Positions 1 to 64,000 of a stretch of 64,000 nt of DNA are shown one piece after another. The DNA is from Actinomycetospora corticicola (GTDB taxonomy: Bacteria; Actinomycetota; Actinomycetes; Mycobacteriales; Pseudonocardiaceae), in the NCBI RefSeq assembly GCF_013409505.1, contig NZ_JACCBN010000001.1:1116001-1180000 (forward strand), read 5' to 3'. Position numbers and translations under genes: made by a program. How positions within the stretch are numbered: the stretch's first letter is position 1; every line of letters starts with the position of its first letter. The notes under the pieces were generated by a model. It searched no databases. It was given only the letters and a program-made list of their open reading frames with translations, and was not told the DNA's origin.

Positions 1-312
1 GAGGACGCCGGGCGACGGCGCCAGCACCACGATCAGCGCGCCCAGCGCCCCACAGACACCGCCGACCGTCGTCGGGGTGCGCGGTCCGCGGCGGGCCGCC
101 AGGAGCGGCGCGCCGACGATCCCGGCGAGAAAGCCCGCGAACGTCCCGCCGGCGATGAGCCCGAGGACGGCCTCCGGCACCCCCGTCGTCGAGAGCCCGG
201 GGTCGACGCGGAGGTCCGGCAGCGTGAGCCCGAAGCAGAACCGGCCCATGCCGAAGGCGACCCCCACGACGGCCGCCCCGGCGATGGCCACCCGCGTCTC
301 CGTCGTCCGCAC
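1..312 (-). CDS. MFS transporter, N-terminal part (truncated by window edge)
   Basis: Reading the minus strand from a GTG at 312 gives about 104 residues with two hydrophobic stretches. It begins VRTTETRVAIAGAAVVGVAF and continues GMGRFCFGLTLPDLR, a pattern typical of the first helix and loop of YbfB/YjiJ-type major facilitator transporters. A second hydrophobic stretch (residues about 50-68) contains LIAGGTFAGFLAG. The gene runs off the left edge, so most of the roughly 12 helices are missing and no substrate can be named. The GTG start is chosen because the reading frame has strong GC3 and the palindrome at 327-378 lies just upstream. The ATG-started reading 33-350 in another frame is an Arg/Ser-rich shadow. 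Confidence 0.6.
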   Translation of the reverse strand, partial: MRTTETRVAIAGAAVVGVAFGMGRFCFGLTLPDLRVDPGLSTTGVPEAVLGLIAGGTFAGFLAGIVGAPLLAARRGPRTPTTVGGVCGALGALIVVLAPSPGVL

Positions 313-326
313 GCGATCACCCTGTC

Positions 327-378
327 GAGCGAGCGGCCCGTTCGCAGCATCTATGGGCGTGAGAGTGCCGTTCGCTCG
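327..378. repeat. 52-bp palindromic repeat, family 2, copy 1
   Basis: An imperfect palindrome lies between the divergently read MFS start and the 3' end of the YibE/F gene. It aligns over its whole 52 bp with 61909-61960, with about ten differences. The central ATCTATG and the outer GTGCCGTTCGCTC arm are conserved. The YibE/F gene stops at a TAG in the loop. It may act as a transcription terminator for YibE/F; that role is inferred from position and dyad symmetry. Confidence 0.7.
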
Positions 379-1805
379 GAATCCGCCGTCCCGGAGCGGG
401 CCACGACCGCCGCGACCAGCGTCGTCACCGGCACGGCCGCGACGATGCCGATCGACCCGACGAGGGTGCGCAGCACCTCCTGGGCCACGTCCTCGGCGGT
501 CAACAGGTCGCCGACCCCGCGCCCGGAGAGCGTGAACAGCAGCAGGAGGGGCAGCGCCGCACCCGCGTAGGCGAGCACGAGCGTGTTCACCGCCGAGGCC
601 ACGTGGTCGCGCCCCACGCGCATCGCCGCCGCGTAGAGCTCCCGCGTTCCCGACGACGGGTCGGCGCGGTGGAGCTCCCAGACGGTCGAGGTCTGGGTGA
701 CCGTGACGTCGTCGAGCACCCCGAGGGCGCCGATGATCAGTCCGGCGAGCAGGAGCCCGCGGGCGTCGATCCCGGCGCCAAGCACGCCGATCAGCTCCGT
801 GGACGCGTCGTCCAGTCCGGTCAGCCGAGTGAGCCCGCCGAACACCAGCGCGAGCACGCCGATGAGGCCGAGCGAGACGACCGTGCCCAAGGCCGCGGTC
901 GCGGTCCGTGCGGAGAAGCCGTGGATCGTCGGGAACACCACCGCCACGATCAGTCCGGATGCGACGAGCGCCACCGGCACGGGGGAGGACCCGGTGAGCA
1001 GCGCCGGGAGCACGAACAGGCCGAGCACGAGCAGCGTGATGCCGAGGGCGCCCAGCGCGGCGAGCCCCTGCCAGCGCCCGAGCAGCACGACCGCGAGCGC
1101 GAACACCCCCGCGAGCAGCAGCAGCGACCCGCCGCGCTGCCGGTCCACCACCTGGTAGCCCGAGGCGTCGGCCGGGTCGCCCCCGGACCACGCGACCACG
1201 ACGGCGTCCCCGTCGGCGAACCGGGGCGTCGCGGGCCCGCCGGGCAGCAGGGTGTCGATCGTGCGGCCCGACGCGGGGCCCTCGTCGAGGCGGACCTGCA
1301 GCGGGAAGCAGCCGGTGCCGGCCTCGACGGCGAGGGTCGGGTCGGAGCAGTCGGCCTCGGCGCCCGCGCGCACGACGGTGCCGTCGAGCGGCTGCGTGGC
1401 CACCGCGGCGGCCGCTCCGCTCGTGGTCCCGGCGGCCGACCCCGCGGCCGCGGCGTGGCTGCCGTCGAGGACCGCCCGGTACTCCGAGGGCGACGGCGCG
1501 AGCAGCACCAGCCCCACGAGCACGGCCAGCCCGCAGGGCACGAGCAGCACGGCCAGCAGGCGCCGGACGGTCGTCCCGACGGCGGGTGCAGGGCCGTGCC
1601 CGTGTCCGTGGCCGTGACCGCCCTCTCCGCGCGCCGCACCCCGCCGCGCCGGCGCGGCGGCCCGTCGTCGGGCCCCGGACCGGGACCGCCGAGCCGGGCG
1701 AGGGGCACCCCCGCCCGGTCCCGGTGCGCGGGCGGGCCGGCCGGTCGTCCCGGGGGTGGGCCGCTGCGCGGGGATCGGCGCCGTCACCGGGTCGTCGATG
1801 TCCAT
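351..1805 (-). CDS. YibE/F family membrane protein with N-terminal His-Gly repeat
   Basis: A 484-residue protein. Residues 1-75 are Pro/Arg/Gly-rich and include a HGHGHGHG run near 64-71. A transmembrane segment follows at about 80-103, then an extracytoplasmic region to about 225, then six or seven hydrophobic segments. The sequences ARTATAALGTVVSLG and GVLDDVTVTQTSTVWEL are typical of the YibE/F family (PF07907), whose biochemical role is unsettled. The ATG at 1805 lies 17 bp after the stop of the P-type ATPase, so the two are probably co-transcribed. The His-rich segment next to a metal-efflux ATPase suggests metal binding; this is inference. The stop codon lies in the loop of a palindrome at 327-378, which encodes the last nine residues. 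Confidence 0.85.
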   Translation of the reverse strand: MDIDDPVTAPIPAQRPTPGTTGRPARAPGPGGGAPRPARRSRSGARRRAAAPARRGAARGEGGHGHGHGHGPAPAVGTTVRRLLAVLLVPCGLAVLVGLVLLAPSPSEYRAVLDGSHAAAAGSAAGTTSGAAAAVATQPLDGTVVRAGAEADCSDPTLAVEAGTGCFPLQVRLDEGPASGRTIDTLLPGGPATPRFADGDAVVVAWSGGDPADASGYQVVDRQRGGSLLLLAGVFALAVVLLGRWQGLAALGALGITLLVLGLFVLPALLTGSSPVPVALVASGLIVAVVFPTIHGFSARTATAALGTVVSLGLIGVLALVFGGLTRLTGLDDASTELIGVLGAGIDARGLLLAGLIIGALGVLDDVTVTQTSTVWELHRADPSSGTRELYAAAMRVGRDHVASAVNTLVLAYAGAALPLLLLFTLSGRGVGDLLTAEDVAQEVLRTLVGSIGIVAAVPVTTLVAAVVARSGTADSERTALSRP

Positions 1806-1821
1806 CGGCGTCCAGTGTCCG

Positions 1822-4041
1822 CTATGTCCCGGACGGCTCGAGCTGGTAGCGGATCATCCGCGACGAGTTGGCGACCACCGCCACCGACGAGGCGTTGTGC
1901 AGGATCGCGGCGACGACGGGGGAGAGCGCCCCACCGGCGGAGACGACCAGCCCGACCGCGTTGACCGCGATCGACATGCCGTAGTTCTGCCGGATCACGC
2001 CGACCCCGCGGCGGCCGAGGTCGCGGAGGTCGAGCAGCGCGGTGAGGCGGTCGCCCGCGAGCGCGACGTCCGCGGTCTCGACGGCCACGTCGGTTCCGGC
2101 CACGCCCATGGCGATACCGAGATCGGCGAGCGCGAGGGCGGGGGCGTCGTTGGTCCCGTCGCCCACCATCGCGACCGTGAAGCCGTCGGCCTGCAGCGCG
2201 CGCACCACGTCCTGCTTGTCCTCGGGCATCACCTCGGCCCGCCACTCGTCGATGCCGAGCTCGGCGGCGACGGCCTCCGCGACGTCGGGGTGGTCGCCGG
2301 AGAGCATGACGATCCGCCGGACGCCGTCGGCGCGCAGCGCCTCGAGCACCGCGACGGCCTCGGGGCGCACGGTGTCGCGCAGGCTGATCAGCCCGGTCAG
2401 CCTCCCGTCGACCGCGAGCAGCAGCGGGGTCTCGGCCTGGCGCTGCAGGCGGCGCACCCAGTCCGACGCCTTCCGCGAGACGCTGACCTTCTGCTCCTTG
2501 AACAGGGCCCGCGAGCCGAGCAGCAGGGTGCGGCCGTCGGCCTGCACGCGCATGCCCTGTCCGAGGAGCACCTCGCACTCCTCGTGCGGCGGGATCTCGA
2601 TCCGCCGCTCCTCGGTCGACCGGATGACGGCCTGCGCGAGCGGGTGCCGGGAGTGGATCTCCGACGAGGCGGCGAGGGCGAGGACCTGCTCGGGGGAGTA
2701 GCCGTCGTCGAAGGAGACGACGTTCGTGACGACGGGCCGACCCGTCGTCAGGGTGCCGGTCTTGTCGAGGACCACCGCGTCGACCCGCCCGGCCGCCTCC
2801 AGGTGCGAGCCACCCTTGATGAGGATGCCGCGTCGCGCGCCGTTGCCGATCGTGGCGCTGATGGCGGTGGGGGTGGACAGCCCGACCGCGCAGGGGCAGG
2901 CGACGAGCAGCATCGTCATGGCCCGGCGCACGTCGCGGGTGACGAGCAGGGTCGCCGCGGACAGGGCGAAGGACAGCGGGACGAAGCGGCGGGAGAAGTT
3001 CTCGCCGACGGTCTGGATCGGGGCGCGGTCGGACTGGGCCGCCTCGACCCGCTCGATGATGCGCCCGACGGCGGTGTCGGAGCCGACGGCGGTCGCGCGG
3101 ACCACCAGGCGGCCGCGCAGCAGCACCGAGCCGGCGTGCAGCTCGTCGCCGACCTCCGCCGTCACCGGCAGGTTCTCCCCGGTGATCGCGGCCTGGTCGA
3201 CGAGGCAGCCGAGCTCGGAGGCCTCGACCACGACCCCGTCGACCGGGAGCACGACGTGCTCGTGGACCACGATCTCGTCGCCCACGCGCACCCGGTCGAT
3301 CGGCACCTCGACCTCGACGGCCTCGCCCGCGGGGTCGGCCGGGGCGACCCGCATCCAGGTGGTGGTGCGGGCGCCGGTGAGCAGGTCGGAGATCGCGCGG
3401 CGGCTGCGGCGCAGCGTGAGGTCCTGCAGGTACTCGCCGATGTTGAGCAGCCACAGCACGGTGAGCGCGACGACGTTCTCGCGCAGCACGAGCGAGGCCA
3501 CCGTGGCGGCCGAGACCAGCGCGTCGGTGCCCGCCCCCCGGCCGCCCACCAGCGAGCGCAGCGCGCCGCGCAGGAAGGGGTAGCCGGTGAAGATCGTGAC
3601 GCCGGTGGCCACCGTACGGCTGGTCGGCCCGAGCATCGGGGGGCGGCGCAGGACCCAGCGGCGCCCGCCGAGCAGGAGCAGCGCGATCCCGCCGACGGCC
3701 ATCCGCAGCAGGTCGCCGTTGCCGACCTCCGCCGACCGCGGCAGCCGCGTCGCGGGCTCGTCGTGCGGCGTCACCGTGGTCACCCCGCGGTAGACCTCCG
3801 CGATGGCCGCGGCGGAGCAGTGGTCGCGGTGGTACCAGACGACGAGCGCCCCGGTGCGGGGGAAGGCGTGGACCTGACGCACGCCCTCGACGTCGTCGAG
3901 GGCCTCCTCGACGGCGACGGCCAGCCCGGTCGCCGCCCTCAGGTCGGGTGCGTCGAACCGCACCCGGCCGGCCGCGTCGGACACGACGTGCAGCCGGGGC
4001 CCCTCGTCGGGAACGGGGTGCAGGTGCCGGGCGCTCGTCAC
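1822..4041 (-). CDS. ctpC: CtpC-like heavy-metal P-type ATPase
   Basis: A metal-transporting P1B-type ATPase of about 739 residues. It has the membrane CPC motif (about residue 382), the phosphorylation motif DKTGTLTTG (Asp about 426) and the hinge GDGTNDAPAL (about 627). The N-terminal domain looks like a heavy-metal-associated fold but lacks a CxxC motif. The segment RGILIKGGSHLEAAG and the partner gene upstream match mycobacterial CtpC, which is linked to zinc or manganese export. An ATG at 4080 is in frame but overlaps the upstream gene by 32 bp. The GTG at 4041 sits 7 bp after the upstream stop, so I prefer it. It would pump Zn(II) or Mn(II) out of the cytoplasm; which metal cannot be read from the sequence. 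Confidence 0.85.
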   Translation of the reverse strand: MTSARHLHPVPDEGPRLHVVSDAAGRVRFDAPDLRAATGLAVAVEEALDDVEGVRQVHAFPRTGALVVWYHRDHCSAAAIAEVYRGVTTVTPHDEPATRLPRSAEVGNGDLLRMAVGGIALLLLGGRRWVLRRPPMLGPTSRTVATGVTIFTGYPFLRGALRSLVGGRGAGTDALVSAATVASLVLRENVVALTVLWLLNIGEYLQDLTLRRSRRAISDLLTGARTTTWMRVAPADPAGEAVEVEVPIDRVRVGDEIVVHEHVVLPVDGVVVEASELGCLVDQAAITGENLPVTAEVGDELHAGSVLLRGRLVVRATAVGSDTAVGRIIERVEAAQSDRAPIQTVGENFSRRFVPLSFALSAATLLVTRDVRRAMTMLLVACPCAVGLSTPTAISATIGNGARRGILIKGGSHLEAAGRVDAVVLDKTGTLTTGRPVVTNVVSFDDGYSPEQVLALAASSEIHSRHPLAQAVIRSTEERRIEIPPHEECEVLLGQGMRVQADGRTLLLGSRALFKEQKVSVSRKASDWVRRLQRQAETPLLLAVDGRLTGLISLRDTVRPEAVAVLEALRADGVRRIVMLSGDHPDVAEAVAAELGIDEWRAEVMPEDKQDVVRALQADGFTVAMVGDGTNDAPALALADLGIAMGVAGTDVAVETADVALAGDRLTALLDLRDLGRRGVGVIRQNYGMSIAVNAVGLVVSAGGALSPVVAAILHNASSVAVVANSSRMIRYQLEPSGT

Positions 4042-4048
4042 GACGCGC

Positions 4049-4333
4049 TCAGTGCTCGTGGTCGTGCTTCTCGACGGCACCCGGCGGCGGCGCCTGCTCG
4101 CCCAGCCGCTCGCGGGCCTCGGCCACGACGTCGGCGGTGTTGAGCCGGACCCGTTCGGCGCCGGCCTCGGCGGCGCGCGAGACCTTCAGTCCGAGCGTGG
4201 TGACCGCCACCGCCGACTGGTGCACCGCCCGGCCCCCGGACAGCTTCTTCACGCCCTCGACGACGGCGACACCGGCCACACCGGTCGCCACCGCCCCGGC
4301 CGCCCGCGCCGCCAGGGCACCCCACGCCACCAT
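4049..4333 (-). CDS. DUF1490 protein, PacL1-like metal chaperone of the P-type ATPase
   Basis: A 94-residue protein with one N-terminal membrane segment (about residues 3-26, Ala/Gly/Val-rich), a short helical region and a histidine-rich C terminus ending EKHDHEH. The organisation matches DUF1490 proteins such as mycobacterial Rv3269 (PacL1), which sits beside ctpC, scaffolds the pump in the membrane and binds Zn(II) through a C-terminal Asp/His motif. Here the tail keeps the alternating His/acidic pattern. The ATG at 4333 is preceded by GGGAGACGACGG. It is the first gene of the operon with the ATPase and YibE/F. Family assignment is firm; the metal role is carried over from mycobacteria. Confidence 0.8.
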   Translation of the reverse strand: MVAWGALAARAAGAVATGVAGVAVVEGVKKLSGGRAVHQSAVAVTTLGLKVSRAAEAGAERVRLNTADVVAEARERLGEQAPPPGAVEKHDHEH

Positions 4334-4392
4334 CCGTCGTCTCCCTCGTCCGCTCGCTGCGCAATGCCGTGATCGTCGCCCCGACGCTAGCC

Positions 4393-4423
4393 CACGGCAC
4401 CGACAGTGGAGGTCGGCGCCGTG
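4393..4423. promoter_or_regulatory. inverted repeat in the divergent metal-operon/kinase intergenic region
   Basis: Two 12-bp arms (4393-4404 and 4412-4423) with a single mismatch surround a 7-bp spacer. They lie 60 bp upstream of the DUF1490 start and 117 bp upstream of the kinase start. A second, shorter dyad follows (ATCATC at about 4423-4428, GATGAT at 4441-4446). Either could be a regulator site or a leader hairpin. No metal-sensor gene is present in the window to pair with it. Confidence 0.4.
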
Positions 4424-4539
4424 ATCATCACCTTGTCGGAGATGATTGTCGGTGTCATTCCATCACGGAACCCGTCTGTCGGTGCGCCCGAACGGGGGGT
4501 GGATGACCCCGGTCGGATGGCGTCGGTCACGATCACGAG

Positions 4540-6456
4540 GTGGAACCGGACAGCGAGCACGGGACCTCCGCGGGCACGGGCACCGTCGTCACCCTCGACG
4601 ACGGAGCGGTGCCCGCCCTGGTCGGCGACCGTTTCGAGCTGGGTCCGCGCCTCGGTCGCGGGGCCTCGGCGACGGTCTACCGCGCGCAGGACCACCTCCT
4701 GCACCGCGACGTGGCGGTGAAGCTGTTCGCGCCCGGCGTCGGGACCCTCGACTCCGCCGCCGTGCGCCGCGAGCTGCAGGCGGCGGCGCAGGTCTCGCAC
4801 CCCGGCGTCCTCGAGGTCTTCGACGTCGGCGAGACCGACGACCGCGTCTTCCTGGTCACCCGGCTCGTCGCCGGCGGCTCGCTCGCCGACACCCTCGAGC
4901 AGGGCCCGCTGCCCGCGGAGGTGGTGGTCGGGCTCGCCGGCGAGCTGCTCGGCGCGCTCGCCCACGTCCACGCCCTCGGCATCGTCCACCGCGACGTCAA
5001 GCCCGCGAACATCCTGCTCGACCCCGCCGAGCCCGACCCGGAGGCTCCCGACGACGGGCCCGCGCGGGTCCGTCCGGTCCTCGCCGACTTCGGGGTGGCC
5101 GCCGTGGCGACCGCGACGACGGCCCACGGACAGGTCACCGGCACGGCCGCCTACCTCGCGCCCGAACAGGTACGGGGGGACGAGGTCGGCTCCCCGGCCG
5201 ACGTCTACGCGCTGGGCCTGGTGCTGCTCGAGTGCCTGACCGGTCGTCGGGAGTTCCCCGGCGGGCCGGTCGAGTCCTCGGTCGCGCGCCTGCACCGCGA
5301 GCCGGTGGTCCCGGCCGGGCTTCCCGACGACCTGCGGGACCTGCTCACGGCGATGACCGCCGCCGCACCGGTGGAGCGGCCGTCCGCCGAGGCCGCCCGC
5401 ACCCGGCTCCGCGCGCTCGCTCCCGCGCTGGGCCTCGACGGCGAGACGCTGGCCGTCCCCGCCGCGGCCCTGACCGAGGGGATGCCGGCGCGCTCGCCGA
5501 TCGTGATCGGCCCGGCCGCGACCGCCGCCCCCTACGGTGGTGCCGCCCCGTCCGGTGACAGCAGAGCGTCGTTGCCGGCATCCCGTGGCAGGGACGCCAC
5601 GTCGTCGCCGGCCGTCGTGCCCGCCGCGCGCACCGGGACCGCCGCTCCCGTCGCCGCGACCGTGCTCCGCGCCCCCGAACCGCCGACCGGGCCCGTCGCG
5701 ACGCCGGCCCGGACGGGCTCCCTCCGGCGCGGCCTGCTCGGCGCGGCCGCGGTGCTGGTGCTGGCCGGCGGCGTGGTCGGCGGGGTCGTGCTGACCGGCG
5801 CCTCGTCGCCGCTGGCCGGCCCGGCGCCCGCGGTCGTCCCGTCCGCGCCGGTCCTCGCCGCCCCCGCGGCACCGCCGCCCGCACCCGCCGTCGGGAACGC
5901 GGGGGCGCAGCCGGTCGCGGCCGAACCCGGCGACGCGGCGCAGCCCGGCGTGCCGGACGCGGCGCCGGACGCCGGCGCCGACCCCGACGGCGGGGACGCG
6001 CCTCTCGCCCCGGCCCCCGCGCCGGTCCCCGCGCCCGGGGTGCCGACGCCGCCGGCCCCGCCCGCGCCCTGCACGAGCGTCGTGTCCTCGCTGGCCGGCG
6101 CGGGCGCCTCGGTGCGGATCGTGTTCACCAACCGTGGCGACACGGCCTGCACGCTCGCCGGGTTCCCGGCGGTCTCGTTCGTGGCGGGCGCGAAGACCGT
6201 GGGGAAGCCCGCGAGCCGGTCCGGTGCCCGTGGGGCCGCCCTCACGCTCGCGCCGAACGGGTCGGTGGCCGCGTCTCTGCGGATCGTGCCGGTGTCGGAG
6301 TTCGACGCGAAGAACTGCAAGCCCGTCGACGTCTCGGGGCTGCGCGTCCGGGCCCCCGGTACGACGGCCGCGGCCACGCTGCCCCGCGCGGGGAAGGCCT
6401 GCTCGGGCACCGTCGCGAAGCCTCAGCTGCGGGTCGCGACCGTCGCGGCCCTGTAG
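4540..6456 (+). CDS. Transmembrane Ser/Thr protein kinase with C-terminal DUF4232 domain
   Basis: A 638-residue PknB-type kinase. The catalytic domain spans about 30-300: glycine loop GRGASATVY, VAVKLF lysine, HRDVKPANI (about 150), DFG (about 183), GTAAYLAPEQ, and DVYALGLVLLE. A low-complexity Ala/Pro/Thr linker follows, then one membrane helix (about 395-420), then a Pro/Ala-rich stalk. The last 135 residues resemble the extracellular DUF4232 domain, with paired cysteines (PCTSVV, DTACTLAGF, NCKPVD, GKACSG). The kinase is cytoplasmic and the DUF4232 part is exposed, so it probably senses an external signal. GTG start at 4540. A 46-bp dispersed repeat (5555-5600) forms part of the linker coding sequence, so the repeat is translated here. 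Confidence 0.9.
   Translation: MEPDSEHGTSAGTGTVVTLDDGAVPALVGDRFELGPRLGRGASATVYRAQDHLLHRDVAVKLFAPGVGTLDSAAVRRELQAAAQVSHPGVLEVFDVGETDDRVFLVTRLVAGGSLADTLEQGPLPAEVVVGLAGELLGALAHVHALGIVHRDVKPANILLDPAEPDPEAPDDGPARVRPVLADFGVAAVATATTAHGQVTGTAAYLAPEQVRGDEVGSPADVYALGLVLLECLTGRREFPGGPVESSVARLHREPVVPAGLPDDLRDLLTAMTAAAPVERPSAEAARTRLRALAPALGLDGETLAVPAAALTEGMPARSPIVIGPAATAAPYGGAAPSGDSRASLPASRGRDATSSPAVVPAARTGTAAPVAATVLRAPEPPTGPVATPARTGSLRRGLLGAAAVLVLAGGVVGGVVLTGASSPLAGPAPAVVPSAPVLAAPAAPPPAPAVGNAGAQPVAAEPGDAAQPGVPDAAPDAGADPDGGDAPLAPAPAPVPAPGVPTPPAPPAPCTSVVSSLAGAGASVRIVFTNRGDTACTLAGFPAVSFVAGAKTVGKPASRSGARGAALTLAPNGSVAASLRIVPVSEFDAKNCKPVDVSGLRVRAPGTTAAATLPRAGKACSGTVAKPQLRVATVAAL
5555..5600 (+). repeat. 46-bp repeat, family 3, copy a (inside kinase gene)
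   Basis: A 46-bp unit starting GTGACAGC and ending with the small hairpin GTGGCAGGGACGCCAC. It differs from the copy at 30715-30760 at about six positions. It lies in frame in the juxtamembrane linker of the kinase and encodes roughly residues 339-354. Confidence 0.7.
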
Positions 6457-6465
6457 CGCAGCCCG

Positions 6466-7287
6466 CTAGCCCGACCGGCCGCACTCGACGGCGTGCGCGA
6501 GGCGCAACGTCGTCGTGAGCCAGAGCAGCACGTCGTGCAGGCGCAGGCGACCGGGGTGGGCGTCGAGGGCGTCGGCGACCACCTCGTCGAGGGCGGTGAA
6601 CGCCTCCGCGTTGACCCGGAGCTCCCGGTGCACCACGGCCTCGACACCGCTGTCGCCCTCCTCGACGTGCGGCAGCAGCGCGCGCCGGGTGGTCGGCGTG
6701 AGGTGGGGGACCAGGCCGGGGTGCCGGTGGTGCAGAGCGGCGAGGACGTGGGCGGCGTACGGCCCGGCCTCGTCGCCGATGCCGCGCAGGAGGGCGCCGA
6801 CCGTGCCCGGCTCGTCGAGCACCGAGAACTCGTCGGCGGGCAGCGCCCAGAACGGTCGCCCCGCGGCCCGCGCGCACGCCGCGTCGACGAGGGGGACGAC
6901 CCGGACCAGGGCGTCGTGGACGCCGTGCCAGGCCGTGCGGTCGAGGCGGCCGTGCAGCCCCTCGGCGATGAGCACGTCGGCGTCGAGGCCCGTGCTCGGC
7001 GGGTGGGCGTCGAACCGCGCCCATCCGTACGCCGGGACCTCCACCCAGCGGCCCTCGGGACGGCCGGGGGAGCGGAAGCGCAGCCAGCGGCGGCCCCGGG
7101 CGTAGCCGACGACGGCGGCGAGCGCGCGGTCGAGCGGCACCGCCTCCGGGCCCGCGCCGGGCAGACGGAGGGCCACCGCGGTCCGTCCCGGTCCCACCAT
7201 GCCCGCGATGGTGCCGGACCGGGGCGCGCGATGGGGTCCGAGGGACGAGAACAGGTCGACGATTCGGGACACGGTCGCGGGGGGCAT
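6466..7287 (-). CDS. Hypothetical protein
   Basis: About 273 residues from the ATG at 7287; an ATG at 7200 would give 244. It is a soluble-looking protein with no signal peptide or membrane segment. The N-terminal third contains WLRFRSPGRPEGRWVEVPAY, and the C-terminal third is helical (LRVNAEAFTALDEVVADALD). I do not recognise a family with confidence. GC3 remains high back to 7287, which favours the longer start. No strong ribosome binding site is visible at either start. It is convergent with the kinase gene, with 9 bp between stops, and divergent from the membrane protein gene at 7388. Confidence 0.6.
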   Translation of the reverse strand: MPPATVSRIVDLFSSLGPHRAPRSGTIAGMVGPGRTAVALRLPGAGPEAVPLDRALAAVVGYARGRRWLRFRSPGRPEGRWVEVPAYGWARFDAHPPSTGLDADVLIAEGLHGRLDRTAWHGVHDALVRVVPLVDAACARAAGRPFWALPADEFSVLDEPGTVGALLRGIGDEAGPYAAHVLAALHHRHPGLVPHLTPTTRRALLPHVEEGDSGVEAVVHRELRVNAEAFTALDEVVADALDAHPGRLRLHDVLLWLTTTLRLAHAVECGRSG

Positions 7288-7387
7288 CACCGCGCACCGC
7301 GGTCCACCACCGGCCGCCGGACTCGTTCTGCGCCCCCGCCCACCTCGGTGCGGGTGAGGCGCGCCCCCGTCAGCAGGAGTCATCTCT

Positions 7388-8062
7388 GTGAGCACTCGCG
7401 ACACCGGTTTCCGCGCCCTCCACGACATCGGGCTCGCCGCCTGGTTCGGCGGCTCGCTGTTCGGCGTCGCCGGCCTCAACGCGGCCGCCGAGGAGGCGGA
7501 CCAGCAGCGGACGACCGCGCGCATCACCAGCGTCGGCTGGGCCAAGTGGAGCCCGGTGAACACCGCGCTCATCGGGGCCCACCTCATCGGCGGCGCCGGC
7601 CTGCTCGTGAACAACCGCAAGCGGGCGGCGGCGCAGAAGGGTGCCACCGGCACCACCGTCGCCAAGCTGGTCCTCACCGGCGCCGCCCTCGGCGTCACGG
7701 CCTACACCCGCGTGGTGGGCAAGAAGGTCGAGGACGCGGTGATCCACGACTCGCCCGGGATGTCGTCGAGCACGACGACCCACCTCGACCGCGGCACCAC
7801 GCAGGAAGGTCGCGGTGGCGCGGCCCAGGCGGTGCAGGAGGCCGACAAGCAGGCGGGCCGGGCGATGAGCGCCGCCGCCGAGTCGCTGCCGGTCGGCGCC
7901 GCCGAGGCGCAGCGCCAGCTGACCGTCCTGCAGCTGATCATCCCCGCCCTCACCGGTGCGCTGGTCGTCCTCAACGCCCAGGCCGGGGAACAGCAGAAGC
8001 CCACCGACCAGCTCAAGGGCGTCGCTCGTACCGTCGGGTCCGCCCTCGGGGTGGCCGCCTGA
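7388..8062 (+). CDS. Conserved membrane-associated hypothetical protein
   Basis: A 224-residue protein. It starts with GTG at 7388, 7 bp after a CAGGAGTC ribosome binding site. Hydrophobic or small-residue segments lie at about 12-30 (DIGLAAWFGGSLFGVAGLNA), 55-75 (TALIGAHLIGGAGLLV), 88-105, and near the C terminus (LTVLQLIIPALTGALVVLNA). The middle (about 120-170) is polar and Gln/Ala-rich. The architecture resembles a family of unknown membrane proteins common in actinomycetes. No catalytic motif is seen. It is probably a single-gene unit. Confidence 0.7.
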   Translation: MSTRDTGFRALHDIGLAAWFGGSLFGVAGLNAAAEEADQQRTTARITSVGWAKWSPVNTALIGAHLIGGAGLLVNNRKRAAAQKGATGTTVAKLVLTGAALGVTAYTRVVGKKVEDAVIHDSPGMSSSTTTHLDRGTTQEGRGGAAQAVQEADKQAGRAMSAAAESLPVGAAEAQRQLTVLQLIIPALTGALVVLNAQAGEQQKPTDQLKGVARTVGSALGVAA

Positions 8063-8173
8063 CCCGTCAGGACGTGGACCCGGGGCGGACCCGTCGGGCA
8101 CGGTGAGGCCTCGTCCGTCCCGCGGTTCATCTCCGACGCCGTGCGACTCCCTCGGCCCCTTCCGGGAGACCCC

Positions 8174-8512
8174 ATGGCGTTGATCCCCCTGCCGCGCCGC
8201 GGCGAGGAACCGACCGTCGTCGTCGAGCTCGTCGGCGACCTGGACCACGCGGCGCGTGAGCGGCTCGACGTCCTGCTGGAGGCGCTGACCGCGGTCCCGC
8301 AGGCCGTCGTGCTCGACGTGTCGGAGGCCTGGTCGGACTCGTCGCTGGCCCTGGCCCGTCTGTGCCGATTCCGGGCGACCCGGCACGCCGACGGTCTCGG
8401 CTGCCGGTTGCGGGGTCTGCACCCGGCCGTCACCCGCGGCCTCGAGCGGGTACCGCTCGAGCAGGTGTTCGCGGTGTACGCGGACTCCCGGACCGGTCCG
8501 GCCGCGGGCTGA
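8174..8512 (+). CDS. STAS-like (anti-sigma factor antagonist-like) protein
   Basis: A 112-residue protein. The alternation of short strands and helices (TVVVELVGDLDHAARERLD, AVVLDVSEAW, DSSLALARLCRF) resembles a STAS domain, in which a conserved Ser/Thr is phosphorylated by an anti-sigma kinase. DSSLA lies where DSSGL/DSTGL is expected, with serines retained. The ATG at 8174 has GGGAG six bases upstream, so it is preferred over the GTG at 8141. No kinase or sigma factor gene is adjacent, so a role in a partner-switching cascade is only inferred. Confidence 0.6.
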   Translation: MALIPLPRRGEEPTVVVELVGDLDHAARERLDVLLEALTAVPQAVVLDVSEAWSDSSLALARLCRFRATRHADGLGCRLRGLHPAVTRGLERVPLEQVFAVYADSRTGPAAG

Positions 8513-8944
8513 CGCCCCTCCGGTGAGGTAGGGCTCCGCCGGCTCCGGGACGGGGACGACCGTGGACGCCTGCATCCGGGCCGTGGACGGTCTCGGTGCG
8601 GGCGTCCACCGCCCGACCACGCGCACCCCGGTGTGCCGGGACCCGGTCAGCGTAGGAGTCGGGGACGCGCCGGTCGCCGCGGCACCCGTTGCGGTGGCGC
8701 TGTCCGCGTCCCGGCGTGTCGGGGTGCGACGCGCCGCATCACCCGATCGAGCTAGAACAAATTTCAAGACTTGTTTCACCTTCGTTGACCTGCAGGAACA
8801 TGTCCGTCGTGGTCCAACGGTCAACCGTCCGTCGCCGGACCGTTGCGTGACCGTTAAAACGCCACTTCGTTGAGGCCCGCAACACAGTCTTCGTCCGCCC
8901 GGCCGCTCCCCCTTGCGCCGATCGGACGCTGCCGGGAGGCGACG
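8513..8944. other. Gene-free 432-bp region upstream of the molybdenum hydroxylase genes
   Basis: No convincing coding frame was found. The stretch from about 8755 to 8800 is AT-richer than its surroundings (ACAAATTTCAAGACTTGTTTC) and contains a weak GAACAA/TTGTTTC dyad and a TTGACC hexamer. An inverted repeat lies at 8815-8845. This is probably the promoter and control region of the operon at 8945. Confidence 0.5.
8815..8845. promoter_or_regulatory. Inverted repeat CAACGGTC-N15-GACCGTTG
   Basis: Perfect 8-bp arms at 8815-8822 and 8838-8845. ACCGT is repeated within and just after the dyad (TGACCGTTAAAAC). It lies 100 bp before the start codon of the molybdopterin subunit and downstream of the TTGACC hexamer. 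It could be an operator or a leader hairpin. Confidence 0.4.
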
Positions 8945-11302
8945 ATGCCCACTCACCGAGCGACCACCACGCGCTCGCGCCCGACCACCGAGCCGGCCCA
9001 CCGCGCGGACGTCAAGCGCCGCAGCTTCCTCGGGCTGCTGGTCGCGGCGCCGGTGCTCGTCACGGCCGCGGAGATCGGTCGTCAGACGATCTTCGAGTCG
9101 GTGCCGAACGCGTCCGCCGTGGCGCTGCCCTCGGCGCCGCAGCCGGCCGAGCTCTACGACCTGCTCGACGTCATCCGCGACAGCGCCCGGCCGACCGCCA
9201 ACCTCATCACCGTCAAGGTGAACAAGGACGGCACGGTCTCCTTCGCGATCCCGCGGTCGGAGAACGGCCAGGGCATCATCACCTCGACCCAGATGATCAT
9301 CGCCGAGGAGATGAACCTCGACCCCGACCAGGTCGTGGTCACGCTCGCCGACGCCCGGCCCGAGCTGGTGTTCAACCAGCTCACCGGCGGCTCCAGCACC
9401 ACCTTCAGCACCTACACCCCGATCCGCGTCGCGGCCGCGCTCGCCCAGGGCCGCCTGCTCGGGGCGGCGGCGAACGAGCTCGACCAGGACGTCTCGGTCC
9501 TCACGAGCCGCCAGGGCCTCATCACCGGCCCGAACGGGAAGTCCCTGCCCTTCGGTGATCTGACCGCCAAGGCGGCCGCCCCGGTCACCGAGGCCGCGAA
9601 CGTGGTGCTCAAGGACCGCGAGAAGTTCACGGTCATCGGCAAGAACCGGACCAAGTCCGACGCCCTGGCCATGGTGACCGGGAAGAAGAAGTTCACCACC
9701 GACCTGAAGATCCCGGACGCGCTCCCGACCGTCATCTGCCGGGCGCCCGACCTCAACGGGTTCCCCCGCTCGGTCGGCAACCTCGAGGCGATCCGGGCGA
9801 TGCCCGGCGTCACCGACGTGGTGAAGGTCGGCACCGGCGTGGCGGTCCGGGCGAAGACCTACGGGCAGGCCATCGACGCCGTCAACGCCCTCGAGGTCCG
9901 CTGGGCCGCCGGCACGGTCGCCGGTGAGGACGACGAGTCGGTGCTGCGCAAGCTCCGCCGGGGCGAGCTGCCGCTCGCCGTGCCGAAGGGCGTCGGGACG
10001 ACGCTCGAGAGCGACACCGTCTTCTACTTCCGCAGCAACTCCTCGCTCGAGACGAACTGCGCCATCGCCGACGTCCGCGCGAACAGCGCCACGATCTGGG
10101 GCCCGTCGAAGAGCCCGATCGCCGCGCAGGCCGAGATCGCGCGGAAGATCGGCGTGCCCCAGAACGCGGTGACCTTCCACGTCATGGAGGGCGGCGGCTC
10201 GTTCGGCCGCAAGCTCTTCTTCGACGCCGCGCTCGAGGCCGCCGAGGTCTCGAAGGCGATGGGCAAGCCGGTCAAGCTCATGTGGACCCGGTCCGACGAC
10301 TCCCGCCAGGGCCGGGTCCACCCGATGGCCACGACGCGGATCCGGGCGAACGTCGCCGGCGAGGCGGTGTCGAGCTTCGAGATCCGGCACACCAGCGTGG
10401 CGACCGAGGTCAACCCGGGACTCTCCGAGGCGATCACGGCGAACGCGCAGAAGGTGCCGGGCGGGAACCTCACCGTCTCCGAGAGCATCTTCGTGACCAC
10501 GCAGGTGACGCCCTACAACTTCGGTGTGTCGACGAACTTCCTCAGCGAGGTCGACATGCGCTTCAACACCAGCTCGATGCGCAACATCTACTCCCCGGAC
10601 GTCGCCACCGCCCGGGAGCTGATGGTCGACCGGATCGCCGGGCAGATGGGCAAGGACCCGTACGAGTTCCGCAGCGAGTTCACCAAGCTCGAGCGCTGGA
10701 AGAAGGTCGTCGACCGGGCCGCGAAGGAGGCGGACTGGGGCAAGTCGATGGCCGACGGCACCGCCCAGGGCATCGGCATGCACGTCGAGTACAAGGGCGT
10801 GGCCTGCGCCGTCGTCGAGCTCGACTGCCGCCCCGAGACGGTCAACCGTGAGATCCGCTCGGCGCGCACCGGCCCCCGCGTCACCAAGGTGACCTACGTC
10901 GTCGACGTCGGTCTCGTGATCAACCCGCGCGGGGTGCGCGCCCAGATGATGGGCGGCATCAACGACGCGCTGGCGATGACGCTGACCTCGAGCCTGCACC
11001 TCACCGACGGCCACTTCGTCGAGGCGAGCTGGGACAACTACTTCTACACCCGGCAGTGGAACACCCCGCCGGAGATGAACATCATCGTCATCGACGACTC
11101 GGACGCCCCGGAGCCCGGCGGCGTCGGGGAGTTCGGCGTCGCCGCGACGTGCGGCGCGATCGCCTGCGCCTACGTGCGCGCCACCGGGAAGACGCCGAGC
11201 TACTTCCCGCTGGACCACAAGGACCCGCTGCCCTTCACGCCCTACCCGACGTCCCCGCCCGTGCCGCCGTCGCCGGTCAACGGCCTCGAGACCACGTTCT
11301 GA
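8945..11302 (+). CDS. Molybdopterin-binding subunit of an isoquinoline 1-oxidoreductase-type hydroxylase
   Basis: A 785-residue protein of the xanthine oxidase superfamily, IorB type. A Tat-like leader sits at about residues 20-45 (VKRRSFLGLLVAAPVLVTAA; Arg-Arg with Ser-Phe-Leu). Two molybdopterin domains follow, with MEGGGSFGRKLFFDAALEAA, VKLMWTRSDD, and near the C terminus EPGGVGEFGVAATCGAIACA, where the Glu would be the active-site base. The start at 8945 has GGGAGGCGACG just upstream; an in-frame ATG at 8870 lacks this. The next gene encodes the 2Fe-2S partner 13 bp downstream. These two-subunit enzymes hydroxylate N-heterocycles or oxidise aldehydes. The substrate here is unknown. No cytochrome domain or cofactor-insertion gene (XdhC type) is nearby. 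Confidence 0.88.
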   Translation: MPTHRATTTRSRPTTEPAHRADVKRRSFLGLLVAAPVLVTAAEIGRQTIFESVPNASAVALPSAPQPAELYDLLDVIRDSARPTANLITVKVNKDGTVSFAIPRSENGQGIITSTQMIIAEEMNLDPDQVVVTLADARPELVFNQLTGGSSTTFSTYTPIRVAAALAQGRLLGAAANELDQDVSVLTSRQGLITGPNGKSLPFGDLTAKAAAPVTEAANVVLKDREKFTVIGKNRTKSDALAMVTGKKKFTTDLKIPDALPTVICRAPDLNGFPRSVGNLEAIRAMPGVTDVVKVGTGVAVRAKTYGQAIDAVNALEVRWAAGTVAGEDDESVLRKLRRGELPLAVPKGVGTTLESDTVFYFRSNSSLETNCAIADVRANSATIWGPSKSPIAAQAEIARKIGVPQNAVTFHVMEGGGSFGRKLFFDAALEAAEVSKAMGKPVKLMWTRSDDSRQGRVHPMATTRIRANVAGEAVSSFEIRHTSVATEVNPGLSEAITANAQKVPGGNLTVSESIFVTTQVTPYNFGVSTNFLSEVDMRFNTSSMRNIYSPDVATARELMVDRIAGQMGKDPYEFRSEFTKLERWKKVVDRAAKEADWGKSMADGTAQGIGMHVEYKGVACAVVELDCRPETVNREIRSARTGPRVTKVTYVVDVGLVINPRGVRAQMMGGINDALAMTLTSSLHLTDGHFVEASWDNYFYTRQWNTPPEMNIIVIDDSDAPEPGGVGEFGVAATCGAIACAYVRATGKTPSYFPLDHKDPLPFTPYPTSPPVPPSPVNGLETTF

Positions 11303-11315
11303 CGAGGAGACCCGC

Positions 11316-11795
11316 ATGCCCAACCACACCTTCAAGCTCAACGGCGAGTCGGTGAACGTCGACGTCGAGGACGACGTCCGCCTGCTGTGGGTCATCCGCG
11401 ACCTGCTCGGGGTCACCGGTCCCAAGTACGGCTGCGGCATCAACGTCTGCAAGGCGTGCACCAGCCACATCAACGGCAAGGCGTTCAACCCGTGCTCGGT
11501 GCCGGTCGGAGCGGTGAAGCCGACCGACGAGGTCACCACCATCGAGGGCCTCGCCGACACCGCGCCCGGGGGCGACCTGCACCCGATGCAGCAGGCGTGG
11601 ATCGACAACGACGTCGCGCAGTGCGGCTACTGCCAGCCCGGCCAGATCATGGCCGCCGTCGCGAAGGTCCGGCAGTGCCAGGCGGAGGGCCGTGAGGTCG
11701 ACGACGCCGCGATCGAGGAGCTGCGCAACATCTGTCGCTGCGGCACCTACAACCGCATCCGCGAGGCCATCAAGGCCGGCGCGGAGAAGATGTGA
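11316..11795 (+). CDS. (2Fe-2S)-binding subunit of molybdenum hydroxylase (IorA type)
   Basis: A 159-residue small subunit. It has a plant-ferredoxin-type cluster motif in the N-terminal half (KYGCGINVCKACTSHING plus a later NPCSV cysteine) and a second cluster in the helical C-terminal domain (QCGYCQPGQIM and NICRCGTYNRIREAI). This order matches IorA/CoxS-type proteins, which pass electrons from the molybdenum centre to an acceptor. It starts 13 bp after the large subunit, with GAGGAG before the ATG. It has no signal of its own, so it probably travels with the Tat-exported large subunit. Confidence 0.9.
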   Translation: MPNHTFKLNGESVNVDVEDDVRLLWVIRDLLGVTGPKYGCGINVCKACTSHINGKAFNPCSVPVGAVKPTDEVTTIEGLADTAPGGDLHPMQQAWIDNDVAQCGYCQPGQIMAAVAKVRQCQAEGREVDDAAIEELRNICRCGTYNRIREAIKAGAEKM

Positions 11796-11818
11796 CCTCG
11801 AGAGAACCAGGAGAAACC

Positions 11819-12100
11819 GTGACCTTCCGCAAGCCGCTCGCCGCCCTCGGGCTCGCCGGTGCCGCGCTCCCGCTGCTCGCCGGCGTGGCCCAGGCCGACG
11901 AGAGCCAGAGTCCTCTCCAGGCCGTGACCGCGGTGTCCGCCATCGGCTCGGACCTGTTCGCGCAGAGCGCCGACGCCTCGAACCTCCAGGGCAACCGGCC
12001 GCAGGGTGCCGACGGCACCGAGAGCACGGTGCCGCCGGCCGACTACCGGTACGTCGAGGGCCCGGCCGGTGGCCTGGTCAAGGACGGTCCGTTCGAGTAG
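11819..12100 (+). CDS. Small secreted protein of the molybdenum hydroxylase operon
   Basis: A 93-residue protein starting at GTG 11819, nine bases after an AGGAGA site. Residues 1-27 form a signal peptide (TFRKPLAALGLAGAALPLLA, cleavage after AQA). The mature part is short, acidic and without cysteines, and ends YRYVEGPAGGLVKDGPFE. I do not recognise a family. It is 23 bp downstream of the 2Fe-2S subunit and transcribed with it, so it may be an exported accessory factor. The palindrome disrupted by the first IS element begins 11 bp after its stop, which suggests that palindrome was the operon's terminator. Confidence 0.65.
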   Translation: MTFRKPLAALGLAGAALPLLAGVAQADESQSPLQAVTAVSAIGSDLFAQSADASNLQGNRPQGADGTESTVPPADYRYVEGPAGGLVKDGPFE

Positions 12101-12111
12101 GTGCTCCGCAT

Positions 12112-12134
12112 GTGAGCAGAAAAGGTCGCGATAG
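12112..12134 (+). repeat. Left half of a family-1 palindrome split by IS element A
   Basis: The 17-bp arm GTGAGCAGAAAAGGTCG (12112-12128) and the six-base loop CGATAG (12129-12134). The matching right half is at 13816-13840. Joining the halves with one loop copy restores a perfect palindrome almost identical to the intact one at 52293-52332. Confidence 0.85.
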
Positions 12135-12173
12135 AGCCTGTCGGCTTTTATAGACCGGCGCCAGCGCCTCTGA

Positions 12174-13670
12174 TTGGATCTTGGGGTGGCTCGTGACTTC
12201 CGTCCGGTGGATCGTGACACCGGGTTCCTGCTGCCCCCGGATGTGCGGGACTGGCTGCCCGAGGGGCATCTGGCCTGGACGGTGATCGACGCGGTCGAGA
12301 TGTTGGATCTGACCGCGTTGATCTCCACCTACCGGCTGGGGGGTCGCGGCCGGCGGGCCTACGACCCGGCGATGATGCTCACGTTGTTGATCTACGCGTA
12401 TGCGGTGGGTCTGACGTCCTCACGCGGGATCGAACGCGCCTGCGGCCACGACGTGGCGTTCCGGGTGATCACCGCCAACCAGGTCCCTGATCACGACACC
12501 ATCGCCGCGTTCCGGGTCCGGCACCGCGAGGTGTTCAAGGACCTGTTCATCGAGGTCCTCAAGGTCTGCGCGGCCGCGGGGCTGGGGCGGGTCGGGACGA
12601 TCTCGGTCGATGGCAGCAAGATCGCCGCGAACGCCTCGTCGCGGCGCAACCGCACCGCGGCGGGGATCGCCAAAGCCCAGGCCGAACTGGGTGAGCCGGA
12701 GCCCAGTGGCGCGGAGCTGGGTGGCCCGGATCTGGGTGACCCGGAGCCCGATGACCAGGGTCTGGCGGGGGTGGTCGAGGACCGCCTGGAACGGGCCGAG
12801 TCCAGCGACGCCGCCGAGGACGCCGAGCACGGGCCGGGACGACGGGGCGACGAGCCGCCCGAGGACATGAACGACCCGACCGCGCGGCGGGCCCGGCTGG
12901 CCCGGGCCGCGGCGAAGGTCGCCGAGCAGAACGCCGCCCGGGCGGCGGAAGCGGCCGCCCAGCAGCAACGCTACGAGACCAAGCTCGCGGCCCGGAACGC
13001 CCACCACGCCACCCACGGGCGCTTCCCGAAAGGCCGGCCCCCGAAGGCACCGGCCACCCCGACCGAGAGCACCCCGGCCGGGGACAAGCCGGTGCGGGCG
13101 AACACCACCGACCCCGACTCCCGGCCGTTGCGGACCGCGCAGGGGTTCCTGCAGGGCTTCAACTCCCAGGCCGTGGTCGGCGACGACCAGGTCGTGATCG
13201 CGGTCGAGGTCGTCGAGCAGGCCAACGACGCCGGTCTGCTCGCCCCGATGACCGCCGCCGCGCTGGACAACCTCGCCCGCGCCGGGATCGACGCCCCGGT
13301 CGAGACCGTGCTCGCTGACACCGGCTACTTCACCGCCGGAGACATCACCGCCCTCGATGACGTCCACCAGCAGGGGCGGGGTCCCCGACCGCTGGTCCCG
13401 CCCACACGTGATGCGCTGCGCGACCCCGAGCAGCAACAACCACCCCGGCAGGAGTCGCGGGTGCGCCGCGGGATGCGCGAACGGCTCGCCGAGCCCGAGG
13501 CGCGCGAGCGCTACCGACGTCGCAAAGTCACCGTCGAACCGGTCTTCGGGCAGATCAAGAACCGGATCGCCGACCGGTTCCGGGTTCGGGGTCTCGTCGC
13601 GGTCCGCGCCGAGCTCACCCTGATCGCCACCGCCCACAACCTGCTCAAGCTCCACACCGCAACCACCTGA
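12174..13670 (+). CDS. IS1182-family transposase (element A)
   Basis: A 498-residue DDE transposase. The N-terminal domain has FRPVDRDTGFLLPPDVRDWL and AYDPAMMLTLLIYAYAVG (DUF772-like). Catalytic candidates are Asp in SVDGSKIAANAS, Asp in VLADTGYFT and Glu in VEPVFGQIKNR. A charged, low-complexity insert (about 165-300) separates the first and second. The reading frame is intact. A TTG at 12174 or GTG at 12186 is the probable start. It resembles the transposase of element B throughout but differs in many residues, so the two elements are different isoforms and not recent copies of each other. Confidence 0.9.
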   Translation: MDLGVARDFRPVDRDTGFLLPPDVRDWLPEGHLAWTVIDAVEMLDLTALISTYRLGGRGRRAYDPAMMLTLLIYAYAVGLTSSRGIERACGHDVAFRVITANQVPDHDTIAAFRVRHREVFKDLFIEVLKVCAAAGLGRVGTISVDGSKIAANASSRRNRTAAGIAKAQAELGEPEPSGAELGGPDLGDPEPDDQGLAGVVEDRLERAESSDAAEDAEHGPGRRGDEPPEDMNDPTARRARLARAAAKVAEQNAARAAEAAAQQQRYETKLAARNAHHATHGRFPKGRPPKAPATPTESTPAGDKPVRANTTDPDSRPLRTAQGFLQGFNSQAVVGDDQVVIAVEVVEQANDAGLLAPMTAAALDNLARAGIDAPVETVLADTGYFTAGDITALDDVHQQGRGPRPLVPPTRDALRDPEQQQPPRQESRVRRGMRERLAEPEARERYRRRKVTVEPVFGQIKNRIADRFRVRGLVAVRAELTLIATAHNLLKLHTATT

Positions 13671-13682
13671 GAAGCGGGCCAC

Positions 13683-13699
13683 GGCGCCCTCCGGGCGCC
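13683..13699. terminator. Hairpin after transposase A
   Basis: GGCGCCC and GGGCGCC arms (7 bp) with a TCC loop, 12 bp after the transposase stop. A counterpart follows the transposase in element B (24063-24091). It probably ends transposase transcription. Confidence 0.55.
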
Positions 13700-13710
13700 G
13701 CAGCCCGCCC

Positions 13711-13764
13711 TCAGGAACCCGCCGTCAGGAACCCGCCGTCAGGAACTCGCCGTCAGGAACCCGG
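13711..13764. repeat. 14-bp tandem repeats inside IS element A
   Basis: Nearly four copies of TCAGGAACCCGCCG in direct tandem (starting at 13711, 13725, 13739 and 13753), with one C-to-T change in copy 3. They lie between the transposase hairpin and the right terminal repeat. Element B has only one related unit (reverse complement near 24035). They may be subterminal transposase binding sites. Confidence 0.65.
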
Positions 13765-13815
13765 AATCAGCGACTGACTCCGAGCACCCACCGGACTTAC
13801 AAAGTCCGACAGGCT

Positions 13816-13840
13816 CGATAGCGACCTTTTCTGCTCACCT
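13816..13840 (+). repeat. Right half of the family-1 palindrome split by IS element A
   Basis: The duplicated loop CGATAG (13816-13821) is followed by the arm CGACCTTTTCTGCTCAC and CT. On the minus strand the arm's AGGTGAGCAG contains the TGA stop codon (13837-13835) of the transketolase-like gene. Confidence 0.85.
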
Positions 13841-16198
13841 GGCGTCAGCCACATCCAGCCCCGCCGTCACGATCCCGTCGGCGTCGATCCCGTGCAGGGC
13901 GTAGGCGTCGGCGAGGTCGGACGACTGCCCGAAGCCCCGCACGCCCAGGTGCTTCGCGCGGACCCGGTGCACGCCCGCGAGGAACGCGAGGGTGTGCGGG
14001 TGCCCGTCGAGCACCGTCACCAGCGGGGCCGCGCGGTCGGCGGGCAGAGCCGCGTCCAGGACGGCCCGGTCGCCGGTGTCGAGGGCGCGGAAGAGCAGGT
14101 CCCCGCTGGTCACGACGACGACGTCGGCCGGGTGCCCGAGCGCGTCCAGCCGTTCGGCGGCCTCCAGCGCCTGCGGGACGACGGCGCCCATCGCCGCGAT
14201 CGTCACGTCCGGTCGCCGCTCGCTGCGCCGCAGCAGGTACCCGCCGCCCACCACCTGACGGCGCCGACGCTCCCGGGCCGCCGGGTCCTCCGGCACGGCC
14301 GCGATCGACTGGTCCACCGGCCGCGTCGAGAGGCGCAGGTACGTCGACGACCCGTCGGGGCGCCCCAGCCGACCGAGCCCGTCGAGCAGGCACCACGCCA
14401 CCTCGACGGCGAACGCCGGCTCGAACGCGACGCAGCCCGGCTGCTCCAGCCCGATCGACGGCGTCGTGATCGACTGGTGGGCCCCGCCCTCGGGCGCCAG
14501 GGAGACCCCGGACGGCGTCCCGACCAGGATCGACTGCCCGCCCGCGTACATGCCGAAGGCCCACGGCTCGAGCGCGCGGGCGACGAACGGGTCGTAGAGC
14601 ACCCCGATCGGCAGCAACGGCTCGCCCCACCGCGACCAGGTCGCCCCGAGCTCCCCGAGCAGCCCGACGAGGTTGGTCTCCGCGATCCCCAGCTCGATGT
14701 GCCGGCCGCTGGGGCGCTCCTTCCAGTGCAGGATCGTCTCGGCGTCGTCCTCGAACCAATCCCGCCGCTCCTGCGGGGACCACGAGCCGACCTTGTTCAG
14801 CCAGCCGCCCAGGTTGGTCGAGCTCGCGACGTCGGGCGAGCAGGTCACCACCCGACGGGCGGCGTCCGGGGCGGACCGGGTGAGGTCGAGCAGCGCGCGG
14901 CCGAGGGCCTGCTGGGTGGTGCCCGTGCCGGTCGGGGTGCGGCCGACGTCGGTGGGCACGTCGGGGAGCTCGGCCGGACCGTGGTCCTGCGCCGCCGGCC
15001 GGGAGCCGTCCCGCTCGGTCTCCCGGGGCCGGGCGAGCCGGGCCGACGCGTCCGCGCACAGGCGGGCGGCGGGGGAGTCGGGCGCCAGCGCCGCCCACGG
15101 CTCGTCGAGGTCGGTGCCCGCCCACGCGGCGAGCTCGCGCATCTGGTCCTCGGTGAGCAGCGACGAGTGGTTCTGCGGGTGGCCCTGCGTCGCGAGGCCG
15201 TAGCCCTTCACCGTATAAGCGAAGATCACGGTCGGGCGGGAGTCGTCGATGCGGTCGAAGGCGTCGAGCAGGGCGCCGAGGTCGTGCCCGCCGAGGTTGC
15301 GGATCGCGGCGTGGACGGCGTCGTCGTCGAGGCCCTCGAGCAGGGACGCGACCAGCGACCCGTCGTCGGGATGGCCCTCCGAGGACTGCGGGAGCCGCTC
15401 CCGCAGCTCGGCGGCGGAGCAGCGCAGCAGGCGCTGGTACTCGGGGTTCGACATCGTGTCGATCCGCCGGCGCAGGGCCTCGCCGCCCTCGCGGGCGTAG
15501 AGGTCGGTGAGCAGCCGGCCGTACTTGACCGTGATGACCTGCCAGCCCGCGGCCTCGAACAGGCCCTGCAGGCGGGTGACGGAGATGTCGGGGACGACGC
15601 GGTCGAGCGACTGGCGGTTGAAGTCGACCACCCACGTGACCTCGCCGAGCTCCCGGACGATCGGGTCGAGCACGGCCTCCCACACGGCGCCCTCGTCCAG
15701 CTCGGCGTCCCCGACCAGCGAGAACTGGCGGCCCGTGCCCGCCCGCGTGCCGAGCCCGTGCGCATACCGGCGGGCGATCGCACCCCAGATCGGGGCCGTC
15801 GCGCCGATGCCGACCGAGCCGGTCGAGTAGTCGACGGGGTCGGGGTCCTTCGACCGCGACGGGTAGGACTGCAGCCCGCCCTTCTGCCGCAGGGTGGTGA
15901 GGTGGCGGGCGTCGAGGCGGCCGAGCAGGTGGTTGATCGCGTGCAGCACCGGGCTGGCGTGCGGCTTGACCGACACCCGGTCCTCCGGGCGCAGCACGCC
16001 GAACCACAGCGCCGTCATGATCGAGACGATCGACGCCGACGACGCCTGGTGGCCGCCGACCTTCACCCCGCCGGTCGCGGACCGGACGCGGTTGGCGTGG
16101 TCGACGATCGCGGCCGAGAGCCAGAGGACCCGCTTCTCCACCTCGCGGAGCGTGTCGAGATCGGAGGACCCGTCGGCGTCGGAGCGGGGCGCGGGCAT
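13835..16198 (-). CDS. Pyruvate dehydrogenase E1 (AceE-like)/transketolase-like enzyme
   Basis: About 787 residues. The N-terminal part is typical of homodimeric 2-oxoacid dehydrogenase E1 proteins: DLDTLREVEKRVLWLS, IVDHANRVR, KVGGHQASSAS, a TPP motif VGDAELDEGAVWE with downstream VVDFNRQSLD, and PQNHSSLLTEDQM. The middle pyrimidine-binding domain contains IELGIAETNLVGLLGELG, and a transketolase-type C-terminal domain follows. AceE is about 890 residues, so this is a shorter relative. Starts are possible at ATG 16198 or GTG 16210. No E2 or E3 gene is nearby, so it could be a stand-alone 2-oxoacid decarboxylating or transketolase-type enzyme. Its stop codon is supplied by the palindrome arm at 13822-13840. 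Confidence 0.8.
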   Translation of the reverse strand: MPAPRSDADGSSDLDTLREVEKRVLWLSAAIVDHANRVRSATGGVKVGGHQASSASIVSIMTALWFGVLRPEDRVSVKPHASPVLHAINHLLGRLDARHLTTLRQKGGLQSYPSRSKDPDPVDYSTGSVGIGATAPIWGAIARRYAHGLGTRAGTGRQFSLVGDAELDEGAVWEAVLDPIVRELGEVTWVVDFNRQSLDRVVPDISVTRLQGLFEAAGWQVITVKYGRLLTDLYAREGGEALRRRIDTMSNPEYQRLLRCSAAELRERLPQSSEGHPDDGSLVASLLEGLDDDAVHAAIRNLGGHDLGALLDAFDRIDDSRPTVIFAYTVKGYGLATQGHPQNHSSLLTEDQMRELAAWAGTDLDEPWAALAPDSPAARLCADASARLARPRETERDGSRPAAQDHGPAELPDVPTDVGRTPTGTGTTQQALGRALLDLTRSAPDAARRVVTCSPDVASSTNLGGWLNKVGSWSPQERRDWFEDDAETILHWKERPSGRHIELGIAETNLVGLLGELGATWSRWGEPLLPIGVLYDPFVARALEPWAFGMYAGGQSILVGTPSGVSLAPEGGAHQSITTPSIGLEQPGCVAFEPAFAVEVAWCLLDGLGRLGRPDGSSTYLRLSTRPVDQSIAAVPEDPAARERRRRQVVGGGYLLRRSERRPDVTIAAMGAVVPQALEAAERLDALGHPADVVVVTSGDLLFRALDTGDRAVLDAALPADRAAPLVTVLDGHPHTLAFLAGVHRVRAKHLGVRGFGQSSDLADAYALHGIDADGIVTAGLDVADAR

Positions 16199-16254
16199 CG
16201 TCGTCGACACACTCTCCAGGTGCCCGCGCCCGGTGCGGGGCACACTGCACCGCG

Positions 16255-17952
16255 ATGAGTGATCCGCAGCGTGCCGTGCGCGAGCTGGCCGACGACCACG
16301 TCCGCCGCCTCGCCGCCCTCGACCCGATCCTGGCCGGCGATCTCGGGTGGAACGACCACCTCGACGAGCTCCCCGACCTCTCGCCCGACGGCATCGCCGC
16401 CGGCGACGACGTCCGTCGGGACACCCTCGCGCGGCTCGCGGCGCTGCCGGAGCCGACCGACGCCGACGAGCGGCGGTGCGCGCGCCTGCTCGTCGAGCGG
16501 CTCTCCGCCGAGCTCGACCACAGCGCCACCGGCGAGCCGCTGCGCGCGGTCCAGGAGCTGTTCGGTCCGCCCGCGGGGCTGCGGGGCGCGTTCACGATGA
16601 TGCCGACGGCGACCGAGGACGACTGGGCGGTGGTCGCCCGCCGGTCCGCGCGGATGCCGGCCGCGTTGGAGGGCTACCGGCGCTCGCTCGAGGAGGGCCG
16701 ACGGCAGGGTCTGTTCGCGGCGCCGCGGCAGGTGCGGCGGGTGGCGGCCCAGCTCCGGGCCTGGCTCGACGACGACGGCGGGCGCGGCTGGTTCTCGGCC
16801 TTCGCGCGCGACGCCGAGGTCGGACCCGCCGTCCGGACGGAGCTCGACCGGGGCGCCGCAGCGGCGGCGACGGGCCTCGCCGGGCTGCGGGACTGGCTGC
16901 TCACCGAGTACCTCCCGGCGGCCGAGGGGACTCCGGACGGGGTGGGGGCCGAGCGCTACCGCGTGGCGAGCCGCTACTGGAACGGCGCCGATCTCGACGT
17001 CGACGAGGTGTACGCGTGGGGCTGGTCCGAGTTCCGCCGGCTGCGCGACGAGATGGCGGTCGAGGCCGACCGCGTGCTCCCCGGGGCCGACGCCGCGACC
17101 GCGATGGCCCACCTGGACACCGCGGGCGAGGTGCTCGTCGGCGGCGAGGCCACCGTGGCGCGCCTGCAGGAGCTGATGGACGCGACGATCGCCGCGCTGG
17201 ACGGGACGCAGTTCGACCTGTCGGGGCCGATCCGCACGGTGGAGGCCCGCCTGGCGCCGGTCGGGAGCGCCGCGGCGCCGTACTACACGCCGCCGTCGAT
17301 GGACTTCGCGCGCCCGGGACGGACGTGGCTCCCGGCGTCGTCCGACGACCGCTACCCGACGTGGGGGCTGTACTCGACCTGGTACCACGAGGGGGTCCCG
17401 GGCCACCACCTGCAGCTCGCTTCGTGGCCGCTGCACGCCGAGCGGCTGTCGCTGTTCCAGACCTCGGTGGTCGGGATGGTGAGCGCGAACGTCGAGGGCT
17501 GGGCGCTCTACGCGGAACGGCTCATGGACGAGCTCGGGTTCCACACCGACCCGGGCTCGCGGCTGGGCTACCTCGACGCGCAGATGCTGCGGGCGATCCG
17601 CGTGATCATCGACCTCGGGATGCACCTGTCGCTCCCGATCCCGGACGACGCACCGGTCGGCGCGGGGGAGCGGTGGACCCCGGAGCTGGCCCGGGAGTTC
17701 TTCGGACGGCACAGCGGGCGGAGCGCGGAGATGCTCGACTCCGAGCTCATCCGCTACCTGGGCGGGCCGGGCCAGGCGATCGGCTACAAGCTCGGCGAGC
17801 GGGCCTGGCTGGCGGGCCGCGACGCGGCGCAGCGGCGTGCCGGCGCGGACTTCGATCTCCGCGCGTGGCACGCCGCCGCGTTGGCCCAGGGGTCGCTGGG
17901 GCTGGACGACCTGGTGCGAGAACTCGCAGGTGAGCACTCAGGGGGCCTATAG
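16255..17952 (+). CDS. DUF885 family protein (probable metallopeptidase-like)
   Basis: A 565-residue protein. It has the family motif YHEGVPGHHLQLA (about 380), which carries the putative zinc-ligand histidines, and upstream a conserved TPPSMDFARPGRTWL. Later parts include EGWALYAERLMDELG, YLDAQMLRAIRVIIDLG and PGQAIGYKLGE, all standard for DUF885. These bacterial proteins are thought to be zinc peptidases, but substrates are mostly unknown. There is no signal peptide, so it is cytoplasmic. It is divergent from the E1-like gene with about 55 bp between starts. The last residues (GEHSGGL) and the TAG stop are encoded by the palindrome at 17928-17971, so the C terminus may have been altered by the repeat. 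Confidence 0.85.
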   Translation: MSDPQRAVRELADDHVRRLAALDPILAGDLGWNDHLDELPDLSPDGIAAGDDVRRDTLARLAALPEPTDADERRCARLLVERLSAELDHSATGEPLRAVQELFGPPAGLRGAFTMMPTATEDDWAVVARRSARMPAALEGYRRSLEEGRRQGLFAAPRQVRRVAAQLRAWLDDDGGRGWFSAFARDAEVGPAVRTELDRGAAAAATGLAGLRDWLLTEYLPAAEGTPDGVGAERYRVASRYWNGADLDVDEVYAWGWSEFRRLRDEMAVEADRVLPGADAATAMAHLDTAGEVLVGGEATVARLQELMDATIAALDGTQFDLSGPIRTVEARLAPVGSAAAPYYTPPSMDFARPGRTWLPASSDDRYPTWGLYSTWYHEGVPGHHLQLASWPLHAERLSLFQTSVVGMVSANVEGWALYAERLMDELGFHTDPGSRLGYLDAQMLRAIRVIIDLGMHLSLPIPDDAPVGAGERWTPELAREFFGRHSGRSAEMLDSELIRYLGGPGQAIGYKLGERAWLAGRDAAQRRAGADFDLRAWHAAALAQGSLGLDDLVRELAGEHSGGL

Positions 17953-17971
17953 GCCCCCGTAGTGCTCACCT
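17928..17971. repeat. Family-1 palindrome (GGGGGCCTATAGGCCCCC core)
   Basis: Outer arms AGGTGAGCACT and AGTGCTCACCT and an inner GGGGGCCTATAGGCCCCC core. It lies between two convergent genes and overlaps the DUF885 stop codon. It is a likely bidirectional terminator as well as a member of the dispersed family. Confidence 0.8.
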
Positions 17972-17985
17972 GCGCGAAGCGCACA

Positions 17986-19128
17986 TCAGTGGCGCAGACC
18001 CGCCTCACGCATGAGCGGCATGACCTGCTCGCCGAACTGGTCGATCTCCTCGTTGTAGTCGAGGAAGCCCATGATCATGCCCTCCATGCCGTGGTCGGAG
18101 AGCTGCTGGAACCCCTCCACGACCTGCTCGGGCGTGCCGACCAGCGGCTGTCCGGCCCAGCCGGCGATGAAGCGCTCCTGGAACTTCTCGATCTGCTCGT
18201 TGAACGACTGCGACTCCATGCCGATGATCGACATGAGGTTGCGGGCGCCCGGCCAGTCACCCTCGTCGATGATGCGCTGGTGGTCGCGCTTGGCCTCGGC
18301 CTCGGTGTCGCGGCAGACGATCAGGCCGTAGGTCATGGTGGAGATCGTCCGCTGGTACTCCTCGCGGGCCTTGCGCTTGATCTCCTTCGTGTAGTCGGCC
18401 ATCTTCTCCATGTCGAGCGAGGCGAAGTTGATGTCGACGTACTTCGCGGAGAAGTCGGTGCCCGACGCCGAGTTGCCGGCGTTGATGAGCACCGGACGCG
18501 GGTCCTGGACCGGCTTGGGCTCGGACTCCAGGTTCTTGGCCTGGAAGTACGTGCCGTCGAAGTCGAACTCGCCCTCGGCGGTCCACAGTCGCTCGACGAG
18601 CTCGAGCCACTCCCCGCCGTAGACGTAGCGCTCGTCGTGCTCGAGCTGCTTCGGGTTGAACATCCCCATCTCGGGCGTGAACCAGCCCATCACCAGGTTC
18701 ATCCCGAACCGGCCCTGCGCGATGTGGTCGTTGGTGACGGCCATGTTCGCGGCGACCACGGGGTGCACGGTCGGGATGTGGGTGGTGGTGAAGACGGTGA
18801 TCTGCTCGGTCGCCTCGGCGATGCCGGCGGCCCAGGTGAACGTCTCGAAGTTGGTGCCGTTGAAGTTGACGTTGCCGCCGAAGCCCTTCCATCGCGCGAC
18901 CGGGACCATCGCCTCCATGCCGAGCCGGTCGGCCTTCTGCGCGATCGACTTCGTGTGGTCCCAGGTGATCTCGTAGGTGGTCGGGGCGTCGGTCATGCAC
19001 AGACCGCCCGAGCAGTTCGAGCCGAACAGTCCGAGCTTCATCTTCTGGTCGTTGAAGATCGACGGCCCGGTGCGCGGGTGCTCCAGGGGCAGCGTCTGCT
19101 CGCGGCCGTGCGTGATCGTCTGGACCAT
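17986..19128 (-). CDS. RutA-like LLM-class flavin-dependent monooxygenase
   Basis: A 380-residue bacterial luciferase-like protein. It shares with RutA the segments ARWKGFGGNVNF, NFETFTWAAGIAEAT, GRFGMNLVMGWFTPE and LINAGNSASGTDFSAKYVD. RutA-type enzymes use a flavin-N5-oxide to open a pyrimidine ring; the related pyridine monooxygenase PyrA also belongs here. The ATG at 19128 has GGAGG nine bases upstream; a TTG nine bases earlier is less likely. It needs reduced FMN from a separate reductase, and one is encoded at 21334. The AraC gene downstream on the map is transcribed in the same direction. The substrate cannot be named; an N-heterocycle or amide is the best guess. Confidence 0.85.
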   Translation of the reverse strand: MVQTITHGREQTLPLEHPRTGPSIFNDQKMKLGLFGSNCSGGLCMTDAPTTYEITWDHTKSIAQKADRLGMEAMVPVARWKGFGGNVNFNGTNFETFTWAAGIAEATEQITVFTTTHIPTVHPVVAANMAVTNDHIAQGRFGMNLVMGWFTPEMGMFNPKQLEHDERYVYGGEWLELVERLWTAEGEFDFDGTYFQAKNLESEPKPVQDPRPVLINAGNSASGTDFSAKYVDINFASLDMEKMADYTKEIKRKAREEYQRTISTMTYGLIVCRDTEAEAKRDHQRIIDEGDWPGARNLMSIIGMESQSFNEQIEKFQERFIAGWAGQPLVGTPEQVVEGFQQLSDHGMEGMIMGFLDYNEEIDQFGEQVMPLMREAGLRH

Positions 19129-19240
19129 GGGTGGCAACCTCCAGCGGCGTCCTCGGTGACTGCGATCACGCTAGGAAATCGCGCCCCGCTGATCCATCCG
19201 GTTGACGCAGCCGGGCATCCGAAGTGCGCAGCGCCCGACG

Positions 19241-20254
19241 TCAGGAACGCAGGGTCTGCGACGGCAGGCGCCCGTACTTGGCGCGGTACTGCTCGGAGAA
19301 GCGCCCCTGGTGCAGGAAGCCCCACGCGGCGGCCAGCTCGGTGACCGAGCTGTCGGCCGGGTTCGCGGTGACCAGGTCGGCGTGCGCCCCCGCCAGGCGG
19401 ACGTCGCGGACGTACTCGCTCGGCGTCATCCCCACGTGCCGGGCGAAGGTCACCTGCAGCGTGCGGGTGGAGACGCCCATGCGCTTCGCGAGCTGCGGGA
19501 TGCTGAACGGCTCCGCGGCGTGCGCGTCGATGAACTCGAGGGTCTGCCGCACGATCGCCGGCCGCTCCTCCACGCGGGGCGCGAGCAGTTCGTTCGTGTA
19601 CTGGTGCCCGACGCCGTGGAGCAGGGCGGTCATCACGTAGGTCTCGAGCTGGGCGCGCGCCAGCGGGGCGGTGGCGATCCCGCCGGGCCGGTCGAGCTCG
19701 GTCTGCAGGAAGCGCACCGCGCTCATCAGCGCCGCCCCGGGCCCCGCCGTCAGGTCCATCGAGACGTCGAAGTCGAGCGCGTCGTGGATCGGGTGGCCGA
19801 GCAGCCCGCCCAGGTGCTCCTCGAGCGGGCCGCGGGGGAACTTCATCGCGAACTGCGTCGCCTCCGGGGTCCAGGTGACCGTGGAGTCCTCGGTCGGCAG
19901 CAGGACCGCGCCGCTGCGCCCGCCCTCGGTCACCGCCCGCTCCCGCCCCCGACGACGGGTCACCTCGGTGCGCCCGGAGAGGGTGAGGTTGACGTGGTAG
20001 CAGTGCTCGAGGGGCGGGAGGTCGAGCGACGCGTCCGCGCCGTAGACCAGGTAGCCGAGCGTCAGGCGTTCCGAGGCGACGCTGTTCAGCCGCGCGTCGA
20101 GCGGGCGCCCGCCCAGCGAGTCGAGCTCGTGCGGGACGTAGACCTCGGTGACGACGTGCCGCGCCTCGTCGACGTCGTCGGTGTTCATCACCGCGTGCGC
20201 CGCCAGGGGTTCGTCGGTCGGAGCGCTCACCTGCACGACCCCTTGCTCGGTCAC
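19241..20254 (-). CDS. AraC-family transcriptional regulator
   Basis: A 337-residue protein. An N-terminal AraC-binding-like domain (about 30-200) is followed by a C-terminal double helix-turn-helix (about 235-335) with SIPQLAKRMGVSTRTLQVTFARHVGMTP and ELAAAWGFLHQGRFSEQYRAKYG split over the two HTH units. It lies 112 bp upstream of the monooxygenase gene on the same strand and is divergent from the GntR gene at 20425. It probably activates the monooxygenase and perhaps the flavin reductase operon in response to substrate. Confidence 0.88.
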   Translation of the reverse strand: MTEQGVVQVSAPTDEPLAAHAVMNTDDVDEARHVVTEVYVPHELDSLGGRPLDARLNSVASERLTLGYLVYGADASLDLPPLEHCYHVNLTLSGRTEVTRRRGRERAVTEGGRSGAVLLPTEDSTVTWTPEATQFAMKFPRGPLEEHLGGLLGHPIHDALDFDVSMDLTAGPGAALMSAVRFLQTELDRPGGIATAPLARAQLETYVMTALLHGVGHQYTNELLAPRVEERPAIVRQTLEFIDAHAAEPFSIPQLAKRMGVSTRTLQVTFARHVGMTPSEYVRDVRLAGAHADLVTANPADSSVTELAAAWGFLHQGRFSEQYRAKYGRLPSQTLRS

Positions 20255-20284
20255 GTCATCGTGTGGTGGGGCTCACGGTCGCAC

Positions 20285-20349
20285 GCATACGATCCGTCCG
20301 CAAGGCGATGGGGGACGGGGTTGGAACCGCCCGACCGCATACGATCCGT
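20285..20349. promoter_or_regulatory. Direct repeats GCATACGATCCGT in the AraC/GntR divergent promoter region
   Basis: The 13-mer GCATACGATCCGT occurs at 20285-20297 and 20337-20349, 52 bp (about five helical turns) apart. Both lie between the divergent regulator genes. Each also contains TACGAT, which fits a -10 hexamer. AraC-type activators bind direct repeats, so these may be sites of the AraC or GntR protein. Confidence 0.55.
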
Positions 20350-20424
20350 GCACCCGCCGCGTGGAGCACACCGCGAGGACCGGGCGCCGGAACGTCGTCC
20401 GTCCGTCGTCAGGAGTGTCCCTCG

Positions 20425-21117
20425 ATGTCCTCCACCGTCTCGCAGGACGGGGCCCGCACGCAGGCCTACCGCCGCATCCGTTCCGACATCGCCGCCGGCG
20501 CCCTCGTGCCCGGCTCCTGGGTGCGCGAGGGTCCGCTCGCCGACACCCTCGGAGTGAGCCGCACGCCCGTGCGCGAGGCCCTCAACGCGCTCGCCGCCGA
20601 GGGTCTGGTGGAGATCGTCCGCCACCGCGGGGCCCGGGTCAGCTCCTGGACCCGACGCGACGTCGACGAGGTCTACTCGCTGCGGGCCCTCCTCGAGGGG
20701 GAGGGGGCGCGACTCGCCGCCGAGCGCGCCGACGCGTCGGTGATCGCCACCCTCCGCGAGCACGACCGGGCCTTCGCCGCGGCGGCCGCGGAGCTGTCCG
20801 AGCTGCGTGCCGCCGGTCACGACGAGGCGGCCGCCGTGGCGCGCGCGGTCGAGGCGAACGGCGCGCTACATCGGGAGGTGATGGCCGCCGCCGACAGTCC
20901 GCGCCTGGCCTCGCTGCTCGCGTCGGTCTCGTCGACCCCGCTGGTGGCGCTCGCCTTCGGCCACTACGCCGACGCCGACCTCGCCCGCAGCGTCGCGGGC
21001 CACCACGACCTCGTCCTCGGCATCTCCCACCGCGACGCCGCCCTGGCCGAGTCGGCGATGCGTTCGCACATCCTCGGCGCCCGCCACGCCGCCGCCCGGA
21101 GCGCGACCGACGCCTGA
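20425..21117 (+). CDS. GntR-family (FadR-like) transcriptional regulator
   Basis: A 230-residue protein. The winged helix is at about 10-75 (AYRRIRSDIAAGALVPGSWV, LGVSRTPVREALNALAAEG) and an FCD-type all-helical ligand domain follows, with residues that fit the metal-binding pattern (EANGALHREVM, then HHDLVLGIS and SHILGARHAAA). The ATG at 20425 has AGGAG nine bases upstream. It is divergent from the AraC gene and lies 216 bp before the flavin reductase. It probably represses the reductase-RibB-aldehyde dehydrogenase operon until a small acid is present. Confidence 0.88.
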   Translation: MSSTVSQDGARTQAYRRIRSDIAAGALVPGSWVREGPLADTLGVSRTPVREALNALAAEGLVEIVRHRGARVSSWTRRDVDEVYSLRALLEGEGARLAAERADASVIATLREHDRAFAAAAAELSELRAAGHDEAAAVARAVEANGALHREVMAAADSPRLASLLASVSSTPLVALAFGHYADADLARSVAGHHDLVLGISHRDAALAESAMRSHILGARHAAARSATDA

Positions 21118-21157
21118 TTCCCGACGCCGGGTCCGGGTGCGTCCGCCGTCCGACGAT

Positions 21158-21203
21158 GCGGCTCTCCTCCCGCTGGACGACCGCAACGACGCGTCGCAGT
21201 CAC
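21158..21203 (-). repeat. 46-bp repeat, family 3, copy e
   Basis: In reverse orientation relative to copies a-c. It is the most diverged copy: the hairpin at its start reads GCGGCTCTCCTCCCGC and the core CTGGACGACCGCAACGACG is recognisable. It lies between the GntR gene and the flavin reductase. Confidence 0.6.
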
Positions 21204-21333
21204 AGGGGGGCGGGTTCCCCCTGCGCGAATCGGCTGACCCCGTGCGCGAGACGGATGGGGGCCGGAGGTGCAGGACGCCTACGTTCTCGGGGTACTCGCC
21301 ACCCGTGAGCTGTCCGCACCCGGAGGTCGACCG

Positions 21334-21873
21334 GTGACCGTCTCCCTGCTCGGTCTCGTCGGATCGCCCAACGCCGGGGGCCGCAGCTCCACGGCGCTGC
21401 AGGCGTTCCTCGACGCCACGGGCGCGCCGAGCACGGTGGTCGAGCTCGGACGGGCCCCGGATCCGGAGGACCTGCAGCGGGCGGTCGAGGCCGCCGACGG
21501 CGTCGTGTTCGCCACCCCGACCTACCGGGCCCGGTCGTCCGGCCTGATCAAGGCGTTCCTCGAGAACACCCAGCGTGGGGCCGCCGGCGAGCAGCGGGCC
21601 CCGCTGCGCGGCAAGGCCACCGCGATCCTGCACACGGGGAACGCCACCGAGCACTTCCTCGCGGTCGACGACCTGCGCTCGATCCTCGCCGGGTTCTTCG
21701 CCGCCCAGGTGCTCTCGCCCGGACTCTTCCTCAGCGGCGACCACTTCGACCCCGACGGCGGGCTGGCCGCCGGGTCCCTCGACCTCGTCGCCGCCCACGG
21801 GCGCGCGTTCGGGGAGTTCACGGCGGCGGTGCGCGGCGCGCCCGCCGTCACCGCGCTCGCCCCGCTGCTCTAG
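21334..21873 (+). CDS. NAD(P)H-dependent FMN reductase
   Basis: A 179-residue flavodoxin-fold reductase of the SsuE/MsuE type. The phosphate-binding loop reads GSPNAGGRSSTAL, followed by ADGVVFATPTYRARSSGLIKAF split across the FMN site, then LRGKATAILHTGN. The GTG at 21334 has GGAGG eight bases upstream and fits the fold better than the upstream in-frame start at 21268. It should supply reduced FMN to the RutA-like monooxygenase at 17986. It is the first gene of a three-gene operon with the RibB homologue and aldehyde dehydrogenase. Confidence 0.85.
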   Translation: MTVSLLGLVGSPNAGGRSSTALQAFLDATGAPSTVVELGRAPDPEDLQRAVEAADGVVFATPTYRARSSGLIKAFLENTQRGAAGEQRAPLRGKATAILHTGNATEHFLAVDDLRSILAGFFAAQVLSPGLFLSGDHFDPDGGLAAGSLDLVAAHGRAFGEFTAAVRGAPAVTALAPLL

Positions 21874-21903
21874 CCCCGCACCCGCCGTCGAGAAGGAGGA
21901 GAA

Positions 21904-22485
21904 GTGACCCTCGCCGTCGCCCCGGCTCTCGACCTCGTCGAGCACGCCGTCGACGAGATCGGCCGTGGCCGACCCGTCGTCGTGCACGGAGGCACGCAGG
22001 GCGCCGTGCTGGTGGCCGCGGCCGCCGGGATCGAGCCCGCCACGGTGGCGTTCCTGGTGCGCTACGGCAGCGGGTTCCTCGAGGCGGCCGCCCCGGAGTC
22101 GCTGCTCACCGCGCTGGAGCTCCCGCCGGCGCACGGGCGCAGTGCCCGCACCGTGCCCTTCGACGCCGCGAGCGAGGTGAGCACCGGCATCAGCGCCACC
22201 GACCGTGCACGCACCCTGGCACTCCTCGCCGACCCCGGCACCCGATCCGACGACCTCACCCGCCCCGGGCACGTCGTCGCCACCGCCGTCCGCCCGGGCG
22301 GGGCCGACACGGCGGAGGTCGCGTCGGCGCTCGCCGAGCTGGCCGGGCTCGGCCCGGTCGCGGTGCTCTGCACGATGCTCGACGAGGAGTCGGGCGAGCT
22401 GCTCGACGCCGTGACCGCCGGGGCCTTCGCGCGCGTGGAGGGCCTGGCGGACCTCGCCGTCTCCGATCTGATCACGAGGAAGTGA
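21904..22485 (+). CDS. Degenerate RibB (3,4-dihydroxy-2-butanone 4-phosphate synthase) homologue
   Basis: A 193-residue protein with the RibB fold signature: AFLVRYGSGFLEAA, LELPPAHGRSA, STGISATDRARTLALLADP, RPGHVVAT and AGLGPVAVLCTMLDEESGE. The catalytic acidic loop of RibB (DDEDRENEGD in E. coli) is replaced here by VHGGTQGA. The HTEA histidine is also lost. Synthase activity is therefore doubtful. The GTG at 21904 follows GAGAAGGAGGAGAA. It ends in a 4-bp overlap with the aldehyde dehydrogenase start, so translation is coupled. It may bind a flavin precursor, channel flavin to the monooxygenase or have gained a new activity. Confidence 0.8.
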   Translation: MTLAVAPALDLVEHAVDEIGRGRPVVVHGGTQGAVLVAAAAGIEPATVAFLVRYGSGFLEAAAPESLLTALELPPAHGRSARTVPFDAASEVSTGISATDRARTLALLADPGTRSDDLTRPGHVVATAVRPGGADTAEVASALAELAGLGPVAVLCTMLDEESGELLDAVTAGAFARVEGLADLAVSDLITRK

Positions 22486-23954
22486 GCCTGATGGAACAGT
22501 TCAGCATGCTGATCGGCGGCCGATCGGTCGACGCGATCTCCGGGAAGACCTTCGAGTCGCAGAACCCCTACACCGGGGAGAACTGGGCGACCATCCCCGA
22601 CGGCGGGCCGGAGGACGTCGACGCGGCCGTCGCCGCAGCGCGGTCCGCGTTCGAGGGCGAGTGGGGCGCGATGACGGGCTTCGCCCGCGCCGCCTGCCTG
22701 CGCCGCCTCGGCGACCTCATCGGGCAGGACGCCGAGCGGCTCGCGAAGCTCGAGGTGAACGACTCGGGCAAGCTCTACCGCGAGATGCTCGGGCAGCTCA
22801 ACGGGCTCGGCGGCTGGTACCACTACTTCGCGGGTCTCGCGGACAAGATCGAGGGCGCGCAGATCCCCTCGCCGAACCCGAACTACCTCGTCTACACCCG
22901 GCGCGAGCCGATCGGCGTGGTCGCCGCGATCACGCCGTGGAACTCGCCGCTGCTGCTCATGACCTTCAAGCTCGCGCCGCTGCTGGCGGCCGGCTGCACC
23001 GTCGTGATCAAGCCGAGCGAGCACGCGCCGGCCTCCACGCTGGGCTTCGCCGAGCTGATCGAGAAGGCGGGCTTCCCCGCGGGGACCGTCAACGTCGTCA
23101 CCGGCCTGAGCCGCGAGACCGGCGCCCACCTGGCGGGGCACCCCGGCGTCGACAAGGTCGCGTTCACCGGCTCCACCGCGACCGGCAAGCACGTCGGCCA
23201 GGCCGCGATGGAGAACCTCAACCCGGTCACCCTGGAGCTCGGCGGCAAGTCGCCGCAGGTGGTCTTCGCCGACGCCGACCTGCAGGCCGCCGCGAACGGG
23301 CTGGTCGCGGGCGTGTTCGCCGCGACCGGGCAGACCTGCATGGCCGGCTCGCGGCTGATCGTGCACGCCGACGTCCACGACGAGCTCGTCCGTCTCGTCG
23401 CCGAGCGCGCCGCGTCGATCAAGCTCGGCAACCCGATGGACGCCGAGACCGAGATGGGCCCGGTCGCCAACCAGCCGCAGTACGAGAAGGTGCTGGGCTA
23501 CCTCGACAAGGCCCGCGAGGAGGGCGCCACGATCGCCTACGGCGGCGTGGCCGAGGAGTCGCTGGGCAGCTACTTCGTCCAGCCCACGGTGCTCTCGGTG
23601 AAGCCCACCGACACCGTGTACCGCGAGGAGGTCTTCGGGCCGGTGCTCTCGGCGGTCACGTTCACCGACGAGGACGAGGCGATCAAGCTCGCCAACGACA
23701 CGCCCTACGGGCTCGCGGGCGCCGTGTGGACCAAGGACATCCACCGCGGCCACCGGATCGCCGGGAAGATCCGGGCCGGCACGGTGTGGATCAACGCCTA
23801 CCGCGCGATCGCGCCGAGCGTCCCCTTCGGCGGGTTCAAGCAGTCCGGTCTCGGCCGGGAGAACGGCCTGAACGGGATCGACGCCTACCTCGAGACGAAG
23901 GCGGTGTGGGTCGAGCTGACCGGCGGCACGCGGGACCCGTTCACGCTGGGCTAG
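22482..23954 (+). CDS. Aldehyde dehydrogenase (NAD(P)+)
   Basis: A 490-residue ALDH-superfamily enzyme: ITPWNSPLLL, KPSEHAPAS, FTGSTATGKHV, LELGGKSPQ with general-base Glu, catalytic Cys in TGQTCMAGSRL, and EEVFGPVLS. It starts at GTG 22482, overlapping the RibB-like stop by 4 bp. An ATG at 22491 is an alternative. In the pyridine pathway of Arthrobacter an enzyme of this class oxidises the ring-opened aldehyde made by a RutA-like monooxygenase. The neighbourhood here allows a similar role, but that is inference. Confidence 0.9.
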   Translation: MSLMEQFSMLIGGRSVDAISGKTFESQNPYTGENWATIPDGGPEDVDAAVAAARSAFEGEWGAMTGFARAACLRRLGDLIGQDAERLAKLEVNDSGKLYREMLGQLNGLGGWYHYFAGLADKIEGAQIPSPNPNYLVYTRREPIGVVAAITPWNSPLLLMTFKLAPLLAAGCTVVIKPSEHAPASTLGFAELIEKAGFPAGTVNVVTGLSRETGAHLAGHPGVDKVAFTGSTATGKHVGQAAMENLNPVTLELGGKSPQVVFADADLQAAANGLVAGVFAATGQTCMAGSRLIVHADVHDELVRLVAERAASIKLGNPMDAETEMGPVANQPQYEKVLGYLDKAREEGATIAYGGVAEESLGSYFVQPTVLSVKPTDTVYREEVFGPVLSAVTFTDEDEAIKLANDTPYGLAGAVWTKDIHRGHRIAGKIRAGTVWINAYRAIAPSVPFGGFKQSGLGRENGLNGIDAYLETKAVWVELTGGTRDPFTLG

Positions 23955-23964
23955 GTGCCTGCGG

Positions 23965-23990
23965 CCCGTGAGTACTTTTCCGTGCCGGGG
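23965..23990 (+). repeat. Left half of a palindrome split by IS element B
   Basis: The 20-bp arm 23965-23984 starts CCCGTGAGTACTTTT and is followed by CCGGGG. The partner arm lies at 25590-25609. The arms pair with one mismatch. The stem sequence differs from families 1 and 2, so this is a fourth palindrome type, seen only here. Confidence 0.75.
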
Positions 23991-24062
23991 AGCCTGTCGA
24001 ACTTTGTAGTTCGATGACTGCCCCGCGGTAGGTGATTCCTGACGGCGGGTTGCTGATGGCGG

Positions 24063-24091
24063 GGTGGCGGCGCCCGGAGGGCGCCGCCACC
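24063..24091. terminator. Perfect hairpin after transposase B
   Basis: Two 13-bp arms (GGTGGCGGCGCCC and its complement) with a 3-base loop, 8 bp beyond the transposase stop on the minus strand. A strong intrinsic hairpin without an obvious T tract, as is usual in actinomycetes. Confidence 0.7.
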
Positions 24092-24098
24092 CAGCGGT

Positions 24099-25544
24099 TC
24101 AGGGGCTGGCGACGTGGAGTTTGAGCAGGTTGTGGGTCATCGCGATCAGCTTGAACTCGGCGTTGACCGCGGCCAGTCCGCGGAGCCGGAACCGGTCGCC
24201 GGTGCGTTGCTTGATCTGCCCGAAGACGGGTTCGATGATCCCGGAGCGGCGCTGGTAGTGGGCGCGTCGGTCGGGTTCGCGGAGCCGTTCACGCATGCGC
24301 CGGGCGCGGGTGGACTGGCGTTGCGGGTCGTGCCCGCCGGGCTCGGGTCGCAGCGCCGCCCGGTCGGGCGGCACCACCGGCTCCGGGCCGAGACCTCGGT
24401 CGTGGGCGGTGTCCATCTCGGTGATGGCGGTGGTGTTCCAGTAGCCGGCGTCGGCGAGCACGGTGTGCGGGACCTCGAGCCCGAGCAGCCGCAGCATGAT
24501 CAGCGCGGCGCGGGTCATCGGCGCGAGCTGCTGGGTGTCGTTGGTGTCGGTGACGACCTCGGCGTCCAGGATGACCTGGTCCTCGCTGGCCACGACCTGG
24601 GTGTTGTAGCCCTGCACGAAGCCCTGGCGGGTCGCCATCACCACCGAGTCCGGGTCGGTGGTGTTCGCCCGGCCCGGCTTGCGGTCGGGATCGGGAGCGG
24701 CCGGTGGCTTCGGGGGCCGCCCGCGCGGGTTGCGGCCGTGTTCGGCCCGGTAGGCCTCCCGCGCCGCGACCTTCTGCTCGTAGCGGGCCTGCGCCCCCTG
24801 CTGCTGGGCGGCTTCGGCCGCCTCGCGGGCCGCGATCCGCGCCGCGGCCGCCGCGAACCGGGACCGCTGCCCCGACCGGTCCCGCATCCCCGGCGGCGGT
24901 TCGTCGCCGCGATCGGAGCCGAACTCGGCATCCTCGGCCGCGTCGGTCGCCTCCGCGCGCCGCAGCTGCTCGGCGACCACCGCCGCGTCACCCCCAGCCC
25001 CAGGGGCGGTCTCGGCGTCAGGGGCGGTCTCGGCGTCGAGCGCGGCCTTGATGCCGGCGGCGGTGCGGTTGGCCCCGGAGGAGGCGTTGGCGCGCATCTT
25101 GGTGCCGTCGAGGGCGATGGTGCCGACCTTGACCAGCCCCGCTTCCCGACACAGCCGCAGGACCTGGACGAACAGGTCCGCGAAGGTGTCCCGGTGCCGG
25201 ACCCGGAACCCGGCGATGCTGCTGTGATCCGGTGCGTCCCCGGCGGCGATCACCCGGAACGCCACGTCGTGCTCGCAGCGGGCCTCGATGCGGCGCGACG
25301 AGGACTCCCCGACCGCATAGGCGTAGATCAACAGCGCCAGCATCATCGCCGGGTCGTAGGCCCGCCGGCCCCGCCCACCGAGCCGGTAGGACCCGGTCAA
25401 CGCGCTGAGGTCCAGCGCGTCGACCGCGTCGAGCACCGTCCATGCCAGATGGCCTTCCGGAAGCCAGTCCCGCATGTCCGGGGGCAGCAAGAACCCGGTG
25501 TCACGATCGACCGGACGGAACCCACGAGCCACCACAAGATCCAA
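24099..25544 (-). CDS. IS1182-family transposase (element B)
   Basis: A 481-residue intact DDE transposase. N-terminal motifs are FRPVDRDTGFLLPPDMRDWL and AYDPAMMLALLIYAYAVG. Catalytic candidates are Asp in ALDGTKMRANAS, Asp in VLADAGYWN and Glu in IEPVFGQIKQR. Its closest relative in the window is element A's transposase, with which it shares the N terminus and C terminus closely but not the charged insert (about 165-285). No frameshift is seen, so the element may still be active. The opposite-strand open frame that runs out into the quinone reductase is a shadow. Confidence 0.9.
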   Translation of the reverse strand: MDLVVARGFRPVDRDTGFLLPPDMRDWLPEGHLAWTVLDAVDALDLSALTGSYRLGGRGRRAYDPAMMLALLIYAYAVGESSSRRIEARCEHDVAFRVIAAGDAPDHSSIAGFRVRHRDTFADLFVQVLRLCREAGLVKVGTIALDGTKMRANASSGANRTAAGIKAALDAETAPDAETAPGAGGDAAVVAEQLRRAEATDAAEDAEFGSDRGDEPPPGMRDRSGQRSRFAAAAARIAAREAAEAAQQQGAQARYEQKVAAREAYRAEHGRNPRGRPPKPPAAPDPDRKPGRANTTDPDSVVMATRQGFVQGYNTQVVASEDQVILDAEVVTDTNDTQQLAPMTRAALIMLRLLGLEVPHTVLADAGYWNTTAITEMDTAHDRGLGPEPVVPPDRAALRPEPGGHDPQRQSTRARRMRERLREPDRRAHYQRRSGIIEPVFGQIKQRTGDRFRLRGLAAVNAEFKLIAMTHNLLKLHVASP

Positions 25545-25583
25545 TCAGGACCGGTGGCAGCCGTCTACAAAATCCGACAGCCT

Positions 25584-25609
25584 CCGGGACACGGGAAAGT
25601 ACTCACGGG
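25584..25609 (+). repeat. Right half of the palindrome split by IS element B
   Basis: CCGGGA (25584-25589) followed by the arm beginning CACGGGAAAGTACTCAC (25590-25609). It abuts the promoter-like motif of the next gene directly. Confidence 0.75.
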
Positions 25610-25625
25610 CGGGTACCGCACCCCT
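25609..25625 (+). promoter_or_regulatory. GCGGGTACCGCA motif with -10-like TACCGC six bases before the start codon
   Basis: The 12-mer at 25609-25620 is followed by five bases and the ATG at 25626. TACCGC (25614-25619) sits six bases before the start codon. The same 12-mer at the same distance precedes the gene at 57373. No Shine-Dalgarno sequence is present, so a leaderless transcript is likely. Confidence 0.5.
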
Positions 25626-26603
25626 ATGAAGGCCATCGCCTACACCGAGAAGTCCGGCCCGTTCACCGAGATCGACCTGCCCGACCCGACCCCCGGGCCC
25701 CGCGACCTCGTCGTCGAGGTCCGGGCGGTCTCGGTCAACCCCGTCGACACGAAGCTCCACCACGGCGTCGACCCCGGCGGCGAGGCCAAGGTCCTCGGCT
25801 TCGACGCCGCCGGCGTGGTCACCGCGGTCGGCGACGAGGTCACGCTCTTCGCCGTCGGCGACGAGGTGATGCACGCCGGGTCGATCCTGCGTCCGGGGAC
25901 GAACGCGCAGTACCACGTCGTCGACGAGCGCATCGTCGGCCGCAAGCCCTCCACCCTGGACTGGGCCGAGGCGGCCGCCCTCCCGCTGACCGCGATCACG
26001 GCCTGGGAGTCGCTCTTCGACCGCTTCCGTCTTCCCGACGGCCGGTCGCGCACGTTGCTCGTCATGGGTGCGGCCGGCGGGGTCGGCTCGATGGTGCTCC
26101 AGTACGCCCGGGCGCTGACCGATCTCACGGTGATCGGCACGGCCTCGCGGGAGGCCTCCCGCGACTGGGCCACCGCGATGGGCGCCCACCACACCGCCGA
26201 CCACCACGACCTGCTCGACTCCGTGCGCGAGGTCGCCCCCGACGGCGTCGACCTCGTGTTCTCGCCCTTCACCGAGGGGATGATCGAGACCTACGCGGAG
26301 CTGCTGAACCCCGGTGGCGGCATCGTCGCGATCGACGAGCCGGAGGGGCTCGAGACGCTGCCGCTCAAGGACAAGAGCCTGGCCCTGCACTGGGAGCTCA
26401 TGTTCACGCGGTCGATGTTCGAGTCGGCCGACATGGTCGCCCAGCACGAGCTGCTGGACCGCACCGCGGAGCTGGTCGAGGCCGGCACCGTGCGCACCAC
26501 GCTGTCGGAGCGCCTGGACGGGCTCACCGCCGAGAACCTGCAGCGGGCCCACGAGCTGGTGGAGGGCGGGCGGATGACCGGGAAGGTCGCGATCACCGTC
26601 TGA
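25626..26603 (+). CDS. Zinc-type alcohol dehydrogenase/quinone oxidoreductase
   Basis: A 325-residue medium-chain reductase. It opens MKAIAYTEKSGPFTEIDLP, has an N-terminal GroES-like domain (VSVNPVDTKLHHG, VLGFDAAGVV) and a Rossmann domain with MGAAGGVGSMVLQYAR. The structural-zinc cysteines of classical alcohol dehydrogenases are absent, so it is more like zinc-independent quinone reductases. The ATG at 25626 lies 43 bp after IS element B and right after half of a palindrome. It ends before a convergent hairpin at 26611-26647. Confidence 0.88.
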   Translation: MKAIAYTEKSGPFTEIDLPDPTPGPRDLVVEVRAVSVNPVDTKLHHGVDPGGEAKVLGFDAAGVVTAVGDEVTLFAVGDEVMHAGSILRPGTNAQYHVVDERIVGRKPSTLDWAEAAALPLTAITAWESLFDRFRLPDGRSRTLLVMGAAGGVGSMVLQYARALTDLTVIGTASREASRDWATAMGAHHTADHHDLLDSVREVAPDGVDLVFSPFTEGMIETYAELLNPGGGIVAIDEPEGLETLPLKDKSLALHWELMFTRSMFESADMVAQHELLDRTAELVEAGTVRTTLSERLDGLTAENLQRAHELVEGGRMTGKVAITV

Positions 26604-26610
26604 GCCGGGC

Positions 26611-26647
26611 GAGGGCGTGCGCCGTCTCCCGGGTCGAGCACGCCCTC
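26611..26647. terminator. Bidirectional terminator hairpin
   Basis: Perfect 10-bp arms GAGGGCGTGC (26611-26620) and GCACGCCCTC (26638-26647) with a 17-base loop. It lies 8 bp after the quinone reductase stop and 44 bp before the Uma2 stop on the other strand, so it can serve both genes. Confidence 0.65.
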
Positions 26648-26690
26648 CGAGCTCTGCGTCCCGAGGTCGATGCCGCGATGCGTGGGCGGC

Positions 26691-27209
26691 TCAGTCGAGG
26701 TCGATCCGCACGCCGTCCAGCTCCAGGGCGTCGACCTCGACGTAGCGGCCCTCGTGCAGCGCGACCACGGCGGTCGCGCCCTCGGGGTCGACGAGGACGT
26801 AGTGCTCGATCCCCGCCGACGCGTACTCGTCGGCCTTCATGATGCGGTCGGTCCGCCGGGTGCCGGGGGAGAGGACCTCGACCGCGAGTCGGACCTCCGA
26901 CGCCTCACACCGTGCCCGCCGGCCCACGAGCCCGGACGGGACCGCCACCACGTCGGGCACGCGCACCGTCGGGAAGGGGTCGCCCTCGACGACGATCTCG
27001 ACCTCGATCAGCGCCGTCCACCGGGGCGGCAACCGCGTGCACAGCGCCCGGTAGACGCGGCCGAGCACGTCCTGGTGGCGGAACTGCGGCCGGGGCGACA
27101 CACGCAGCACCCCCTCCACGAGCTCGACGTGATGGAGCTCGTCGTCGGGAAGGGACTCCCAGTCCGCGAGCTCGAGCAGCCGCGAGGGAGCGGAGTAGCT
27201 GATGCTCAT
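26691..27209 (-). CDS. Uma2 family endonuclease-like protein
   Basis: A 172-residue protein of the Uma2 (DUF820) family. It has an ELVEGVLRVSPRP N-terminal part, then VRVPDVVAVP, then LAVEVLSPGTRRTDRIMKADEY and HYVLVDPEG. The acidic/Lys pattern PD...EV.S...D...K.. fits a PD-(D/E)XK nuclease core. The ATG at 27209 has GGGAGG six bases upstream, so the longer frame to 27233 is rejected. These proteins are abundant in some bacteria but have no settled function. It is convergent with the quinone reductase. Confidence 0.85.
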   Translation of the reverse strand: MSISYSAPSRLLELADWESLPDDELHHVELVEGVLRVSPRPQFRHQDVLGRVYRALCTRLPPRWTALIEVEIVVEGDPFPTVRVPDVVAVPSGLVGRRARCEASEVRLAVEVLSPGTRRTDRIMKADEYASAGIEHYVLVDPEGATAVVALHEGRYVEVDALELDGVRIDLD

Positions 27210-27266
27210 GGCACCTCCCGGGTCGCTGCCCATGCTCGCACCTCCCCGACGGCGGGTGGGGTCGTT

Positions 27267-28037
27267 TCAGTCCGCCCGGTACGACTGGATCGCGTCGTGC
27301 ACGTACTGCGCGAGGCCCGGCTCCAGGTCGTCGTAGGTCCGCGCGAAGCGCTCGTCGGTGACGTACAGGCAGGCGAGGTTGCGGTGCATCTCCGGCGAGA
27401 GGTCGTAGAACCGCTCGTGGATCTGCCGGCCGTGCGCCTCGGCCGCCGCGCGGGCCGCCTCCGAGTCGGGCGCCGCCCCGGACCGCTTCGCGGCGACGAA
27501 CGCGGCGTTGACCTCGTCGGTCTCGGCCTTGATCGCGGCCCAGTCGTCCTTCGTGTACCGCGCGGTCCGCGCCTGGGACTGCCGCCACTGCTCGGTGTCG
27601 CCCCAGCGCTCCCGCGCCTCGGCCTGGTACTCGTCGGAGAACCCGTCCCCGAAGAGCTCCCTGCGCTCGTCCCGCGTCAGCTGGATTCCGTCCATCTCCG
27701 CCTCCAGGGCTCGGTCGATGGCCACGACGAGGTCGGTGAGCTCGTCGAGCCGGGTGGTGACCGCGTCCCGCTGCCGGCGCAGGTGCGCCGCCACGTCGGC
27801 GCCCGGGTCGTCGAGGAGGACGGCGATGTCCTCCAGCGCGAAGCCGAGCCGTCGGTAGACCACGACGTGCTGCAGGCGGGTGATGTCGGAGTCGGTGTAG
27901 AGGCGGTAACCCGACGCGCTGCGACGGCTCGGCCGGAGCAGCCCGACCTCGTCGTAGTGGTGCAGCGTCCGGACCGTCAGCCCGAACCGCTCGGCGAGCT
28001 GACCCACCGTGAGCGCCGTCCCCGTCATCCCGGTCAT
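27267..28037 (-). CDS. MerR-family regulator with TipA-S-type ligand domain
   Basis: A 256-residue protein. The N-terminal MerR winged helix is at about 8-75 (LTVGQLAERFGLTVRTLHHY, YRLYTDSDITRLQHV), followed by a coiled coil (about 80-118). The C-terminal part (about 125-256) is a TipAS domain (ELFGDGFSDEYQAEARERWG, CLYVTDERFARTYD). TipA-like proteins bind thiopeptides and other drugs and activate their own promoters. It is divergent from the GNAT gene with 38 bp between starts, so they probably share a control region. Confidence 0.88.
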   Translation of the reverse strand: MTGMTGTALTVGQLAERFGLTVRTLHHYDEVGLLRPSRRSASGYRLYTDSDITRLQHVVVYRRLGFALEDIAVLLDDPGADVAAHLRRQRDAVTTRLDELTDLVVAIDRALEAEMDGIQLTRDERRELFGDGFSDEYQAEARERWGDTEQWRQSQARTARYTKDDWAAIKAETDEVNAAFVAAKRSGAAPDSEAARAAAEAHGRQIHERFYDLSPEMHRNLACLYVTDERFARTYDDLEPGLAQYVHDAIQSYRAD

Positions 28038-28075
28038 GATGGAGAGGTTCCGGGCTGACGTCGCGTGAGGGTCAA

Positions 28076-28546
28076 GTGCACATCCGAGACTCCGTCCCCG
28101 CCGACCTCGAGGCGCTCGTCGGGATCTGGCGGCGGGCGGTCGACGCGACCCACGACTTCCTGACGACGGAGGCGGTCGACGGCTTCGAGGCGCGGGTGCG
28201 CGGGGAGCTCCCGCGGGCGGCGGTCCGGGTCGCGGTCGGTCCCGACGACGGGCCGCTCGGGTTCCTCGCCGCGCGCGGCGGTGAGATCGACATGCTGTTC
28301 GTCGACCCGGCCGCCCACGGGCGCGGCGTGGGCACGGCGCTGCTCGACGACGTCCGGGCCCCGATCCTCACCCTCGACGTCAACGAGCAGAACGAGGCGG
28401 GACGCGCCTGGTACGGGCGACGCGGCTTCGTCGCGACCGGGCGCTCGGAGACCGACGGCGACGGCCTGCCGTACCCCCTGATCCACCTCCGTCGGGTGAC
28501 CCCTCCGCGATCCACGCGTGACGGTTCCGCCCACAATGGGCGATGA
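28076..28546 (+). CDS. GNAT-family N-acetyltransferase
   Basis: A 156-residue protein. It has RDSVPADLEALVGIWRRAV at the N terminus and the acetyl-CoA loop PAAHGRGVGTALLDD (about 80-93), then NEQNEAGRAWYGRRGF, typical of the last strands. This form resembles YjaB-type acetyltransferases. The GTG at 28076 is preceded by GAGGGTCAA. It is divergent from the TipA-like regulator, which suggests a possible drug-modification role. Confidence 0.85.
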   Translation: MHIRDSVPADLEALVGIWRRAVDATHDFLTTEAVDGFEARVRGELPRAAVRVAVGPDDGPLGFLAARGGEIDMLFVDPAAHGRGVGTALLDDVRAPILTLDVNEQNEAGRAWYGRRGFVATGRSETDGDGLPYPLIHLRRVTPPRSTRDGSAHNGR

Positions 28547-28574
28547 GGGGGAGAGGCGTTCGTGAGGGGACGAC

Positions 28575-29558
28575 GTGAGTGGTGACGACGGAATCCAGGT
28601 GACCGACGTGATGCCTCCACGGGCCTTCGACGAGGCCTGTCGGATGGTCGTCGACTACCTCGGGGAGGCGGTCCCGCTCGGGGCCTGGGCCGTGACGCGG
28701 GTGGCCGCGGGGTGGCAGACCGTCCTGGTGGCGCACGACCGCGAGTACGGACTCGAACCCGGCGTCGGGAACCGGTGGACCGAGACGATGTGCCGCACGA
28801 TGATCACCGGGGAGACCCCGCGGATCGTGCCCGACGTCGGGACGCGACCGGAGCTGGCGGGCCCCCGGGAGACCGCGGCCGCCCTCGACTTCCGGGTGGG
28901 GGCCTACGTCGGGACGCCCATCGTGCATCCCGACGGCGCCCTGTTCGGCACCCTCATCGGGCTCAACCGGGAACCGATGGAGCCCGGCTTCCTCGAGCAC
29001 GAGGGCCTGCTCGACCTGCTGTCCAGCCTGCTCTCCAGCGTGCTGGAGGCCGACACGAACGCCGTGGACTCGGCCCGCGAGCTCGAGCGGGCCGTGTCCG
29101 ACGCCGAGACCGACCAGCTGACGGGGCTGCTGAACCGTCGCGGCTGGGACCGGTGGCTGGAGCGTGAGGAGGAGCGGTTCCGTCGGTTCGGCGACCCGGC
29201 CTGCGTCGTCATGATGGACCTCGACGGGCTGAAGACCGTGAACGACACCGAGGGGCACGACGCCGGCGACCGCTACCTGCGGCGGACCGCCGAGACGCTG
29301 CGGCGCGCCACCCGGCACGGGGACCCGCTCGCCCGGCTCGGCGGTGACGAGTTCGCGATGGTGGCGACCGTGGGGCCCGACGACGCCGGCCCGCTGGTCG
29401 CCCGTCTGCAGTCGGTCCTCGACGCGGCCTGCACCCCGTGCTCGGTGGAGGTGGCGCCGGTCGGGGTCGCCGCGGGGTTCGCCGAGGCGGTCTCGGAGGC
29501 CGACGCGGCGATGTACTCCGACAAACGTGCCCGGAAGGGATCCTTCGCCCGTTCGTGA
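28575..29558 (+). CDS. GAF-GGDEF diguanylate cyclase (copy 1)
   Basis: A 327-residue soluble protein. The N-terminal part (about 10-160) is GAF-like (CRTMITGETPRIVPDV, AYVGTPIVHPDGALFGTLIG). The C-terminal part (about 175-325) is a GGDEF domain with DQLTGLLNRRGWDRW, VVMMDLDGLKTVND and intact GGDEF. An inhibitory site RHGD lies five residues before GGDEF, so product inhibition is expected. It should make cyclic di-GMP from GTP in response to a small ligand. The GTG start follows GAGGGGACGAC. A close paralogue lies immediately downstream in the same orientation. Confidence 0.92.
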   Translation: MSGDDGIQVTDVMPPRAFDEACRMVVDYLGEAVPLGAWAVTRVAAGWQTVLVAHDREYGLEPGVGNRWTETMCRTMITGETPRIVPDVGTRPELAGPRETAAALDFRVGAYVGTPIVHPDGALFGTLIGLNREPMEPGFLEHEGLLDLLSSLLSSVLEADTNAVDSARELERAVSDAETDQLTGLLNRRGWDRWLEREEERFRRFGDPACVVMMDLDGLKTVNDTEGHDAGDRYLRRTAETLRRATRHGDPLARLGGDEFAMVATVGPDDAGPLVARLQSVLDAACTPCSVEVAPVGVAAGFAEAVSEADAAMYSDKRARKGSFARS

Positions 29559-29666
29559 GCCGCACCGGCGCCCGACGGGGTGGTCGTGGCGCCGAGCAGG
29601 AGTAGAGCCCCCGCCCGCGGTGGTACCGGTACGCGCATCCGGTTCGCGACGACGAGGGGGCCACGA

Positions 29667-30695
29667 GTGCCGACGCGGCTCGAGGAGGTGGCGGCGGAGC
29701 TGACGCCGCCGAGGGCGTTCGACGCCGCCTGTCGGATGGTCGTGGACTACCTGGCGGAGACCGTGCCGATGGGTGTCTGGGCGGTGTCGCGGGTGGTGGG
29801 CCGGCGCCAGACGATGCTCGTCACCGCGGACCGCGCGTACGGGATCCGCCCCGGCGTCGAGGTGGCCTGGTCGACCTCGCTGTGCCGCACCATGTCGCTC
29901 GGGTCCACCCCGCGGGTCGTGGCGGACACCGCGCTCGTGCCCGACCTGGCCGAGGCCGTCGACGCGCAGGCGAGGGACGCGGTCCGGGTCGGCGCCTACG
30001 TCGGGACGCCGATCCTCCAGGCCGACGGCTCGCTGTTCGGCACCGTCGTCGGGCTCAACCCCGATCCGCTGCCGCAGACCTTCCTGCAGCACGAGACGCT
30101 GCTGGACCTGTTGTCGAGCCTGTTGTCGAGCGTGCTCGAGGCGGACAGCGCCGCCGTCGAGTCGGCGCGGGCGCTCGAGCGGGCGGTGTCCGACGCCGAG
30201 ACCGACCCGCTGACGGGCCTGCTGAACCGCCGGGGCTGGCAGCGGTGGATGGAGCGCGAGGAGGACCGGTTCCGCCGCTTCGGCGACCCGGCGGCCGTCG
30301 TCATGTTCGACCTCGACGGGCTCAAGACCGTGAACGACGTCGAGGGGCACGACGCGGGGGACCGCTTCCTGCGCCGGACCGCGGAGGCCCTGGTCGAGGC
30401 GGTCCGGGCCGGCGACCCGCTCGCGCGGCTCGGCGGCGACGAGTTCGGGCTGATCGCCTCCGTCGGCGCGGACGACGCCGGGCGGCTGGGCGACCGCCTC
30501 CAGGCCGCGCTGGCCGATGCCGACGTCCCGTGCTCGGTGGGCGTGGCCCCGTTCCGGGTGGACGGCGGCTTCACGCAGGCCCTCGCCGAGGCCGACGCCG
30601 CGATGTACGCGAACAAGCGGGCCCGCAAGGCCGCACGCCCCGTCCACGCGGGCGTCGCGGGCGTGCGGGAACCGGTCGTCGAGGTCACCCCCTGA
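29667..30695 (+). CDS. GAF-GGDEF diguanylate cyclase (copy 2)
   Basis: A 342-residue tandem paralogue of the gene at 28575. The same order is seen: GAF-like (CRTMSLGSTPRVVADT, AYVGTPILQADGSLFGTVVG), linker LLDLLSSLLSSVLEAD, then GGDEF (DPLTGLLNRRGWQRW, VVMFDLDGLKTVND, intact GGDEF) with the inhibitory site RAGD five residues before it. The GTG at 29667 has GAGGGGG 8-9 bases upstream. The in-frame start at 29580 would add a low-complexity tail. The copies differ mostly in the GAF ligand region, so they may respond to different signals. Confidence 0.92.
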   Translation: MPTRLEEVAAELTPPRAFDAACRMVVDYLAETVPMGVWAVSRVVGRRQTMLVTADRAYGIRPGVEVAWSTSLCRTMSLGSTPRVVADTALVPDLAEAVDAQARDAVRVGAYVGTPILQADGSLFGTVVGLNPDPLPQTFLQHETLLDLLSSLLSSVLEADSAAVESARALERAVSDAETDPLTGLLNRRGWQRWMEREEDRFRRFGDPAAVVMFDLDGLKTVNDVEGHDAGDRFLRRTAEALVEAVRAGDPLARLGGDEFGLIASVGADDAGRLGDRLQAALADADVPCSVGVAPFRVDGGFTQALAEADAAMYANKRARKAARPVHAGVAGVREPVVEVTP

Positions 30696-30714
30696 CACGG
30701 CAGACCCCTTCCTC

Positions 30715-30760
30715 GTGACAGCGAAGCGTCGTTGCCGGCGTCCAGTGGCAGGAACGCCAC
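30715..30760 (+). repeat. 46-bp repeat, family 3, copy b
   Basis: Starts GTGACAGCGAAGCGTCG and ends with the hairpin GTGGCAGGAACGCCAC. It lies 20 bp after the second cyclase gene and before the Nudix gene. It is the copy closest to the one inside the kinase gene. Confidence 0.7.
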
Positions 30761-30836
30761 ACCGTCGGCCGCCCGGCAGGACGAATCGGGCACCCTGGTC
30801 CGTGGACGCGGCCGCCTGAGCGGGCACACCGGCGAC

Positions 30837-31253
30837 ATGTTCTCCACCCACGCCGCGGGCGGCGTCGTCGTCGATCCGCGGGGACACGTCGTCGTCGTGT
30901 CGCAGCGGTCGCGGACCTGGTCGTTGCCGAAGGGTCACGTCGAGGACGGCGAGAGCGTGCTCGGGGCCGCCCGGCGTGAGATCCACGAGGAGTGCGGGCT
31001 CGCCGACCTCGACCTCGTGCAGGAGCTCGGCTCGTTCAGCCGCATGGCGGTGCGCCGCGGGCTGCCCGAGTACAAGACGATCACGCTCTTCCTGTTCCGC
31101 AGCCCGACGGCGCCGCTCGCGCCGCTCGACCCGGCCAACCCGGAGGCCCGGTGGGTCCCCGCGGCCGAGGTGCCGGACCTGCTCTCGCACCCGGCCGACG
31201 GCCGGTTCTTCCGCGAGCAGGCCCTGCCGCTCATCGGAGGAGCTGCTCGGTGA
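30837..31253 (+). CDS. Nudix hydrolase
   Basis: A 138-residue protein with a complete Nudix box at about residues 34-56: GHVEDGES followed by AARREIHEECGL, matching GX5EX7REUXEEXGU. N-terminal MFSTHAAGGVVVDPRG and WSLPKGHVEDG are typical of small MutT-like enzymes acting on nucleoside diphosphate derivatives. The substrate is unknown. The 3' end overlaps the convergent dienelactone hydrolase gene by 23 bp. Confidence 0.88.
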   Translation: MFSTHAAGGVVVDPRGHVVVVSQRSRTWSLPKGHVEDGESVLGAARREIHEECGLADLDLVQELGSFSRMAVRRGLPEYKTITLFLFRSPTAPLAPLDPANPEARWVPAAEVPDLLSHPADGRFFREQALPLIGGAAR

Positions 31254-31971
31254 GGAACGCCGCGAGGGTCTCCCGGTGGCGCCGGTCGGCCTCGTCGTCG
31301 TGGGTCGGGTTGTCCGGCACCGCGAACCCGTGGGCGGCCGGGTAGGTCTCGAGGGTCAGCGCGACCCCCGCCGCGTCGCACGCCTCGCGGAGCCGGGCGT
31401 GTGCCGCGGTGTCGAAGCTCGCGTCGTCGGTGGCGGCCGCGACGTACACGGCGGCGCGGATCGAGCCGGCCAGCAGGTGCGGGCTGGACGGGTCGTCGGG
31501 GGCCGCGAGCCCGCCGCCGTGGAAGGTCGCCACCGCCGCGACGTGGTCCGGCTCGGCCGCCGCGGCACGGAAGGCCATGGAACCGCCGAAGCAGTACCCG
31601 GCCGCGCCGAGCCCACCGGACGCCACCTCGGCCCGCGCCCGCAGCGCCGCGACGAGCGACTTCGCGTCGGTGACCACCTGGTTCGGGGTCAGGCTCCCGG
31701 CCAGGGACGTGAGCCGCGCGAACTCCTCGGGGTCGCCGAACAGCGTCGAGGTGTCGAACGGCGCGTAGGGCGTCCGGTGGTAGATGTCGGGCACCAGCAC
31801 CGCGAAGCCGCGCGCGGCCAGCGCGTCGGCCATCCCGGCCAGCGTCTCCCGCACCCCGCCCGCGTCGGGGTAGGACACGACGCCCGGCCAGGGCCCCTCG
31901 CCGTCGGGGGTGTGCAGGGTGGCGCGGCAGGTGCCGTCGGGGGTCTCGACGGCGAGCTCGGTCCGGGTCAT
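31231..31971 (-). CDS. Dienelactone hydrolase family protein
   Basis: A 246-residue alpha/beta hydrolase. The nucleophile is the Cys of GYCFGGSMAFRAA (about 123), the acid is in AATDDASFDTAAH and the His is in YPAAHGFAVPDNP. This Cys-Asp-His triad defines the family. It probably hydrolyses a lactone or ester; no aromatic ring-cleavage genes are adjacent. CACGAT lies six bases before the ATG and no ribosome binding site is seen, so the message may be leaderless. Confidence 0.9.
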   Translation of the reverse strand: MTRTELAVETPDGTCRATLHTPDGEGPWPGVVSYPDAGGVRETLAGMADALAARGFAVLVPDIYHRTPYAPFDTSTLFGDPEEFARLTSLAGSLTPNQVVTDAKSLVAALRARAEVASGGLGAAGYCFGGSMAFRAAAAEPDHVAAVATFHGGGLAAPDDPSSPHLLAGSIRAAVYVAAATDDASFDTAAHARLREACDAAGVALTLETYPAAHGFAVPDNPTHDDEADRRHRETLAAFLTEQLLR

Positions 31972-32031
31972 GCGGTGATCGTGGACCGTCCGGGACGGCG
32001 GGTGGGTCGGCTTTCACCGACGGCGAACGGC

Positions 32032-32301
32032 CTACCCGTCGTCGTCCCCGTCGTCGTCGTCCGCCGGCGGCTGTGCCGGTGGTGCGGGGGCCTGGACGGC
32101 GGGCTGCTGAGGTGCGACGCCGGGCGCGGGCGCGACCTGGCTGGTGGGCGGAGGAGCGGCGGGCGCATCGTCATCGTCGTCGCGCTCCGCTGCGTGGCCG
32201 AACCCGGTCAGCACCGCCACGAGACAGAAGATCGCCCCGAGGACCCCGAGCACGTTCGTGATCCGATCCTTCGTCATCCGCGCGACGGTGTCCGCGATCA
32301 C
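32032..32301 (-). CDS. Small single-pass membrane protein with acidic/proline tail
   Basis: An 89-residue protein from GTG 32301, or 81 residues from ATG 32277. One membrane segment (NVLGVLGAIFCLVAVLTGF, about 16-34) is followed by HAAERDDDDDAP, an Ala/Pro/Gln-rich stretch and a terminal DDDDGDDDG. I do not recognise a family. Low-complexity composition makes the reading frame less certain, but the helix and charged tail form a plausible small membrane protein. Confidence 0.5.
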   Translation of the reverse strand: MIADTVARMTKDRITNVLGVLGAIFCLVAVLTGFGHAAERDDDDDAPAAPPPTSQVAPAPGVAPQQPAVQAPAPPAQPPADDDDGDDDG

Positions 32302-32417
32302 CGGGCCGCGTCAAGATCTACAGCCAACCCGGCAGAATCAGCACGCCGGTCCCATCGGCACCTCCCTGTGCGGGAGGATGGGAACAGAGGAACGTCGCGC
32401 GTCGAACCGGGCGGTGC

Positions 32418-32873
32418 ATGATCGAGGACGTGTCGGACCGGGAGGAACGCTTCGCGGGCTACCGGCGCGCGCGGCTGCGGATCCACGATCTCGACGGCGG
32501 GGTGGTCGAGGTGCATCCCGCCGACCCGGGCATCACGTCCGGTCGGTTCCCGTTCGCCGCGCCGGTCCACGTCCTGACGGCCTTCGACCCCGGCCCGGCG
32601 CGCCTCGCGCCCGAGGAGAACGACCGACGTCAGCAGGCGCTGCTCGGGGACCTCCCGGGGCACCTGTGCCGCTGGGACGCCGAGGCCGGCGCCTCCGACG
32701 GCTCGCACACCGAGCACAGCGTGGTCGTCGAGGGCCTGACCGACGACGAGGCGGTGTCCCTGGGCCGTCGGCACGGCCAGGACGCGATCTTCCGGTGGGA
32801 CCCGGCGGCCTGGTCGATCCTCCCGTGCGACGGGGGCCCGCCGAGCCACGCGGGCTGGACGCTCAGCGGGTGA
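32418..32873 (+). CDS. DUF3293 domain-containing protein
   Basis: A 151-residue protein. HVLTAFDPGPARLAPEENDRR and the later SVVVEGLTDDEAVSLGRRHGQDAIFRWD (split in two strands) match DUF3293, a small family with no assigned function. A short hairpin CCTCCC-TGTGC-GGGAGG (32361-32377) lies in the leader. The stop overlaps the convergent gene at 32863 by 11 bp. Confidence 0.8.
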   Translation: MIEDVSDREERFAGYRRARLRIHDLDGGVVEVHPADPGITSGRFPFAAPVHVLTAFDPGPARLAPEENDRRQQALLGDLPGHLCRWDAEAGASDGSHTEHSVVVEGLTDDEAVSLGRRHGQDAIFRWDPAAWSILPCDGGPPSHAGWTLSG

Positions 32874-33360
32874 GGTCGAGGACGTAGGCGGCGTCGGGGT
32901 CGACGCCGGTCTCGCCCGGGAGTCGGTCGAGGTCCTCGGCGGCATCGCCGACCATCCGCACCCGGGCCACCGTCCACCCGACGCGGCCCTCCGGCCGGTC
33001 GCGGGCGAGCTCGCCGTCGGGAGCCCAGAGGTACGGCTCCACGGTGAGCCACCCCTCCACGAGAAGTTCGACGCCGGCCGGGACACGGCCGGCCGTGAAC
33101 AGCGCGAGCGTCCACGGCCCGCCCACCAGCACGGTCGACCGCCCGACCGTGGCGGTGCGACCGGCGACGGTGGTGAGCCCGGGGCGGTCGGGAGCCTGGT
33201 CGAAGGTCTCGGCCGCCCCGGGCGAGGTCGCGGTGACGGCGAGCGCGAAGCCCGTGTGCACCGGATCGCCGGGCGCGAGTCCGACGTACTCGCCGTCGGC
33301 GAGCATCCACGCCGGCACGACCGCCTCCACCCGCACGCCCTGCACCGTAGGCCCCGTCAC
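32863..33360 (-). CDS. Hypothetical protein, paralogue 3 of a three-gene set
   Basis: A 165-residue protein. Near the N terminus it has VVPAWMLADGEYVGLAPGD and further on VELLVEGWLTVEPYLWAP and GWTVARVRMVG. The same spacing is found in the two genes upstream, so all three look like diverged copies of one domain. The GTG at 33360 is favoured over the ATG at 33366, because GGAGG sits directly against the ATG but six bases before the GTG. It follows the middle gene by only 13 bp. No membrane segment, cysteine pair or catalytic motif is seen. Confidence 0.65.
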   Translation of the reverse strand: MTGPTVQGVRVEAVVPAWMLADGEYVGLAPGDPVHTGFALAVTATSPGAAETFDQAPDRPGLTTVAGRTATVGRSTVLVGGPWTLALFTAGRVPAGVELLVEGWLTVEPYLWAPDGELARDRPEGRVGWTVARVRMVGDAAEDLDRLPGETGVDPDAAYVLDLTR

Positions 33361-33373
33361 CGTCATCCTCCGG

Positions 33374-33994
33374 TCAGCCGACACGCGGGCGGGCCGTGTC
33401 GCCGACCCCGACCGGCACCAGCCCGACGACCAGCACCACGTCCTCGTCCACGTGGTCGGGCACGGCGTCGAGGTGTCGGGGTGGCTCCGGGCGCCACGAC
33501 AGCCGGGAGGACAGCCGCAGCGCCGTGACCCGGTAGCGCTCACGGCACAGGGCGATCTGCTCCCCGTGGCCCGTCCCGGGGGCGAGCTCGGGGTCGAGGT
33601 AGAGGGCCCCGGCGACGGCGAGGCGGCCGGACGACGGTTCGTTCGTCGCCCAGAACAGCGGGAAAAGGCGTTCCCCGGCGTCGAGCACGCTGACCGGGCA
33701 CTCCCCGTCCGCGCCGGGCAGCGCGGTGAGCACGGTGCCCTGCGCCCGCGCCAGGCCGACGTCGTCGTGCGACCAGCCGTCCGGTCCGCGGCCGGCCGGC
33801 ATCGTCTCGGCGACGAACAGCGCGGGGGCCGCGTCGATCTCGGCGCCGGGCACGAGCGCGGCGAGCTCCGGGTCGTCGAGGAACGTGCCCGGCAGCTGCA
33901 CGGCCAGCTCCTCGGAGCGGGTCCGTGGGACGACGACGGGGCCGCCGCGGCGGTCGCCGGCCACCCGCACCGGCCGTCGGCGCGGACGCCTCAC
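33374..33994 (-). CDS. Hypothetical protein, paralogue 2 of a three-gene set
   Basis: A 206-residue protein starting at a GTG that overlaps the upstream stop in a GTGA. The N terminus is Arg-rich. Then follow ELAVQLPGTFLDD, ALVPGAEIDAAPALFVAETM, SGRLAVAGALYLDPELAPG and RYRVTALRLSSRL. The pattern RL.V.G.L.V followed by W/Y-R-V/I is shared with the neighbours on each side. The final part, VVLVVGLVPVGVGD, is hydrophobic. The function is unknown. The longer reading frame to 34528 is a shadow of the upstream gene. Confidence 0.65.
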   Translation of the reverse strand: MRRPRRRPVRVAGDRRGGPVVVPRTRSEELAVQLPGTFLDDPELAALVPGAEIDAAPALFVAETMPAGRGPDGWSHDDVGLARAQGTVLTALPGADGECPVSVLDAGERLFPLFWATNEPSSGRLAVAGALYLDPELAPGTGHGEQIALCRERYRVTALRLSSRLSWRPEPPRHLDAVPDHVDEDVVLVVGLVPVGVGDTARPRVG

Positions 33995-34497
33995 GCCGGG
34001 ACCCCGGTGGGGGCGACGTCGAGCAGGTCCACCGTCGTCCCGCGACCCACCCGGCGCCAGCCGCGGATCCGCCAGAGCCGGGCGAAGGGCGTGGCGTCGA
34101 GCGCGACGTGGAGGAGGCCCGCCACCTCGAGGCGCACGCCCGGACGGACGTCGGCGCCCGTCGCGAGCGGCCAGCGGCGGCCCACCACCTCGAGGAACCC
34201 GGGGGAGCACAGCGGTTCCCGGGGGAGCCGGCCGAACGTCCCCCGTGCGTCGACGCGGGCCCGGCCGTCGGTCCGCCAGCGGTCCGCCCCGACGAGCGCG
34301 GGCCGCACCTCGTCCTCGGCGATCGCGAGCGCGAGCCGCACGGTCTCGCCCGGCCGACGGGTCCGCAGCAGCGGCAGCGCGGCGGGCGGTACCAGGGCGG
34401 TGACGACCACACCGTCCCAGTCGGGCAGCGCCGACGGGTAGCGGCTCGCTCCGAGATCGGGACCGGAGGGCTCTCGGGTCCGGACGATCGCGTTCAC
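33991..34497 (-). CDS. Hypothetical protein, paralogue 1 of a three-gene set
   Basis: A 168-residue protein with a good ribosome binding site: GGAGG five bases before the GTG at 34497. Features: VVVTALVPPAALPLLRTR, RPGETVRLALAIAEDE, RLEVAGLLHVALDATP and WRIRGWRRVGRG. It is the first gene of the tight three-gene operon 34497-32863. I do not recognise a named family. The block probably encodes three subunits or three variants of one fold. Confidence 0.65.
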   Translation of the reverse strand: MNAIVRTREPSGPDLGASRYPSALPDWDGVVVTALVPPAALPLLRTRRPGETVRLALAIAEDEVRPALVGADRWRTDGRARVDARGTFGRLPREPLCSPGFLEVVGRRWPLATGADVRPGVRLEVAGLLHVALDATPFARLWRIRGWRRVGRGTTVDLLDVAPTGVPA

Positions 34498-34600
34498 GGG
34501 TACCTCCAGGGGTCACGGGTGCCGTCATCCCCTTGGAGTGCGCCGCGCCCCGATCGGTTCCAGGAATCCCCGACGGCGTTCCGACGGCGTTCCGACGGGG

Positions 34601-35341
34601 TCAGACCGGCCGGACCGTCGCCCCGCGTAGGCGCAGGCCGCCCGGACCGCGGCTCGCGGGTCCCGAGACCACCACCTCGGCGCCGATCAGCCGGGCCGCC
34701 GCGACGAAGGGGTCGGCGTCGGCGTCGAACCCGGCGAGCACGCTCTCGACCACCACGTCCGCCCCGGACTCGTCGAGCACCCGCAGGACCCGTCGTCGCA
34801 GGTCGACGCGGTCGAGTCGACCGCGCACCGTCGCCGCCGCCCCGTAGCGGCGCGGGGCGTCCTCGCGCGGCCAGACGTCCCGGGAGAGGTTGCCCGGGGT
34901 GAAGCTGACCGCACGGAACCGGGCCCCGCCGAACGTCGCGGTCCGCGCCACCCGGGCCAGGGCGTCGAGCAGCTCGACGCACGCCTCGCCCAGCAGCGGC
35001 GTGGTCCAGGTGGGCGGGACCTCGTTCCAGAGTCCGCGGACGAGTTCCAGGACGGCGTCGGTGACCTCGTGCTCCAGTCCGTCCCCGAGGACGCCCTCCT
35101 CGCCGACCGCGAACCGCAGCACGGTCGCCGTGCCCTCCCCGGCGAGGCCGACGAGCCGCAGCCGCGCCGCGCGCTCGACCACCCCGGCGCTGCGACCCGG
35201 TCGCGCCTGGTCGACGAGGTGGCGGGCGACCCGGGTGGTCAGCAGCTGCACGGCGCCCAGCAGCCCCCGCAGCCCGGCGGCGTCGAGCTCGCCCGGGTGG
35301 TCCGGGCCCCCGACCAGCCGCACCACGACGTCGTCGGCCAT
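34601..35341 (-). CDS. Hypothetical protein
   Basis: A 246-residue protein from the ATG at 35341. The N-terminal half is helical (ELDAAGLRGLLGAVQLLTTR, ARHLVDQARPG). The C-terminal half has alternating strands (AATVRGRLDRVDLRRRVLRV, ADVVVESVLAGFDAD) that could form a small beta barrel. I recognise no family. It is 103 bp upstream of the three-gene operon on the same strand and divergent from the UDG-like gene, sharing a 60-bp promoter region with it. Confidence 0.6.
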   Translation of the reverse strand: MADDVVVRLVGGPDHPGELDAAGLRGLLGAVQLLTTRVARHLVDQARPGRSAGVVERAARLRLVGLAGEGTATVLRFAVGEEGVLGDGLEHEVTDAVLELVRGLWNEVPPTWTTPLLGEACVELLDALARVARTATFGGARFRAVSFTPGNLSRDVWPREDAPRRYGAAATVRGRLDRVDLRRRVLRVLDESGADVVVESVLAGFDADADPFVAAARLIGAEVVVSGPASRGPGGLRLRGATVRPV

Positions 35342-35388
35342 CAGCGGGCCCGGTGCGCGAACAGCACGCCGCGCATTGTGGCGCACCC

Positions 35389-35394
35389 TAGGGT
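35389..35394 (+). promoter_or_regulatory. -10 hexamer TAGGGT of the UDG-like gene
   Basis: TAGGGT lies seven bases before the GTG at 35402. It is part of the palindrome CCCTAGGG, so the opposite strand also carries a TAGGGT, pointing toward the divergent gene at 35341. Confidence 0.5.
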
Positions 35395-35401
35395 GGACGG
35401 C

Positions 35402-36163
35402 GTGGTGCAGGACGAGCGGCGACCGGTCGCGCGCCCGGAGCGGGTGGTGTGGAACCGGCTCGCGGAGCGGCGCGGCGAGTTGTTCAGCCGTGAGCTCGCC
35501 CCCGACCGGCACGCCTACTGGTGGGCGCGTCGGCACGACGGCGGGCCGGGTCGGCTCAACCGCTGGGTCGACCGGTTGCGCGACACCACCCTGGAGAACG
35601 TCCCGTACGTGGACCCGACGGCGGCGGGGGAGGGCGCCCGCGTGCTGCTGCTCCTGCACGAGCCGGCGGCCGACGCGGAGGACGGCAGCGGGTTCGTCAG
35701 CCGCTACGCGAACGACGCGGTGTCGGCCAACCTCTACCGGGCCGCCGACCGCGCGGGGCTGGGCCACGAGGTGACGCTCCACTGGCACCTCGTGCCGTGG
35801 TGGATCGCCAACCCGAACCACCATCCGCCGCGGCGTCTGGCCGACGAGGTGGTGCGCGCGAAGCCCCGGCTCGCGGAGTTCCTCGACCTGCTGGGCGCTC
35901 CTCCGGCCGAGGTCGTGCTGCTGGGCTCGCCGGCGGGGAAGGCGTGGGACGTGCTCGCCCGGCGTGCGGGCCTGCCGTGGCAGCTCACCACGGCCACCGT
36001 CTCCCGCGCGCCGCACCCGAACCCCCTGGTGCACGACCGGCTCGACCCCCTGACCGGGCGGCGCAACGGCGACCGGCTGGTCGAGGTGCTGCGGCACGCA
36101 GCGCAGCGGGCCCGCGGCGAGGTGGTCCCACCGGCCCGGACCTCCGGGCGACGTCCTTTCTAG
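35402..36163 (+). CDS. Uracil-DNA glycosylase superfamily-like protein
   Basis: A 253-residue protein. The central part has VLLLLHEPAADAEDGSGFVS followed by RYANDAVSANLYRAADRAG, then WHLVPWWIANPN, and later VVLLGSPAGKAWDVL. The order P..A/D..G.F...N......A......N.V.W matches the family-4/5-like uracil-DNA glycosylase fold used by many unannotated actinobacterial proteins. The active-site residues are not canonical, so base-excision activity is not assured. A -10 hexamer sits seven bases before the GTG, so the transcript is probably leaderless. The stop overlaps the convergent D-amino-acid oxidase gene by 4 bp. Confidence 0.7.
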   Translation: MVQDERRPVARPERVVWNRLAERRGELFSRELAPDRHAYWWARRHDGGPGRLNRWVDRLRDTTLENVPYVDPTAAGEGARVLLLLHEPAADAEDGSGFVSRYANDAVSANLYRAADRAGLGHEVTLHWHLVPWWIANPNHHPPRRLADEVVRAKPRLAEFLDLLGAPPAEVVLLGSPAGKAWDVLARRAGLPWQLTTATVSRAPHPNPLVHDRLDPLTGRRNGDRLVEVLRHAAQRARGEVVPPARTSGRRPF

Positions 36164-37140
36164 GGGCCCGGAGGCACTCCGACCAGGGCCGCGACCGCGT
36201 GCGCCGCACCCCAGCTGGCGGTGACCCCGCCACTGGCGTGCCCGTAGGCGTGCACCACCCGGCCGGCCGCCAGGTTCTCGATCTCCAGGCGCATCGTCGG
36301 GCGGCTCGGCAGGAGGCCGGCGTCGATCCGCCGGACCCGCGCGTCGACCAGGGCCGGCTCCAGCTCACGGCACCGCCGCAGGACGTCCGACGCGAGCTCG
36401 CGGTCCGGTCGCTCGTCGTCGCGCCCGGTGACCCGCACCCCGCCCAGGTGCACGCGGTCGCGGTGCGGGACGACGGACACCCACCGGCGGGAGTCGGTGG
36501 TGTCGACGACGACGCGGTCCAGCCCGGGGTTGTCGGTCACGACGTACTGCGAGAACACCGGCCGCACCGTCGGGTCCGGGGTCAGGTCGCGGGCTCCCAG
36601 GCCGGAGGCGTTCACGACGACGGGTGCGGCCGCCAGCGGCTCGGCGAGGGTCGCCACGCGCTGCTGTCGCAACCGTCCACCGGTGGTGTCGAGCCGCTGG
36701 AGCAGCCAGGGGACGTAGCGGTCCATGTCGATCAGTGGGAGCCGGTAGCGCAGACCGGCGGTGAATCCGGCGGGCAGCTCGTCACGGGCCGCGTCGCGCA
36801 GGTCGGGGGAGAGGCGGGTGAGCGCGGGGAGATGACCCGATGTGTCGCTCGCGGTCAGGGTGAGGCCCTCGGCGAGGGTGACCCCGCTGTCCGGGACGCG
36901 GCTCAGGCCGCAGAACTCCTGCAGCGACCGGGCGGCCCAGGTGAGCGAGGTCTGGAGCGGGGCGTGCGGCGTCGGCGTCCACACCGCGGCCGCGCGGGCC
37001 GACGGCGTCTCCGCCGGATCGTCCGCCGTCCACACCTCGGTCCGCCACCCCGCGGAGGAGAGCACCACGGCCGTGGTCAGACCGATCACGCCGGCCCCCA
37101 CCACGACCACCTCGGCGCGGGTCGGCGGCGGTGTCGGCAC
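36160..37140 (-). CDS. D-amino-acid oxidase-like FAD-dependent oxidoreductase
   Basis: A 326-residue protein. The FAD dinucleotide fold is at the N terminus (EVVVVGAGVIGLTTAVVLSS). Later landmarks are RAAAVWTPTPHAPL, VVNASGLGARDL, a substrate-side Tyr/Arg region (LRYRLPLIDMDRYVPWLL; GGVRVTGRDD) and the C-terminal FAD stretch AYGHASGGVTASWG. This is the D-amino-acid oxidase family, which deaminates D-amino acids to 2-oxoacids with peroxide release. The GTG at 37140 is preferred to 37182: TACGGT (37152-37147) lies exactly six bases upstream, as in a leaderless gene. Confidence 0.88.
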   Translation of the reverse strand: MPTPPPTRAEVVVVGAGVIGLTTAVVLSSAGWRTEVWTADDPAETPSARAAAVWTPTPHAPLQTSLTWAARSLQEFCGLSRVPDSGVTLAEGLTLTASDTSGHLPALTRLSPDLRDAARDELPAGFTAGLRYRLPLIDMDRYVPWLLQRLDTTGGRLRQQRVATLAEPLAAAPVVVNASGLGARDLTPDPTVRPVFSQYVVTDNPGLDRVVVDTTDSRRWVSVVPHRDRVHLGGVRVTGRDDERPDRELASDVLRRCRELEPALVDARVRRIDAGLLPSRPTMRLEIENLAAGRVVHAYGHASGGVTASWGAAHAVAALVGVPPGP

Positions 37141-37146
37141 GGACGG

Positions 37147-37152
37147 ACCGTA
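37147..37152 (-). promoter_or_regulatory. -10 hexamer TACGGT of the D-amino-acid oxidase gene
   Basis: TACGGT on the minus strand is followed by six bases and the GTG start at 37140. This spacing indicates a transcript starting at or next to the start codon. Confidence 0.5.
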
Positions 37153-37284
37153 GCGACGGCGGGTTACGGGCCGGTTCCCCACGACGCCGAGTCACTCGAA
37201 CGGACCTGTCGGTGCCGCGGAAGGATCGACGCAGGGTTCCAGAAGCGTAGGAACTATCCGTCATCCGACGAGCCCGGGAACGAC

Positions 37285-37318
37285 GACGGCGCCCGGGCCG
37301 GGGGCCACGGGCGCCGTC
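37285..37318 (-). terminator. Terminator hairpin of the csbD-like gene
   Basis: Perfect 11-bp arms GACGGCGCCCG and CGGGCGCCGTC separated by 12 bases, starting 14 bp after the csbD stop. It is GC-rich with no T tract, typical for this group. Confidence 0.7.
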
Positions 37319-37331
37319 GAGGTGCGGTCGA

Positions 37332-37505
37332 TCAGGACTTGAAGGCGTCCTTGATCTTCTCGCCGGCCTGCTTGATGCTGCTCTTCGACTGGTCGGCCTT
37401 GCCCTCGGCCTCGAGGGACTCGTTGCCGACCGCGCTACCGGCGGTCTCCTTGACCTTGCCCTTGAGCTCCTCGCCCTTGTTCTCGGCCTTGTCGGCGCCG
37501 CTCAT
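37332..37505 (-). CDS. CsbD family stress protein
   Basis: A 57-residue protein, not long enough for many ORF callers. It starts MSGADKAENKGEELKGKVKE and ends with AGEKIKDAFKS. Lys, Glu, Ala and Gly dominate, as in CsbD proteins, which are small soluble general-stress proteins of unknown mechanism. A GGAAGGGG ribosome binding site precedes the ATG. A stress-sigma-type promoter (37560-37585) lies about 55 bp upstream, inside the 3' end of the glycosylase gene. A strong terminator follows. Confidence 0.85.
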   Translation of the reverse strand: MSGADKAENKGEELKGKVKETAGSAVGNESLEAEGKADQSKSSIKQAGEKIKDAFKS

Positions 37506-37559
37506 GGCGTCCCCTTCCGTGATGGGCGTCGGGTCGGTTCGACCCGCTCGGGCGCTGGG

Positions 37560-37585
37560 CTACCCGATCGTCAGGCCGGGGAACC
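37560..37585 (-). promoter_or_regulatory. SigB-type promoter of the csbD-like gene
   Basis: On the minus strand GGTTCC (37585-37580) and GGGTAG (37565-37560) are separated by 14 bases. This resembles the GNTT-N14-16-GGGTAY promoters of general-stress sigma factors. CsbD of Bacillus is SigB-controlled, which supports the call. Confidence 0.5.
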
Positions 37586-38701
37586 GCCCTCCCCGTCCGC
37601 AGGGGTGGCCAGGATCCGGCGCCACCGCCGGTGCTCGGGGTCGAGCAGGTGCGCGGGCGGCTCCCCGCCCTCGAAGAGCTCGACGTCGTGCACGTCCTGG
37701 CCCGACCACGTGCCGACCACCCGCCCCGCCCGCACGACGACGGGTGCGATCCAGCCGGCGGCGCGGCTCACGCGGCCGCGGTGGACGGGCGCCAGGATCT
37801 CGGGACTGCGCGTTCCGGGGCCGAGCACCCACTGGTCGAAGGCCGGCAGGAAGCGGAGGCGGTCATCGGGTCCGGGCCCGTCGGCGAGCTCGTCCAGGTC
37901 GGCCGTGCGGGCGTAGCGCACCTCGCCGCCGTGGTCGGGGTGGACGGCGACCGGCGTGATCGTCCCGGCGTCGACGAGATCGGCGAACCAGCGCCGCAGG
38001 GTCGCCCGCCGGGTCGCGCCGCGCAGCAGCCAGGCGTCGAACGTGGCGGGGCTCGCGGGCCCGTAGGCGTCGAGGTAGGCCGGGATCACCCGTCGGGCGG
38101 CGTCGTCCGGGTCGGGCAGCGCCGCCCAGGGGGGAGCGACGAAGGTGGGCCGGCTCCCGCGCGGCGGGCCGTTGACCAGCAGCCCCTGCCACGCGAGCGG
38201 CTTCAGGACCGTCCCCCACCCCGAGGTGAGCCGGTCGGCCAGCTCGTTCGGGACGTGGGGTGCCGCCCCGGCCACCAGCTCGTCGCGGGTGTGCGGCCCG
38301 CCCTCGAGGAGCCCGCGCACCACCTCGGCGAGGCGGGCCACATCCGGGGCCGTCGCGAACTCGCGCTGCCACGATCCCTTCTCCCACGTCCGGGCGGCGG
38401 CGAGCAGGGCGAGCAGGTCCGGGGCGCGGGTGGCGTCGAGGACGTGCAGCGTGCCGCGGACGCTCCACGTGCGGACGAGGGAGCCGTCCGCGAGGCCCGC
38501 GCGCACCGTGGTCACGTCCGGGCCGCGCACCGCGACCGCGCGCTCGGCGGCGGAGCCGACCTGGGCCTGCACGCCGAGCAGACGCGCGACGACGTCCACG
38601 GCGCGGGCGGCGGGCTCGTCGGCCAGGAAGTGACGGACGGTCCGCCGGGCCAGCACGCGGTCCCGGCGGACGACGGGGACCTCGGCGCTCGCGGGACTCA
38701 T
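37571..38701 (-). CDS. AlkZ-like winged-helix DNA glycosylase (DUF1006 family)
   Basis: A 376-residue protein. The segment ARLLGVQAQVGSAAER carries a QAQ motif matching the catalytic Gln-x-Gln of AlkZ. Downstream are RTWSVRGTLHVLDA and FLPAFDQWVLGPGTRS, which are standard family landmarks. AlkZ-type glycosylases unhook DNA crosslinks or remove bulky alkyl bases. ATG at 38701. It starts 23 bp after the stop of the acylphosphatase gene, so the two form an operon that diverges from alkB across a LexA box. Confidence 0.85.
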   Translation of the reverse strand: MSPASAEVPVVRRDRVLARRTVRHFLADEPAARAVDVVARLLGVQAQVGSAAERAVAVRGPDVTTVRAGLADGSLVRTWSVRGTLHVLDATRAPDLLALLAAARTWEKGSWQREFATAPDVARLAEVVRGLLEGGPHTRDELVAGAAPHVPNELADRLTSGWGTVLKPLAWQGLLVNGPPRGSRPTFVAPPWAALPDPDDAARRVIPAYLDAYGPASPATFDAWLLRGATRRATLRRWFADLVDAGTITPVAVHPDHGGEVRYARTADLDELADGPGPDDRLRFLPAFDQWVLGPGTRSPEILAPVHRGRVSRAAGWIAPVVVRAGRVVGTWSGQDVHDVELFEGGEPPAHLLDPEHRRWRRILATPADGEGGSPA

Positions 38702-38723
38702 CGCGGCGCTCGCCGGGACGGGC

Positions 38724-38990
38724 TCACCGCTGCTCGAAGCCGCGGAACCCCTCGGGCTCCCGCTCGGTGACGTCCACGCCGGTGACCTCGGCGCGCGCCG
38801 GGCCCTCGTGCGCCCACCGGACCAGCGCGTCCACCGCCGGGTCGTCGCCCTCGGCGACCATCTCGACCGTCCCGTCCGAGCGGTTGCGGACCCACCCGGA
38901 GACCCCGAGCCGGGCGGCCTCCTGCTCGGCGGTCGCGCGGAAGAACACACCCTGCACGGTGCCGTGGACGACGAGGTGACGAGCACTCAT
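38724..38990 (-). CDS. acyP: Acylphosphatase
   Basis: An 88-residue protein with the complete acylphosphatase pattern. HLVVHGTVQGVFFRATAEQE includes the catalytic Arg in VFFR, and GVSGWVRNRSDGTVEMVAEG includes the catalytic Asn in RNRSDG. It hydrolyses carboxyl phosphates in the cytoplasm. It is the first gene of an operon with the AlkZ-like glycosylase. The LexA box at 39041-39056 is 51 bp upstream of its ATG. Confidence 0.95.
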   Translation of the reverse strand: MSARHLVVHGTVQGVFFRATAEQEAARLGVSGWVRNRSDGTVEMVAEGDDPAVDALVRWAHEGPARAEVTGVDVTEREPEGFRGFEQR

Positions 38991-39040
38991 GCCGTGCTCC
39001 GTACCCTGGCGCGGAGCCGGTGACGCGGCTTGCCGCTGCC

Positions 39041-39056
39041 TCGAACATGTGTTCGA
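39041..39056. promoter_or_regulatory. LexA (SOS) box TCGAACATGTGTTCGA
   Basis: A perfect 16-bp palindrome matching the actinobacterial SOS box TCGAAC-N4-GTTCGA. It lies 9 bp before the alkB-like start and 51 bp before the acylphosphatase start on the other strand. It can therefore control both an AlkB dioxygenase and the acyP-AlkZ operon. Confidence 0.88.
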
Positions 39057-39065
39057 CTGTAGCCC

Positions 39066-39758
39066 ATGACCGCGGTGTTCACCCCCTCCCTGTTCGACGA
39101 CCCGGGGCTCGGCGTCGGGCGGCCCGGCGACGTGTCGTGGTCCGGTGCGCACCGCACGGTGCTCGACGAGCGCTCGTGGGTGGACGTGGTGCCCGGGTGG
39201 CTCCCCGGCGCGGAGGAGTGGTTCTCCCGCCTCGTGCGGGAGGTGCCGTGGCTGCAGCGGCGCCGGCGGATGTTCGACCAGGAGATCGTGGAGCCGCGGC
39301 TCACCTGCGGCTGGGATCTCGCCGGCGCCCCGGCCCCGGCGGACGAGCTCGCCCCGCAGCTCACCGGGCGCTACGGCGAGGCGTTCGACCGGGTCTCGGC
39401 GAACTTCTACCGCGACGGCACGGACTCCGTGGCCTGGCACGGCGACCGGGTGCGCTTCACCCACCCGTCGCCGGTCGTCGCGATCGTCTCGCTCGGCGCG
39501 CCCCGGCGGTTCGGGCTGCGGCCGGTCGGGCCGGCGGGGGCGGCCGGACGGAGCGGCGGCGGCACCCGGTGGCTCACGGTGTGCGGGGGAGACCTGCTGG
39601 TGATGGGCGGCCGGTGCCAGCACGAGTGGCAGCACACGGTGCCGAAGGATCCGGGCGCCGGGCCGCGGATCAGCGTGACGTTCCGGCACTCCGACCCGGG
39701 GCCGGTGGCGGCGCGCTCGGAGCGGGCCCGGGAGGTCCCGGCGTGGGCGCTGCGCTGA
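39066..39758 (+). CDS. AlkB-like 2-oxoglutarate/Fe(II) dioxygenase
   Basis: A 230-residue protein of the AlkB family. It has the iron-binding HxD in DSVAWHGDRVRF, a second iron His in QHEWQHTVP and the 2-oxoglutarate Arg in GPRISVTFRH. NFYRDGTDSVAWHGD is typical of DNA dealkylation repair AlkB proteins. It should remove methyl groups from damaged bases by oxidation. No ribosome binding site is seen; a LexA box ends 9 bp before the ATG, so SOS control is expected. It is divergent from the acyP-AlkZ operon, another alkylation-repair unit. Confidence 0.9.
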   Translation: MTAVFTPSLFDDPGLGVGRPGDVSWSGAHRTVLDERSWVDVVPGWLPGAEEWFSRLVREVPWLQRRRRMFDQEIVEPRLTCGWDLAGAPAPADELAPQLTGRYGEAFDRVSANFYRDGTDSVAWHGDRVRFTHPSPVVAIVSLGAPRRFGLRPVGPAGAAGRSGGGTRWLTVCGGDLLVMGGRCQHEWQHTVPKDPGAGPRISVTFRHSDPGPVAARSERAREVPAWALR

Positions 39759-39776
39759 GCCCGGCCGGGGGAGCGG

Positions 39777-40244
39777 TCAGACCGGGAGGTCGGACTCGTC
39801 GCCCTCGTCCCGCGACCCGACGATCCGCCGGTCGGCCTCGTCGATGCGCAGGTCGTTGATGCTCGCCTCCCGGCGGCGCATGAGGCCGTTGTCGGCGAAC
39901 TCCCAGTTCTCGTTGCCGTAGCAGCGCCACCACTGGCCGTCGGCGTCGCGGCACTCGTACTGGAAGCGCACGGCGATCCGGTTCCCGGCGAAGGCCCAGA
40001 GGGACTTGCGCAGCGCGTACTCCTGCTCGCGCTCCCACTTGCGGGTCAGGAACGCCACCACCTCGTCGCGTCCCCGCACCCACTCGCTGCGGTTCCGCCA
40101 GACGGTGTCGACGGTGTAGGCCAGGGCGACCTTCTCCGGGTCGCGGGTGTTCCAGGCGTTCTCGGCCGCCCGGACCTTCTTCGCGGCGGAGTCGGCGTCG
40201 AACGGGGGGAAGGGCGGGCGGGGTTCCTCGGTGGGGCTGCTCAT
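39777..40244 (-). CDS. DUF1348 (NTF2-like) family protein
   Basis: A 155-residue protein. [56 protein letters not shown] and [11 protein letters not shown] match DUF1348, a branch of the NTF2-like fold. The biochemical role is unknown. ATG at 40244. It is convergent with the alkB-like gene (18 bp between stops) and divergent from ruvC. In many actinomycetes yebC precedes ruvC; here that neighbour is missing. Confidence 0.88.
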
Positions 40245-40353
40245 GCTGATCAGCTCACCACGTCCGGGCGCCGTCGGGCGCGTCGCCGTCGGGACGGACC
40301 GGGGGCGGTGGGTAGCGTGCGGACCGCGAGCGGTGCCGAGCGACGGGGGACGG

Positions 40354-40926
40354 ATGCGGGTTCTGGGCGTCGACCCCGGGCTGACCCGGTGCGGGCTCGG
40401 GATGGTCGAGGGAGTCCGGGGCCGCGAGGTCCGCGCGATCGCGGTCGACGTCGTGCGCACCCCGCCCGACGACGAGGTGGCGGCGCGGCTGGGGGCGATC
40501 GCGGACGCCGTCGAGAGCTGGATCGCGCGGTACCGGCCCGACGTCGTGGCCGTCGAGCGGGTCTTCAGCCAGCACAACGTGCGTTCGGTGATCGGAACGG
40601 CCCAGGCCGGCGGGGTGGTCGCGCTCGTCGCCGGGCGGGCCGGCCTCCCGGTCGTGTTCCACACCCCCTCCGAGGTGAAGGCGGCGGTGACCGGGTCGGG
40701 GCGGGCCGACAAGGCGCAGGTCACCGCGATGGTGACGCGGGTGCTCGCGCTCGACACGCCGCCGAAGCCCGCGGACGCCGCGGACGCCCTGGCCCTCGCC
40801 GTCTGCCACTGCTGGCGCGCGCCGATGGCCGCCCGCATGGCCGAGGCGCAGGCCCGGGCCGCCGAGCTGTCCCGCGTGCACACCGCGAAGCTCGCCGCCG
40901 CCACGCGCCGCCGCGGCACACGCTGA
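40354..40926 (+). CDS. ruvC: Holliday junction resolvase RuvC
   Basis: A 190-residue protein. It has the catalytic acids in [25 protein letters not shown] and the C-terminal [12 protein letters not shown], plus [15 protein letters not shown]. RuvC is a dimeric RNase-H-fold nuclease that cuts Holliday junctions bound by RuvAB. The ATG at 40354 follows GGGGGA. A -10-like TAGCGT is at about 40313. The C terminus carries a lysine/arginine tail. It is the first gene of the ruvCAB block. Confidence 0.97.
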
Positions 40927-41028
40927 CGCCGTATCCGCTGACGCCCTACGCGCCGACCGGGTCGTTCTCCCGATCGGGCGCGGCGGGTCTGCACCGAGGG
41001 TGTCGGACCCGCGCGGTAGCGTCCCGCG

Positions 41029-41044
41029 TCGAACAGGTGTTCGT
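41029..41044. promoter_or_regulatory. LexA (SOS) box upstream of ruvA
   Basis: TCGAACAGGTGTTCGT matches the SOS box with one mismatch at the last base. It follows a -10-like TAGCGT (41017-41022) and lies 20 bp before the ruvA start, so LexA would block transcription of ruvAB. Confidence 0.75.
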
Positions 41045-41064
41045 GGTGCGGGGAGAGGTGGGCG

Positions 41065-41691
41065 ATGATCTCGTCGGTGCGCGGTGAGGTCCTCTCGGTG
41101 GGGCTGGACCACGCCGTGGTCGAGGTCGGCGGCGTCGGGATGGCGGTCCAGGCCACGCCCACCACGCTCGCCGGGCTGCGGCGCGGGCAGGCCGCTCGGC
41201 TCGAGACCGCCCTGATCGTGCGGGAGGACTCGCTCACCCTCTTCGGCTTCGCCGACGCCGCGGAGCGGGAGCTGTTCGGCCTGCTGCAGACCGTCACGGG
41301 TGTCGGTCCCCGCCTCGCGCTCGCGACGCTCGCCGTGCTCGATCCGGCGGCCCTCTCGCGGGCGCTGGCCGACGGGAACCTCACCACCCTCATGAGCGTC
41401 CCCGGGATCGGCCGCAAGGGCGCGGAGCGCCTCGTCGTCGAGCTGCGGGACAAGGTCGCGCCGCCGGATCCGGTCGCCGACCTGCCGGCGGGCGCGGACG
41501 AGGCCGGGTTCGGCTCCGTCGTCGCCACGGGCACGATGCGCGACCAGGTGGTGGAGGCGCTCGTGGGGCTCGGCTTCGCGGCCAAGCCCGCCGAGAAGGC
41601 CGTCGACGAGACGGTGGGGGCGCTGGGCGAGACCGCCGGCTCGTCGGCCGTGCTGCGGGCGGCGCTGCACCGGCTCGGGCCGAACCGATGA
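41065..41691 (+). CDS. ruvA: Holliday junction DNA helicase subunit RuvA
   Basis: A 208-residue protein. The OB-fold N-terminal domain is [20 protein letters not shown]; two helix-hairpin-helix motifs are [18 protein letters not shown] and [19 protein letters not shown]; the C-terminal RuvB-binding domain is [12 protein letters not shown]. RuvA tetramers bind the junction and load RuvB. GGGGAGAGG precedes the ATG. A 138-bp gap after ruvC contains its own promoter and LexA box. Confidence 0.97.
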
Positions 41692-41716
41692 CCCGCCGGT
41701 GCGGCGGGGGCACCGC

Positions 41717-42790
41717 ATGAGCGGCGACGAGCTCTCGGCCGACCTGGAGCGGGCCCTGGCCGCCACCCGGGAGGTCGGGGAGTCCGACCTGGAGAACCGG
41801 CTGCGGCCCGCCCGGCTCACCGAGTTCATCGGGCAGCCGCGGGTCCGCGAGCAGTTGGACCTCGTGCTGCAGGGGGCGATGCGTCGCGGTCGCCCGCCGG
41901 ACCACGTCCTGCTCTCCGGTCCTCCCGGCCTGGGCAAGACGAGCCTCGCGATGATCATCGGCACCGAGCTGGGCAGCGGGGTGCGCATCACCAGTGGCCC
42001 GGCGCTCGAGCGGGCGGGCGATCTCGCGGCGATGCTGTCGAACCTCGTCGAGGGCGACGTCATGTTCATCGACGAGATCCACCGGATGGCCCGTCCGGCC
42101 GAGGAGATGCTCTACCTCGCGATGGAGGACTTCCGGGTCGACATCGTGGTCGGCAAGGGTCCGGGCGCCACGTCGATCCCGCTGGACGTCGCGCCGTTCA
42201 CCCTCGTCGGCGCCACCACGCGCGCGGGGTCGCTGACCGGCCCGCTGCGCGACCGCTTCGGGTTCACCGGGCACATGGAGTTCTACGAGCCGTCGGACCT
42301 CGAGCTCGTCGTGGCCCGCAGCGCGCAGATCCTCGAGGTCGACCTGCAGCCCGACGGCGGCCGGGAGATCGCGCGCCGCTCCCGGGGCACGCCCCGCATC
42401 GCCAACCGGCTGCTCCGCCGGGTGCGTGACTACGCCGAGGTGCGGGCCGACGGGCGCGTCACCCGGGAGATCGCCCGGGCCGCCCTCGCCGTCTACGACG
42501 TCGACGAACTGGGCCTCGACCGGCTGGACCGTGCCGTGCTCGGCGCACTCGTGCGCTCGTTCGGCGGCGGCCCGGTCGGGGTGTCCACGCTCGCCGTCGC
42601 GGTGGGCGAGGAGCCCGGCACGGTGGAGGAGGTCTGCGAGCCCTACCTGGTGCGCGCGGGGATGCTGGCGCGCACCCCGCGGGGCCGCGTCGCCACCCCG
42701 GCGGCCTGGCGGCACCTGGGCGAGACGCCCCCGGAACCGGACGTCCGGGACGAACCGGATGGACAGGGCCCGCCGACACTCTTCGGCTGA
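41717..42790 (+). CDS. ruvB: Holliday junction DNA helicase RuvB
   Basis: A 357-residue AAA+ motor. It has a Walker A motif [14 protein letters not shown], Walker [11 protein letters not shown], sensor 1 [20 protein letters not shown] with arginine finger, and a winged-helix C-terminal domain ([20 protein letters not shown]). It drives branch migration with RuvA. The ATG at 41717 lies 26 bp after ruvA; the in-frame 41699 start is less likely. Confidence 0.97.
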
Positions 42791-42838
42791 GCTGGCAGAC
42801 TCGGGGTGGACCCCACCCCGTACCCGCATTGGAGAGAG

Positions 42839-43252
42839 ATGGACCTCCTCTTCCCCCTGCTGATCGTCTTCATGATCGGCATGATCTTCTTCTCGAACCG
42901 TCAGCGGAAGAAGCAGCAGCAGCAGCAGGAGAGCCTGCAGAACTCGATCTCGGTCGGCGACGTCGTCCTGATGACCTCCGGGATCAGCGGAACGGTCGTC
43001 GACACCGAGGACGAGCGCACCATCGACCTCGAGATCGCGCCCGACGTCATCACCACCTGGCTGCGTGCTGCGGTCCGCGAGAAGCTCTCCACCGAGGCCG
43101 AGGAGATCCTCCCGGTGGACGACGTCGAGGGCGACGAGCCCGTCGAGGCGCCGACCACCACGGCGGCCCCGGTCGTGGCCGGCGAGCCGCAGGACGCGCA
43201 CCCGAACGGCAACGGCGTGTCGGCAGGCTCGAAGGAGTCCCGCAACAACTGA
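42839..43252 (+). CDS. yajC: Preprotein translocase accessory subunit YajC
   Basis: A 137-residue protein. An N-terminal helix MDLLFPLLIVFMIGMIFFSN is followed by RQRKKQQQQQE and the conserved core SVGDVVLMTSGISGTVVDTE. A low-complexity tail rich in Pro, Glu and Asn ends the protein. It is a single-pass membrane partner of SecDF. GGAGAG precedes the ATG. It is between ruvB and secD, the usual actinomycete order. Confidence 0.93.
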   Translation: MDLLFPLLIVFMIGMIFFSNRQRKKQQQQQESLQNSISVGDVVLMTSGISGTVVDTEDERTIDLEIAPDVITTWLRAAVREKLSTEAEEILPVDDVEGDEPVEAPTTTAAPVVAGEPQDAHPNGNGVSAGSKESRNN

Positions 43253-43458
43253 GCCCGTCCCTAGCGGACGCCGTCCGGGTGTCCGCCGCGGGCCGGGTGC
43301 GGTCGCCGTCGGAGGGTGGTCCTACCCTGCGGTGAGGTCCTTCGTGGGCCGCCGCGGCCTCGTGCCGCGGCGCCCCGCGGGGCGGGCGTGGCGAGATCGA
43401 CGCCGGCTCGCGGGGCCGACCCGAGGACACGATCCCGCCTCACCCAGGAGTTCGCAGC
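43253..43458. promoter_or_regulatory. yajC-secD intergenic region with hairpin and -10-like hexamer
   Basis: A 206-bp gap. TACCCT at 43323-43328 could be a -10 element for secD. CCGCGGC-CTCGT-GCCGCGG (43352-43370) forms a hairpin in the leader. An AGGAG site lies eight bases before the secD GTG. secD may therefore be transcribed separately from ruvCAB-yajC. Confidence 0.4.
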
Positions 43459-45252
43459 GTGGCCCCTCCCACCGTCCGGTTCCGGCCCGGGCGCTACCTG
43501 GCCGTCTTCGTGGCCATCGTGGCGGTCCTGTACGGCCTGGTGTTCCTCACCGGCGACGGTCGGCCCACCCCGAAGCTCGGCATCGACCTGCAGGGCGGCA
43601 CGCAGGTGACGCTCACCGCGCGCACCGAGACCGGGGCCGCGCCGACGCCCGACCAGCTGAACCTCGCGCGCCAGATCATCGAGCAGCGCGTGAACGGCCT
43701 GGGCGTCACCGGCGCGGAGGTCGTCCAGAACGGCAACAACCTCGTCATCACGGTGCCCGGCACCTCCGGGGACCAGGCCCGGAGCCTCGGCCAGACCGCG
43801 CGGCTGTACTTCCGGCCCGTCGTCAGCGGCCCGGTCGCCGCCGCGCCGCAGGCCCAGAACGGGCAGCAGGGCCAGCAGAACGGGCAGCAGGGCCAGACCG
43901 GCCAGCAGCAGGGCTCGACCGGCCAGCAGCAAGGCGGCACCGGTGGCGCCGGTGCGGCCACGCCGGGGCAGGCGCCCGCCGGGCAGGCCGTGCGGCTCCC
44001 GGCCCAGCAGCCGACCCCGCCGTCGCCGTCCCCGTCGCCCGGGGGCGGCACCTCGCAGGACCCGCGCCTGGCCGCGGCCATCGCGCAGGCCAAGGAGACC
44101 CGGCAGAGCACCGACCCCACGGTGCAGGCCCGGGCGCTCGCCACGCTCAACTGCGCCGCGGACGACCCGCTGCGCGGCTACGACGACCCGACGCGGCCCC
44201 TCGTGGCGTGCGACCGCGACGGGGCCGCCAAGTACGTGCTCGGTCCGTCGATCCTCTCCGGCACCGAGGTCGCCGGCGCGAACAGTTCGCCGAACCCGCA
44301 GGGCGCGGGCTACGTCATCGACGTGACCTTCAAGTCCGAGGGCGCCGGCATCTGGGCGCAGTACACCAGCGCGAACATCGGTCAGGCCGTCGCCTTCGTG
44401 CTCGACTCCGAGGTCGTCTCGGCCCCGGTGATCCAGGCGGCCCAGCCCGCCGGCAACTCCCAGGTCAGCGGCAACTTCAACCAGCAATCCGCGCAGGACC
44501 TCGCGAACGTGCTGCGATACGGGTCGCTGCCGCTGTCGTTCGACACCTCGGACGCCCAGACGATCTCGGCGACCCTCGGGCTCGCCTCGCTGGAGGCCGG
44601 GCTGATCGCCGGAGTGATCGGCCTGATCCTGGTGTTCGTCTACTCCCTCTTCTACTACCGCGCGCTCGGCGTCCTGACGATCCTGTCGCTGGTCCTCTCC
44701 GGTCTCATCGTCTACGCCGTGCTCGTGCTGCTCGGTCGCAGCATCGGCTTCACGCTCGACCTCGCCGGCGTCGCCGGGTTCATCGTCGCGATCGGCATCA
44801 CGGCGGACTCGTTCGTCATCTTCTTCGAACGGATCAAGGACGAGATGCGGGAGGGCCGGAGCTTCCGGTCCGCCGTGCCCCGCGGGTGGACGCGCGCGCG
44901 GCGCACGATCCTCTCCGGGGACGCCGTCAGCTTCCTCGCGGCCGTCGTGCTCTACGTCCTCGCCGTCGGCCAGGTCCGCGGCTTCGCGTTCACCCTGGGC
45001 ATGTCGACGATCCTCGACCTCATCGTCGTCTTCCTGGTCACGCACCCGCTGCTGGCGCTCGCCTCGAACTCGAAGCTGTTCGCGAGCCCGGCGTGGTCGG
45101 GCCTGGGCAAGGTCGCCAACCAGTCCGGGTCGTCCGGCCCGCGTCCCGGGTCGTCCCCCCGGGTGGGTGCCCGGCCCGGCGGGACCCGCAGCAGCAGCAC
45201 CCGTTCCCGCTCGACCACGCGCAGCGGCTCCGGCCGCGGAGGTGCCCGATGA
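43459..45252 (+). CDS. secD: Protein translocase subunit SecD
   Basis: A 597-residue membrane protein. The first helix is at about 14-32 ([17 protein letters not shown]), then [13 protein letters not shown] and the large periplasmic domain with [18 protein letters not shown]. Residues about 133-200 are an insertion rich in Gln, Gly, Thr and Pro ([13 protein letters not shown]). Five C-terminal helices contain [20 protein letters not shown] and [20 protein letters not shown]. SecD uses the proton gradient to complete secretion. It starts at GTG 43459 with AGGAG upstream and overlaps secF by 4 bp. Confidence 0.96.
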
Positions 45253-46574
45253 CCCGCGCAGGCGGCCGCAACGGCCGTGACGCCCGCGACGACGAGCCCG
45301 AGGACCTGGTGTCCGACGACGCCGACCTCGACGTCGACGACGCCTCCGACGACGACGTCGAGCCGGCTCCCGCCCGGCGGGTCAAGCGCAGTCGGCTCGA
45401 CTCGCTCTACGAGGGCAACGGCGGCCTCGACATCGTCGGCCGCTCGAAGACCTGGTATGCGGTCTTCGCCGGGATCGTCGTGGTCTGCCTGCTCTCGATG
45501 ATCCTGCGCGGCTTCAACTTCTCGATCGACTTCGAGGGCGGCACGTCGGTGCAGTTCCCCGCGCGGGGGGCGACCGGGGTGGCCGAGGTCAGTCAGGTCC
45601 AGCAGGTCTTCGACCAGTCGGTCGGTCGGCCCGCCGAGACGGTGCAGACCGCGGGCGCCGGCGACAACGCGACGATCATCGTCAAGTCCGACCGCCTCTC
45701 GCAGGCCGAGGTCGTCGCGCTCCGGCAGGCGCTGTTCGACCGCTTCCAGCCACTGGACACGGCGGGCGTCCCCGACCAGAACGCCGTCAGCGACAGCGCC
45801 GTCAGCGCGAGCTGGGGCGGGGAGATCACCCGGCAGGCGCTGATCGCGCTCGTGGTGTTCCTCGTGCTCGTCGCGATCTACCTGGCGTTCTACTTCGAAC
45901 GGCGGATGGCCCTCGCGGCGCTCATCGCGCTGGCGAACGACATCATCGTGACGGCGGGCGTGTACTCGCTCATCGGCTTCGAGGTCTCGCCCGCGACGGT
46001 GATCGGTCTGCTGACCATCCTCGGGTTCTCGCTCTACGACACGGTGGTCGTGTTCGACAAGGTCCGCGAGAACACCCGCGGGCTGCAGAGCCTCACGCGG
46101 CGCACCTACGCCGAGGCGGCCAACCTCGCGGTCAACCAGACGCTGATGCGGTCCCTCAACACGTCGCTGATCGCCGCCCTGCCGCTGATCGGCCTGTTCG
46201 TCGTCGGCGTCGTGCTGCTCGGGGTCGGCGTGCTGGGAGACCTGGCGCTCGTGCAGCTGGTCGGCACGATCATCGGTGCCGCCTCCTCGGTCCTGCTCGC
46301 GACGCCGATCGTGGTCGACCTCGCGATGCGCGACCGGGTGTGGGTCCAGCAGGCGCAGCGCGTCGCGGCCCGGCGGGCCAAGAATGCGCGGAAGGCCGAG
46401 GGCGGCGACACGGCCGCCGGCGAGCACACCGAGGTCATCGACACGCGCGCCGTGGCGGCGGCCGGCGCCGGGGCCTCCTCCCGCCCGGTCGTCGACGGCC
46501 GGGCGTCGGCGCCCCGTCCCGGGGCTCGGCCGGCGGGCAAGTCGGGTCGGCCGAGCGGCAAGCGTCGCCGGTGA
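45249..46574 (+). CDS. secF: Protein translocase subunit SecF
   Basis: A 441-residue protein. The first 45 residues are acidic and low-complexity ([19 protein letters not shown]). Then come the first helix (about 69-88), [13 protein letters not shown], five C-terminal helices with [20 protein letters not shown] and [11 protein letters not shown], and a basic C-terminal tail. It is the partner of SecD. The ATGA overlap with secD and the GTGA overlap with apt indicate translational coupling across all three genes. Confidence 0.96.
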
Positions 46575-47104
46575 GCCCGAGCACCGACCGCGGGACCGTC
46601 GAGCAGTTCTTGCGGGCGGTCCCCGACTTCCCCGAGCCGGGCATCCGGTTCTGGGATCTCACGCCCGTGCTGGCCGACGCCGAGGGGCTCGCCGCCACCA
46701 CCCGGCTGCTCAGCGAGCCGGTGGCGGACGCCGCGGTCGACGTCGTCGTCGGGATCGAGGCCCGCGGGTTCCTGCTGGGGGCCGCGGTGGCGCAGGCCCT
46801 CGGGCTCGGGATCGTGCCGGTCCGCAAGCAGGGCAAGCTGCCCGCCGTCGCCGCGTCGCGGTCCTACGACCTGGAGTACGGCTCGGCCACGCTGGAGCTG
46901 CCCGCCGGTGTCCTCGCCGCCGGCACCCGCGCCCTGCTCGTCGACGACGTGCTCGCCACCGGTGGCACCGCCGCCGCGGCCAGCGAGTTGGTGGAGAGCT
47001 GCGGCGCCCACGTCGCGGCCCTCTCCGTCGTGCTCGAGCTCCCGGCGCTCTCCGGCCGCGCCCGTCTCGGCGACCGCCCGCTCCACGCGGTCCTCGAGCG
47101 CTGA
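46571..47104 (+). CDS. apt: Adenine phosphoribosyltransferase
   Basis: A 177-residue protein. AVPDFPEPGIRFWDLTPVL at the N terminus and DVVVGIEARGFLLGAAVAQ precede the PRPP loop LLVDDVLATGGTAAA. It salvages adenine to AMP. The GTG at 46571 overlaps the secF stop (GTGA). Its place between secF and relA is conserved in many actinomycetes. Confidence 0.95.
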   Translation: MSPSTDRGTVEQFLRAVPDFPEPGIRFWDLTPVLADAEGLAATTRLLSEPVADAAVDVVVGIEARGFLLGAAVAQALGLGIVPVRKQGKLPAVAASRSYDLEYGSATLELPAGVLAAGTRALLVDDVLATGGTAAAASELVESCGAHVAALSVVLELPALSGRARLGDRPLHAVLER

Positions 47105-47291
47105 CCGCGGCCGTCTCCTGCCGCGAGACGTACACCAGGCACCCTCGCGCGCTCCGGAGGCTGCCTGGCGTGACCCTCGGCGGCCCGTCGGGCGGGAGGG
47201 GATTGACCACATCCGGTCGGGGAACTCCTCCCACGGCTCCACGAATTGTTTCGCACAGCTAACATTCAGGGCGGCCGAGCGAGGGAGGACG

Positions 47292-49697
47292 ATGACCATC
47301 CAGGCGACCGGTCGCCCCACCGACACCCGGGACGACGAGCCGCAGGAGCCCGCGACCCCGACGACGCCCGAGGTCCGCGAGACACGGGCGCCGGCCACGG
47401 TGCGGACGCGCGACCGTCTGCTCGCCTCCGACCCCGGTCACGTGCGCCTCGCACTCGCCAGCCGGGCGGCCGTGTCGCTCGCGCTCTCCCTGGCGGCGTC
47501 CGCGGTCCTCGCCGCGGTGCTGGGCCTCGCCGGAACGCAGGCGATCATCGTGCTGGTCCTCGGCGCCGTGCTCACCATGATCACCACCTTCACGGCCGCC
47601 GACCCCACCCCGGGCGGCCGGGCGATCACGCACGTGAGCCTGCCGGTGGCGATGCTGGTCGGCATCACGCTGAGCACGCTGGTCGACAAGCACCGGGTGC
47701 TGTCGCTCTCGCTCTTCGTCGTCGTGATGTTCGCGGTGGTGTGGGTGCGCCGCTTCGGGCCGCGGGCCTTCGCCTGCGGGATGGTCGCGTGGATGGGCTA
47801 TTTCATCGCCCTGTTCCTGCAGCTGTCGTTCGCGCAGCTCCCGACCGTGCTCCTCGCGGTCGCGACCACCACCGTGCTGCTGCTCGTGATCGCCCTGGTC
47901 CTGGTCCCGCAGCGCCCGGCCCGGCGCCTGCGTCGGATGGTCGACTCGTTCGGCGCGCGGGTCCGGATCGCGCTCGCCGAGCACCGGGACCCCGCGCTGC
48001 GCCCGTCCTGGCGGCGCGGCGACGAGACGGCGCGCGACCGCGCTGTCCTGCGGGTCAACGAGGCCGCCGTGCTGGTCGACGGTCAGCTCGCGATCCCCGG
48101 CTCGCTCGCCGCCCCGGCCCGCGCGGCCGACGTGCGCGCGGCGGTCATCCGGGCCGAGGCCGCCCTGTCCCGGGCGCTGGACGACACCGACGACGTGGCC
48201 GCCGAGCAGGCCGTCACGGCCGCGCTCGCCGACCTCGACACCGTCCTGGACGACGACCGGGCCGGCCGTCCACGCCCCGACGACGGGACCGGCGAGCCGG
48301 CGCCCTTCACCCCGGCCGCGGAGCTGTTCGCGGGCTTCCTGCCCGGCAGCGCCATCACGGTCGGGCCGATGGTGGCCCCGGAGGACGAGGCGCAGCCCGG
48401 GACGGGACGCGCCACGGGGATGCTCCTGAGCACCCGGCAGGCCTGCCAGATCGCGCTGGCGGGGGGCCTGGCGATCGCCCTCGGCGATGCGGTGTCGGGG
48501 CAGCGCTGGTATTGGGCGGTACTCGCCTGCTTCCTGGCGTTCACCGGCACGGCCACCGCGGCCGAGACCATCCGCAAGGCGGTCCAGCGCACGGTGGGCA
48601 CCCTGGTCGGTGTCGTGGTCGCCCTCGTCGTGGTGCCGTGGCTCGGGAACTCCACCGCCGTCGCGCTGACCGTGATCCTGGTGGCGCTCTTCGTCGGCTT
48701 CTACCTCTTCCGCGTGTCCTACACGTCGATGGCCTTCGCGGTGACCCTCATCGTCGCCGAGCTCTACGAGATGCTCGGCACCTACTCCGACGGCCTGCTC
48801 GCGCTGCGGGTGGGGGAGACCGCCCTGGGTGCCGTGATCGGCGGCGTCGTCGCGGTCTCGTTCCTGCCGATCACCGCCATGCGGGCCGAACGGCAGGCCC
48901 GCGCCCGGCTCGCCGAGGAGCTGCGGGCGGCCACCGCCGACGTCGCCGCGGTGGTGCGCGGCGAGACCGAGGACGGCCCCGGCCGCCCGGATCTGCACGC
49001 CCGGGCCCGAGCGCTCGACGCCGCGGTGCACCAGCTCGCGCTGATCGGGGTGCCGCTCTCGCTGCGCTTCTCCCCGGGCGGGGCCCGCCGGCGCCCGACG
49101 CTCGCCCGCCGGCTCGCCGCGTGGGTGCGGTGCGCGGTGCGGGTCCGCGCCCTCGTCGAGGCCGCGCTCGAGCTCGAGCGCACCCGACGGTCGGACCCGA
49201 CGGTGCGCCACCAGCGCGTCGGCGCCGCCACGCGGGCCGTCCAGGGGCTCGTCGACGCCCTGGCCGAGGGCCGCGGGCCCGGCGAGCACCGTCATCGGGC
49301 CTGGGACGACGGCCCCGACGACGTCCTCACCGAGCTCTCCGCCCTGCACGGCGCCCTCGTGGCCCTGCACGAGATCGACCCGCAGGCCGCGGGGGAGGCC
49401 CCCGCGGCGCCGGAGGCGCCCGCCCCCGCCGTCGGGAAGGAGGCCGGGGTACGGGGCCGCGTCGTCGACACCGACGGGTCCGGCCTGCCCGCCGTCGTCA
49501 CGGTGGTCGACCCGCACGGCAGCCAGCGGGCGCGGGTCCGCACCGGCGGCGACGGCTGCTTCGCCCTCGACGTTCCCGACGACGGGTGGTGGCAGATGGT
49601 CGTCGCGGCCGACGGTTACGCCCCGTACGCCGGGCGGATCGCGGGCGGGACCCACGACGTGGTGGTGCTGCGCCCGTCCCGCACCGCCCGCCGTTGA
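47292..49697 (+). CDS. FUSC-family inner membrane protein fused to a carboxypeptidase-regulatory-like domain
   Basis: An 801-residue protein. An N-terminal membrane block (about 55-215, six helices; AIIVLVLGAVLTMITTF, VVMFAVVWVRRFGPRAFAC) is followed by a soluble region, then a second membrane block (about 375-535; FYLFRVSYTSMAFAVTLIVA). This is the aromatic-acid exporter/FUSC layout. The last 85 residues (GVRGRVVDTDGSGLPAVVTV, GGDGCFALDVPDDGWWQMVV, ADGYAPYAGRI) form a beta-sandwich regulatory-like domain. That fusion is unusual. A GGGAGG site precedes the ATG. TAACAT at 47263-47268 may be its -10. It splits the usual apt-relA neighbourhood. The exported substrate is unknown. Confidence 0.82.
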   Translation: MTIQATGRPTDTRDDEPQEPATPTTPEVRETRAPATVRTRDRLLASDPGHVRLALASRAAVSLALSLAASAVLAAVLGLAGTQAIIVLVLGAVLTMITTFTAADPTPGGRAITHVSLPVAMLVGITLSTLVDKHRVLSLSLFVVVMFAVVWVRRFGPRAFACGMVAWMGYFIALFLQLSFAQLPTVLLAVATTTVLLLVIALVLVPQRPARRLRRMVDSFGARVRIALAEHRDPALRPSWRRGDETARDRAVLRVNEAAVLVDGQLAIPGSLAAPARAADVRAAVIRAEAALSRALDDTDDVAAEQAVTAALADLDTVLDDDRAGRPRPDDGTGEPAPFTPAAELFAGFLPGSAITVGPMVAPEDEAQPGTGRATGMLLSTRQACQIALAGGLAIALGDAVSGQRWYWAVLACFLAFTGTATAAETIRKAVQRTVGTLVGVVVALVVVPWLGNSTAVALTVILVALFVGFYLFRVSYTSMAFAVTLIVAELYEMLGTYSDGLLALRVGETALGAVIGGVVAVSFLPITAMRAERQARARLAEELRAATADVAAVVRGETEDGPGRPDLHARARALDAAVHQLALIGVPLSLRFSPGGARRRPTLARRLAAWVRCAVRVRALVEAALELERTRRSDPTVRHQRVGAATRAVQGLVDALAEGRGPGEHRHRAWDDGPDDVLTELSALHGALVALHEIDPQAAGEAPAAPEAPAPAVGKEAGVRGRVVDTDGSGLPAVVTVVDPHGSQRARVRTGGDGCFALDVPDDGWWQMVVAADGYAPYAGRIAGGTHDVVVLRPSRTARR

Positions 49698-49862
49698 ACG
49701 ACCGCTCACCGGACGGCGGTCCCGGCGTGGCACGGGCCACCGCCCCGGGGGGACCGGACGGCGACGTCGGCGGACGCCGGTGGTCCTCCTGACCTACGCT
49801 GAACTGATTCCGGTGTGCACGATTGCCGGGATGTGCAGGGGGCCGTTCCAGCGGAGGTGACC

Positions 49863-52277
49863 GTGAGCCAGGACGTGGGGCCGGTCGAGACGGTCAGTGA
49901 CGGTGCGGCCGACGGCGTCGACGCGCCCGGGGAGCCGACCGTCGGGTCGAGCGAGCCGCGCGAGGCCCGTCGTCTGGAACCGGTCGGGGGCACCACCACC
50001 GGCCGGCCGCGGTCCGCGACGCGGCGGGTGCGGGCCCGCATCGCCCGCCGGATCACCGCGCAGCGCAGCGGGCCGGTCAAGCCGGTGCTCGAACCCCTCG
50101 CCACGGTCCACCGGGAGCTCCACCCGAGTGCCGACCTCGCGATCCTGCAGCGCGCGTACGACACCGCGGAGGCCTTCCACGAGGGCCAGATGCGCAAGTC
50201 CGGCGACCCCTACATCACCCACCCGCTCGCCGTCGCGACGATCCTCGCCGAGCTGGGCATGGACACCACGACGCTGACCGCGGCGCTGCTGCACGACACC
50301 GTCGAGGACACCGACTACTCGCTCGAGCGCCTGGCGGCCGACTTCGGCGCCGAGGTGGCGCACCTCGTCGACGGCGTCACGAAGCTCGACAAGGTCCAGC
50401 TCGGGGCGGCGGCCGAGGCCGAGACGATCCGCAAGATGGTCGTGGCGATGGCGCGCGACCCGCGGGTGCTCGTCATCAAGCTGTCCGACCGGCTGCACAA
50501 CATGCGCACGATGCGCTTCCTCAAGCCGGAGAAGCAGGCCAAGAAGGCGCGCGAGACGCTCGAGGTGCTCGCCCCGCTGGCGCACCGGCTCGGGATGTCG
50601 ACGGTGAAGTGGGAGCTGGAGGACCTCGCGTTCGCGATCCTGCACCCCAAGCGCTACGACGAGATCGTCCGTCTCGTCGCCGACCGGGCCCCCAGCCGCG
50701 ACACCTACCTGCGCACCGTGATCGACGAGGTGTCCGGCCAGCTCGAGGCCGCGCGGGTGAAGGCCGAGGTGCTCGGCCGCCCGAAGCACTACTACTCGAT
50801 CTACCAGAAGATGATCGTCAAGGGTAAGGACTTCGACGACATCCACGACCTGGTGGGCGTGCGCATCCTCGTCGAGGACGTGCGCGACTGCTACGCCGCG
50901 ATGGGCATGGTGCACGCCCTCTGGCAGCCCATGCCGGGCCGCTTCAAGGACTACATCGCCCAGCCGCGCTTCGGCGTGTACCAGTCGCTGCACACCACGG
51001 TGATCGGGCCGGACGGGCAGCCGCTCGAGGTGCAGATCCGCACCCACGAGATGCACCGCACGGCGGAGTTCGGCATCGCCGCGCACTGGCGCTACAAGGA
51101 GACGAAGGGCAGCCACAACTCCGGCGGCCTCGAGCTCGACGAGATGGCCTGGATGCGCCAGCTCCTCGACTGGCAGCGGGAGGCGGCCGACCCGGGCGAG
51201 TTCCTGGAGTCGCTGCGCTACGACCTCGCCACCCGCGAGATCTTCGTGTTCACGCCGAAGGGCGACGTGATCACGCTGCCCGCCGGCTCCACCCCGGTCG
51301 ACTTCGCGTACGCGGTGCACACCGAGGTCGGGAACAAGTGCATCGGCTCGCGGGTCAACGGCCGGCTGGTCGCGCTCGAGCGGCAGCTCGAGAACGGTGA
51401 GGTCGTCGAGATCTTCACCTCGAAGGCCGAGAGTGCGGGGCCGTCGAAGGACTGGATCGGCTTCGTCTCCTCGCCGCGCGCGAAGCAGAAGATCAAGCAG
51501 TGGTTCGCCAAGGAGCGTCGCGAGGAGGCGATCGAGGAGGGCAAGGACTCGATCACTCGCGAGGCGCGCCGCACCGGTCTGCCGCTGCAGCGCCTGGTCT
51601 CCGCCGACTCGATGGGTGCCCTCGCCCGCGAACTGCGCTACGTCGACGTCACCGCGCTCTACGCCGCGGTGGGGGAGCACCACGTCTCCGCGCGGCACGT
51701 GGTGCAGCGTCTCGTCGCCCTGCTGGGCGGGGTCGAGCAGAACGAGGACGAGCTCGCCGAGCGCGCCACCCCGTCGACGGTCCAGCGCCGCCGCGGCACC
51801 GGCGACGTCGGCGTGGTGATCAACGGGGTCGACGACGACTCCGGCAGCTCGTCCGACCTCTGGATCAAGCTCGCCCGCTGCTGCACCCCGGTGCCTGGCG
51901 ACGAGATCCTCGGCTTCGTCACCCGCGGCGGCGGCGTCTCGGTGCACCGCACCGACTGCACCAACGCCGACGACCTGCGCTCGGAGCCCGAGCGGCTCGT
52001 GGACGTCAGCTGGGCCTCGTCGTCGACCGCGGTCTTCCTCGTCGCGATCCAGGTGGAGGCGCTCGACCGGCACCGCCTGCTCTCCGACATCACGAAGGCG
52101 CTGGCCGACGAGAAGGTCAACATCCTCTCGGCGTCGGTCACCACGTCGCGCGACCGGGTCGCGGTGAGCCGGTTCTCGTTCGAGATGGGCGACCCGAAGC
52201 ACCTCGGACACGTCCTGCGGGTGGTCCGCAACGTCGAGGGCGTCTACGACGTGTACCGGGTGACGTCGGCCAGCTAG
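49863..52277 (+). CDS. relA: Bifunctional (p)ppGpp synthetase/hydrolase RelA/SpoT
   Basis: An 804-residue Rel protein. The hydrolase domain has [20 protein letters not shown] and [12 protein letters not shown] (HD motif); the synthetase domain has [21 protein letters not shown] and [24 protein letters not shown] domain ([20 protein letters not shown]) and an ACT domain ([20 protein letters not shown]) follow. It makes and degrades the stringent-response alarmone. The GTG at 49863 has GGAGG five bases upstream, so the GTG at 49815 is rejected. The 3' end faces tetR across a palindrome. Confidence 0.96.
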
Positions 52278-52292
52278 GTGCGCGGAGCGCTC

Positions 52293-52332
52293 GTGAGCAG
52301 AAAAGGTCGTGATAGCGACCGTTTCTGCTCAC
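52293..52332. repeat. Family-1 palindrome (intact twin of the IS-A target)
   Basis: GTGAGCAGAAAAGGTCG, loop TGATAG and CGACCGTTTCTGCTCAC. It lies between convergent relA and tetR. Its TGA (minus strand, 52331-52329) is the tetR stop codon. The stem differs from the IS-A target by one base, so it shows what that locus looked like before insertion. Confidence 0.88.
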
Positions 52333-52928
52333 CTGCTGAGCTTGCTCAGCACCTCGGCGAGGTCGTCCATCGCCCGGTCGCGGGCCTCCGGAGCGAGGTG
52401 TGAGCACCACAGCGGCGCCTGGCTCATCGTCGCGTGCATGGCCTGCAGCGTGGCGTCCACCGAGACGACGCTGAACTCCCCGGCGTCGACCCCGGCGGTG
52501 ATCTCGCGGCGGAACACCAGGTCGTGGCGCCGACGGAGCTCGCGGATGCGGTCGCGCAGCGCGGCGGGCCACGAGTCGGGGACGAGGAAGAGCCGCAGCG
52601 CCGCCGGGTACTCCTGCACCGCGATCGCGATGTGTGCCCGCAGCAGCGCCCGCAGCCGCTCCGGCCGGGACGCCTCGGCGAGCGACCCCGCCAGGGCCTC
52701 CAGCCGCTCGGTCCAGTCCGTCCCCAGCGTCTCGATCGCCGCCGTCGCCAGCTCGTCCTTGCCGGCGAAGTAGTAGTAGAGCGAGCCCTTCGTGACGTCG
52801 AGGCGCTCGGCGACCTCCTCGAGCGTCGTCGCCTCGTAGCCGCGCTCGCCGAACACCTCGGCCGCGACCGCCACGATGCGCCGCACGCGCTCGTCGCGCT
52901 TGCGCTGGACCCGGCTCACGGCGGCCAT
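52329..52928 (-). CDS. TetR-family transcriptional regulator
   Basis: A 199-residue protein. The N-terminal HTH (about 10-57) includes RIVAVAAEVFGERGYEATTL and VTKGSLYYYFAGKDEL. The C-terminal ligand domain is helical. It is divergent from the acyl-CoA dehydrogenase operon and probably represses it, with acyl-CoA as inducer. A dyad TGACTC-CT-GGGTCA lies in the 76-bp gap between the genes. The stop codon is provided by the palindrome at 52293-52332. Confidence 0.9.
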   Translation of the reverse strand: MAAVSRVQRKRDERVRRIVAVAAEVFGERGYEATTLEEVAERLDVTKGSLYYYFAGKDELATAAIETLGTDWTERLEALAGSLAEASRPERLRALLRAHIAIAVQEYPAALRLFLVPDSWPAALRDRIRELRRRHDLVFRREITAGVDAGEFSVVSVDATLQAMHATMSQAPLWCSHLAPEARDRAMDDLAEVLSKLSR

Positions 52929-52949
52929 GCTAACCGACGATTCATCTCT

Positions 52950-52963
52950 TGACTCCTGGGTCA
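52950..52963. promoter_or_regulatory. Candidate TetR operator TGACTCCTGGGTCA
   Basis: A 14-bp dyad with 6-bp half-sites (one mismatch), overlapping a TTGACT -35-like hexamer at 52949-52954 for the operon at 53005. Binding there would block transcription. Confidence 0.55.
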
Positions 52964-53004
52964 GAATTCGGCACGTTCGTCAGCATCGAGGACGGAGGCC
53001 GACG

Positions 53005-54150
53005 ATGGACTTCGAGCTCACCGACTCCCAGCGTCGCGTCCGCGACACCGCCCGGGAGATCGCGACGAGCACGCTGCTGCCGGGGTACGCGGACCGCGAG
53101 CGGGCCGGCCGCATCGAGCCGGCGCTGCGCCGCGAGCTCGGCGGGCTCGGGCTGATCGCGCCGGAGCTGCCGTCCGCGCTGGGCGGCCGCGACAGCGACC
53201 GGGTCACCACCGGCCTGATCTGCGAGGAGATCGGCCGGGGCGACATCAACGTGGCCTACCTGCAGGTCGTCGGCTCGCTGGTGGGCCAGATCCTCGCCGG
53301 CCACGCCCCGGAGCTGGCCCGCGAGTGGGTCCCGCGGATCACGGCGGGGGAGGAGATCGTCGGGATCGGCCTCACCGAGCCGCACGGCGGCTCCGACGCG
53401 GGGGTACCGCGGATGACGGCCGTTCCCGACGCCGGGTGCTGGCGGCTGGACGGGGTCAAGTCGCTCTCGTTCGCGGCGGACGCCGCCGCGGTCGTCGTCT
53501 TCGCCCGCACCGACCCGTCGTCGGGACGGGGGAAGGGCATCTCCGCGTTCCTCGTGCCGCTCGACGCGGACGGGGTGACCCGGGAGGACTACCCGGACAT
53601 CGGGACCACTGCGGTCGGGCGCGGGGCGGTGCACCTCGACGGCGTGCGGATCCCCGGGTCGAACCTGATCGGCGCCGAGGGCGCGGGGTTCGGGCCGGTG
53701 ATGCAGGGCTTCGACTTCAGTCGGGCGCTGATCGGGCTGCAGTGCCTCGGGGCGGCGGAGCAGTCGGTCGACGAGACGTGGGAGTACGTCAGCGGTCGGG
53801 AGGCGTTCGACCGGCCGCTGTCGACCCGGCAGGGCGTCGCCTTCCCGCTCGCGGAACAGGACACCTACCTCGCCGCCGCGCGCCTGCTCTGCCTGGAGAC
53901 GCTGTGGCGCAAGGACACCGGCCGGCCGCACACCGCCCAGGCCGCGATGTGCAAGTGGTGGGCCCCGAAGGCGGCCCACGAGGCGATCACCGCCTGCCTG
54001 CTGCTGCACGGGCAGTACGGCTACCGGCGGGAGCTGCCGTTCGACCAGCGGATGCGCGACGTCCTCGGTCTCCAGATCGGCGACGGCACCGCCCAGATCA
54101 TGAAGCTCGTCATCGCGCGCCAGCGCGTGGGCCGGGCGCTCGCACCCTAG
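53005..54150 (+). CDS. Acyl-CoA dehydrogenase
   Basis: A 381-residue FAD enzyme. [20 protein letters not shown] is followed by [34 protein letters not shown] and [17 protein letters not shown] with [15 protein letters not shown]. It resembles AliB-type cyclohexanecarboxyl-CoA dehydrogenases. The catalytic Glu cannot be placed with certainty from sequence alone. ATG at 53005 after CGGAGG. It is the first gene of a four-gene operon with SDR, CoA ligase and enoyl-CoA hydratase. Confidence 0.9.
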
Positions 54151-54161
54151 GGAGGCACACG

Positions 54162-54902
54162 ATGGGAAGACACGACGGGAACGTCGCGATCGTCACCGGC
54201 GCCGGGCGCGGCATCGGCCGGGCGATCGCGGAGACGCTGGCGGCCGAGGGCGCCACGGTGGTCGCGACCGACGTCGACGAGGGGTCGGCGAAGGACACCG
54301 CGGCGGCCGTCGGCGGCACCGGTATCGCGGCCGACGTGAGCGACCGGGCCGCGGTCGACGCCCTGGTCGCGCAGGTCCGCGAGCAGCACGGGCGGATCGA
54401 CGTCCTGGTCAACAACGCCGGCTACGACGAGGTCGGGCCGTTCGTCGACTCCGACCCCGACCGCTGGGGCCGCATCATCGGGATCAACCTGGTCGGGGTG
54501 CTCAACACCTGCCACGCGGTGCTGCCGGTGATGGTCGAGCAGCTGCGCGGCGCGGTGGTGAACCTCGGGTCGGACGCCGGGCGGGTCGGTTCCTCCGGGG
54601 AGGCGGTCTACTCCGCGGCAAAGGGCGGGGTCATCGCGTTCACCAAGACGATCGCGCGGGAGACCGCCCGCCACCAGGTGCGGGCGAACTGCGTGTGCCC
54701 GGGTCCGACGGACACCGCCCTCTTCGCCTCCGTGGTCGAGGGCAACGATCGGCTGCGCGACGCGCTGATCAAGGCGATCCCGATGCGCCGGCTCGCCCAG
54801 CCCGCGGACCTGGCCCCGATGGTCTCGTTCCTCGCCTCCGACGAGGCCGGCTTCGTCACCGGCCAGACCGTCAGCGTCAGCGGCGGGATGTCGATGTCGT
54901 GA
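54162..54902 (+). CDS. SDR-family oxidoreductase (BadH-like)
   Basis: A 246-residue short-chain dehydrogenase. The cofactor motif is [17 protein letters not shown], with [16 protein letters not shown], the Ser of [12 protein letters not shown] and the Tyr/Lys of VYSAAKGG. It resembles 2-hydroxycyclohexanecarboxyl-CoA dehydrogenase BadH. It should oxidise a 3-hydroxyacyl-CoA made by the hydratase. GGAGG precedes the ATG; the 3' end overlaps the ligase start by 4 bp. Confidence 0.9.
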
Positions 54903-56533
54903 GCTACACCTACGACCCCACCGCGTACCGCCGGTACTTCGAGCACTCCTTCACCTACCTCGCCGGGTTCCGGCGCACCGCGAGCCGGTACGCCGAGCGC
55001 CCGGCGATCACCGACCCGTCGTCCGGACGGACGTGGACCTACGCCGAGCTCGCCGTCGACGTCGACCGGCTCGCCGCCGGTCTCGCGGCGGCCGGGGTAC
55101 GCGCCGGCGACGTCGTCACCTACCAGCTCTACAACTCGCCGGAGTTCGCGCGGCTCTACCTCGCCACGCAGGCGCTGGGGGCCGTGGGCTCGCCGATCAA
55201 CTTCCGCCTGGCCGCCGGCGAGGTCGCGCACGTGCTCGCCGACAGCGAGCCGCGGGTGTTCCTCTACGACGCGACGCTGCAGGACACGGTGGCCGAGGCG
55301 CTGCGCCGCAGCCCGCACCGACCCGACGTCGTGATCGCGCTGACGCCGGGGGAGGAGCTCGCGGACCTTCTCCCGGACGACGGCGCGGTGCCGGTCCCGG
55401 AGCGGACCGTGTACGACGAGACGACCCGGCTCTACACCTCGGGCACCACGGGGATGCCGAAGGGCGTGCCGCTGAACAGCCTGGTCGAGGTGTTCAGCGC
55501 GCACGACGTGGCCATGCACTTCCCGCTCGGCCCCGAGGACGTCACGCTCAACATGACGCCGTGGTTCCACCGCGGCGGGCTGTACTCCGGGGGCCCGAAC
55601 CCGGCGTTCTACGTCGGCGCGCAGGTGGTGCCGCTGCGCGCGTTCGACGCCGACGTCGTGCTCGACCTGGTCGAACGACACGGCCTGACCTTCCTGATCG
55701 GGGCGCCGACCAACCTCGCGATGCTCGCCGCCGCGCAGGAGGCCCGGCCGCGCGACCTGACGTCGTTGCGGGGCATCGTGACGATGGGGGCGCCGCTCGA
55801 GCGCGAGGCGTGCCTGCGCTACCAGTCCGTGCTGACGCCGAACATCTTCAACGGCTACGGCACCACCGAGTCGTTCTGGAACACGTTCCTGCGTCCGGCC
55901 GACCTGCCCGGACACGCCGGGGCGGCGGGGCGGGCGTGCACCGACGACGAGGTGCGGGTGGTCGCGATCGGCGGCGGTCCGGGCGAGGAGGTGCCGAAGG
56001 ACGCGGAGACGGTCGGCGAGGTCGTCGTGCGCTCGCCGAAGGCGGGCTACGCCTACGTCAACGTCCCCGAGCAGGAGCGCGCGAAGTTCGACGACGACGG
56101 GTGGATCCACCTCGGCGACCTCGCGACGTGGGACGCGGGGGAGTTCGTGACGATCGTCGGGCGCGCCGACGACATGCTCGTGTCCGGCGGCGAGAACGTG
56201 CACCCGGTGCAGGTCGAGGAGGCCCTCAACGAGCTCCCGGGGGTGGCCGACTCGCTGGTGGTGGGCGTGCCGGACGAGCGGTGGGGACGGCGGGTGGTGG
56301 CCTACGTCGTGCGGGCCGACCCCGCGCTGACCGCGGCCGACTGCGAGGCCCACTGCCGGGACCACCCGATGCTCTCGCGGTACAAGCGTCCGCGCGGCTA
56401 CCGGTTCGTCGACACCCTGCCGCTGACCGCGACCGGGAAGAAGATTCACTACCGGGCGACCGAGCAGGCGGCCGCGGACGTCGCGGCCGGCCTGTTCACC
56501 GAGGTGCGAGGAGGCACGGATGTCCTTCGATGA
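54899..56533 (+). CDS. AMP-dependent acid-CoA ligase (AliA-like)
   Basis: A 544-residue adenylate-forming enzyme. The phosphate loop is TRLYTSGTTGMPKGVPLN, followed by FNGYGTTESFWNTF, WIHLGDLATWD, VSGGENVHPVQVEEALNELP and the catalytic Lys in PLTATGKKIHY. It should activate a carboxylic acid with CoA and ATP, giving the substrate of the acyl-CoA dehydrogenase. The GTG start overlaps the SDR stop by 4 bp; the 3' end overlaps the hydratase start by 14 bp. Confidence 0.92.
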   Translation: MSYTYDPTAYRRYFEHSFTYLAGFRRTASRYAERPAITDPSSGRTWTYAELAVDVDRLAAGLAAAGVRAGDVVTYQLYNSPEFARLYLATQALGAVGSPINFRLAAGEVAHVLADSEPRVFLYDATLQDTVAEALRRSPHRPDVVIALTPGEELADLLPDDGAVPVPERTVYDETTRLYTSGTTGMPKGVPLNSLVEVFSAHDVAMHFPLGPEDVTLNMTPWFHRGGLYSGGPNPAFYVGAQVVPLRAFDADVVLDLVERHGLTFLIGAPTNLAMLAAAQEARPRDLTSLRGIVTMGAPLEREACLRYQSVLTPNIFNGYGTTESFWNTFLRPADLPGHAGAAGRACTDDEVRVVAIGGGPGEEVPKDAETVGEVVVRSPKAGYAYVNVPEQERAKFDDDGWIHLGDLATWDAGEFVTIVGRADDMLVSGGENVHPVQVEEALNELPGVADSLVVGVPDERWGRRVVAYVVRADPALTAADCEAHCRDHPMLSRYKRPRGYRFVDTLPLTATGKKIHYRATEQAAADVAAGLFTEVRGGTDVLR

Positions 56534-57317
56534 CTACCAGCAGCTGCTGTTCGAACGCCGCGACCACGGCGTCCTGCTCATCACGATCAACAACCCGGAG
56601 AAGTACAACGCCACCGACGAGGTGCTCCACGGCGAGCTCGCCCGGGTGTGGCGGGACGTCGACGCGGACGCGGACGTGCGGGTCGCGGTGGTGACGGGCG
56701 CCGGGAAGGCGTTCTCCGCCGGGGGCGACCTCGCGATGGTCGAGCGGATGACGGGGGACCACGCGCGGGTCTCGCACATGCTCAAGGAGATGTCGCAGCT
56801 CGTCTACAACATCATCGACTGCGAGAAGCCGGTCGTCTCGGCCATCAACGGGGTCGCCGTCGGGGCCGGTGTGGTGGTGGCGCTGCTCGCGGACGTCGCG
56901 ATCGCCGCCGAGGACGCGAAGCTCGGCGACGGCCACGTCAAGCTCGGCGTCTCCGCGGGCGACCACGCCGCGATCATCTGGCCACTCCTGGCCGGCATGG
57001 CGAAGGCGCGCTACTACCTGCTGACCGGCGAGATGGTGACCGGGGCCGAGGCCGAGAAGCTGGGCATGGTGGCGAAGGCGCTGCCGCGCGACCAGGTGCT
57101 CGACGAGGCGCTGCGGGTCGCGGACGTGCTGGCGACCGGGTCGCAGCAGGCGATCCGGCTGACGAAGAAGTCGCTGAACAACTGGCTGCGGGCCATGGGA
57201 CCGACCTTCGACCAGTCCGCCGCCTACGAGATGCTCTGCTTCCTCGGCCCGGACGTGCCCGAGGGTGTGGCGGCGTTGCGGGAGAAGCGTGCGCCCGTGT
57301 GGCCTTCGGCCAGGTGA
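56520..57317 (+). CDS. Enoyl-CoA hydratase/isomerase family protein (BadK-like)
   Basis: A 265-residue crotonase. [20 protein letters not shown] leads to the oxyanion-hole segments [14 protein letters not shown] and [39 protein letters not shown] includes the second active-site loop, with Asp where many have Glu. It should hydrate the product of the dehydrogenase. It is the last gene of the operon. The last residues (APVWPSAR) run into the palindrome and the TGA stop is that of its AGGTGAGCAG. Confidence 0.9.
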
Positions 57318-57355
57318 GCAGAAAGTGGGGTCATAGGCCCACTTTCTGCTCACCT
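57312..57355. repeat. Family-1 palindrome after the enoyl-CoA hydratase gene
   Basis: AGGTGAGCAGAAAGTGGG, loop GTCATAG, and the complementary arm ending CTGCTCACCT. Upstream GTGGCCTTCGGCC is shared with the copies at 58686 and 59011. The first TGA in the left arm ends the hydratase gene, and the right arm abuts the promoter-like motif of the next gene. Confidence 0.88.
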
Positions 57356-57372
57356 GCGGGTACCGCACCTCC
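57356..57372 (+). promoter_or_regulatory. GCGGGTACCGCA motif with -10-like TACCGC before the start codon
   Basis: The same 12-mer as at 25609-25620, again five bases before an ATG (57373) and directly after a palindrome. TACCGC (57361-57366) is six bases upstream of the start, and there is no Shine-Dalgarno sequence. Confidence 0.5.
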
Positions 57373-57756
57373 ATGAGCGCACGCGAGCTCGCCCGCGACT
57401 TCGTCGCCGGCGTGATGGAGCACGACTTCGACCGGATGCACGCGGCGCTGGCCCCCGACGCGACCTGGAGCGTTCCGGGCGACCACGGCATCTCCGGGGT
57501 CGCCCGGGGTGCCGACGCCGTCGTCGAGCGGGCCCGCGCGGTCGCGGCCGGCGGCGTGGCGATCCGACTGCAGTACGAGCTCACCGGCTGGGACCGGGTC
57601 GCGGTGCTGCTGCACAACACCGGCGAGCGGAACGGGACGGTGCTCGACGAGCAGGTCGTCATCGTGTTCACGATCGCCGACGGGAAGATCGCGGCGGCGG
57701 AGAACCTGATCTCCGACGTACCCGGCCTGGAGGCGTTCTTCCACGTGGGTTCCTGA
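57373..57756 (+). CDS. SnoaL/NTF2-like protein
   Basis: A 127-residue protein. ELARDFVAGVMEHDFDRMHA, TWSVPGDHGISGVARGADA, RVAVLLHNTGERNGTVLDEQ and VVIVFTIADGKIAAAENLI match the NTF2-like cone fold of the SnoaL/ketosteroid-isomerase group. The substrate is unknown. It probably has its own leaderless promoter; the palindrome separates it from the acyl-CoA operon. Confidence 0.82.
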   Translation: MSARELARDFVAGVMEHDFDRMHAALAPDATWSVPGDHGISGVARGADAVVERARAVAAGGVAIRLQYELTGWDRVAVLLHNTGERNGTVLDEQVVIVFTIADGKIAAAENLISDVPGLEAFFHVGS

Positions 57757-58042
57757 CGGCGGGTCGGCCGACCACGAGCCGGACCACCGACTGCACCTGG
57801 AGGGCAGCCAGGGTCGCCGGCACCGACGCGCCCACCCGTCGGCCCGGGCATCGGACCGCGGCCGTGCGCCGCGGACCAGCAATCGATCCCGGGGTGCGGT
57901 GGCCCGCTCGAGAGAGTGGCCGTAGCGCTCCAGGAACCGGCGACAGCGGCATGACGTCGAGGGCCCCGGTCGACGCGCAGTGCCGGGACCTGGTCCGAGG
58001 GGAGTCCTCGAAGCTCCGGTATGAAGAAGCTAGGCTGCGAGT
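57757..58042. other. Gene-free 286-bp region before the toxin-antitoxin pair
   Basis: No coding frame with good codon use was found. The right end holds the -10-like TAGGCT of the antitoxin gene. Nothing else is recognised. Confidence 0.4.
58031..58036 (+). promoter_or_regulatory. -10 hexamer TAGGCT of the antitoxin gene
   Basis: TAGGCT is followed by six bases and the ATG at 58043. No ribosome binding site is present, so a leaderless transcript is likely. Confidence 0.55.
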
Positions 58043-58282
58043 ATGAGCGCGGAGAGGGTCACGGTGAGCCTGCCGGCCGAGGTGCTGGCCCAGGCCCGTG
58101 GTGCCGTGGCCGCCGGAGAGGCGGAGAGCGTGTCGGCCTACGTCGCCCAGGCGCTGGCGGCGCGTCAGTCGAAGGCGCGGGCGTTGGCCCGGCTCGACGA
58201 GGTGCTCGGGGGGCGGCCGTCGGTCGCGGCGCTGAACGAGGTGCGCGCCCAGCTCGGCCTCCCGTTGCTCCCGACGGCGTGA
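58043..58282 (+). CDS. Type II antitoxin (ribbon-helix-helix/VapB-like)
   Basis: A 79-residue protein. RVTVSLPAEVLAQARGAVAA resembles a ribbon-helix-helix DNA-binding strand and helix, and the C-terminal part (ALARLDEVLGGRPSVAALNE) should wrap the toxin. It overlaps the PIN-domain gene by 4 bp, the standard antitoxin-toxin arrangement. It probably represses its own leaderless promoter. Confidence 0.8.
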   Translation: MSAERVTVSLPAEVLAQARGAVAAGEAESVSAYVAQALAARQSKARALARLDEVLGGRPSVAALNEVRAQLGLPLLPTA

Positions 58283-58668
58283 TCGGTGGCCGGGTCCTCG
58301 ACCTGTCCGCCCTGTTGGCCTTCGCCGAGCGGCGGTCGGTCTACGCCGACGCCCTGGTGTGGACCGCCGTCGAGGAGGACGTCGTCCTGCTGATGCCCTC
58401 CAGTGCCTGCGGTCTGGCGTGGGCCCGTCTCGACGACCGCGCGCGCCCGGTCCTCGAGGTCCTGCTCGGTCTTCCGGTCGCGGTCGCCGACGACCTCGGT
58501 GCCGGTCGCGCCCGCGAGATCGGTCAGCTCCTCCGCGGACGAGACGGGCGCCTGGACATCGCCCATGCGGCTGTCTGTTCGCGCCAGCGCGGCTGGCCAC
58601 TCGTCACCACCGAGCCCGAGAGCTACGCGGTCCTCGACGTCGATCTCGAGATCGAACCGCTGATCTGA
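58279..58668 (+). CDS. PIN-domain toxin (VapC-like)
   Basis: A 129-residue protein. The first acidic residue is in VLDLSALLAFAERR and a later one in RLDIAHAAVCSRQRGWPLVT. The final conserved Asp of many PIN domains is replaced by Glu in TTEPESY. It should be a Mg2+-dependent ribonuclease neutralised by the upstream antitoxin. GTG start in a GTGA overlap. Confidence 0.8.
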   Translation: MIGGRVLDLSALLAFAERRSVYADALVWTAVEEDVVLLMPSSACGLAWARLDDRARPVLEVLLGLPVAVADDLGAGRAREIGQLLRGRDGRLDIAHAAVCSRQRGWPLVTTEPESYAVLDVDLEIEPLI

Positions 58669-58671
58669 CCG

Positions 58672-58743
58672 TGTGGCCTCCGGCCAGGTGAGCAGAAAGT
58701 GGGCCTATAGGCCCACTTTCTGCTCACCTGGGCGAAGCCCACA
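58672..58743. repeat. Family-1 palindrome with accessory side hairpins
   Basis: The core 58686-58729 is perfect: AGGTGAGCAGAAAGTGGGCC, loop TATA, then the complement. It is flanked by two small hairpins (GGCCTCCGGCC on the left, GGGCGAAGCCC on the right) and an outer TGTGG/CCACA pairing. The whole unit could form a cruciform. The TAG in its loop ends the minus-strand gene at 58705. Confidence 0.88.
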
Positions 58744-58968
58744 GGCAGAACACGGCGTCGCCTGCACCATCGCGTCGACGCTCTCGAACGTCCACGGGAA
58801 GTCGGCCCGCGGCAGACCGCACACGGTGGCGGTGGCCCCGGTGTCGGCCAGCAGGTGCACCTCGCCGGACGGGCGACGGAAGATGTCCGGCTTCCCGGCG
58901 TAGACCCGGCCGGCGCGGAGGCCGGGGTAGTCGCTCCAGGTGAACCGCGAGGCCACGACCATGGTCAT
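58705..58968 (-). CDS. Small hypothetical protein with CxxC
   Basis: An 87-residue protein from ATG 58968 (85 from 58962). It contains RFTWSDYPGLRAGRVYAGKP, LLADTGATATVCGLPRADFP and ATPCSACGLRPG, with a CxxC and one more Cys that could bind a metal. The last seven residues, EQKVGL after Gly, and the TAG stop are encoded by the palindrome. The repeat has therefore defined the C terminus. I do not recognise the family. Confidence 0.6.
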   Translation of the reverse strand: MTMVVASRFTWSDYPGLRAGRVYAGKPDIFRRPSGEVHLLADTGATATVCGLPRADFPWTFESVDAMVQATPCSACGLRPGEQKVGL

Positions 58969-59010
58969 GAGCGGAGCGTAGAGCGGATCAGGCCCGCGTG
59001 GCCTCCGGCC

Positions 59011-59054
59011 AGGTGAGCAGTAAGTGGGGCTATCGGCCCACTTACTGCTCACCT
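59011..59054. repeat. Family-1 palindrome before the AI-2E transporter stop
   Basis: AGGTGAGCAGTAAGTGGGG, loop CTATC, and the complementary arm ending CTGCTCACCT, with the same GTGGCCTCCGGCC left flank and GGGCGGAGCCC right flank as the copy 325 bp away. The A-to-T change in AGTAAG is matched in the opposite arm, so pairing is maintained. Confidence 0.88.
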
Positions 59055-59072
59055 GGGCGGAGCCCACACGGA

Positions 59073-60347
59073 TCAGGCCGCCTCGGGGACCACGTCGACG
59101 GCGGGGTCGCGCTGGTACTCGGGGCGGGCACTGCGGGGGTCGAGCGCGTTCACCGTCGCGGGGTCGACGGTGCCGTCGGACGCCCGCATCAACGACCGGA
59201 CGCCGTTGTCGAGCACCGTCACCAGCGGCACGGCGAGCAGCGCACCGGCGATCCCGGCGACGACGAGGCCGCACGCGATCGGCAGGACCACCGCGAGCGG
59301 GTGCAGCTTGATGGACTTCCCGAGGAAGAGCGGCTGCAGGATGTAGCCCTCGAGGTTCTGCACGGCGAGCAGGAGCAGGACGACCAGCAGGGCGTCGGTC
59401 AGGCCGCCGCTGACCAGGGCGACCAGGGCCGCGACGGCACCCGAGATGACGGCGCCGAGGGTCGGGATGAACGCGCCGAAGAAGATGAGGGCGGCCAGCG
59501 GGACGGCCAGCGGGACACCGATCAGCCAGAGGCCGATGCCCGCCGTCACCGCGTCGATGAAGGCGACCACGATGATCGCGCGGGTGTAGCCGACCAGGGA
59601 GGCGAACGCCCGGCGACCCGCGACGTCGGCCCGGTTCCGCACGGTGCGCGGGACCCCGCCGAGGAGGAACCGCCAGATCGCCCCGCCGTCGTGGATGAGG
59701 AAGATCAGGGTGAACAGCGCGAGCAGGCCCTCGGTGAACAGCTCGCCCACCGTGCCGACCGCGCCCAGCGCGCTCGCCGCGATCGCGGCCTGGCTCGACT
59801 GGATGCTGCCGAGGATCTGGTCCCCGATCTGCGCGAACTGCTGGTTGTTGAGCCCCAGCGGCCCGGTGCGCACCCAGTTCTGGATCTCGGCGAGGCTGCC
59901 GGTGAAGGCGCTCGTCAGCTGGGGGAGCCCGGAGATGAACGCGTAGACGACCCCGGTGAACACGCCGCCGACCACGGCGAGCCCGGCGATGATGACGATC
60001 GCGGTGGCGACGGAGTGCGGGAGCCAGCGCACCCGCGAGCTCATCAGGTGCGCCTCGGGTGCGAGCAGCGAGGCCAGGATCAGGGCGATCACGACCGGGA
60101 TGAGGACGACCGAGAGCGTGCTCGCGACGAAGATGAGCGTGGCGACCGCAGCAGCGATGAGCACGACACGCCACGCCAGCCCGGCGGCCACGTCGAGCCC
60201 GTGCGGGATCGTCCAGCGCTGTTTCGGCCGCGCCGCCGCGGGTCCGATGGCCGGCTGCTCGGTGGTGGCCCGGCCCGCAGCGGGGTCCGTGGCCCGAGCG
60301 CCCACCACCTCCGGGGCGCCGGTCCCGGTGTCACGCTGCGTCGTCAC
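59073..60347 (-). CDS. AI-2E family transporter (UPF0118)
   Basis: A 424-residue protein. The N-terminal 55 residues are Ala/Pro/Thr-rich. Helix pairs follow (VVLIAAAVATLIFVASTLSV, VVIALILASLLAPEA), then VATAIVIIAGLAVVGGVFTG, a central soluble part, then four C-terminal helices with LIFFGAFIPTLGAVISGAVA and NLEGYILQPLFLGKSIKLHP, the family signature. Members export autoinducer-2 or exchange ions; the function here is not known. The GTG at 60347 has TAGCGT seven bases upstream, so I prefer it to longer frames. Confidence 0.88.
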   Translation of the reverse strand: MTTQRDTGTGAPEVVGARATDPAAGRATTEQPAIGPAAARPKQRWTIPHGLDVAAGLAWRVVLIAAAVATLIFVASTLSVVLIPVVIALILASLLAPEAHLMSSRVRWLPHSVATAIVIIAGLAVVGGVFTGVVYAFISGLPQLTSAFTGSLAEIQNWVRTGPLGLNNQQFAQIGDQILGSIQSSQAAIAASALGAVGTVGELFTEGLLALFTLIFLIHDGGAIWRFLLGGVPRTVRNRADVAGRRAFASLVGYTRAIIVVAFIDAVTAGIGLWLIGVPLAVPLAALIFFGAFIPTLGAVISGAVAALVALVSGGLTDALLVVLLLLAVQNLEGYILQPLFLGKSIKLHPLAVVLPIACGLVVAGIAGALLAVPLVTVLDNGVRSLMRASDGTVDPATVNALDPRSARPEYQRDPAVDVVPEAA

Positions 60348-60354
60348 GGGCGTC

Positions 60355-60360
60355 ACGCTA
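60355..60360 (-). promoter_or_regulatory. -10 hexamer TAGCGT of the AI-2E transporter gene
   Basis: On the minus strand TAGCGT is followed by seven bases and the GTG at 60347. No ribosome binding site is seen. Confidence 0.5.
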
Positions 60361-60453
60361 GACCTGCGCTGGTCAGAGGGCCGGACGGGCAGCCTGAAGA
60401 TGTCGAGCGGCCCGATGCCGTGTCCTGCCCTACTGGATCGGTGCAGAAGCGCG

Positions 60454-60459
60454 TAGTCT
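60454..60459 (+). promoter_or_regulatory. -10 hexamer TAGTCT of pyk
   Basis: TAGTCT is followed by six bases and the GTG at 60466. The arrangement indicates a leaderless transcript. Confidence 0.6.
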
Positions 60460-60465
60460 GGGGGT

Positions 60466-61884
60466 GTGAGCCGTCGCGCGAAGATCGTCTGCACGCTGGG
60501 CCCGTCGACGTCGTCCCCGGAGCGCATCCGCGCCCTCGTCCGCGCCGGGATGGACGTCGCACGGCTCAACTTCTCCCACGGGGAGCACGCGCAGCACGCG
60601 GAGGTCTACGCCCGCGTGCGCGAGGCCGCCGACGCCGAGGGGCGCGCGGTCGGCATCCTCGCCGACCTGCAGGGCCCGAAGATCCGGCTCGGCCGCTTCA
60701 CCGACGGGCCCCAGATGTGGGCGACCGGCGAGACCGTCCGCATCACCACCGAGGACGTCGCCGGCACGCACGACCGCGTCTCCACCACCTACAAGGGCCT
60801 GGCCGACGACGTCCGCGCCGGCGAGTCGCTGCTGATCGACGACGGGAACGTGTCGGTCGAGGTCACCGGGGTCGAGGGCCGCGACGTGGTCTGCCGCGTC
60901 GTCGAGGGCGGCCGGGTCTCGGACAACAAGGGCATCTCGCTGCCGGGCACCGTCGTGTCGGTCCCCGCGATGAGCGAGAAGGACGAGGCCGACCTGCGCT
61001 TCGCGCTCGGCCTGCGGGTCGACATGATCGCGCTGTCCTTCGTCCGCTCGCCCGCGGACGCCGAGCTCGTCCACAAGATCATGGACGAGTACGAGTGCCG
61101 GCTCCCCGTGATCGCGAAGCTGGAGAAGCCCGAGGCGGTCGACGCCCTCGAGGCCATCGTGCTCGCGTTCGACGCGGTGATGGTCGCGCGCGGTGACCTG
61201 GGCGTGGAGCTCGCGCTCGAGGACGTCCCGCTGGTGCAGAAGCGCGCCGTGCAGATCGCCCGGGAGAACGCCAAGCCGGTGATCGTCGCGACGCAGATGC
61301 TCGAGTCGATGATCCACAACTTCCGCCCGACCCGCGCCGAGGCCAGCGACGTCGCGAACGCCGTGCTCGACGGCGCGGACGCGGTGATGCTCTCGGGGGA
61401 GACCTCGGTCGGCGACTACCCCATCGAGACGGTGCAGACGATGTCCCGCATCGTCGAGGCCGTCGAGTCCGGCCCGGCGTCGGTCCCGGCGATCCAGCAC
61501 GTGCCGCGGACGCAGCGCGGCGTGGTCACCACCGCGGCCCGCGACATCGGTGAGCGCCTCAACGCCCGCGCGCTGGTCGCCTTCACGCGCTCCGGGGACA
61601 CCGTGCGTCGCCTCGCCCGGCTGCACACCCGCCTGCCCGTGCTCGCCTTCACGCCCGTCCCGGCGATCCGGTCGCAGCTCTCGCTCTCGTGGGGCGTCGA
61701 GACCTTCCTGGTGCCCTGGGAGGAGACGACGGACGCCATGATCGCCCGCGTCGACGCCTCGATCCTGCAGATCGGCCGTTTCGCCCCGGGCGAGCTCGTC
61801 GTCATCGTCGCGGGCTCCCCGCCCGGGCAGGCCGGCAAGACCAACCTCCTCCGCGTGCACCGGCTGGGCGAGGACACGCACTAG
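60466..61884 (+). CDS. pyk: Pyruvate kinase
   Basis: A 472-residue enzyme. RRAKIVCTLGPSTSSPERIR and GMDVARLNFSHGEHAQH are followed by DLQGPKIRLG and AKLEKPEAVDALEAIVLAFD. The signature MVARGDLGVELALEDVPLVQ and VATQMLESMIHNFRPTRAEA with SDVANAVLDG complete the barrel, and a C-terminal effector domain follows. It makes pyruvate and ATP from phosphoenolpyruvate and ADP. TAGTCT lies six bases before the GTG. Confidence 0.97.
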   Translation: MSRRAKIVCTLGPSTSSPERIRALVRAGMDVARLNFSHGEHAQHAEVYARVREAADAEGRAVGILADLQGPKIRLGRFTDGPQMWATGETVRITTEDVAGTHDRVSTTYKGLADDVRAGESLLIDDGNVSVEVTGVEGRDVVCRVVEGGRVSDNKGISLPGTVVSVPAMSEKDEADLRFALGLRVDMIALSFVRSPADAELVHKIMDEYECRLPVIAKLEKPEAVDALEAIVLAFDAVMVARGDLGVELALEDVPLVQKRAVQIARENAKPVIVATQMLESMIHNFRPTRAEASDVANAVLDGADAVMLSGETSVGDYPIETVQTMSRIVEAVESGPASVPAIQHVPRTQRGVVTTAARDIGERLNARALVAFTRSGDTVRRLARLHTRLPVLAFTPVPAIRSQLSLSWGVETFLVPWEETTDAMIARVDASILQIGRFAPGELVVIVAGSPPGQAGKTNLLRVHRLGEDTH

Positions 61885-61908
61885 GCCGTTCGGCGGCGTC
61901 CCGGTGCG

Positions 61909-61960
61909 GAGCGAACGGCACCTTCGCAGTCTCTATGTGCGCGAAAGTGCCGCTCGTTCG
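61909..61960. repeat. 52-bp palindromic repeat, family 2, copy 2
   Basis: GAGCGAACGGCACCTTCGCA and its near-complementary arm around TCTCTATGTGC. It aligns with 327-378 over 52 bp with about ten differences. It follows pyk and ends 13 bp before the aminotransferase ATG. Confidence 0.75.
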
Positions 61961-61973
61961 TTTGGATGGGGTC

Positions 61974-63152
61974 ATGCCCGACACCGCCGCGCACCCGTTC
62001 GACGCCCTGACCGCGGACGCGATGCGGGCCGGCGGCTCGTGGAAGTGGTCCGGCCAGGGGGTCGGCGACGGCGTCGACCGGCACGGTCGCCCCCTCATCG
62101 GGGCGTTCGTCGCGGAGATGGACTTCCCGACGGCGGGTCCGGTGGTCGAGGCGGTCCGCGCGAGCGCCGGGGCGTCGCAGTTCGGCTATCTCGCGGACGC
62201 ATGGGTCGCCGACCTGGCGGCGGCGTGCGCCGCGTTCTGGGCCGACCGGTTCGGGTGGTCGGTGGACCCCGAGCGAATCCGGCCCGTTCCCGACGTCATG
62301 ACGGCGCTCGTGGCGACGATCGAGCACTTCACCCCGCCGGGCACCCCGGTGCTCCTGCCGACGCCCGCCTACATGCCGTTCCTGACGGTGCCCGGGCGGC
62401 TCGGGCGGGAGATGGTGCCGGTCCCGATGACCGCGGCGCCGTTCGCCCTGGACCTCGACGCACTGGACGCCGCGTTCGTCTCGTCCGGGGCGAAGCTGCT
62501 GGTGCTGACGAACCCGCACAACCCGACGGGCCGGGTGTTCACCCGGGACGAGCTGCGCGCGGTGACCGCCGTCGTCGAGCGGCACGGCGCCCGGGTGTTC
62601 GCCGACGAGATCCACGCCCCGTTGGTGTTCGACGGCCGCGCGCACGTGCCGTACGCGTCGACCTCGGAGGCGGCCGCGGCGCACACGGTCACGGCGACGT
62701 CGGCGTCGAAGGCGTGGAACCTGCCGGGACTGAAGTGCGGCCAGGTGATCCTGTCGAACGCCGCCGACGCCGCGCGGTGGTCGGAGCGCGGCTACCTCGC
62801 CGAGCACAGCACCGCGACGCCGGGCGTGCTGGCCTCGACCGCGGCGTACGCGCACGGCCGGGCGTGGCTCGACGACGTGCTCGCCTACCTCGACGGCAAC
62901 CGCGCCCTCCTGCGCGACGCGCCCCTGCCCGGCGTCGGGAAGGAGATCCCGGAGGGGACGTACCTGGCGTGGCTGGACGCGTCCGGGCTCGGTCTCGACG
63001 AGCCGCCGTCGGCGTTCTTCGCCCGCGAGGCCGGCGTGGTGCTGACCGACGGGGCCCTGTGCGGCGGGCCCGGCGGGATGCGGCTCACCCTGGCGACGGC
63101 GCGGCCCGTGCTGGCCGAGGCGCTGGAGCGGATGGCGGCCGCCCTCTCCTGA
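61974..63152 (+). CDS. MalY/PatB-type aminotransferase (class I/II, PLP)
   Basis: A 392-residue protein from the ATG at 61974. AFVAEMDFPTAGPVVEAVRA and LLVLTNPHNPTGRVFTRDEL are followed by VFADEIHAPLVFDGR and the PLP lysine in TATSASKAWNLPGLKCGQVI, ending ALCGGPGGMRLTLATARPVL. These are typical of cystathionine beta-lyase/MalY proteins. It probably cleaves a C-S bond or transaminates an amino acid. TTGGAT lies six bases before the ATG, immediately after the palindrome. The longer in-frame start at 61689 lies in pyk. Confidence 0.9.
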   Translation: MPDTAAHPFDALTADAMRAGGSWKWSGQGVGDGVDRHGRPLIGAFVAEMDFPTAGPVVEAVRASAGASQFGYLADAWVADLAAACAAFWADRFGWSVDPERIRPVPDVMTALVATIEHFTPPGTPVLLPTPAYMPFLTVPGRLGREMVPVPMTAAPFALDLDALDAAFVSSGAKLLVLTNPHNPTGRVFTRDELRAVTAVVERHGARVFADEIHAPLVFDGRAHVPYASTSEAAAAHTVTATSASKAWNLPGLKCGQVILSNAADAARWSERGYLAEHSTATPGVLASTAAYAHGRAWLDDVLAYLDGNRALLRDAPLPGVGKEIPEGTYLAWLDASGLGLDEPPSAFFAREAGVVLTDGALCGGPGGMRLTLATARPVLAEALERMAAALS

Positions 63153-63198
63153 GTGGCAGGAAAGCGTCGTCGCTGTCGTCCAGTGGCGGAGAAGCCAC
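63153..63198 (+). repeat. 46-bp repeat, family 3, copy c
   Basis: Starts GTGGCAGGAAAGCGTCG and ends with a GTGGC-GGAGAA-GCCAC hairpin. It begins one base after the aminotransferase stop codon and precedes the small gene at 63223. It is an inverted match to copy d across that gene. Confidence 0.75.
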
Positions 63199-63210
63199 CT
63201 CGTCGGCGCC

Positions 63211-63216
63211 TAGGGT
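63211..63216 (+). promoter_or_regulatory. -10 hexamer TAGGGT of the small gene at 63223
   Basis: TAGGGT is followed by GGAGGC and the ATG at 63223. The six-base gap itself contains a Shine-Dalgarno-like GGAGG, so the start may be read either way. Confidence 0.5.
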
Positions 63217-63222
63217 GGAGGC

Positions 63223-63435
63223 ATGCCGCTGTCGTTCTCGGAGGAGCGCGAGACGGGCCTGGTCGCCGTCACGCTGACCGACGACGCCGGCGAGGTCGTG
63301 CAGACCCGGGTGGTCGGCGCCGACGAGCTGGCCCGGATCGCGGCCGCCGCGCGGCGTGCGGCCGCGCGGGCCCTGGAGCGGGGCGAGCCGCTGTTCGTCA
63401 CGCTCGACGAGCTGATCGACGACCCGCCGGACTGA
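63223..63435 (+). CDS. Small hypothetical protein
   Basis: A 70-residue protein: a beta-strand pair (PLSFSEERETGLVAVTLTDD) followed by a helix ([20 protein letters not shown]) and an acidic end. I do not recognise a family. It sits between a pair of inverted 46-bp repeats (63153-63198 and 63444-63490). GGAGG and TAGGGT precede the ATG. Confidence 0.6.
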   Translation: MPLSFSEERETGLVAVTLTDDAGEVVQTRVVGADELARIAAAARRAAARALERGEPLFVTLDELIDDPPD

Positions 63436-63443
63436 GCGAGGGT

Positions 63444-63490
63444 GTGGGTTTCCTCCCACTGGACGACAGCGACGACGCTTTCCTGCCGAC
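63444..63490 (-). repeat. 46-bp repeat, family 3, copy d
   Basis: The hairpin GTGGGTTTCCTCCCAC is followed by TGGACGACAGCGACGACG. About 31 bp are identical to the reverse complement of copy c at 63153. The pair forms an inverted repeat around the gene at 63223. Confidence 0.75.
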
Positions 63491-63509
63491 GAGTGGGAAT
63501 CGATCCAGG

Positions 63510-64000
63510 ATGGACGACGACCGCTACGCCCCGCCCGCCGACCTCGCGGCCCGGGCCAACGTCACCGCCGCCGACGAGGCCCGGTTGCGCGCCGAGGCGG
63601 ACGCCGACCTCGACGCCTTCTGGCTCGCGCGCGCGAAGGGACTGGACTGGGAGCGGGAGCCGACGCAGGGCTACGACGGGTCCGGGCACCCGTTCGTCAC
63701 CTGGTTCGCCGACGGTCGGCTGAACGTCGCGCACAACTGCGTGGACCGGCACGTCGACGCCGGGCGCGGCGAGAAGGTGGCCCTGTCCTGGGAGGGCGAG
63801 CCGGGGGACCGGGTCGCGGTCACCTACGCGGACCTGCAGCGTCGGGTGGCGCAGGCGGCGCACGGGTTGACCGAGCTCGGCGTCCGGACGGGCGACGTCG
63901 TCGTGGTGTACCTGCCGGTGCTCGTCGAGACGGTCGTCGTGATGCTGGCGTGCGCGCGGATCGGGGCGCTGCACTCGCTGGTGTTCGGCGGGTTCTCGGC
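63510..64000 (+). CDS. acs: Acetyl-CoA synthetase, N-terminal part (cut by window edge)
   Basis: The first 163 residues of an AMP-forming acyl-CoA synthetase. DAFWLARAKGLDWEREPTQG, then FADGRLNVAHNCVDRHVDAG, EGEPGDRVAVTYADLQRRVA and ACARIGALHSLVFGGFSA are typical of the N terminus of acetyl- or propionyl-CoA synthetases. ATG at 63510. The ATP-binding and catalytic domains lie beyond the window, so the choice between Acs and PrpE cannot be made. Confidence 0.85.
   Translation, partial: MDDDRYAPPADLAARANVTAADEARLRAEADADLDAFWLARAKGLDWEREPTQGYDGSGHPFVTWFADGRLNVAHNCVDRHVDAGRGEKVALSWEGEPGDRVAVTYADLQRRVAQAAHGLTELGVRTGDVVVVYLPVLVETVVVMLACARIGALHSLVFGGFS

What the first reader, a model, noticed from the sequence alone, without database searches (positions are those of the whole stretch)
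12112..13840. IS1182-type element A inserted exactly in the loop of a family-1 palindrome
Seen directly: arm GTGAGCAGAAAAGGTCG, loop CGATAG, element, loop CGATAG, complementary arm. The direct repeat is the entire six-base loop, and removing the element restores a perfect 17-bp-stem palindrome. An intact near-twin is at 52293-52332. This suggests the transposase recognises a hairpin or cruciform.
Basis: seen in the sequence. Interest (0 to 1): 0.8.

Follow-up and report, generated by a model that had tools for sequence, protein, structure and literature searches.

The report
IS1182 transposon inserting at hairpin tips
A small bacterial jumping gene repeatedly lands at the exact centre of hairpin-forming palindromes, and some relatives do the same in unrelated palindromes, which suggests that it finds its target by DNA symmetry or shape rather than by a fixed sequence.

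Summary
An IS1182-family element (12134-13816) splits a 40-bp palindrome at its dyad centre. The duplication is best read as 4 bp (GATA): both lengths fit in the four A copies, but 4 of 11 repeat-bearing copies (one B, three in relatives) exclude six. All 8 copies in this genome (types A and B) sit at the centre of such palindromes; 7 of 8 have matching 4-bp repeats, one is a hybrid. The genome has 157 uninterrupted GTGAG-N30-CTCAC palindromes (reversed control 0). Congeners without the element have intact palindromes at the orthologous sites of both window copies; at the B site one has the loop CGGG once where this genome has it twice. Copies in five other lineages (four measured: 43-46% identity) also sit on the axis of palindromes of other sequences: 15 of 15 copies in seven lineages, against 0 of 19 scored copies of other IS1182 lineages. 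A lineage within the same tree clade does not use palindromes. So targeting follows dyad symmetry; extruded hairpin or symmetric duplex stays open. IS1272 (same family) is already known to target stem-loops, but with deletion and no duplication.

The parts
12112..12129 (.). left arm (18 bp) of the split 40-bp palindrome
   Evidence: joined empty site
12130..12133 (.). left copy of the 4-bp target duplication GATA (hairpin loop of the empty site)
12134..13816 (+). IS1182-family element, copy A, 1683 bp, terminal repeats GAGCCTGTCGG/CCGACAGGCTC
12174..13670 (+). transposase gene, 498 aa (TTG start), IS1182 family model NF033551 276.6 bits (cut-off 270)
13817..13820 (.). right copy of the 4-bp duplication GATA
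13821..13838 (.). right arm (18 bp) of the split palindrome
   Evidence: orthologous intact palindromes in G002, G013, G008
23968..23989 (.). left arm and CGGG duplication of the palindrome split by element copy B
23990..25584 (-). IS1182-family element, copy B (71% DNA identity to A, 61% protein), 1595 bp
25585..25606 (.). CGGG duplication and right arm of the palindrome split by copy B; G013 has the uninterrupted site with CGGG once, inner 22 bp 21/22 identical
17930..17969 (.). intact 40-bp palindrome of the target family
52293..52332 (.). intact 40-bp palindrome, near-twin of the target of copy A; orthologue in G008
57314..57353 (.). intact 40-bp palindrome of the target family
58688..58727 (.). 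intact 40-bp palindrome of the target family
59013..59052 (.). intact 40-bp palindrome of the target family

Best explanation
This is an IS1182-family insertion sequence whose transposase picks the dyad centre of long palindromes and inserts there with a 4-bp staggered cut, so the four central bases end up on both sides. In this genome the palindromes are a dispersed, REP-like family with an 18-bp stem, a 4-nt loop and 40 bp in all, so the duplicated bases are the hairpin loop. Shown by sequence: the exact central position, the 4-bp duplication, the empty orthologous sites, and the same central position in unrelated palindromes used by relatives. Inferred: that the feature read by the transposase is two-fold symmetry or a hairpin, not a base sequence, with the two halves of a symmetric transposase-end complex placed across the axis. 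Not shown: that the DNA is extruded as a hairpin or cruciform when it is cut.
For: 8 of 8 copies of two element types (61% protein identity) lie at the exact centre of palindromes of three arm subfamilies. Orthologous empty sites: 12.1-kb site intact in G002, G013, G008 (both flanks aligned) and G017 (one flank); 24-kb site intact in G002, G013, G017; G013 carries CGGG once where G000 carries it on both sides, inner 22 bp 21/22 identical. The element was found in 1 of 18 genus genomes, this one, at E <= 1e-40. Relatives in unrelated palindromes: G024 (L084), Phytohabitans flavus (L082), G146 (L107, L110, L112; two different palindromes), G150 (L106), G240 (L127). Dyad score p <= 0.0013 in 14 of 15 copies, 0.008 in the hybrid L006, against 20,000 random real positions. 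Fold axis offset 0.0 in 14 of 15, 0.5 nt in one; the looser criterion (centre in a hairpin loop, >=10 enclosing pairs, axis within 1 nt) is met by 15 of 15, by 1 of 19 other copies (L092) and by 198 of 3000 random positions. No shared arm sequence is visible between lineages (by eye).
Against: Within this genome every target starts GTGAG, so sequence recognition cannot be excluded from these 8 alone. A lineage inside the same 12-row tree clade (L087, L088, L089) does not use palindromes (dyad p 0.80, 0.058, 0.80), and 0 of 19 scored copies of other IS1182 lineages have p < 0.05, so it is not a family-wide property. 4 of 15 copies have no matching repeat: L006 is a hybrid of two palindromes; L112, L106 and L127 lack one for unknown reasons. 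The clade support is modest (83/80), and the tree needs 4 label changes with undetermined rows (L128, L130) counted as non-palindromic. Long palindromes are not rare (13 found in 264 kb of this genome, window included, and 7 in 200 kb of G146), so lineages with a single copy carry less weight than G000 and G146.
Confidence: 0.75

Rival explanations
1. Sequence-specific targeting: each transposase lineage reads the bases of one local palindromic repeat family as double-stranded DNA, and central insertion only reflects a dimer bound to a symmetric sequence.
For: All 8 copies here are in GTGAG...CTCAC repeats. Two copies of a lineage in the same clade (L087, L089) use a non-palindromic site, the same codon boundary of IS256-type transposase genes. 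Insertions of other families into REP sequences are known, ISRm22 at the palindromy axis (passages of PMC1525189).
Against: A and B together occupy three arm subfamilies; G146 copies use two unrelated palindromes; four other lineages use yet others with no common motif visible by eye.
Confidence: 0.2
2. Cutting at the stem-loop junctions of an extruded cruciform, so that exactly the loop is duplicated (pathway c of the model of Wan et al. 2017).
For: For 4-nt loops the duplication equals the loop. The model in PMC5678879 (first part of the Discussion read) draws loop-only duplication as one possible outcome.
Against: In L107 and L110 the loop is 8 nt (AAACGAAA) but only the central ACGA is duplicated, so the cut keeps a 4-bp stagger about the axis rather than following the junction. 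These two copies share one palindrome sequence, so this is one kind of target.
Confidence: 0.2
3. IS1272-like stem-loop replacement: the hairpin tip is removed on insertion and no duplication is made.
For: L112, L106 and L127 sit on the axis of a palindrome without a repeat. IS1272 behaves so (PMC4923244 passages; PMC5678879 sections).
Against: 11 of 15 copies have the 4-bp repeat, and an orthologous empty site shows nothing lost at the B site of the window.
Confidence: 0.05
4. Random insertion with survival only in harmless intergenic hairpins.
For: Most of the sites look intergenic by a crude gene call, although in L003, L008, L107, L110 and L112 an open frame comes within 2 bp of the insertion edge.
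Against: Selection for intergenic sites cannot place every copy on the exact axis.
Confidence: 0.02

Closest known systems
IS1272 / TnSha1 (IS1182 family), Staphylococcus
   Same: Same transposase family; most reported targets are inverted repeats able to form stem-loops, with no sequence in common (PMC5678879: abstract, sections 22-24 and first part of the Discussion read; PMC4923244: passages).
   Different: IS1272 is reported to replace or delete the stem-loop with no target duplication, and 3 of 13 older copies in that paper had non-inverted-repeat targets. Here the whole palindrome is kept and its 4 central bases are duplicated in 11 of 15 copies.
ISRm22 (IS4 family) in Sinorhizobium meliloti REP elements
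   Same: All copies in REP palindromes, insertion at the palindromy axis with a short direct repeat, and three imperfect copies explained by recombination (PMC1525189 passages).
   Different: Another transposase family, 6-bp repeat, REP sequences of one genome; the passages seen give no use of unrelated palindromes.
IS1397 / ISKpn1 (IS3 family) and IS621 (IS110 family)
   Same: Insertion into repeated extragenic palindromes (named in PMC1525189 passages).
   Different: Other families; described there as selective for REP sequences.
CTAG-duplicating IS1182 relatives (e.g. ISAzo1, ISMno38)
   Same: Same family, 4-bp duplication.
   Different: The duplicated CTAG is itself a 4-bp palindrome, but the flanks show no larger dyad (0 of 9 scored with p < 0.05).
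REP sequences (GTAG/CGTC-tagged)
   Same: Short palindromic repeats in high copy number (abstract start of PMC3733652 in the listing).
   Different: The target family here has 40-bp length and GTGAG/CTCAC ends inside the stem. The text of PMC3733652 has no hit for GTGAG, Pseudonocardia or actinobacteri. An associated REP transposase was not looked for.

Membership tests
IS1182 family | transposase scores above the IS1182 family model cut-off | tested here: met
   NF033551 276.6 bits, cut-off 270; all 8 copies over cut-off when stretches in one frame are summed, 274.1-292.4
IS1182 family | DDE catalytic residues | tested here: met
   D146, D382 and E455 are invariant in alignments of 4 and 6 sequences; their assignment as the triad is mine. 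Pfam DDE_Tnp_1 and DDE_Tnp_1_6 hits
IS1182 family | single transposase gene between short terminal inverted repeats | tested here: met
   498-aa ORF; ends GAGCCTGTCGG/CCGACAGGCTC
IS1272-type stem-loop-replacing elements | target is an inverted repeat without sequence consensus | tested here: met
   across lineages; within this genome all targets share GTGAG ends
IS1272-type stem-loop-replacing elements | no target duplication and loss of the stem-loop | tested here: not met
   4-bp repeat in 11 of 15 copies and arms kept; 3 copies (L112, L106, L127) and the hybrid L006 lack a repeat
REP sequences (for the target palindrome) | repeated intergenic palindrome of 20-40 bp | tested here: met
   157 copies of 40 bp. 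By a crude gene of 20 sampled lie between ORFs or overlap only part of an ORF end; in L037 and L040 the called 5' end of an ORF runs across the palindrome
REP sequences (for the target palindrome) | associated REP tyrosine transposase (RAYT) | not tested

The most novel reading that the evidence does not exclude
A clade of DDE transposases that reads DNA shape: it recognises an extruded hairpin pair (or bare two-fold symmetry) of any sequence and cuts 2 bp to either side of the axis. Its host belongs to a genus that carries a family of 40-bp hairpins whose interiors are exchanged at fixed loci while ends, length and flanks stay, so the element lives on an ever-changing sequence that only a shape reader could keep using.
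Probability: 0.4. Interest if true: 0.75.

Novelty: new variant of a known kind. Interest (0 to 1): 0.55.

Why it matters
Many DDE insertion sequences choose targets loosely or by sequence (general knowledge). A lineage that keeps landing on the axis of unrelated palindromes gives a natural test of whether a transposase can read DNA structure, and it supplies the case with target duplication that IS1272 lacks. It would also point to intergenic hairpins as landing places that do little harm (inference).

Tried and rejected
Rejected: the six-base target duplication as a rule (absent in 4 of the 11 copies with a 4-bp repeat; it does fit 7 of 11, the four A copies included); 'repeat equals whole loop' as a rule (G146 loop 8 nt, repeat 4); element ends that include the palindrome arms (arms differ between copies, and orthologous empty sites exist); the palindromes as simple convergent-gene terminators (crude gene calls put 20 sampled palindromes in convergent 4, tandem 10 and divergent 6 settings); all IS1182 elements targeting palindromes (0 of 19 scored copies outside the palindrome-using lineages with p < 0.05).

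Sampling: one search found 1027 plasmid records and listed 60; I fetched 20 of them, picked for spread of genera and leaving out clinical isolates, plus one more place; 16 of the 20 could be scored. Of 3 loci, 2 were scored.

Left undetermined and not in the counts: L081, L086, L091, L100, L102, L109, L128, L130 (ends incomplete, not found or not scored); L167 (hybrid flanks); viral contigs L168 (CTAG repeat, not scored), L169, L170, L171. Further plasmid searches with L082, L107 and L084 proteins gave no new records, only one further copy in a known record, L167. A phage search gave one distant hit, not fetched. A search in the genus of G024 gave only the known copy. No structure prediction was run.

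Full report
What was checked. The sequence at 12112-13838 shows an 18-bp arm, GATA, an IS1182-family element of 1683 bp, GATA, and the complementary arm. In the four A copies 4 and 6 bp fit equally; over the 11 copies with a 4-bp repeat, 7 also have the 6-bp one and 4 (L008, L082, L107, L110) do not, so 4 bp is the common reading. The transposase (498 aa, TTG start) passes the NCBIfam IS1182 model (276.6 bits, cut-off 270) and has the Pfam DUF772 and DDE domains.

All copies found in the genome. A DNA search of the 6.17-Mb genome gave 8 copies: four of type A (95-100% identical) and four of type B (71%); a protein search and a family search gave the same eight. All eight split a palindrome GTGAG...CTCAC exactly at its centre. 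Repeats: GATA, TATA, TATA, TATA (A) and TATC, TGGA, CGGG (B; the last is CCCG in element orientation). The eighth, L006, has one arm from a TATA palindrome and one from a TATC palindrome and no matching repeat; a recombination product between two copies is the likely reason (inference; the same reading is given for three ISRm22 copies in PMC1525189, passages).

The target family. The pattern GTGAG-N30-CTCAC occurs 157 times uninterrupted in this genome and 0 times when read backwards, and 65-218 times in each of the 18 genus genomes searched (G000 included), with 0-4 control matches. In 76 listed palindromes (of 157), 59 have at least 15 of 18 stem pairs. The inner 13 pairs average 10.62 Watson-Crick pairs, against 7.42 (maximum 8.11 of 500) when right halves are dealt out anew. 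The GTGAG...CTCAC palindromes found in the window (5) and in four 60-kb stretches of congeners (11) are all exactly 40 bp long although lengths of 20-59 were allowed.

Empty sites. The element was found in 1 of 18 genus genomes, this one, at E <= 1e-40. At the 12.1-kb site G002, G013 and G008 have an intact 40-bp palindrome with both flanks aligned to the window, and G017 with one flank. At the 24-kb site, where copy B sits (23990-25584), G002, G013 and G017 have an intact palindrome. The G013 allele reads CGGG once where this genome has CGGG on both sides, and its inner 22 bp match the joined G000 site at 21 of 22 positions. This is the direct evidence that the insertion duplicated the 4 central bases and removed nothing there. 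At the 12.1-kb site the congeners' arms differ from ours, so that site shows the position but not the letters.

Relatives. Identity to A is 45, 45, 46 and 43% for L082, L084, L107 and L106; L127 was not measured. Their sites: L084 in GGATGAAGGGCGCCTTCAT..., L082 in GTCCGTGGCGAGAAA..., L107 and L110 in GCGAYTTGTGAGTGA..., L112 in GATTTCGGTGCGCTA..., L106 in GATGATCTTGGAYTTG..., L127 in GAAGTGNGTGCCGC.... A dyad score of the flanks was compared with 20,000 random real positions: 14 of 15 copies of these five lineages and of A and B have p <= 0.0013, L006 has 0.008; of 19 other scored IS1182 copies none has p < 0.05 (lowest 0.058). With DNA folding parameters the hairpin axis coincides with the insertion centre (offset 0.0) in 14 of 15 and is 0.5 nt away in L084. 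The looser criterion was met by 15 of these 15, by 1 of the 19 others (L092, weak fold, -7.8 kcal/mol) and by 198 of 3000 random positions. The 19 others are a hand-picked sample: 16 come from 20 fetched of 1027 plasmid records, 3.

Limits of the pattern. A maximum-likelihood tree of 29 transposases puts all seven palindrome-using rows in one 12-row clade (support 83/80); the same clade holds L128 and L130 (sites undetermined) and the plasmid elements L087-L089, which do not use palindromes. The tree needs 4 changes of the label, 3 forced by well-supported branches, with undetermined rows counted as non-users. The scored copies of more distant relatives (Proteobacteria, Alicyclobacillus, Thermaerobacter, Halococcus, Streptomyces, Solirubrobacterales and others) do not show it; several duplicate CTAG. 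So the trait seems to belong to a lineage, not to the family.

Mechanism. In the lineages with 4-nt loops the duplication is the loop; in G146 (L107, L110) the loop is 8 nt and only the central ACGA is duplicated. That favours a fixed 4-bp stagger about the dyad axis over cutting at stem-loop junctions (inference). Wan et al. 2017 (PMC5678879; abstract, sections 22-24 and the first part of the Discussion read, plus passages) drew three outcomes for attack on a cruciform; their pathway c, duplication of the loop only, is close to what is seen here, while they propose replacement without duplication for IS1272 itself. Furi et al. 2016 (PMC4923244, passages) report stem-loop targeting with deletion and no duplication for IS1272 and TnSha1, and cite Siguier et al. 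2015 (not read) for palindrome targeting by some IS1182 members. Hairpin extrusion against symmetric duplex cannot be decided from sequence.

Novelty. Targeting of palindromes by IS1182 members is in print for IS1272. Eight literature searches showed, in the titles and abstract starts listed (lists cut at 12-20 papers, most papers not opened), none on actinobacterial IS1182 elements with loop or axis duplication; most subscription papers are not in that library. I file it as a new variant: axis insertion with a 4-bp duplication, across unrelated palindromes.

Side finding. At four orthologous loci in the window region, pairs of congeners keep the 40-bp length, 14-18 of the 18 outer bases and 300-bp flanks 72-96% identical, while the inner 22 bp agree at only 6-14 of 22 positions in 17 of 19 pairs; the two exceptions are 21 and 18 of 22. 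Stem pairing stays at 16-18 of 18. The interior of these hairpins seems to be exchanged in place.

Noticed in passing
12112-13838, 17930-17969, 23968-25606, 52293-52332 and orthologues in L172-L183: The 40-bp palindromes keep length, ends and position between congeners while their inner 22 bp are replaced by another complementary pair of arms (6-14 of 22 identical in 17 of 19 pairs; flanks 72-96%). This looks like in-place exchange or concerted evolution of hairpin interiors.
   Followed up: partly
L087 2934-2938/4679, L089 2939-2943/4677, L088, L167: A lineage on Rhodococcus and Pseudarthrobacter plasmids inserts in IS256-type transposase genes (PF00872): L087 and L089 at the same codon boundary after EFVPFL(Q/D) (model positions 323|324). 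L167 is flanked by inverted pieces of such genes by eye, and L088 sits near a similar stretch by eye, neither confirmed (the L088 translation was in another frame).
   Followed up: partly
L093, L094, L095, L096, L098, L101, L103, L168: More distant IS1182 relatives carry CTAG on both sides as the 4-bp duplication, next to ends such as GAGCCCGTC or CAGCCTGTC.
   Followed up: no
L006 (G000 4778549-4780119): Copy B flanked by halves of two different palindromes and no matching repeat, probably the product of recombination between two copies.
   Followed up: no
L001-L004 against L005-L008: Type A copies differ in length (1653-1720 bp; open frames 488-515 aa), while the four type B copies are all 1595 bp with the same protein score, which suggests recent spread of B. 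Short repeats in the A gene and 3' end may be the cause (by eye).
   Followed up: no
window 58678-58737, 58999-59066 and L035, L041: Some 40-bp palindromes have further complementary flanks (about 10-16 bp, with some mismatches), so the repeated unit may be larger than 40 bp.
   Followed up: no
L041, L042, L043, L044, window 57314: In several cases the crude gene call ends a gene at the TGA inside the palindrome's first bases (gTGAg), so the repeat seems to supply stop codons.
   Followed up: no
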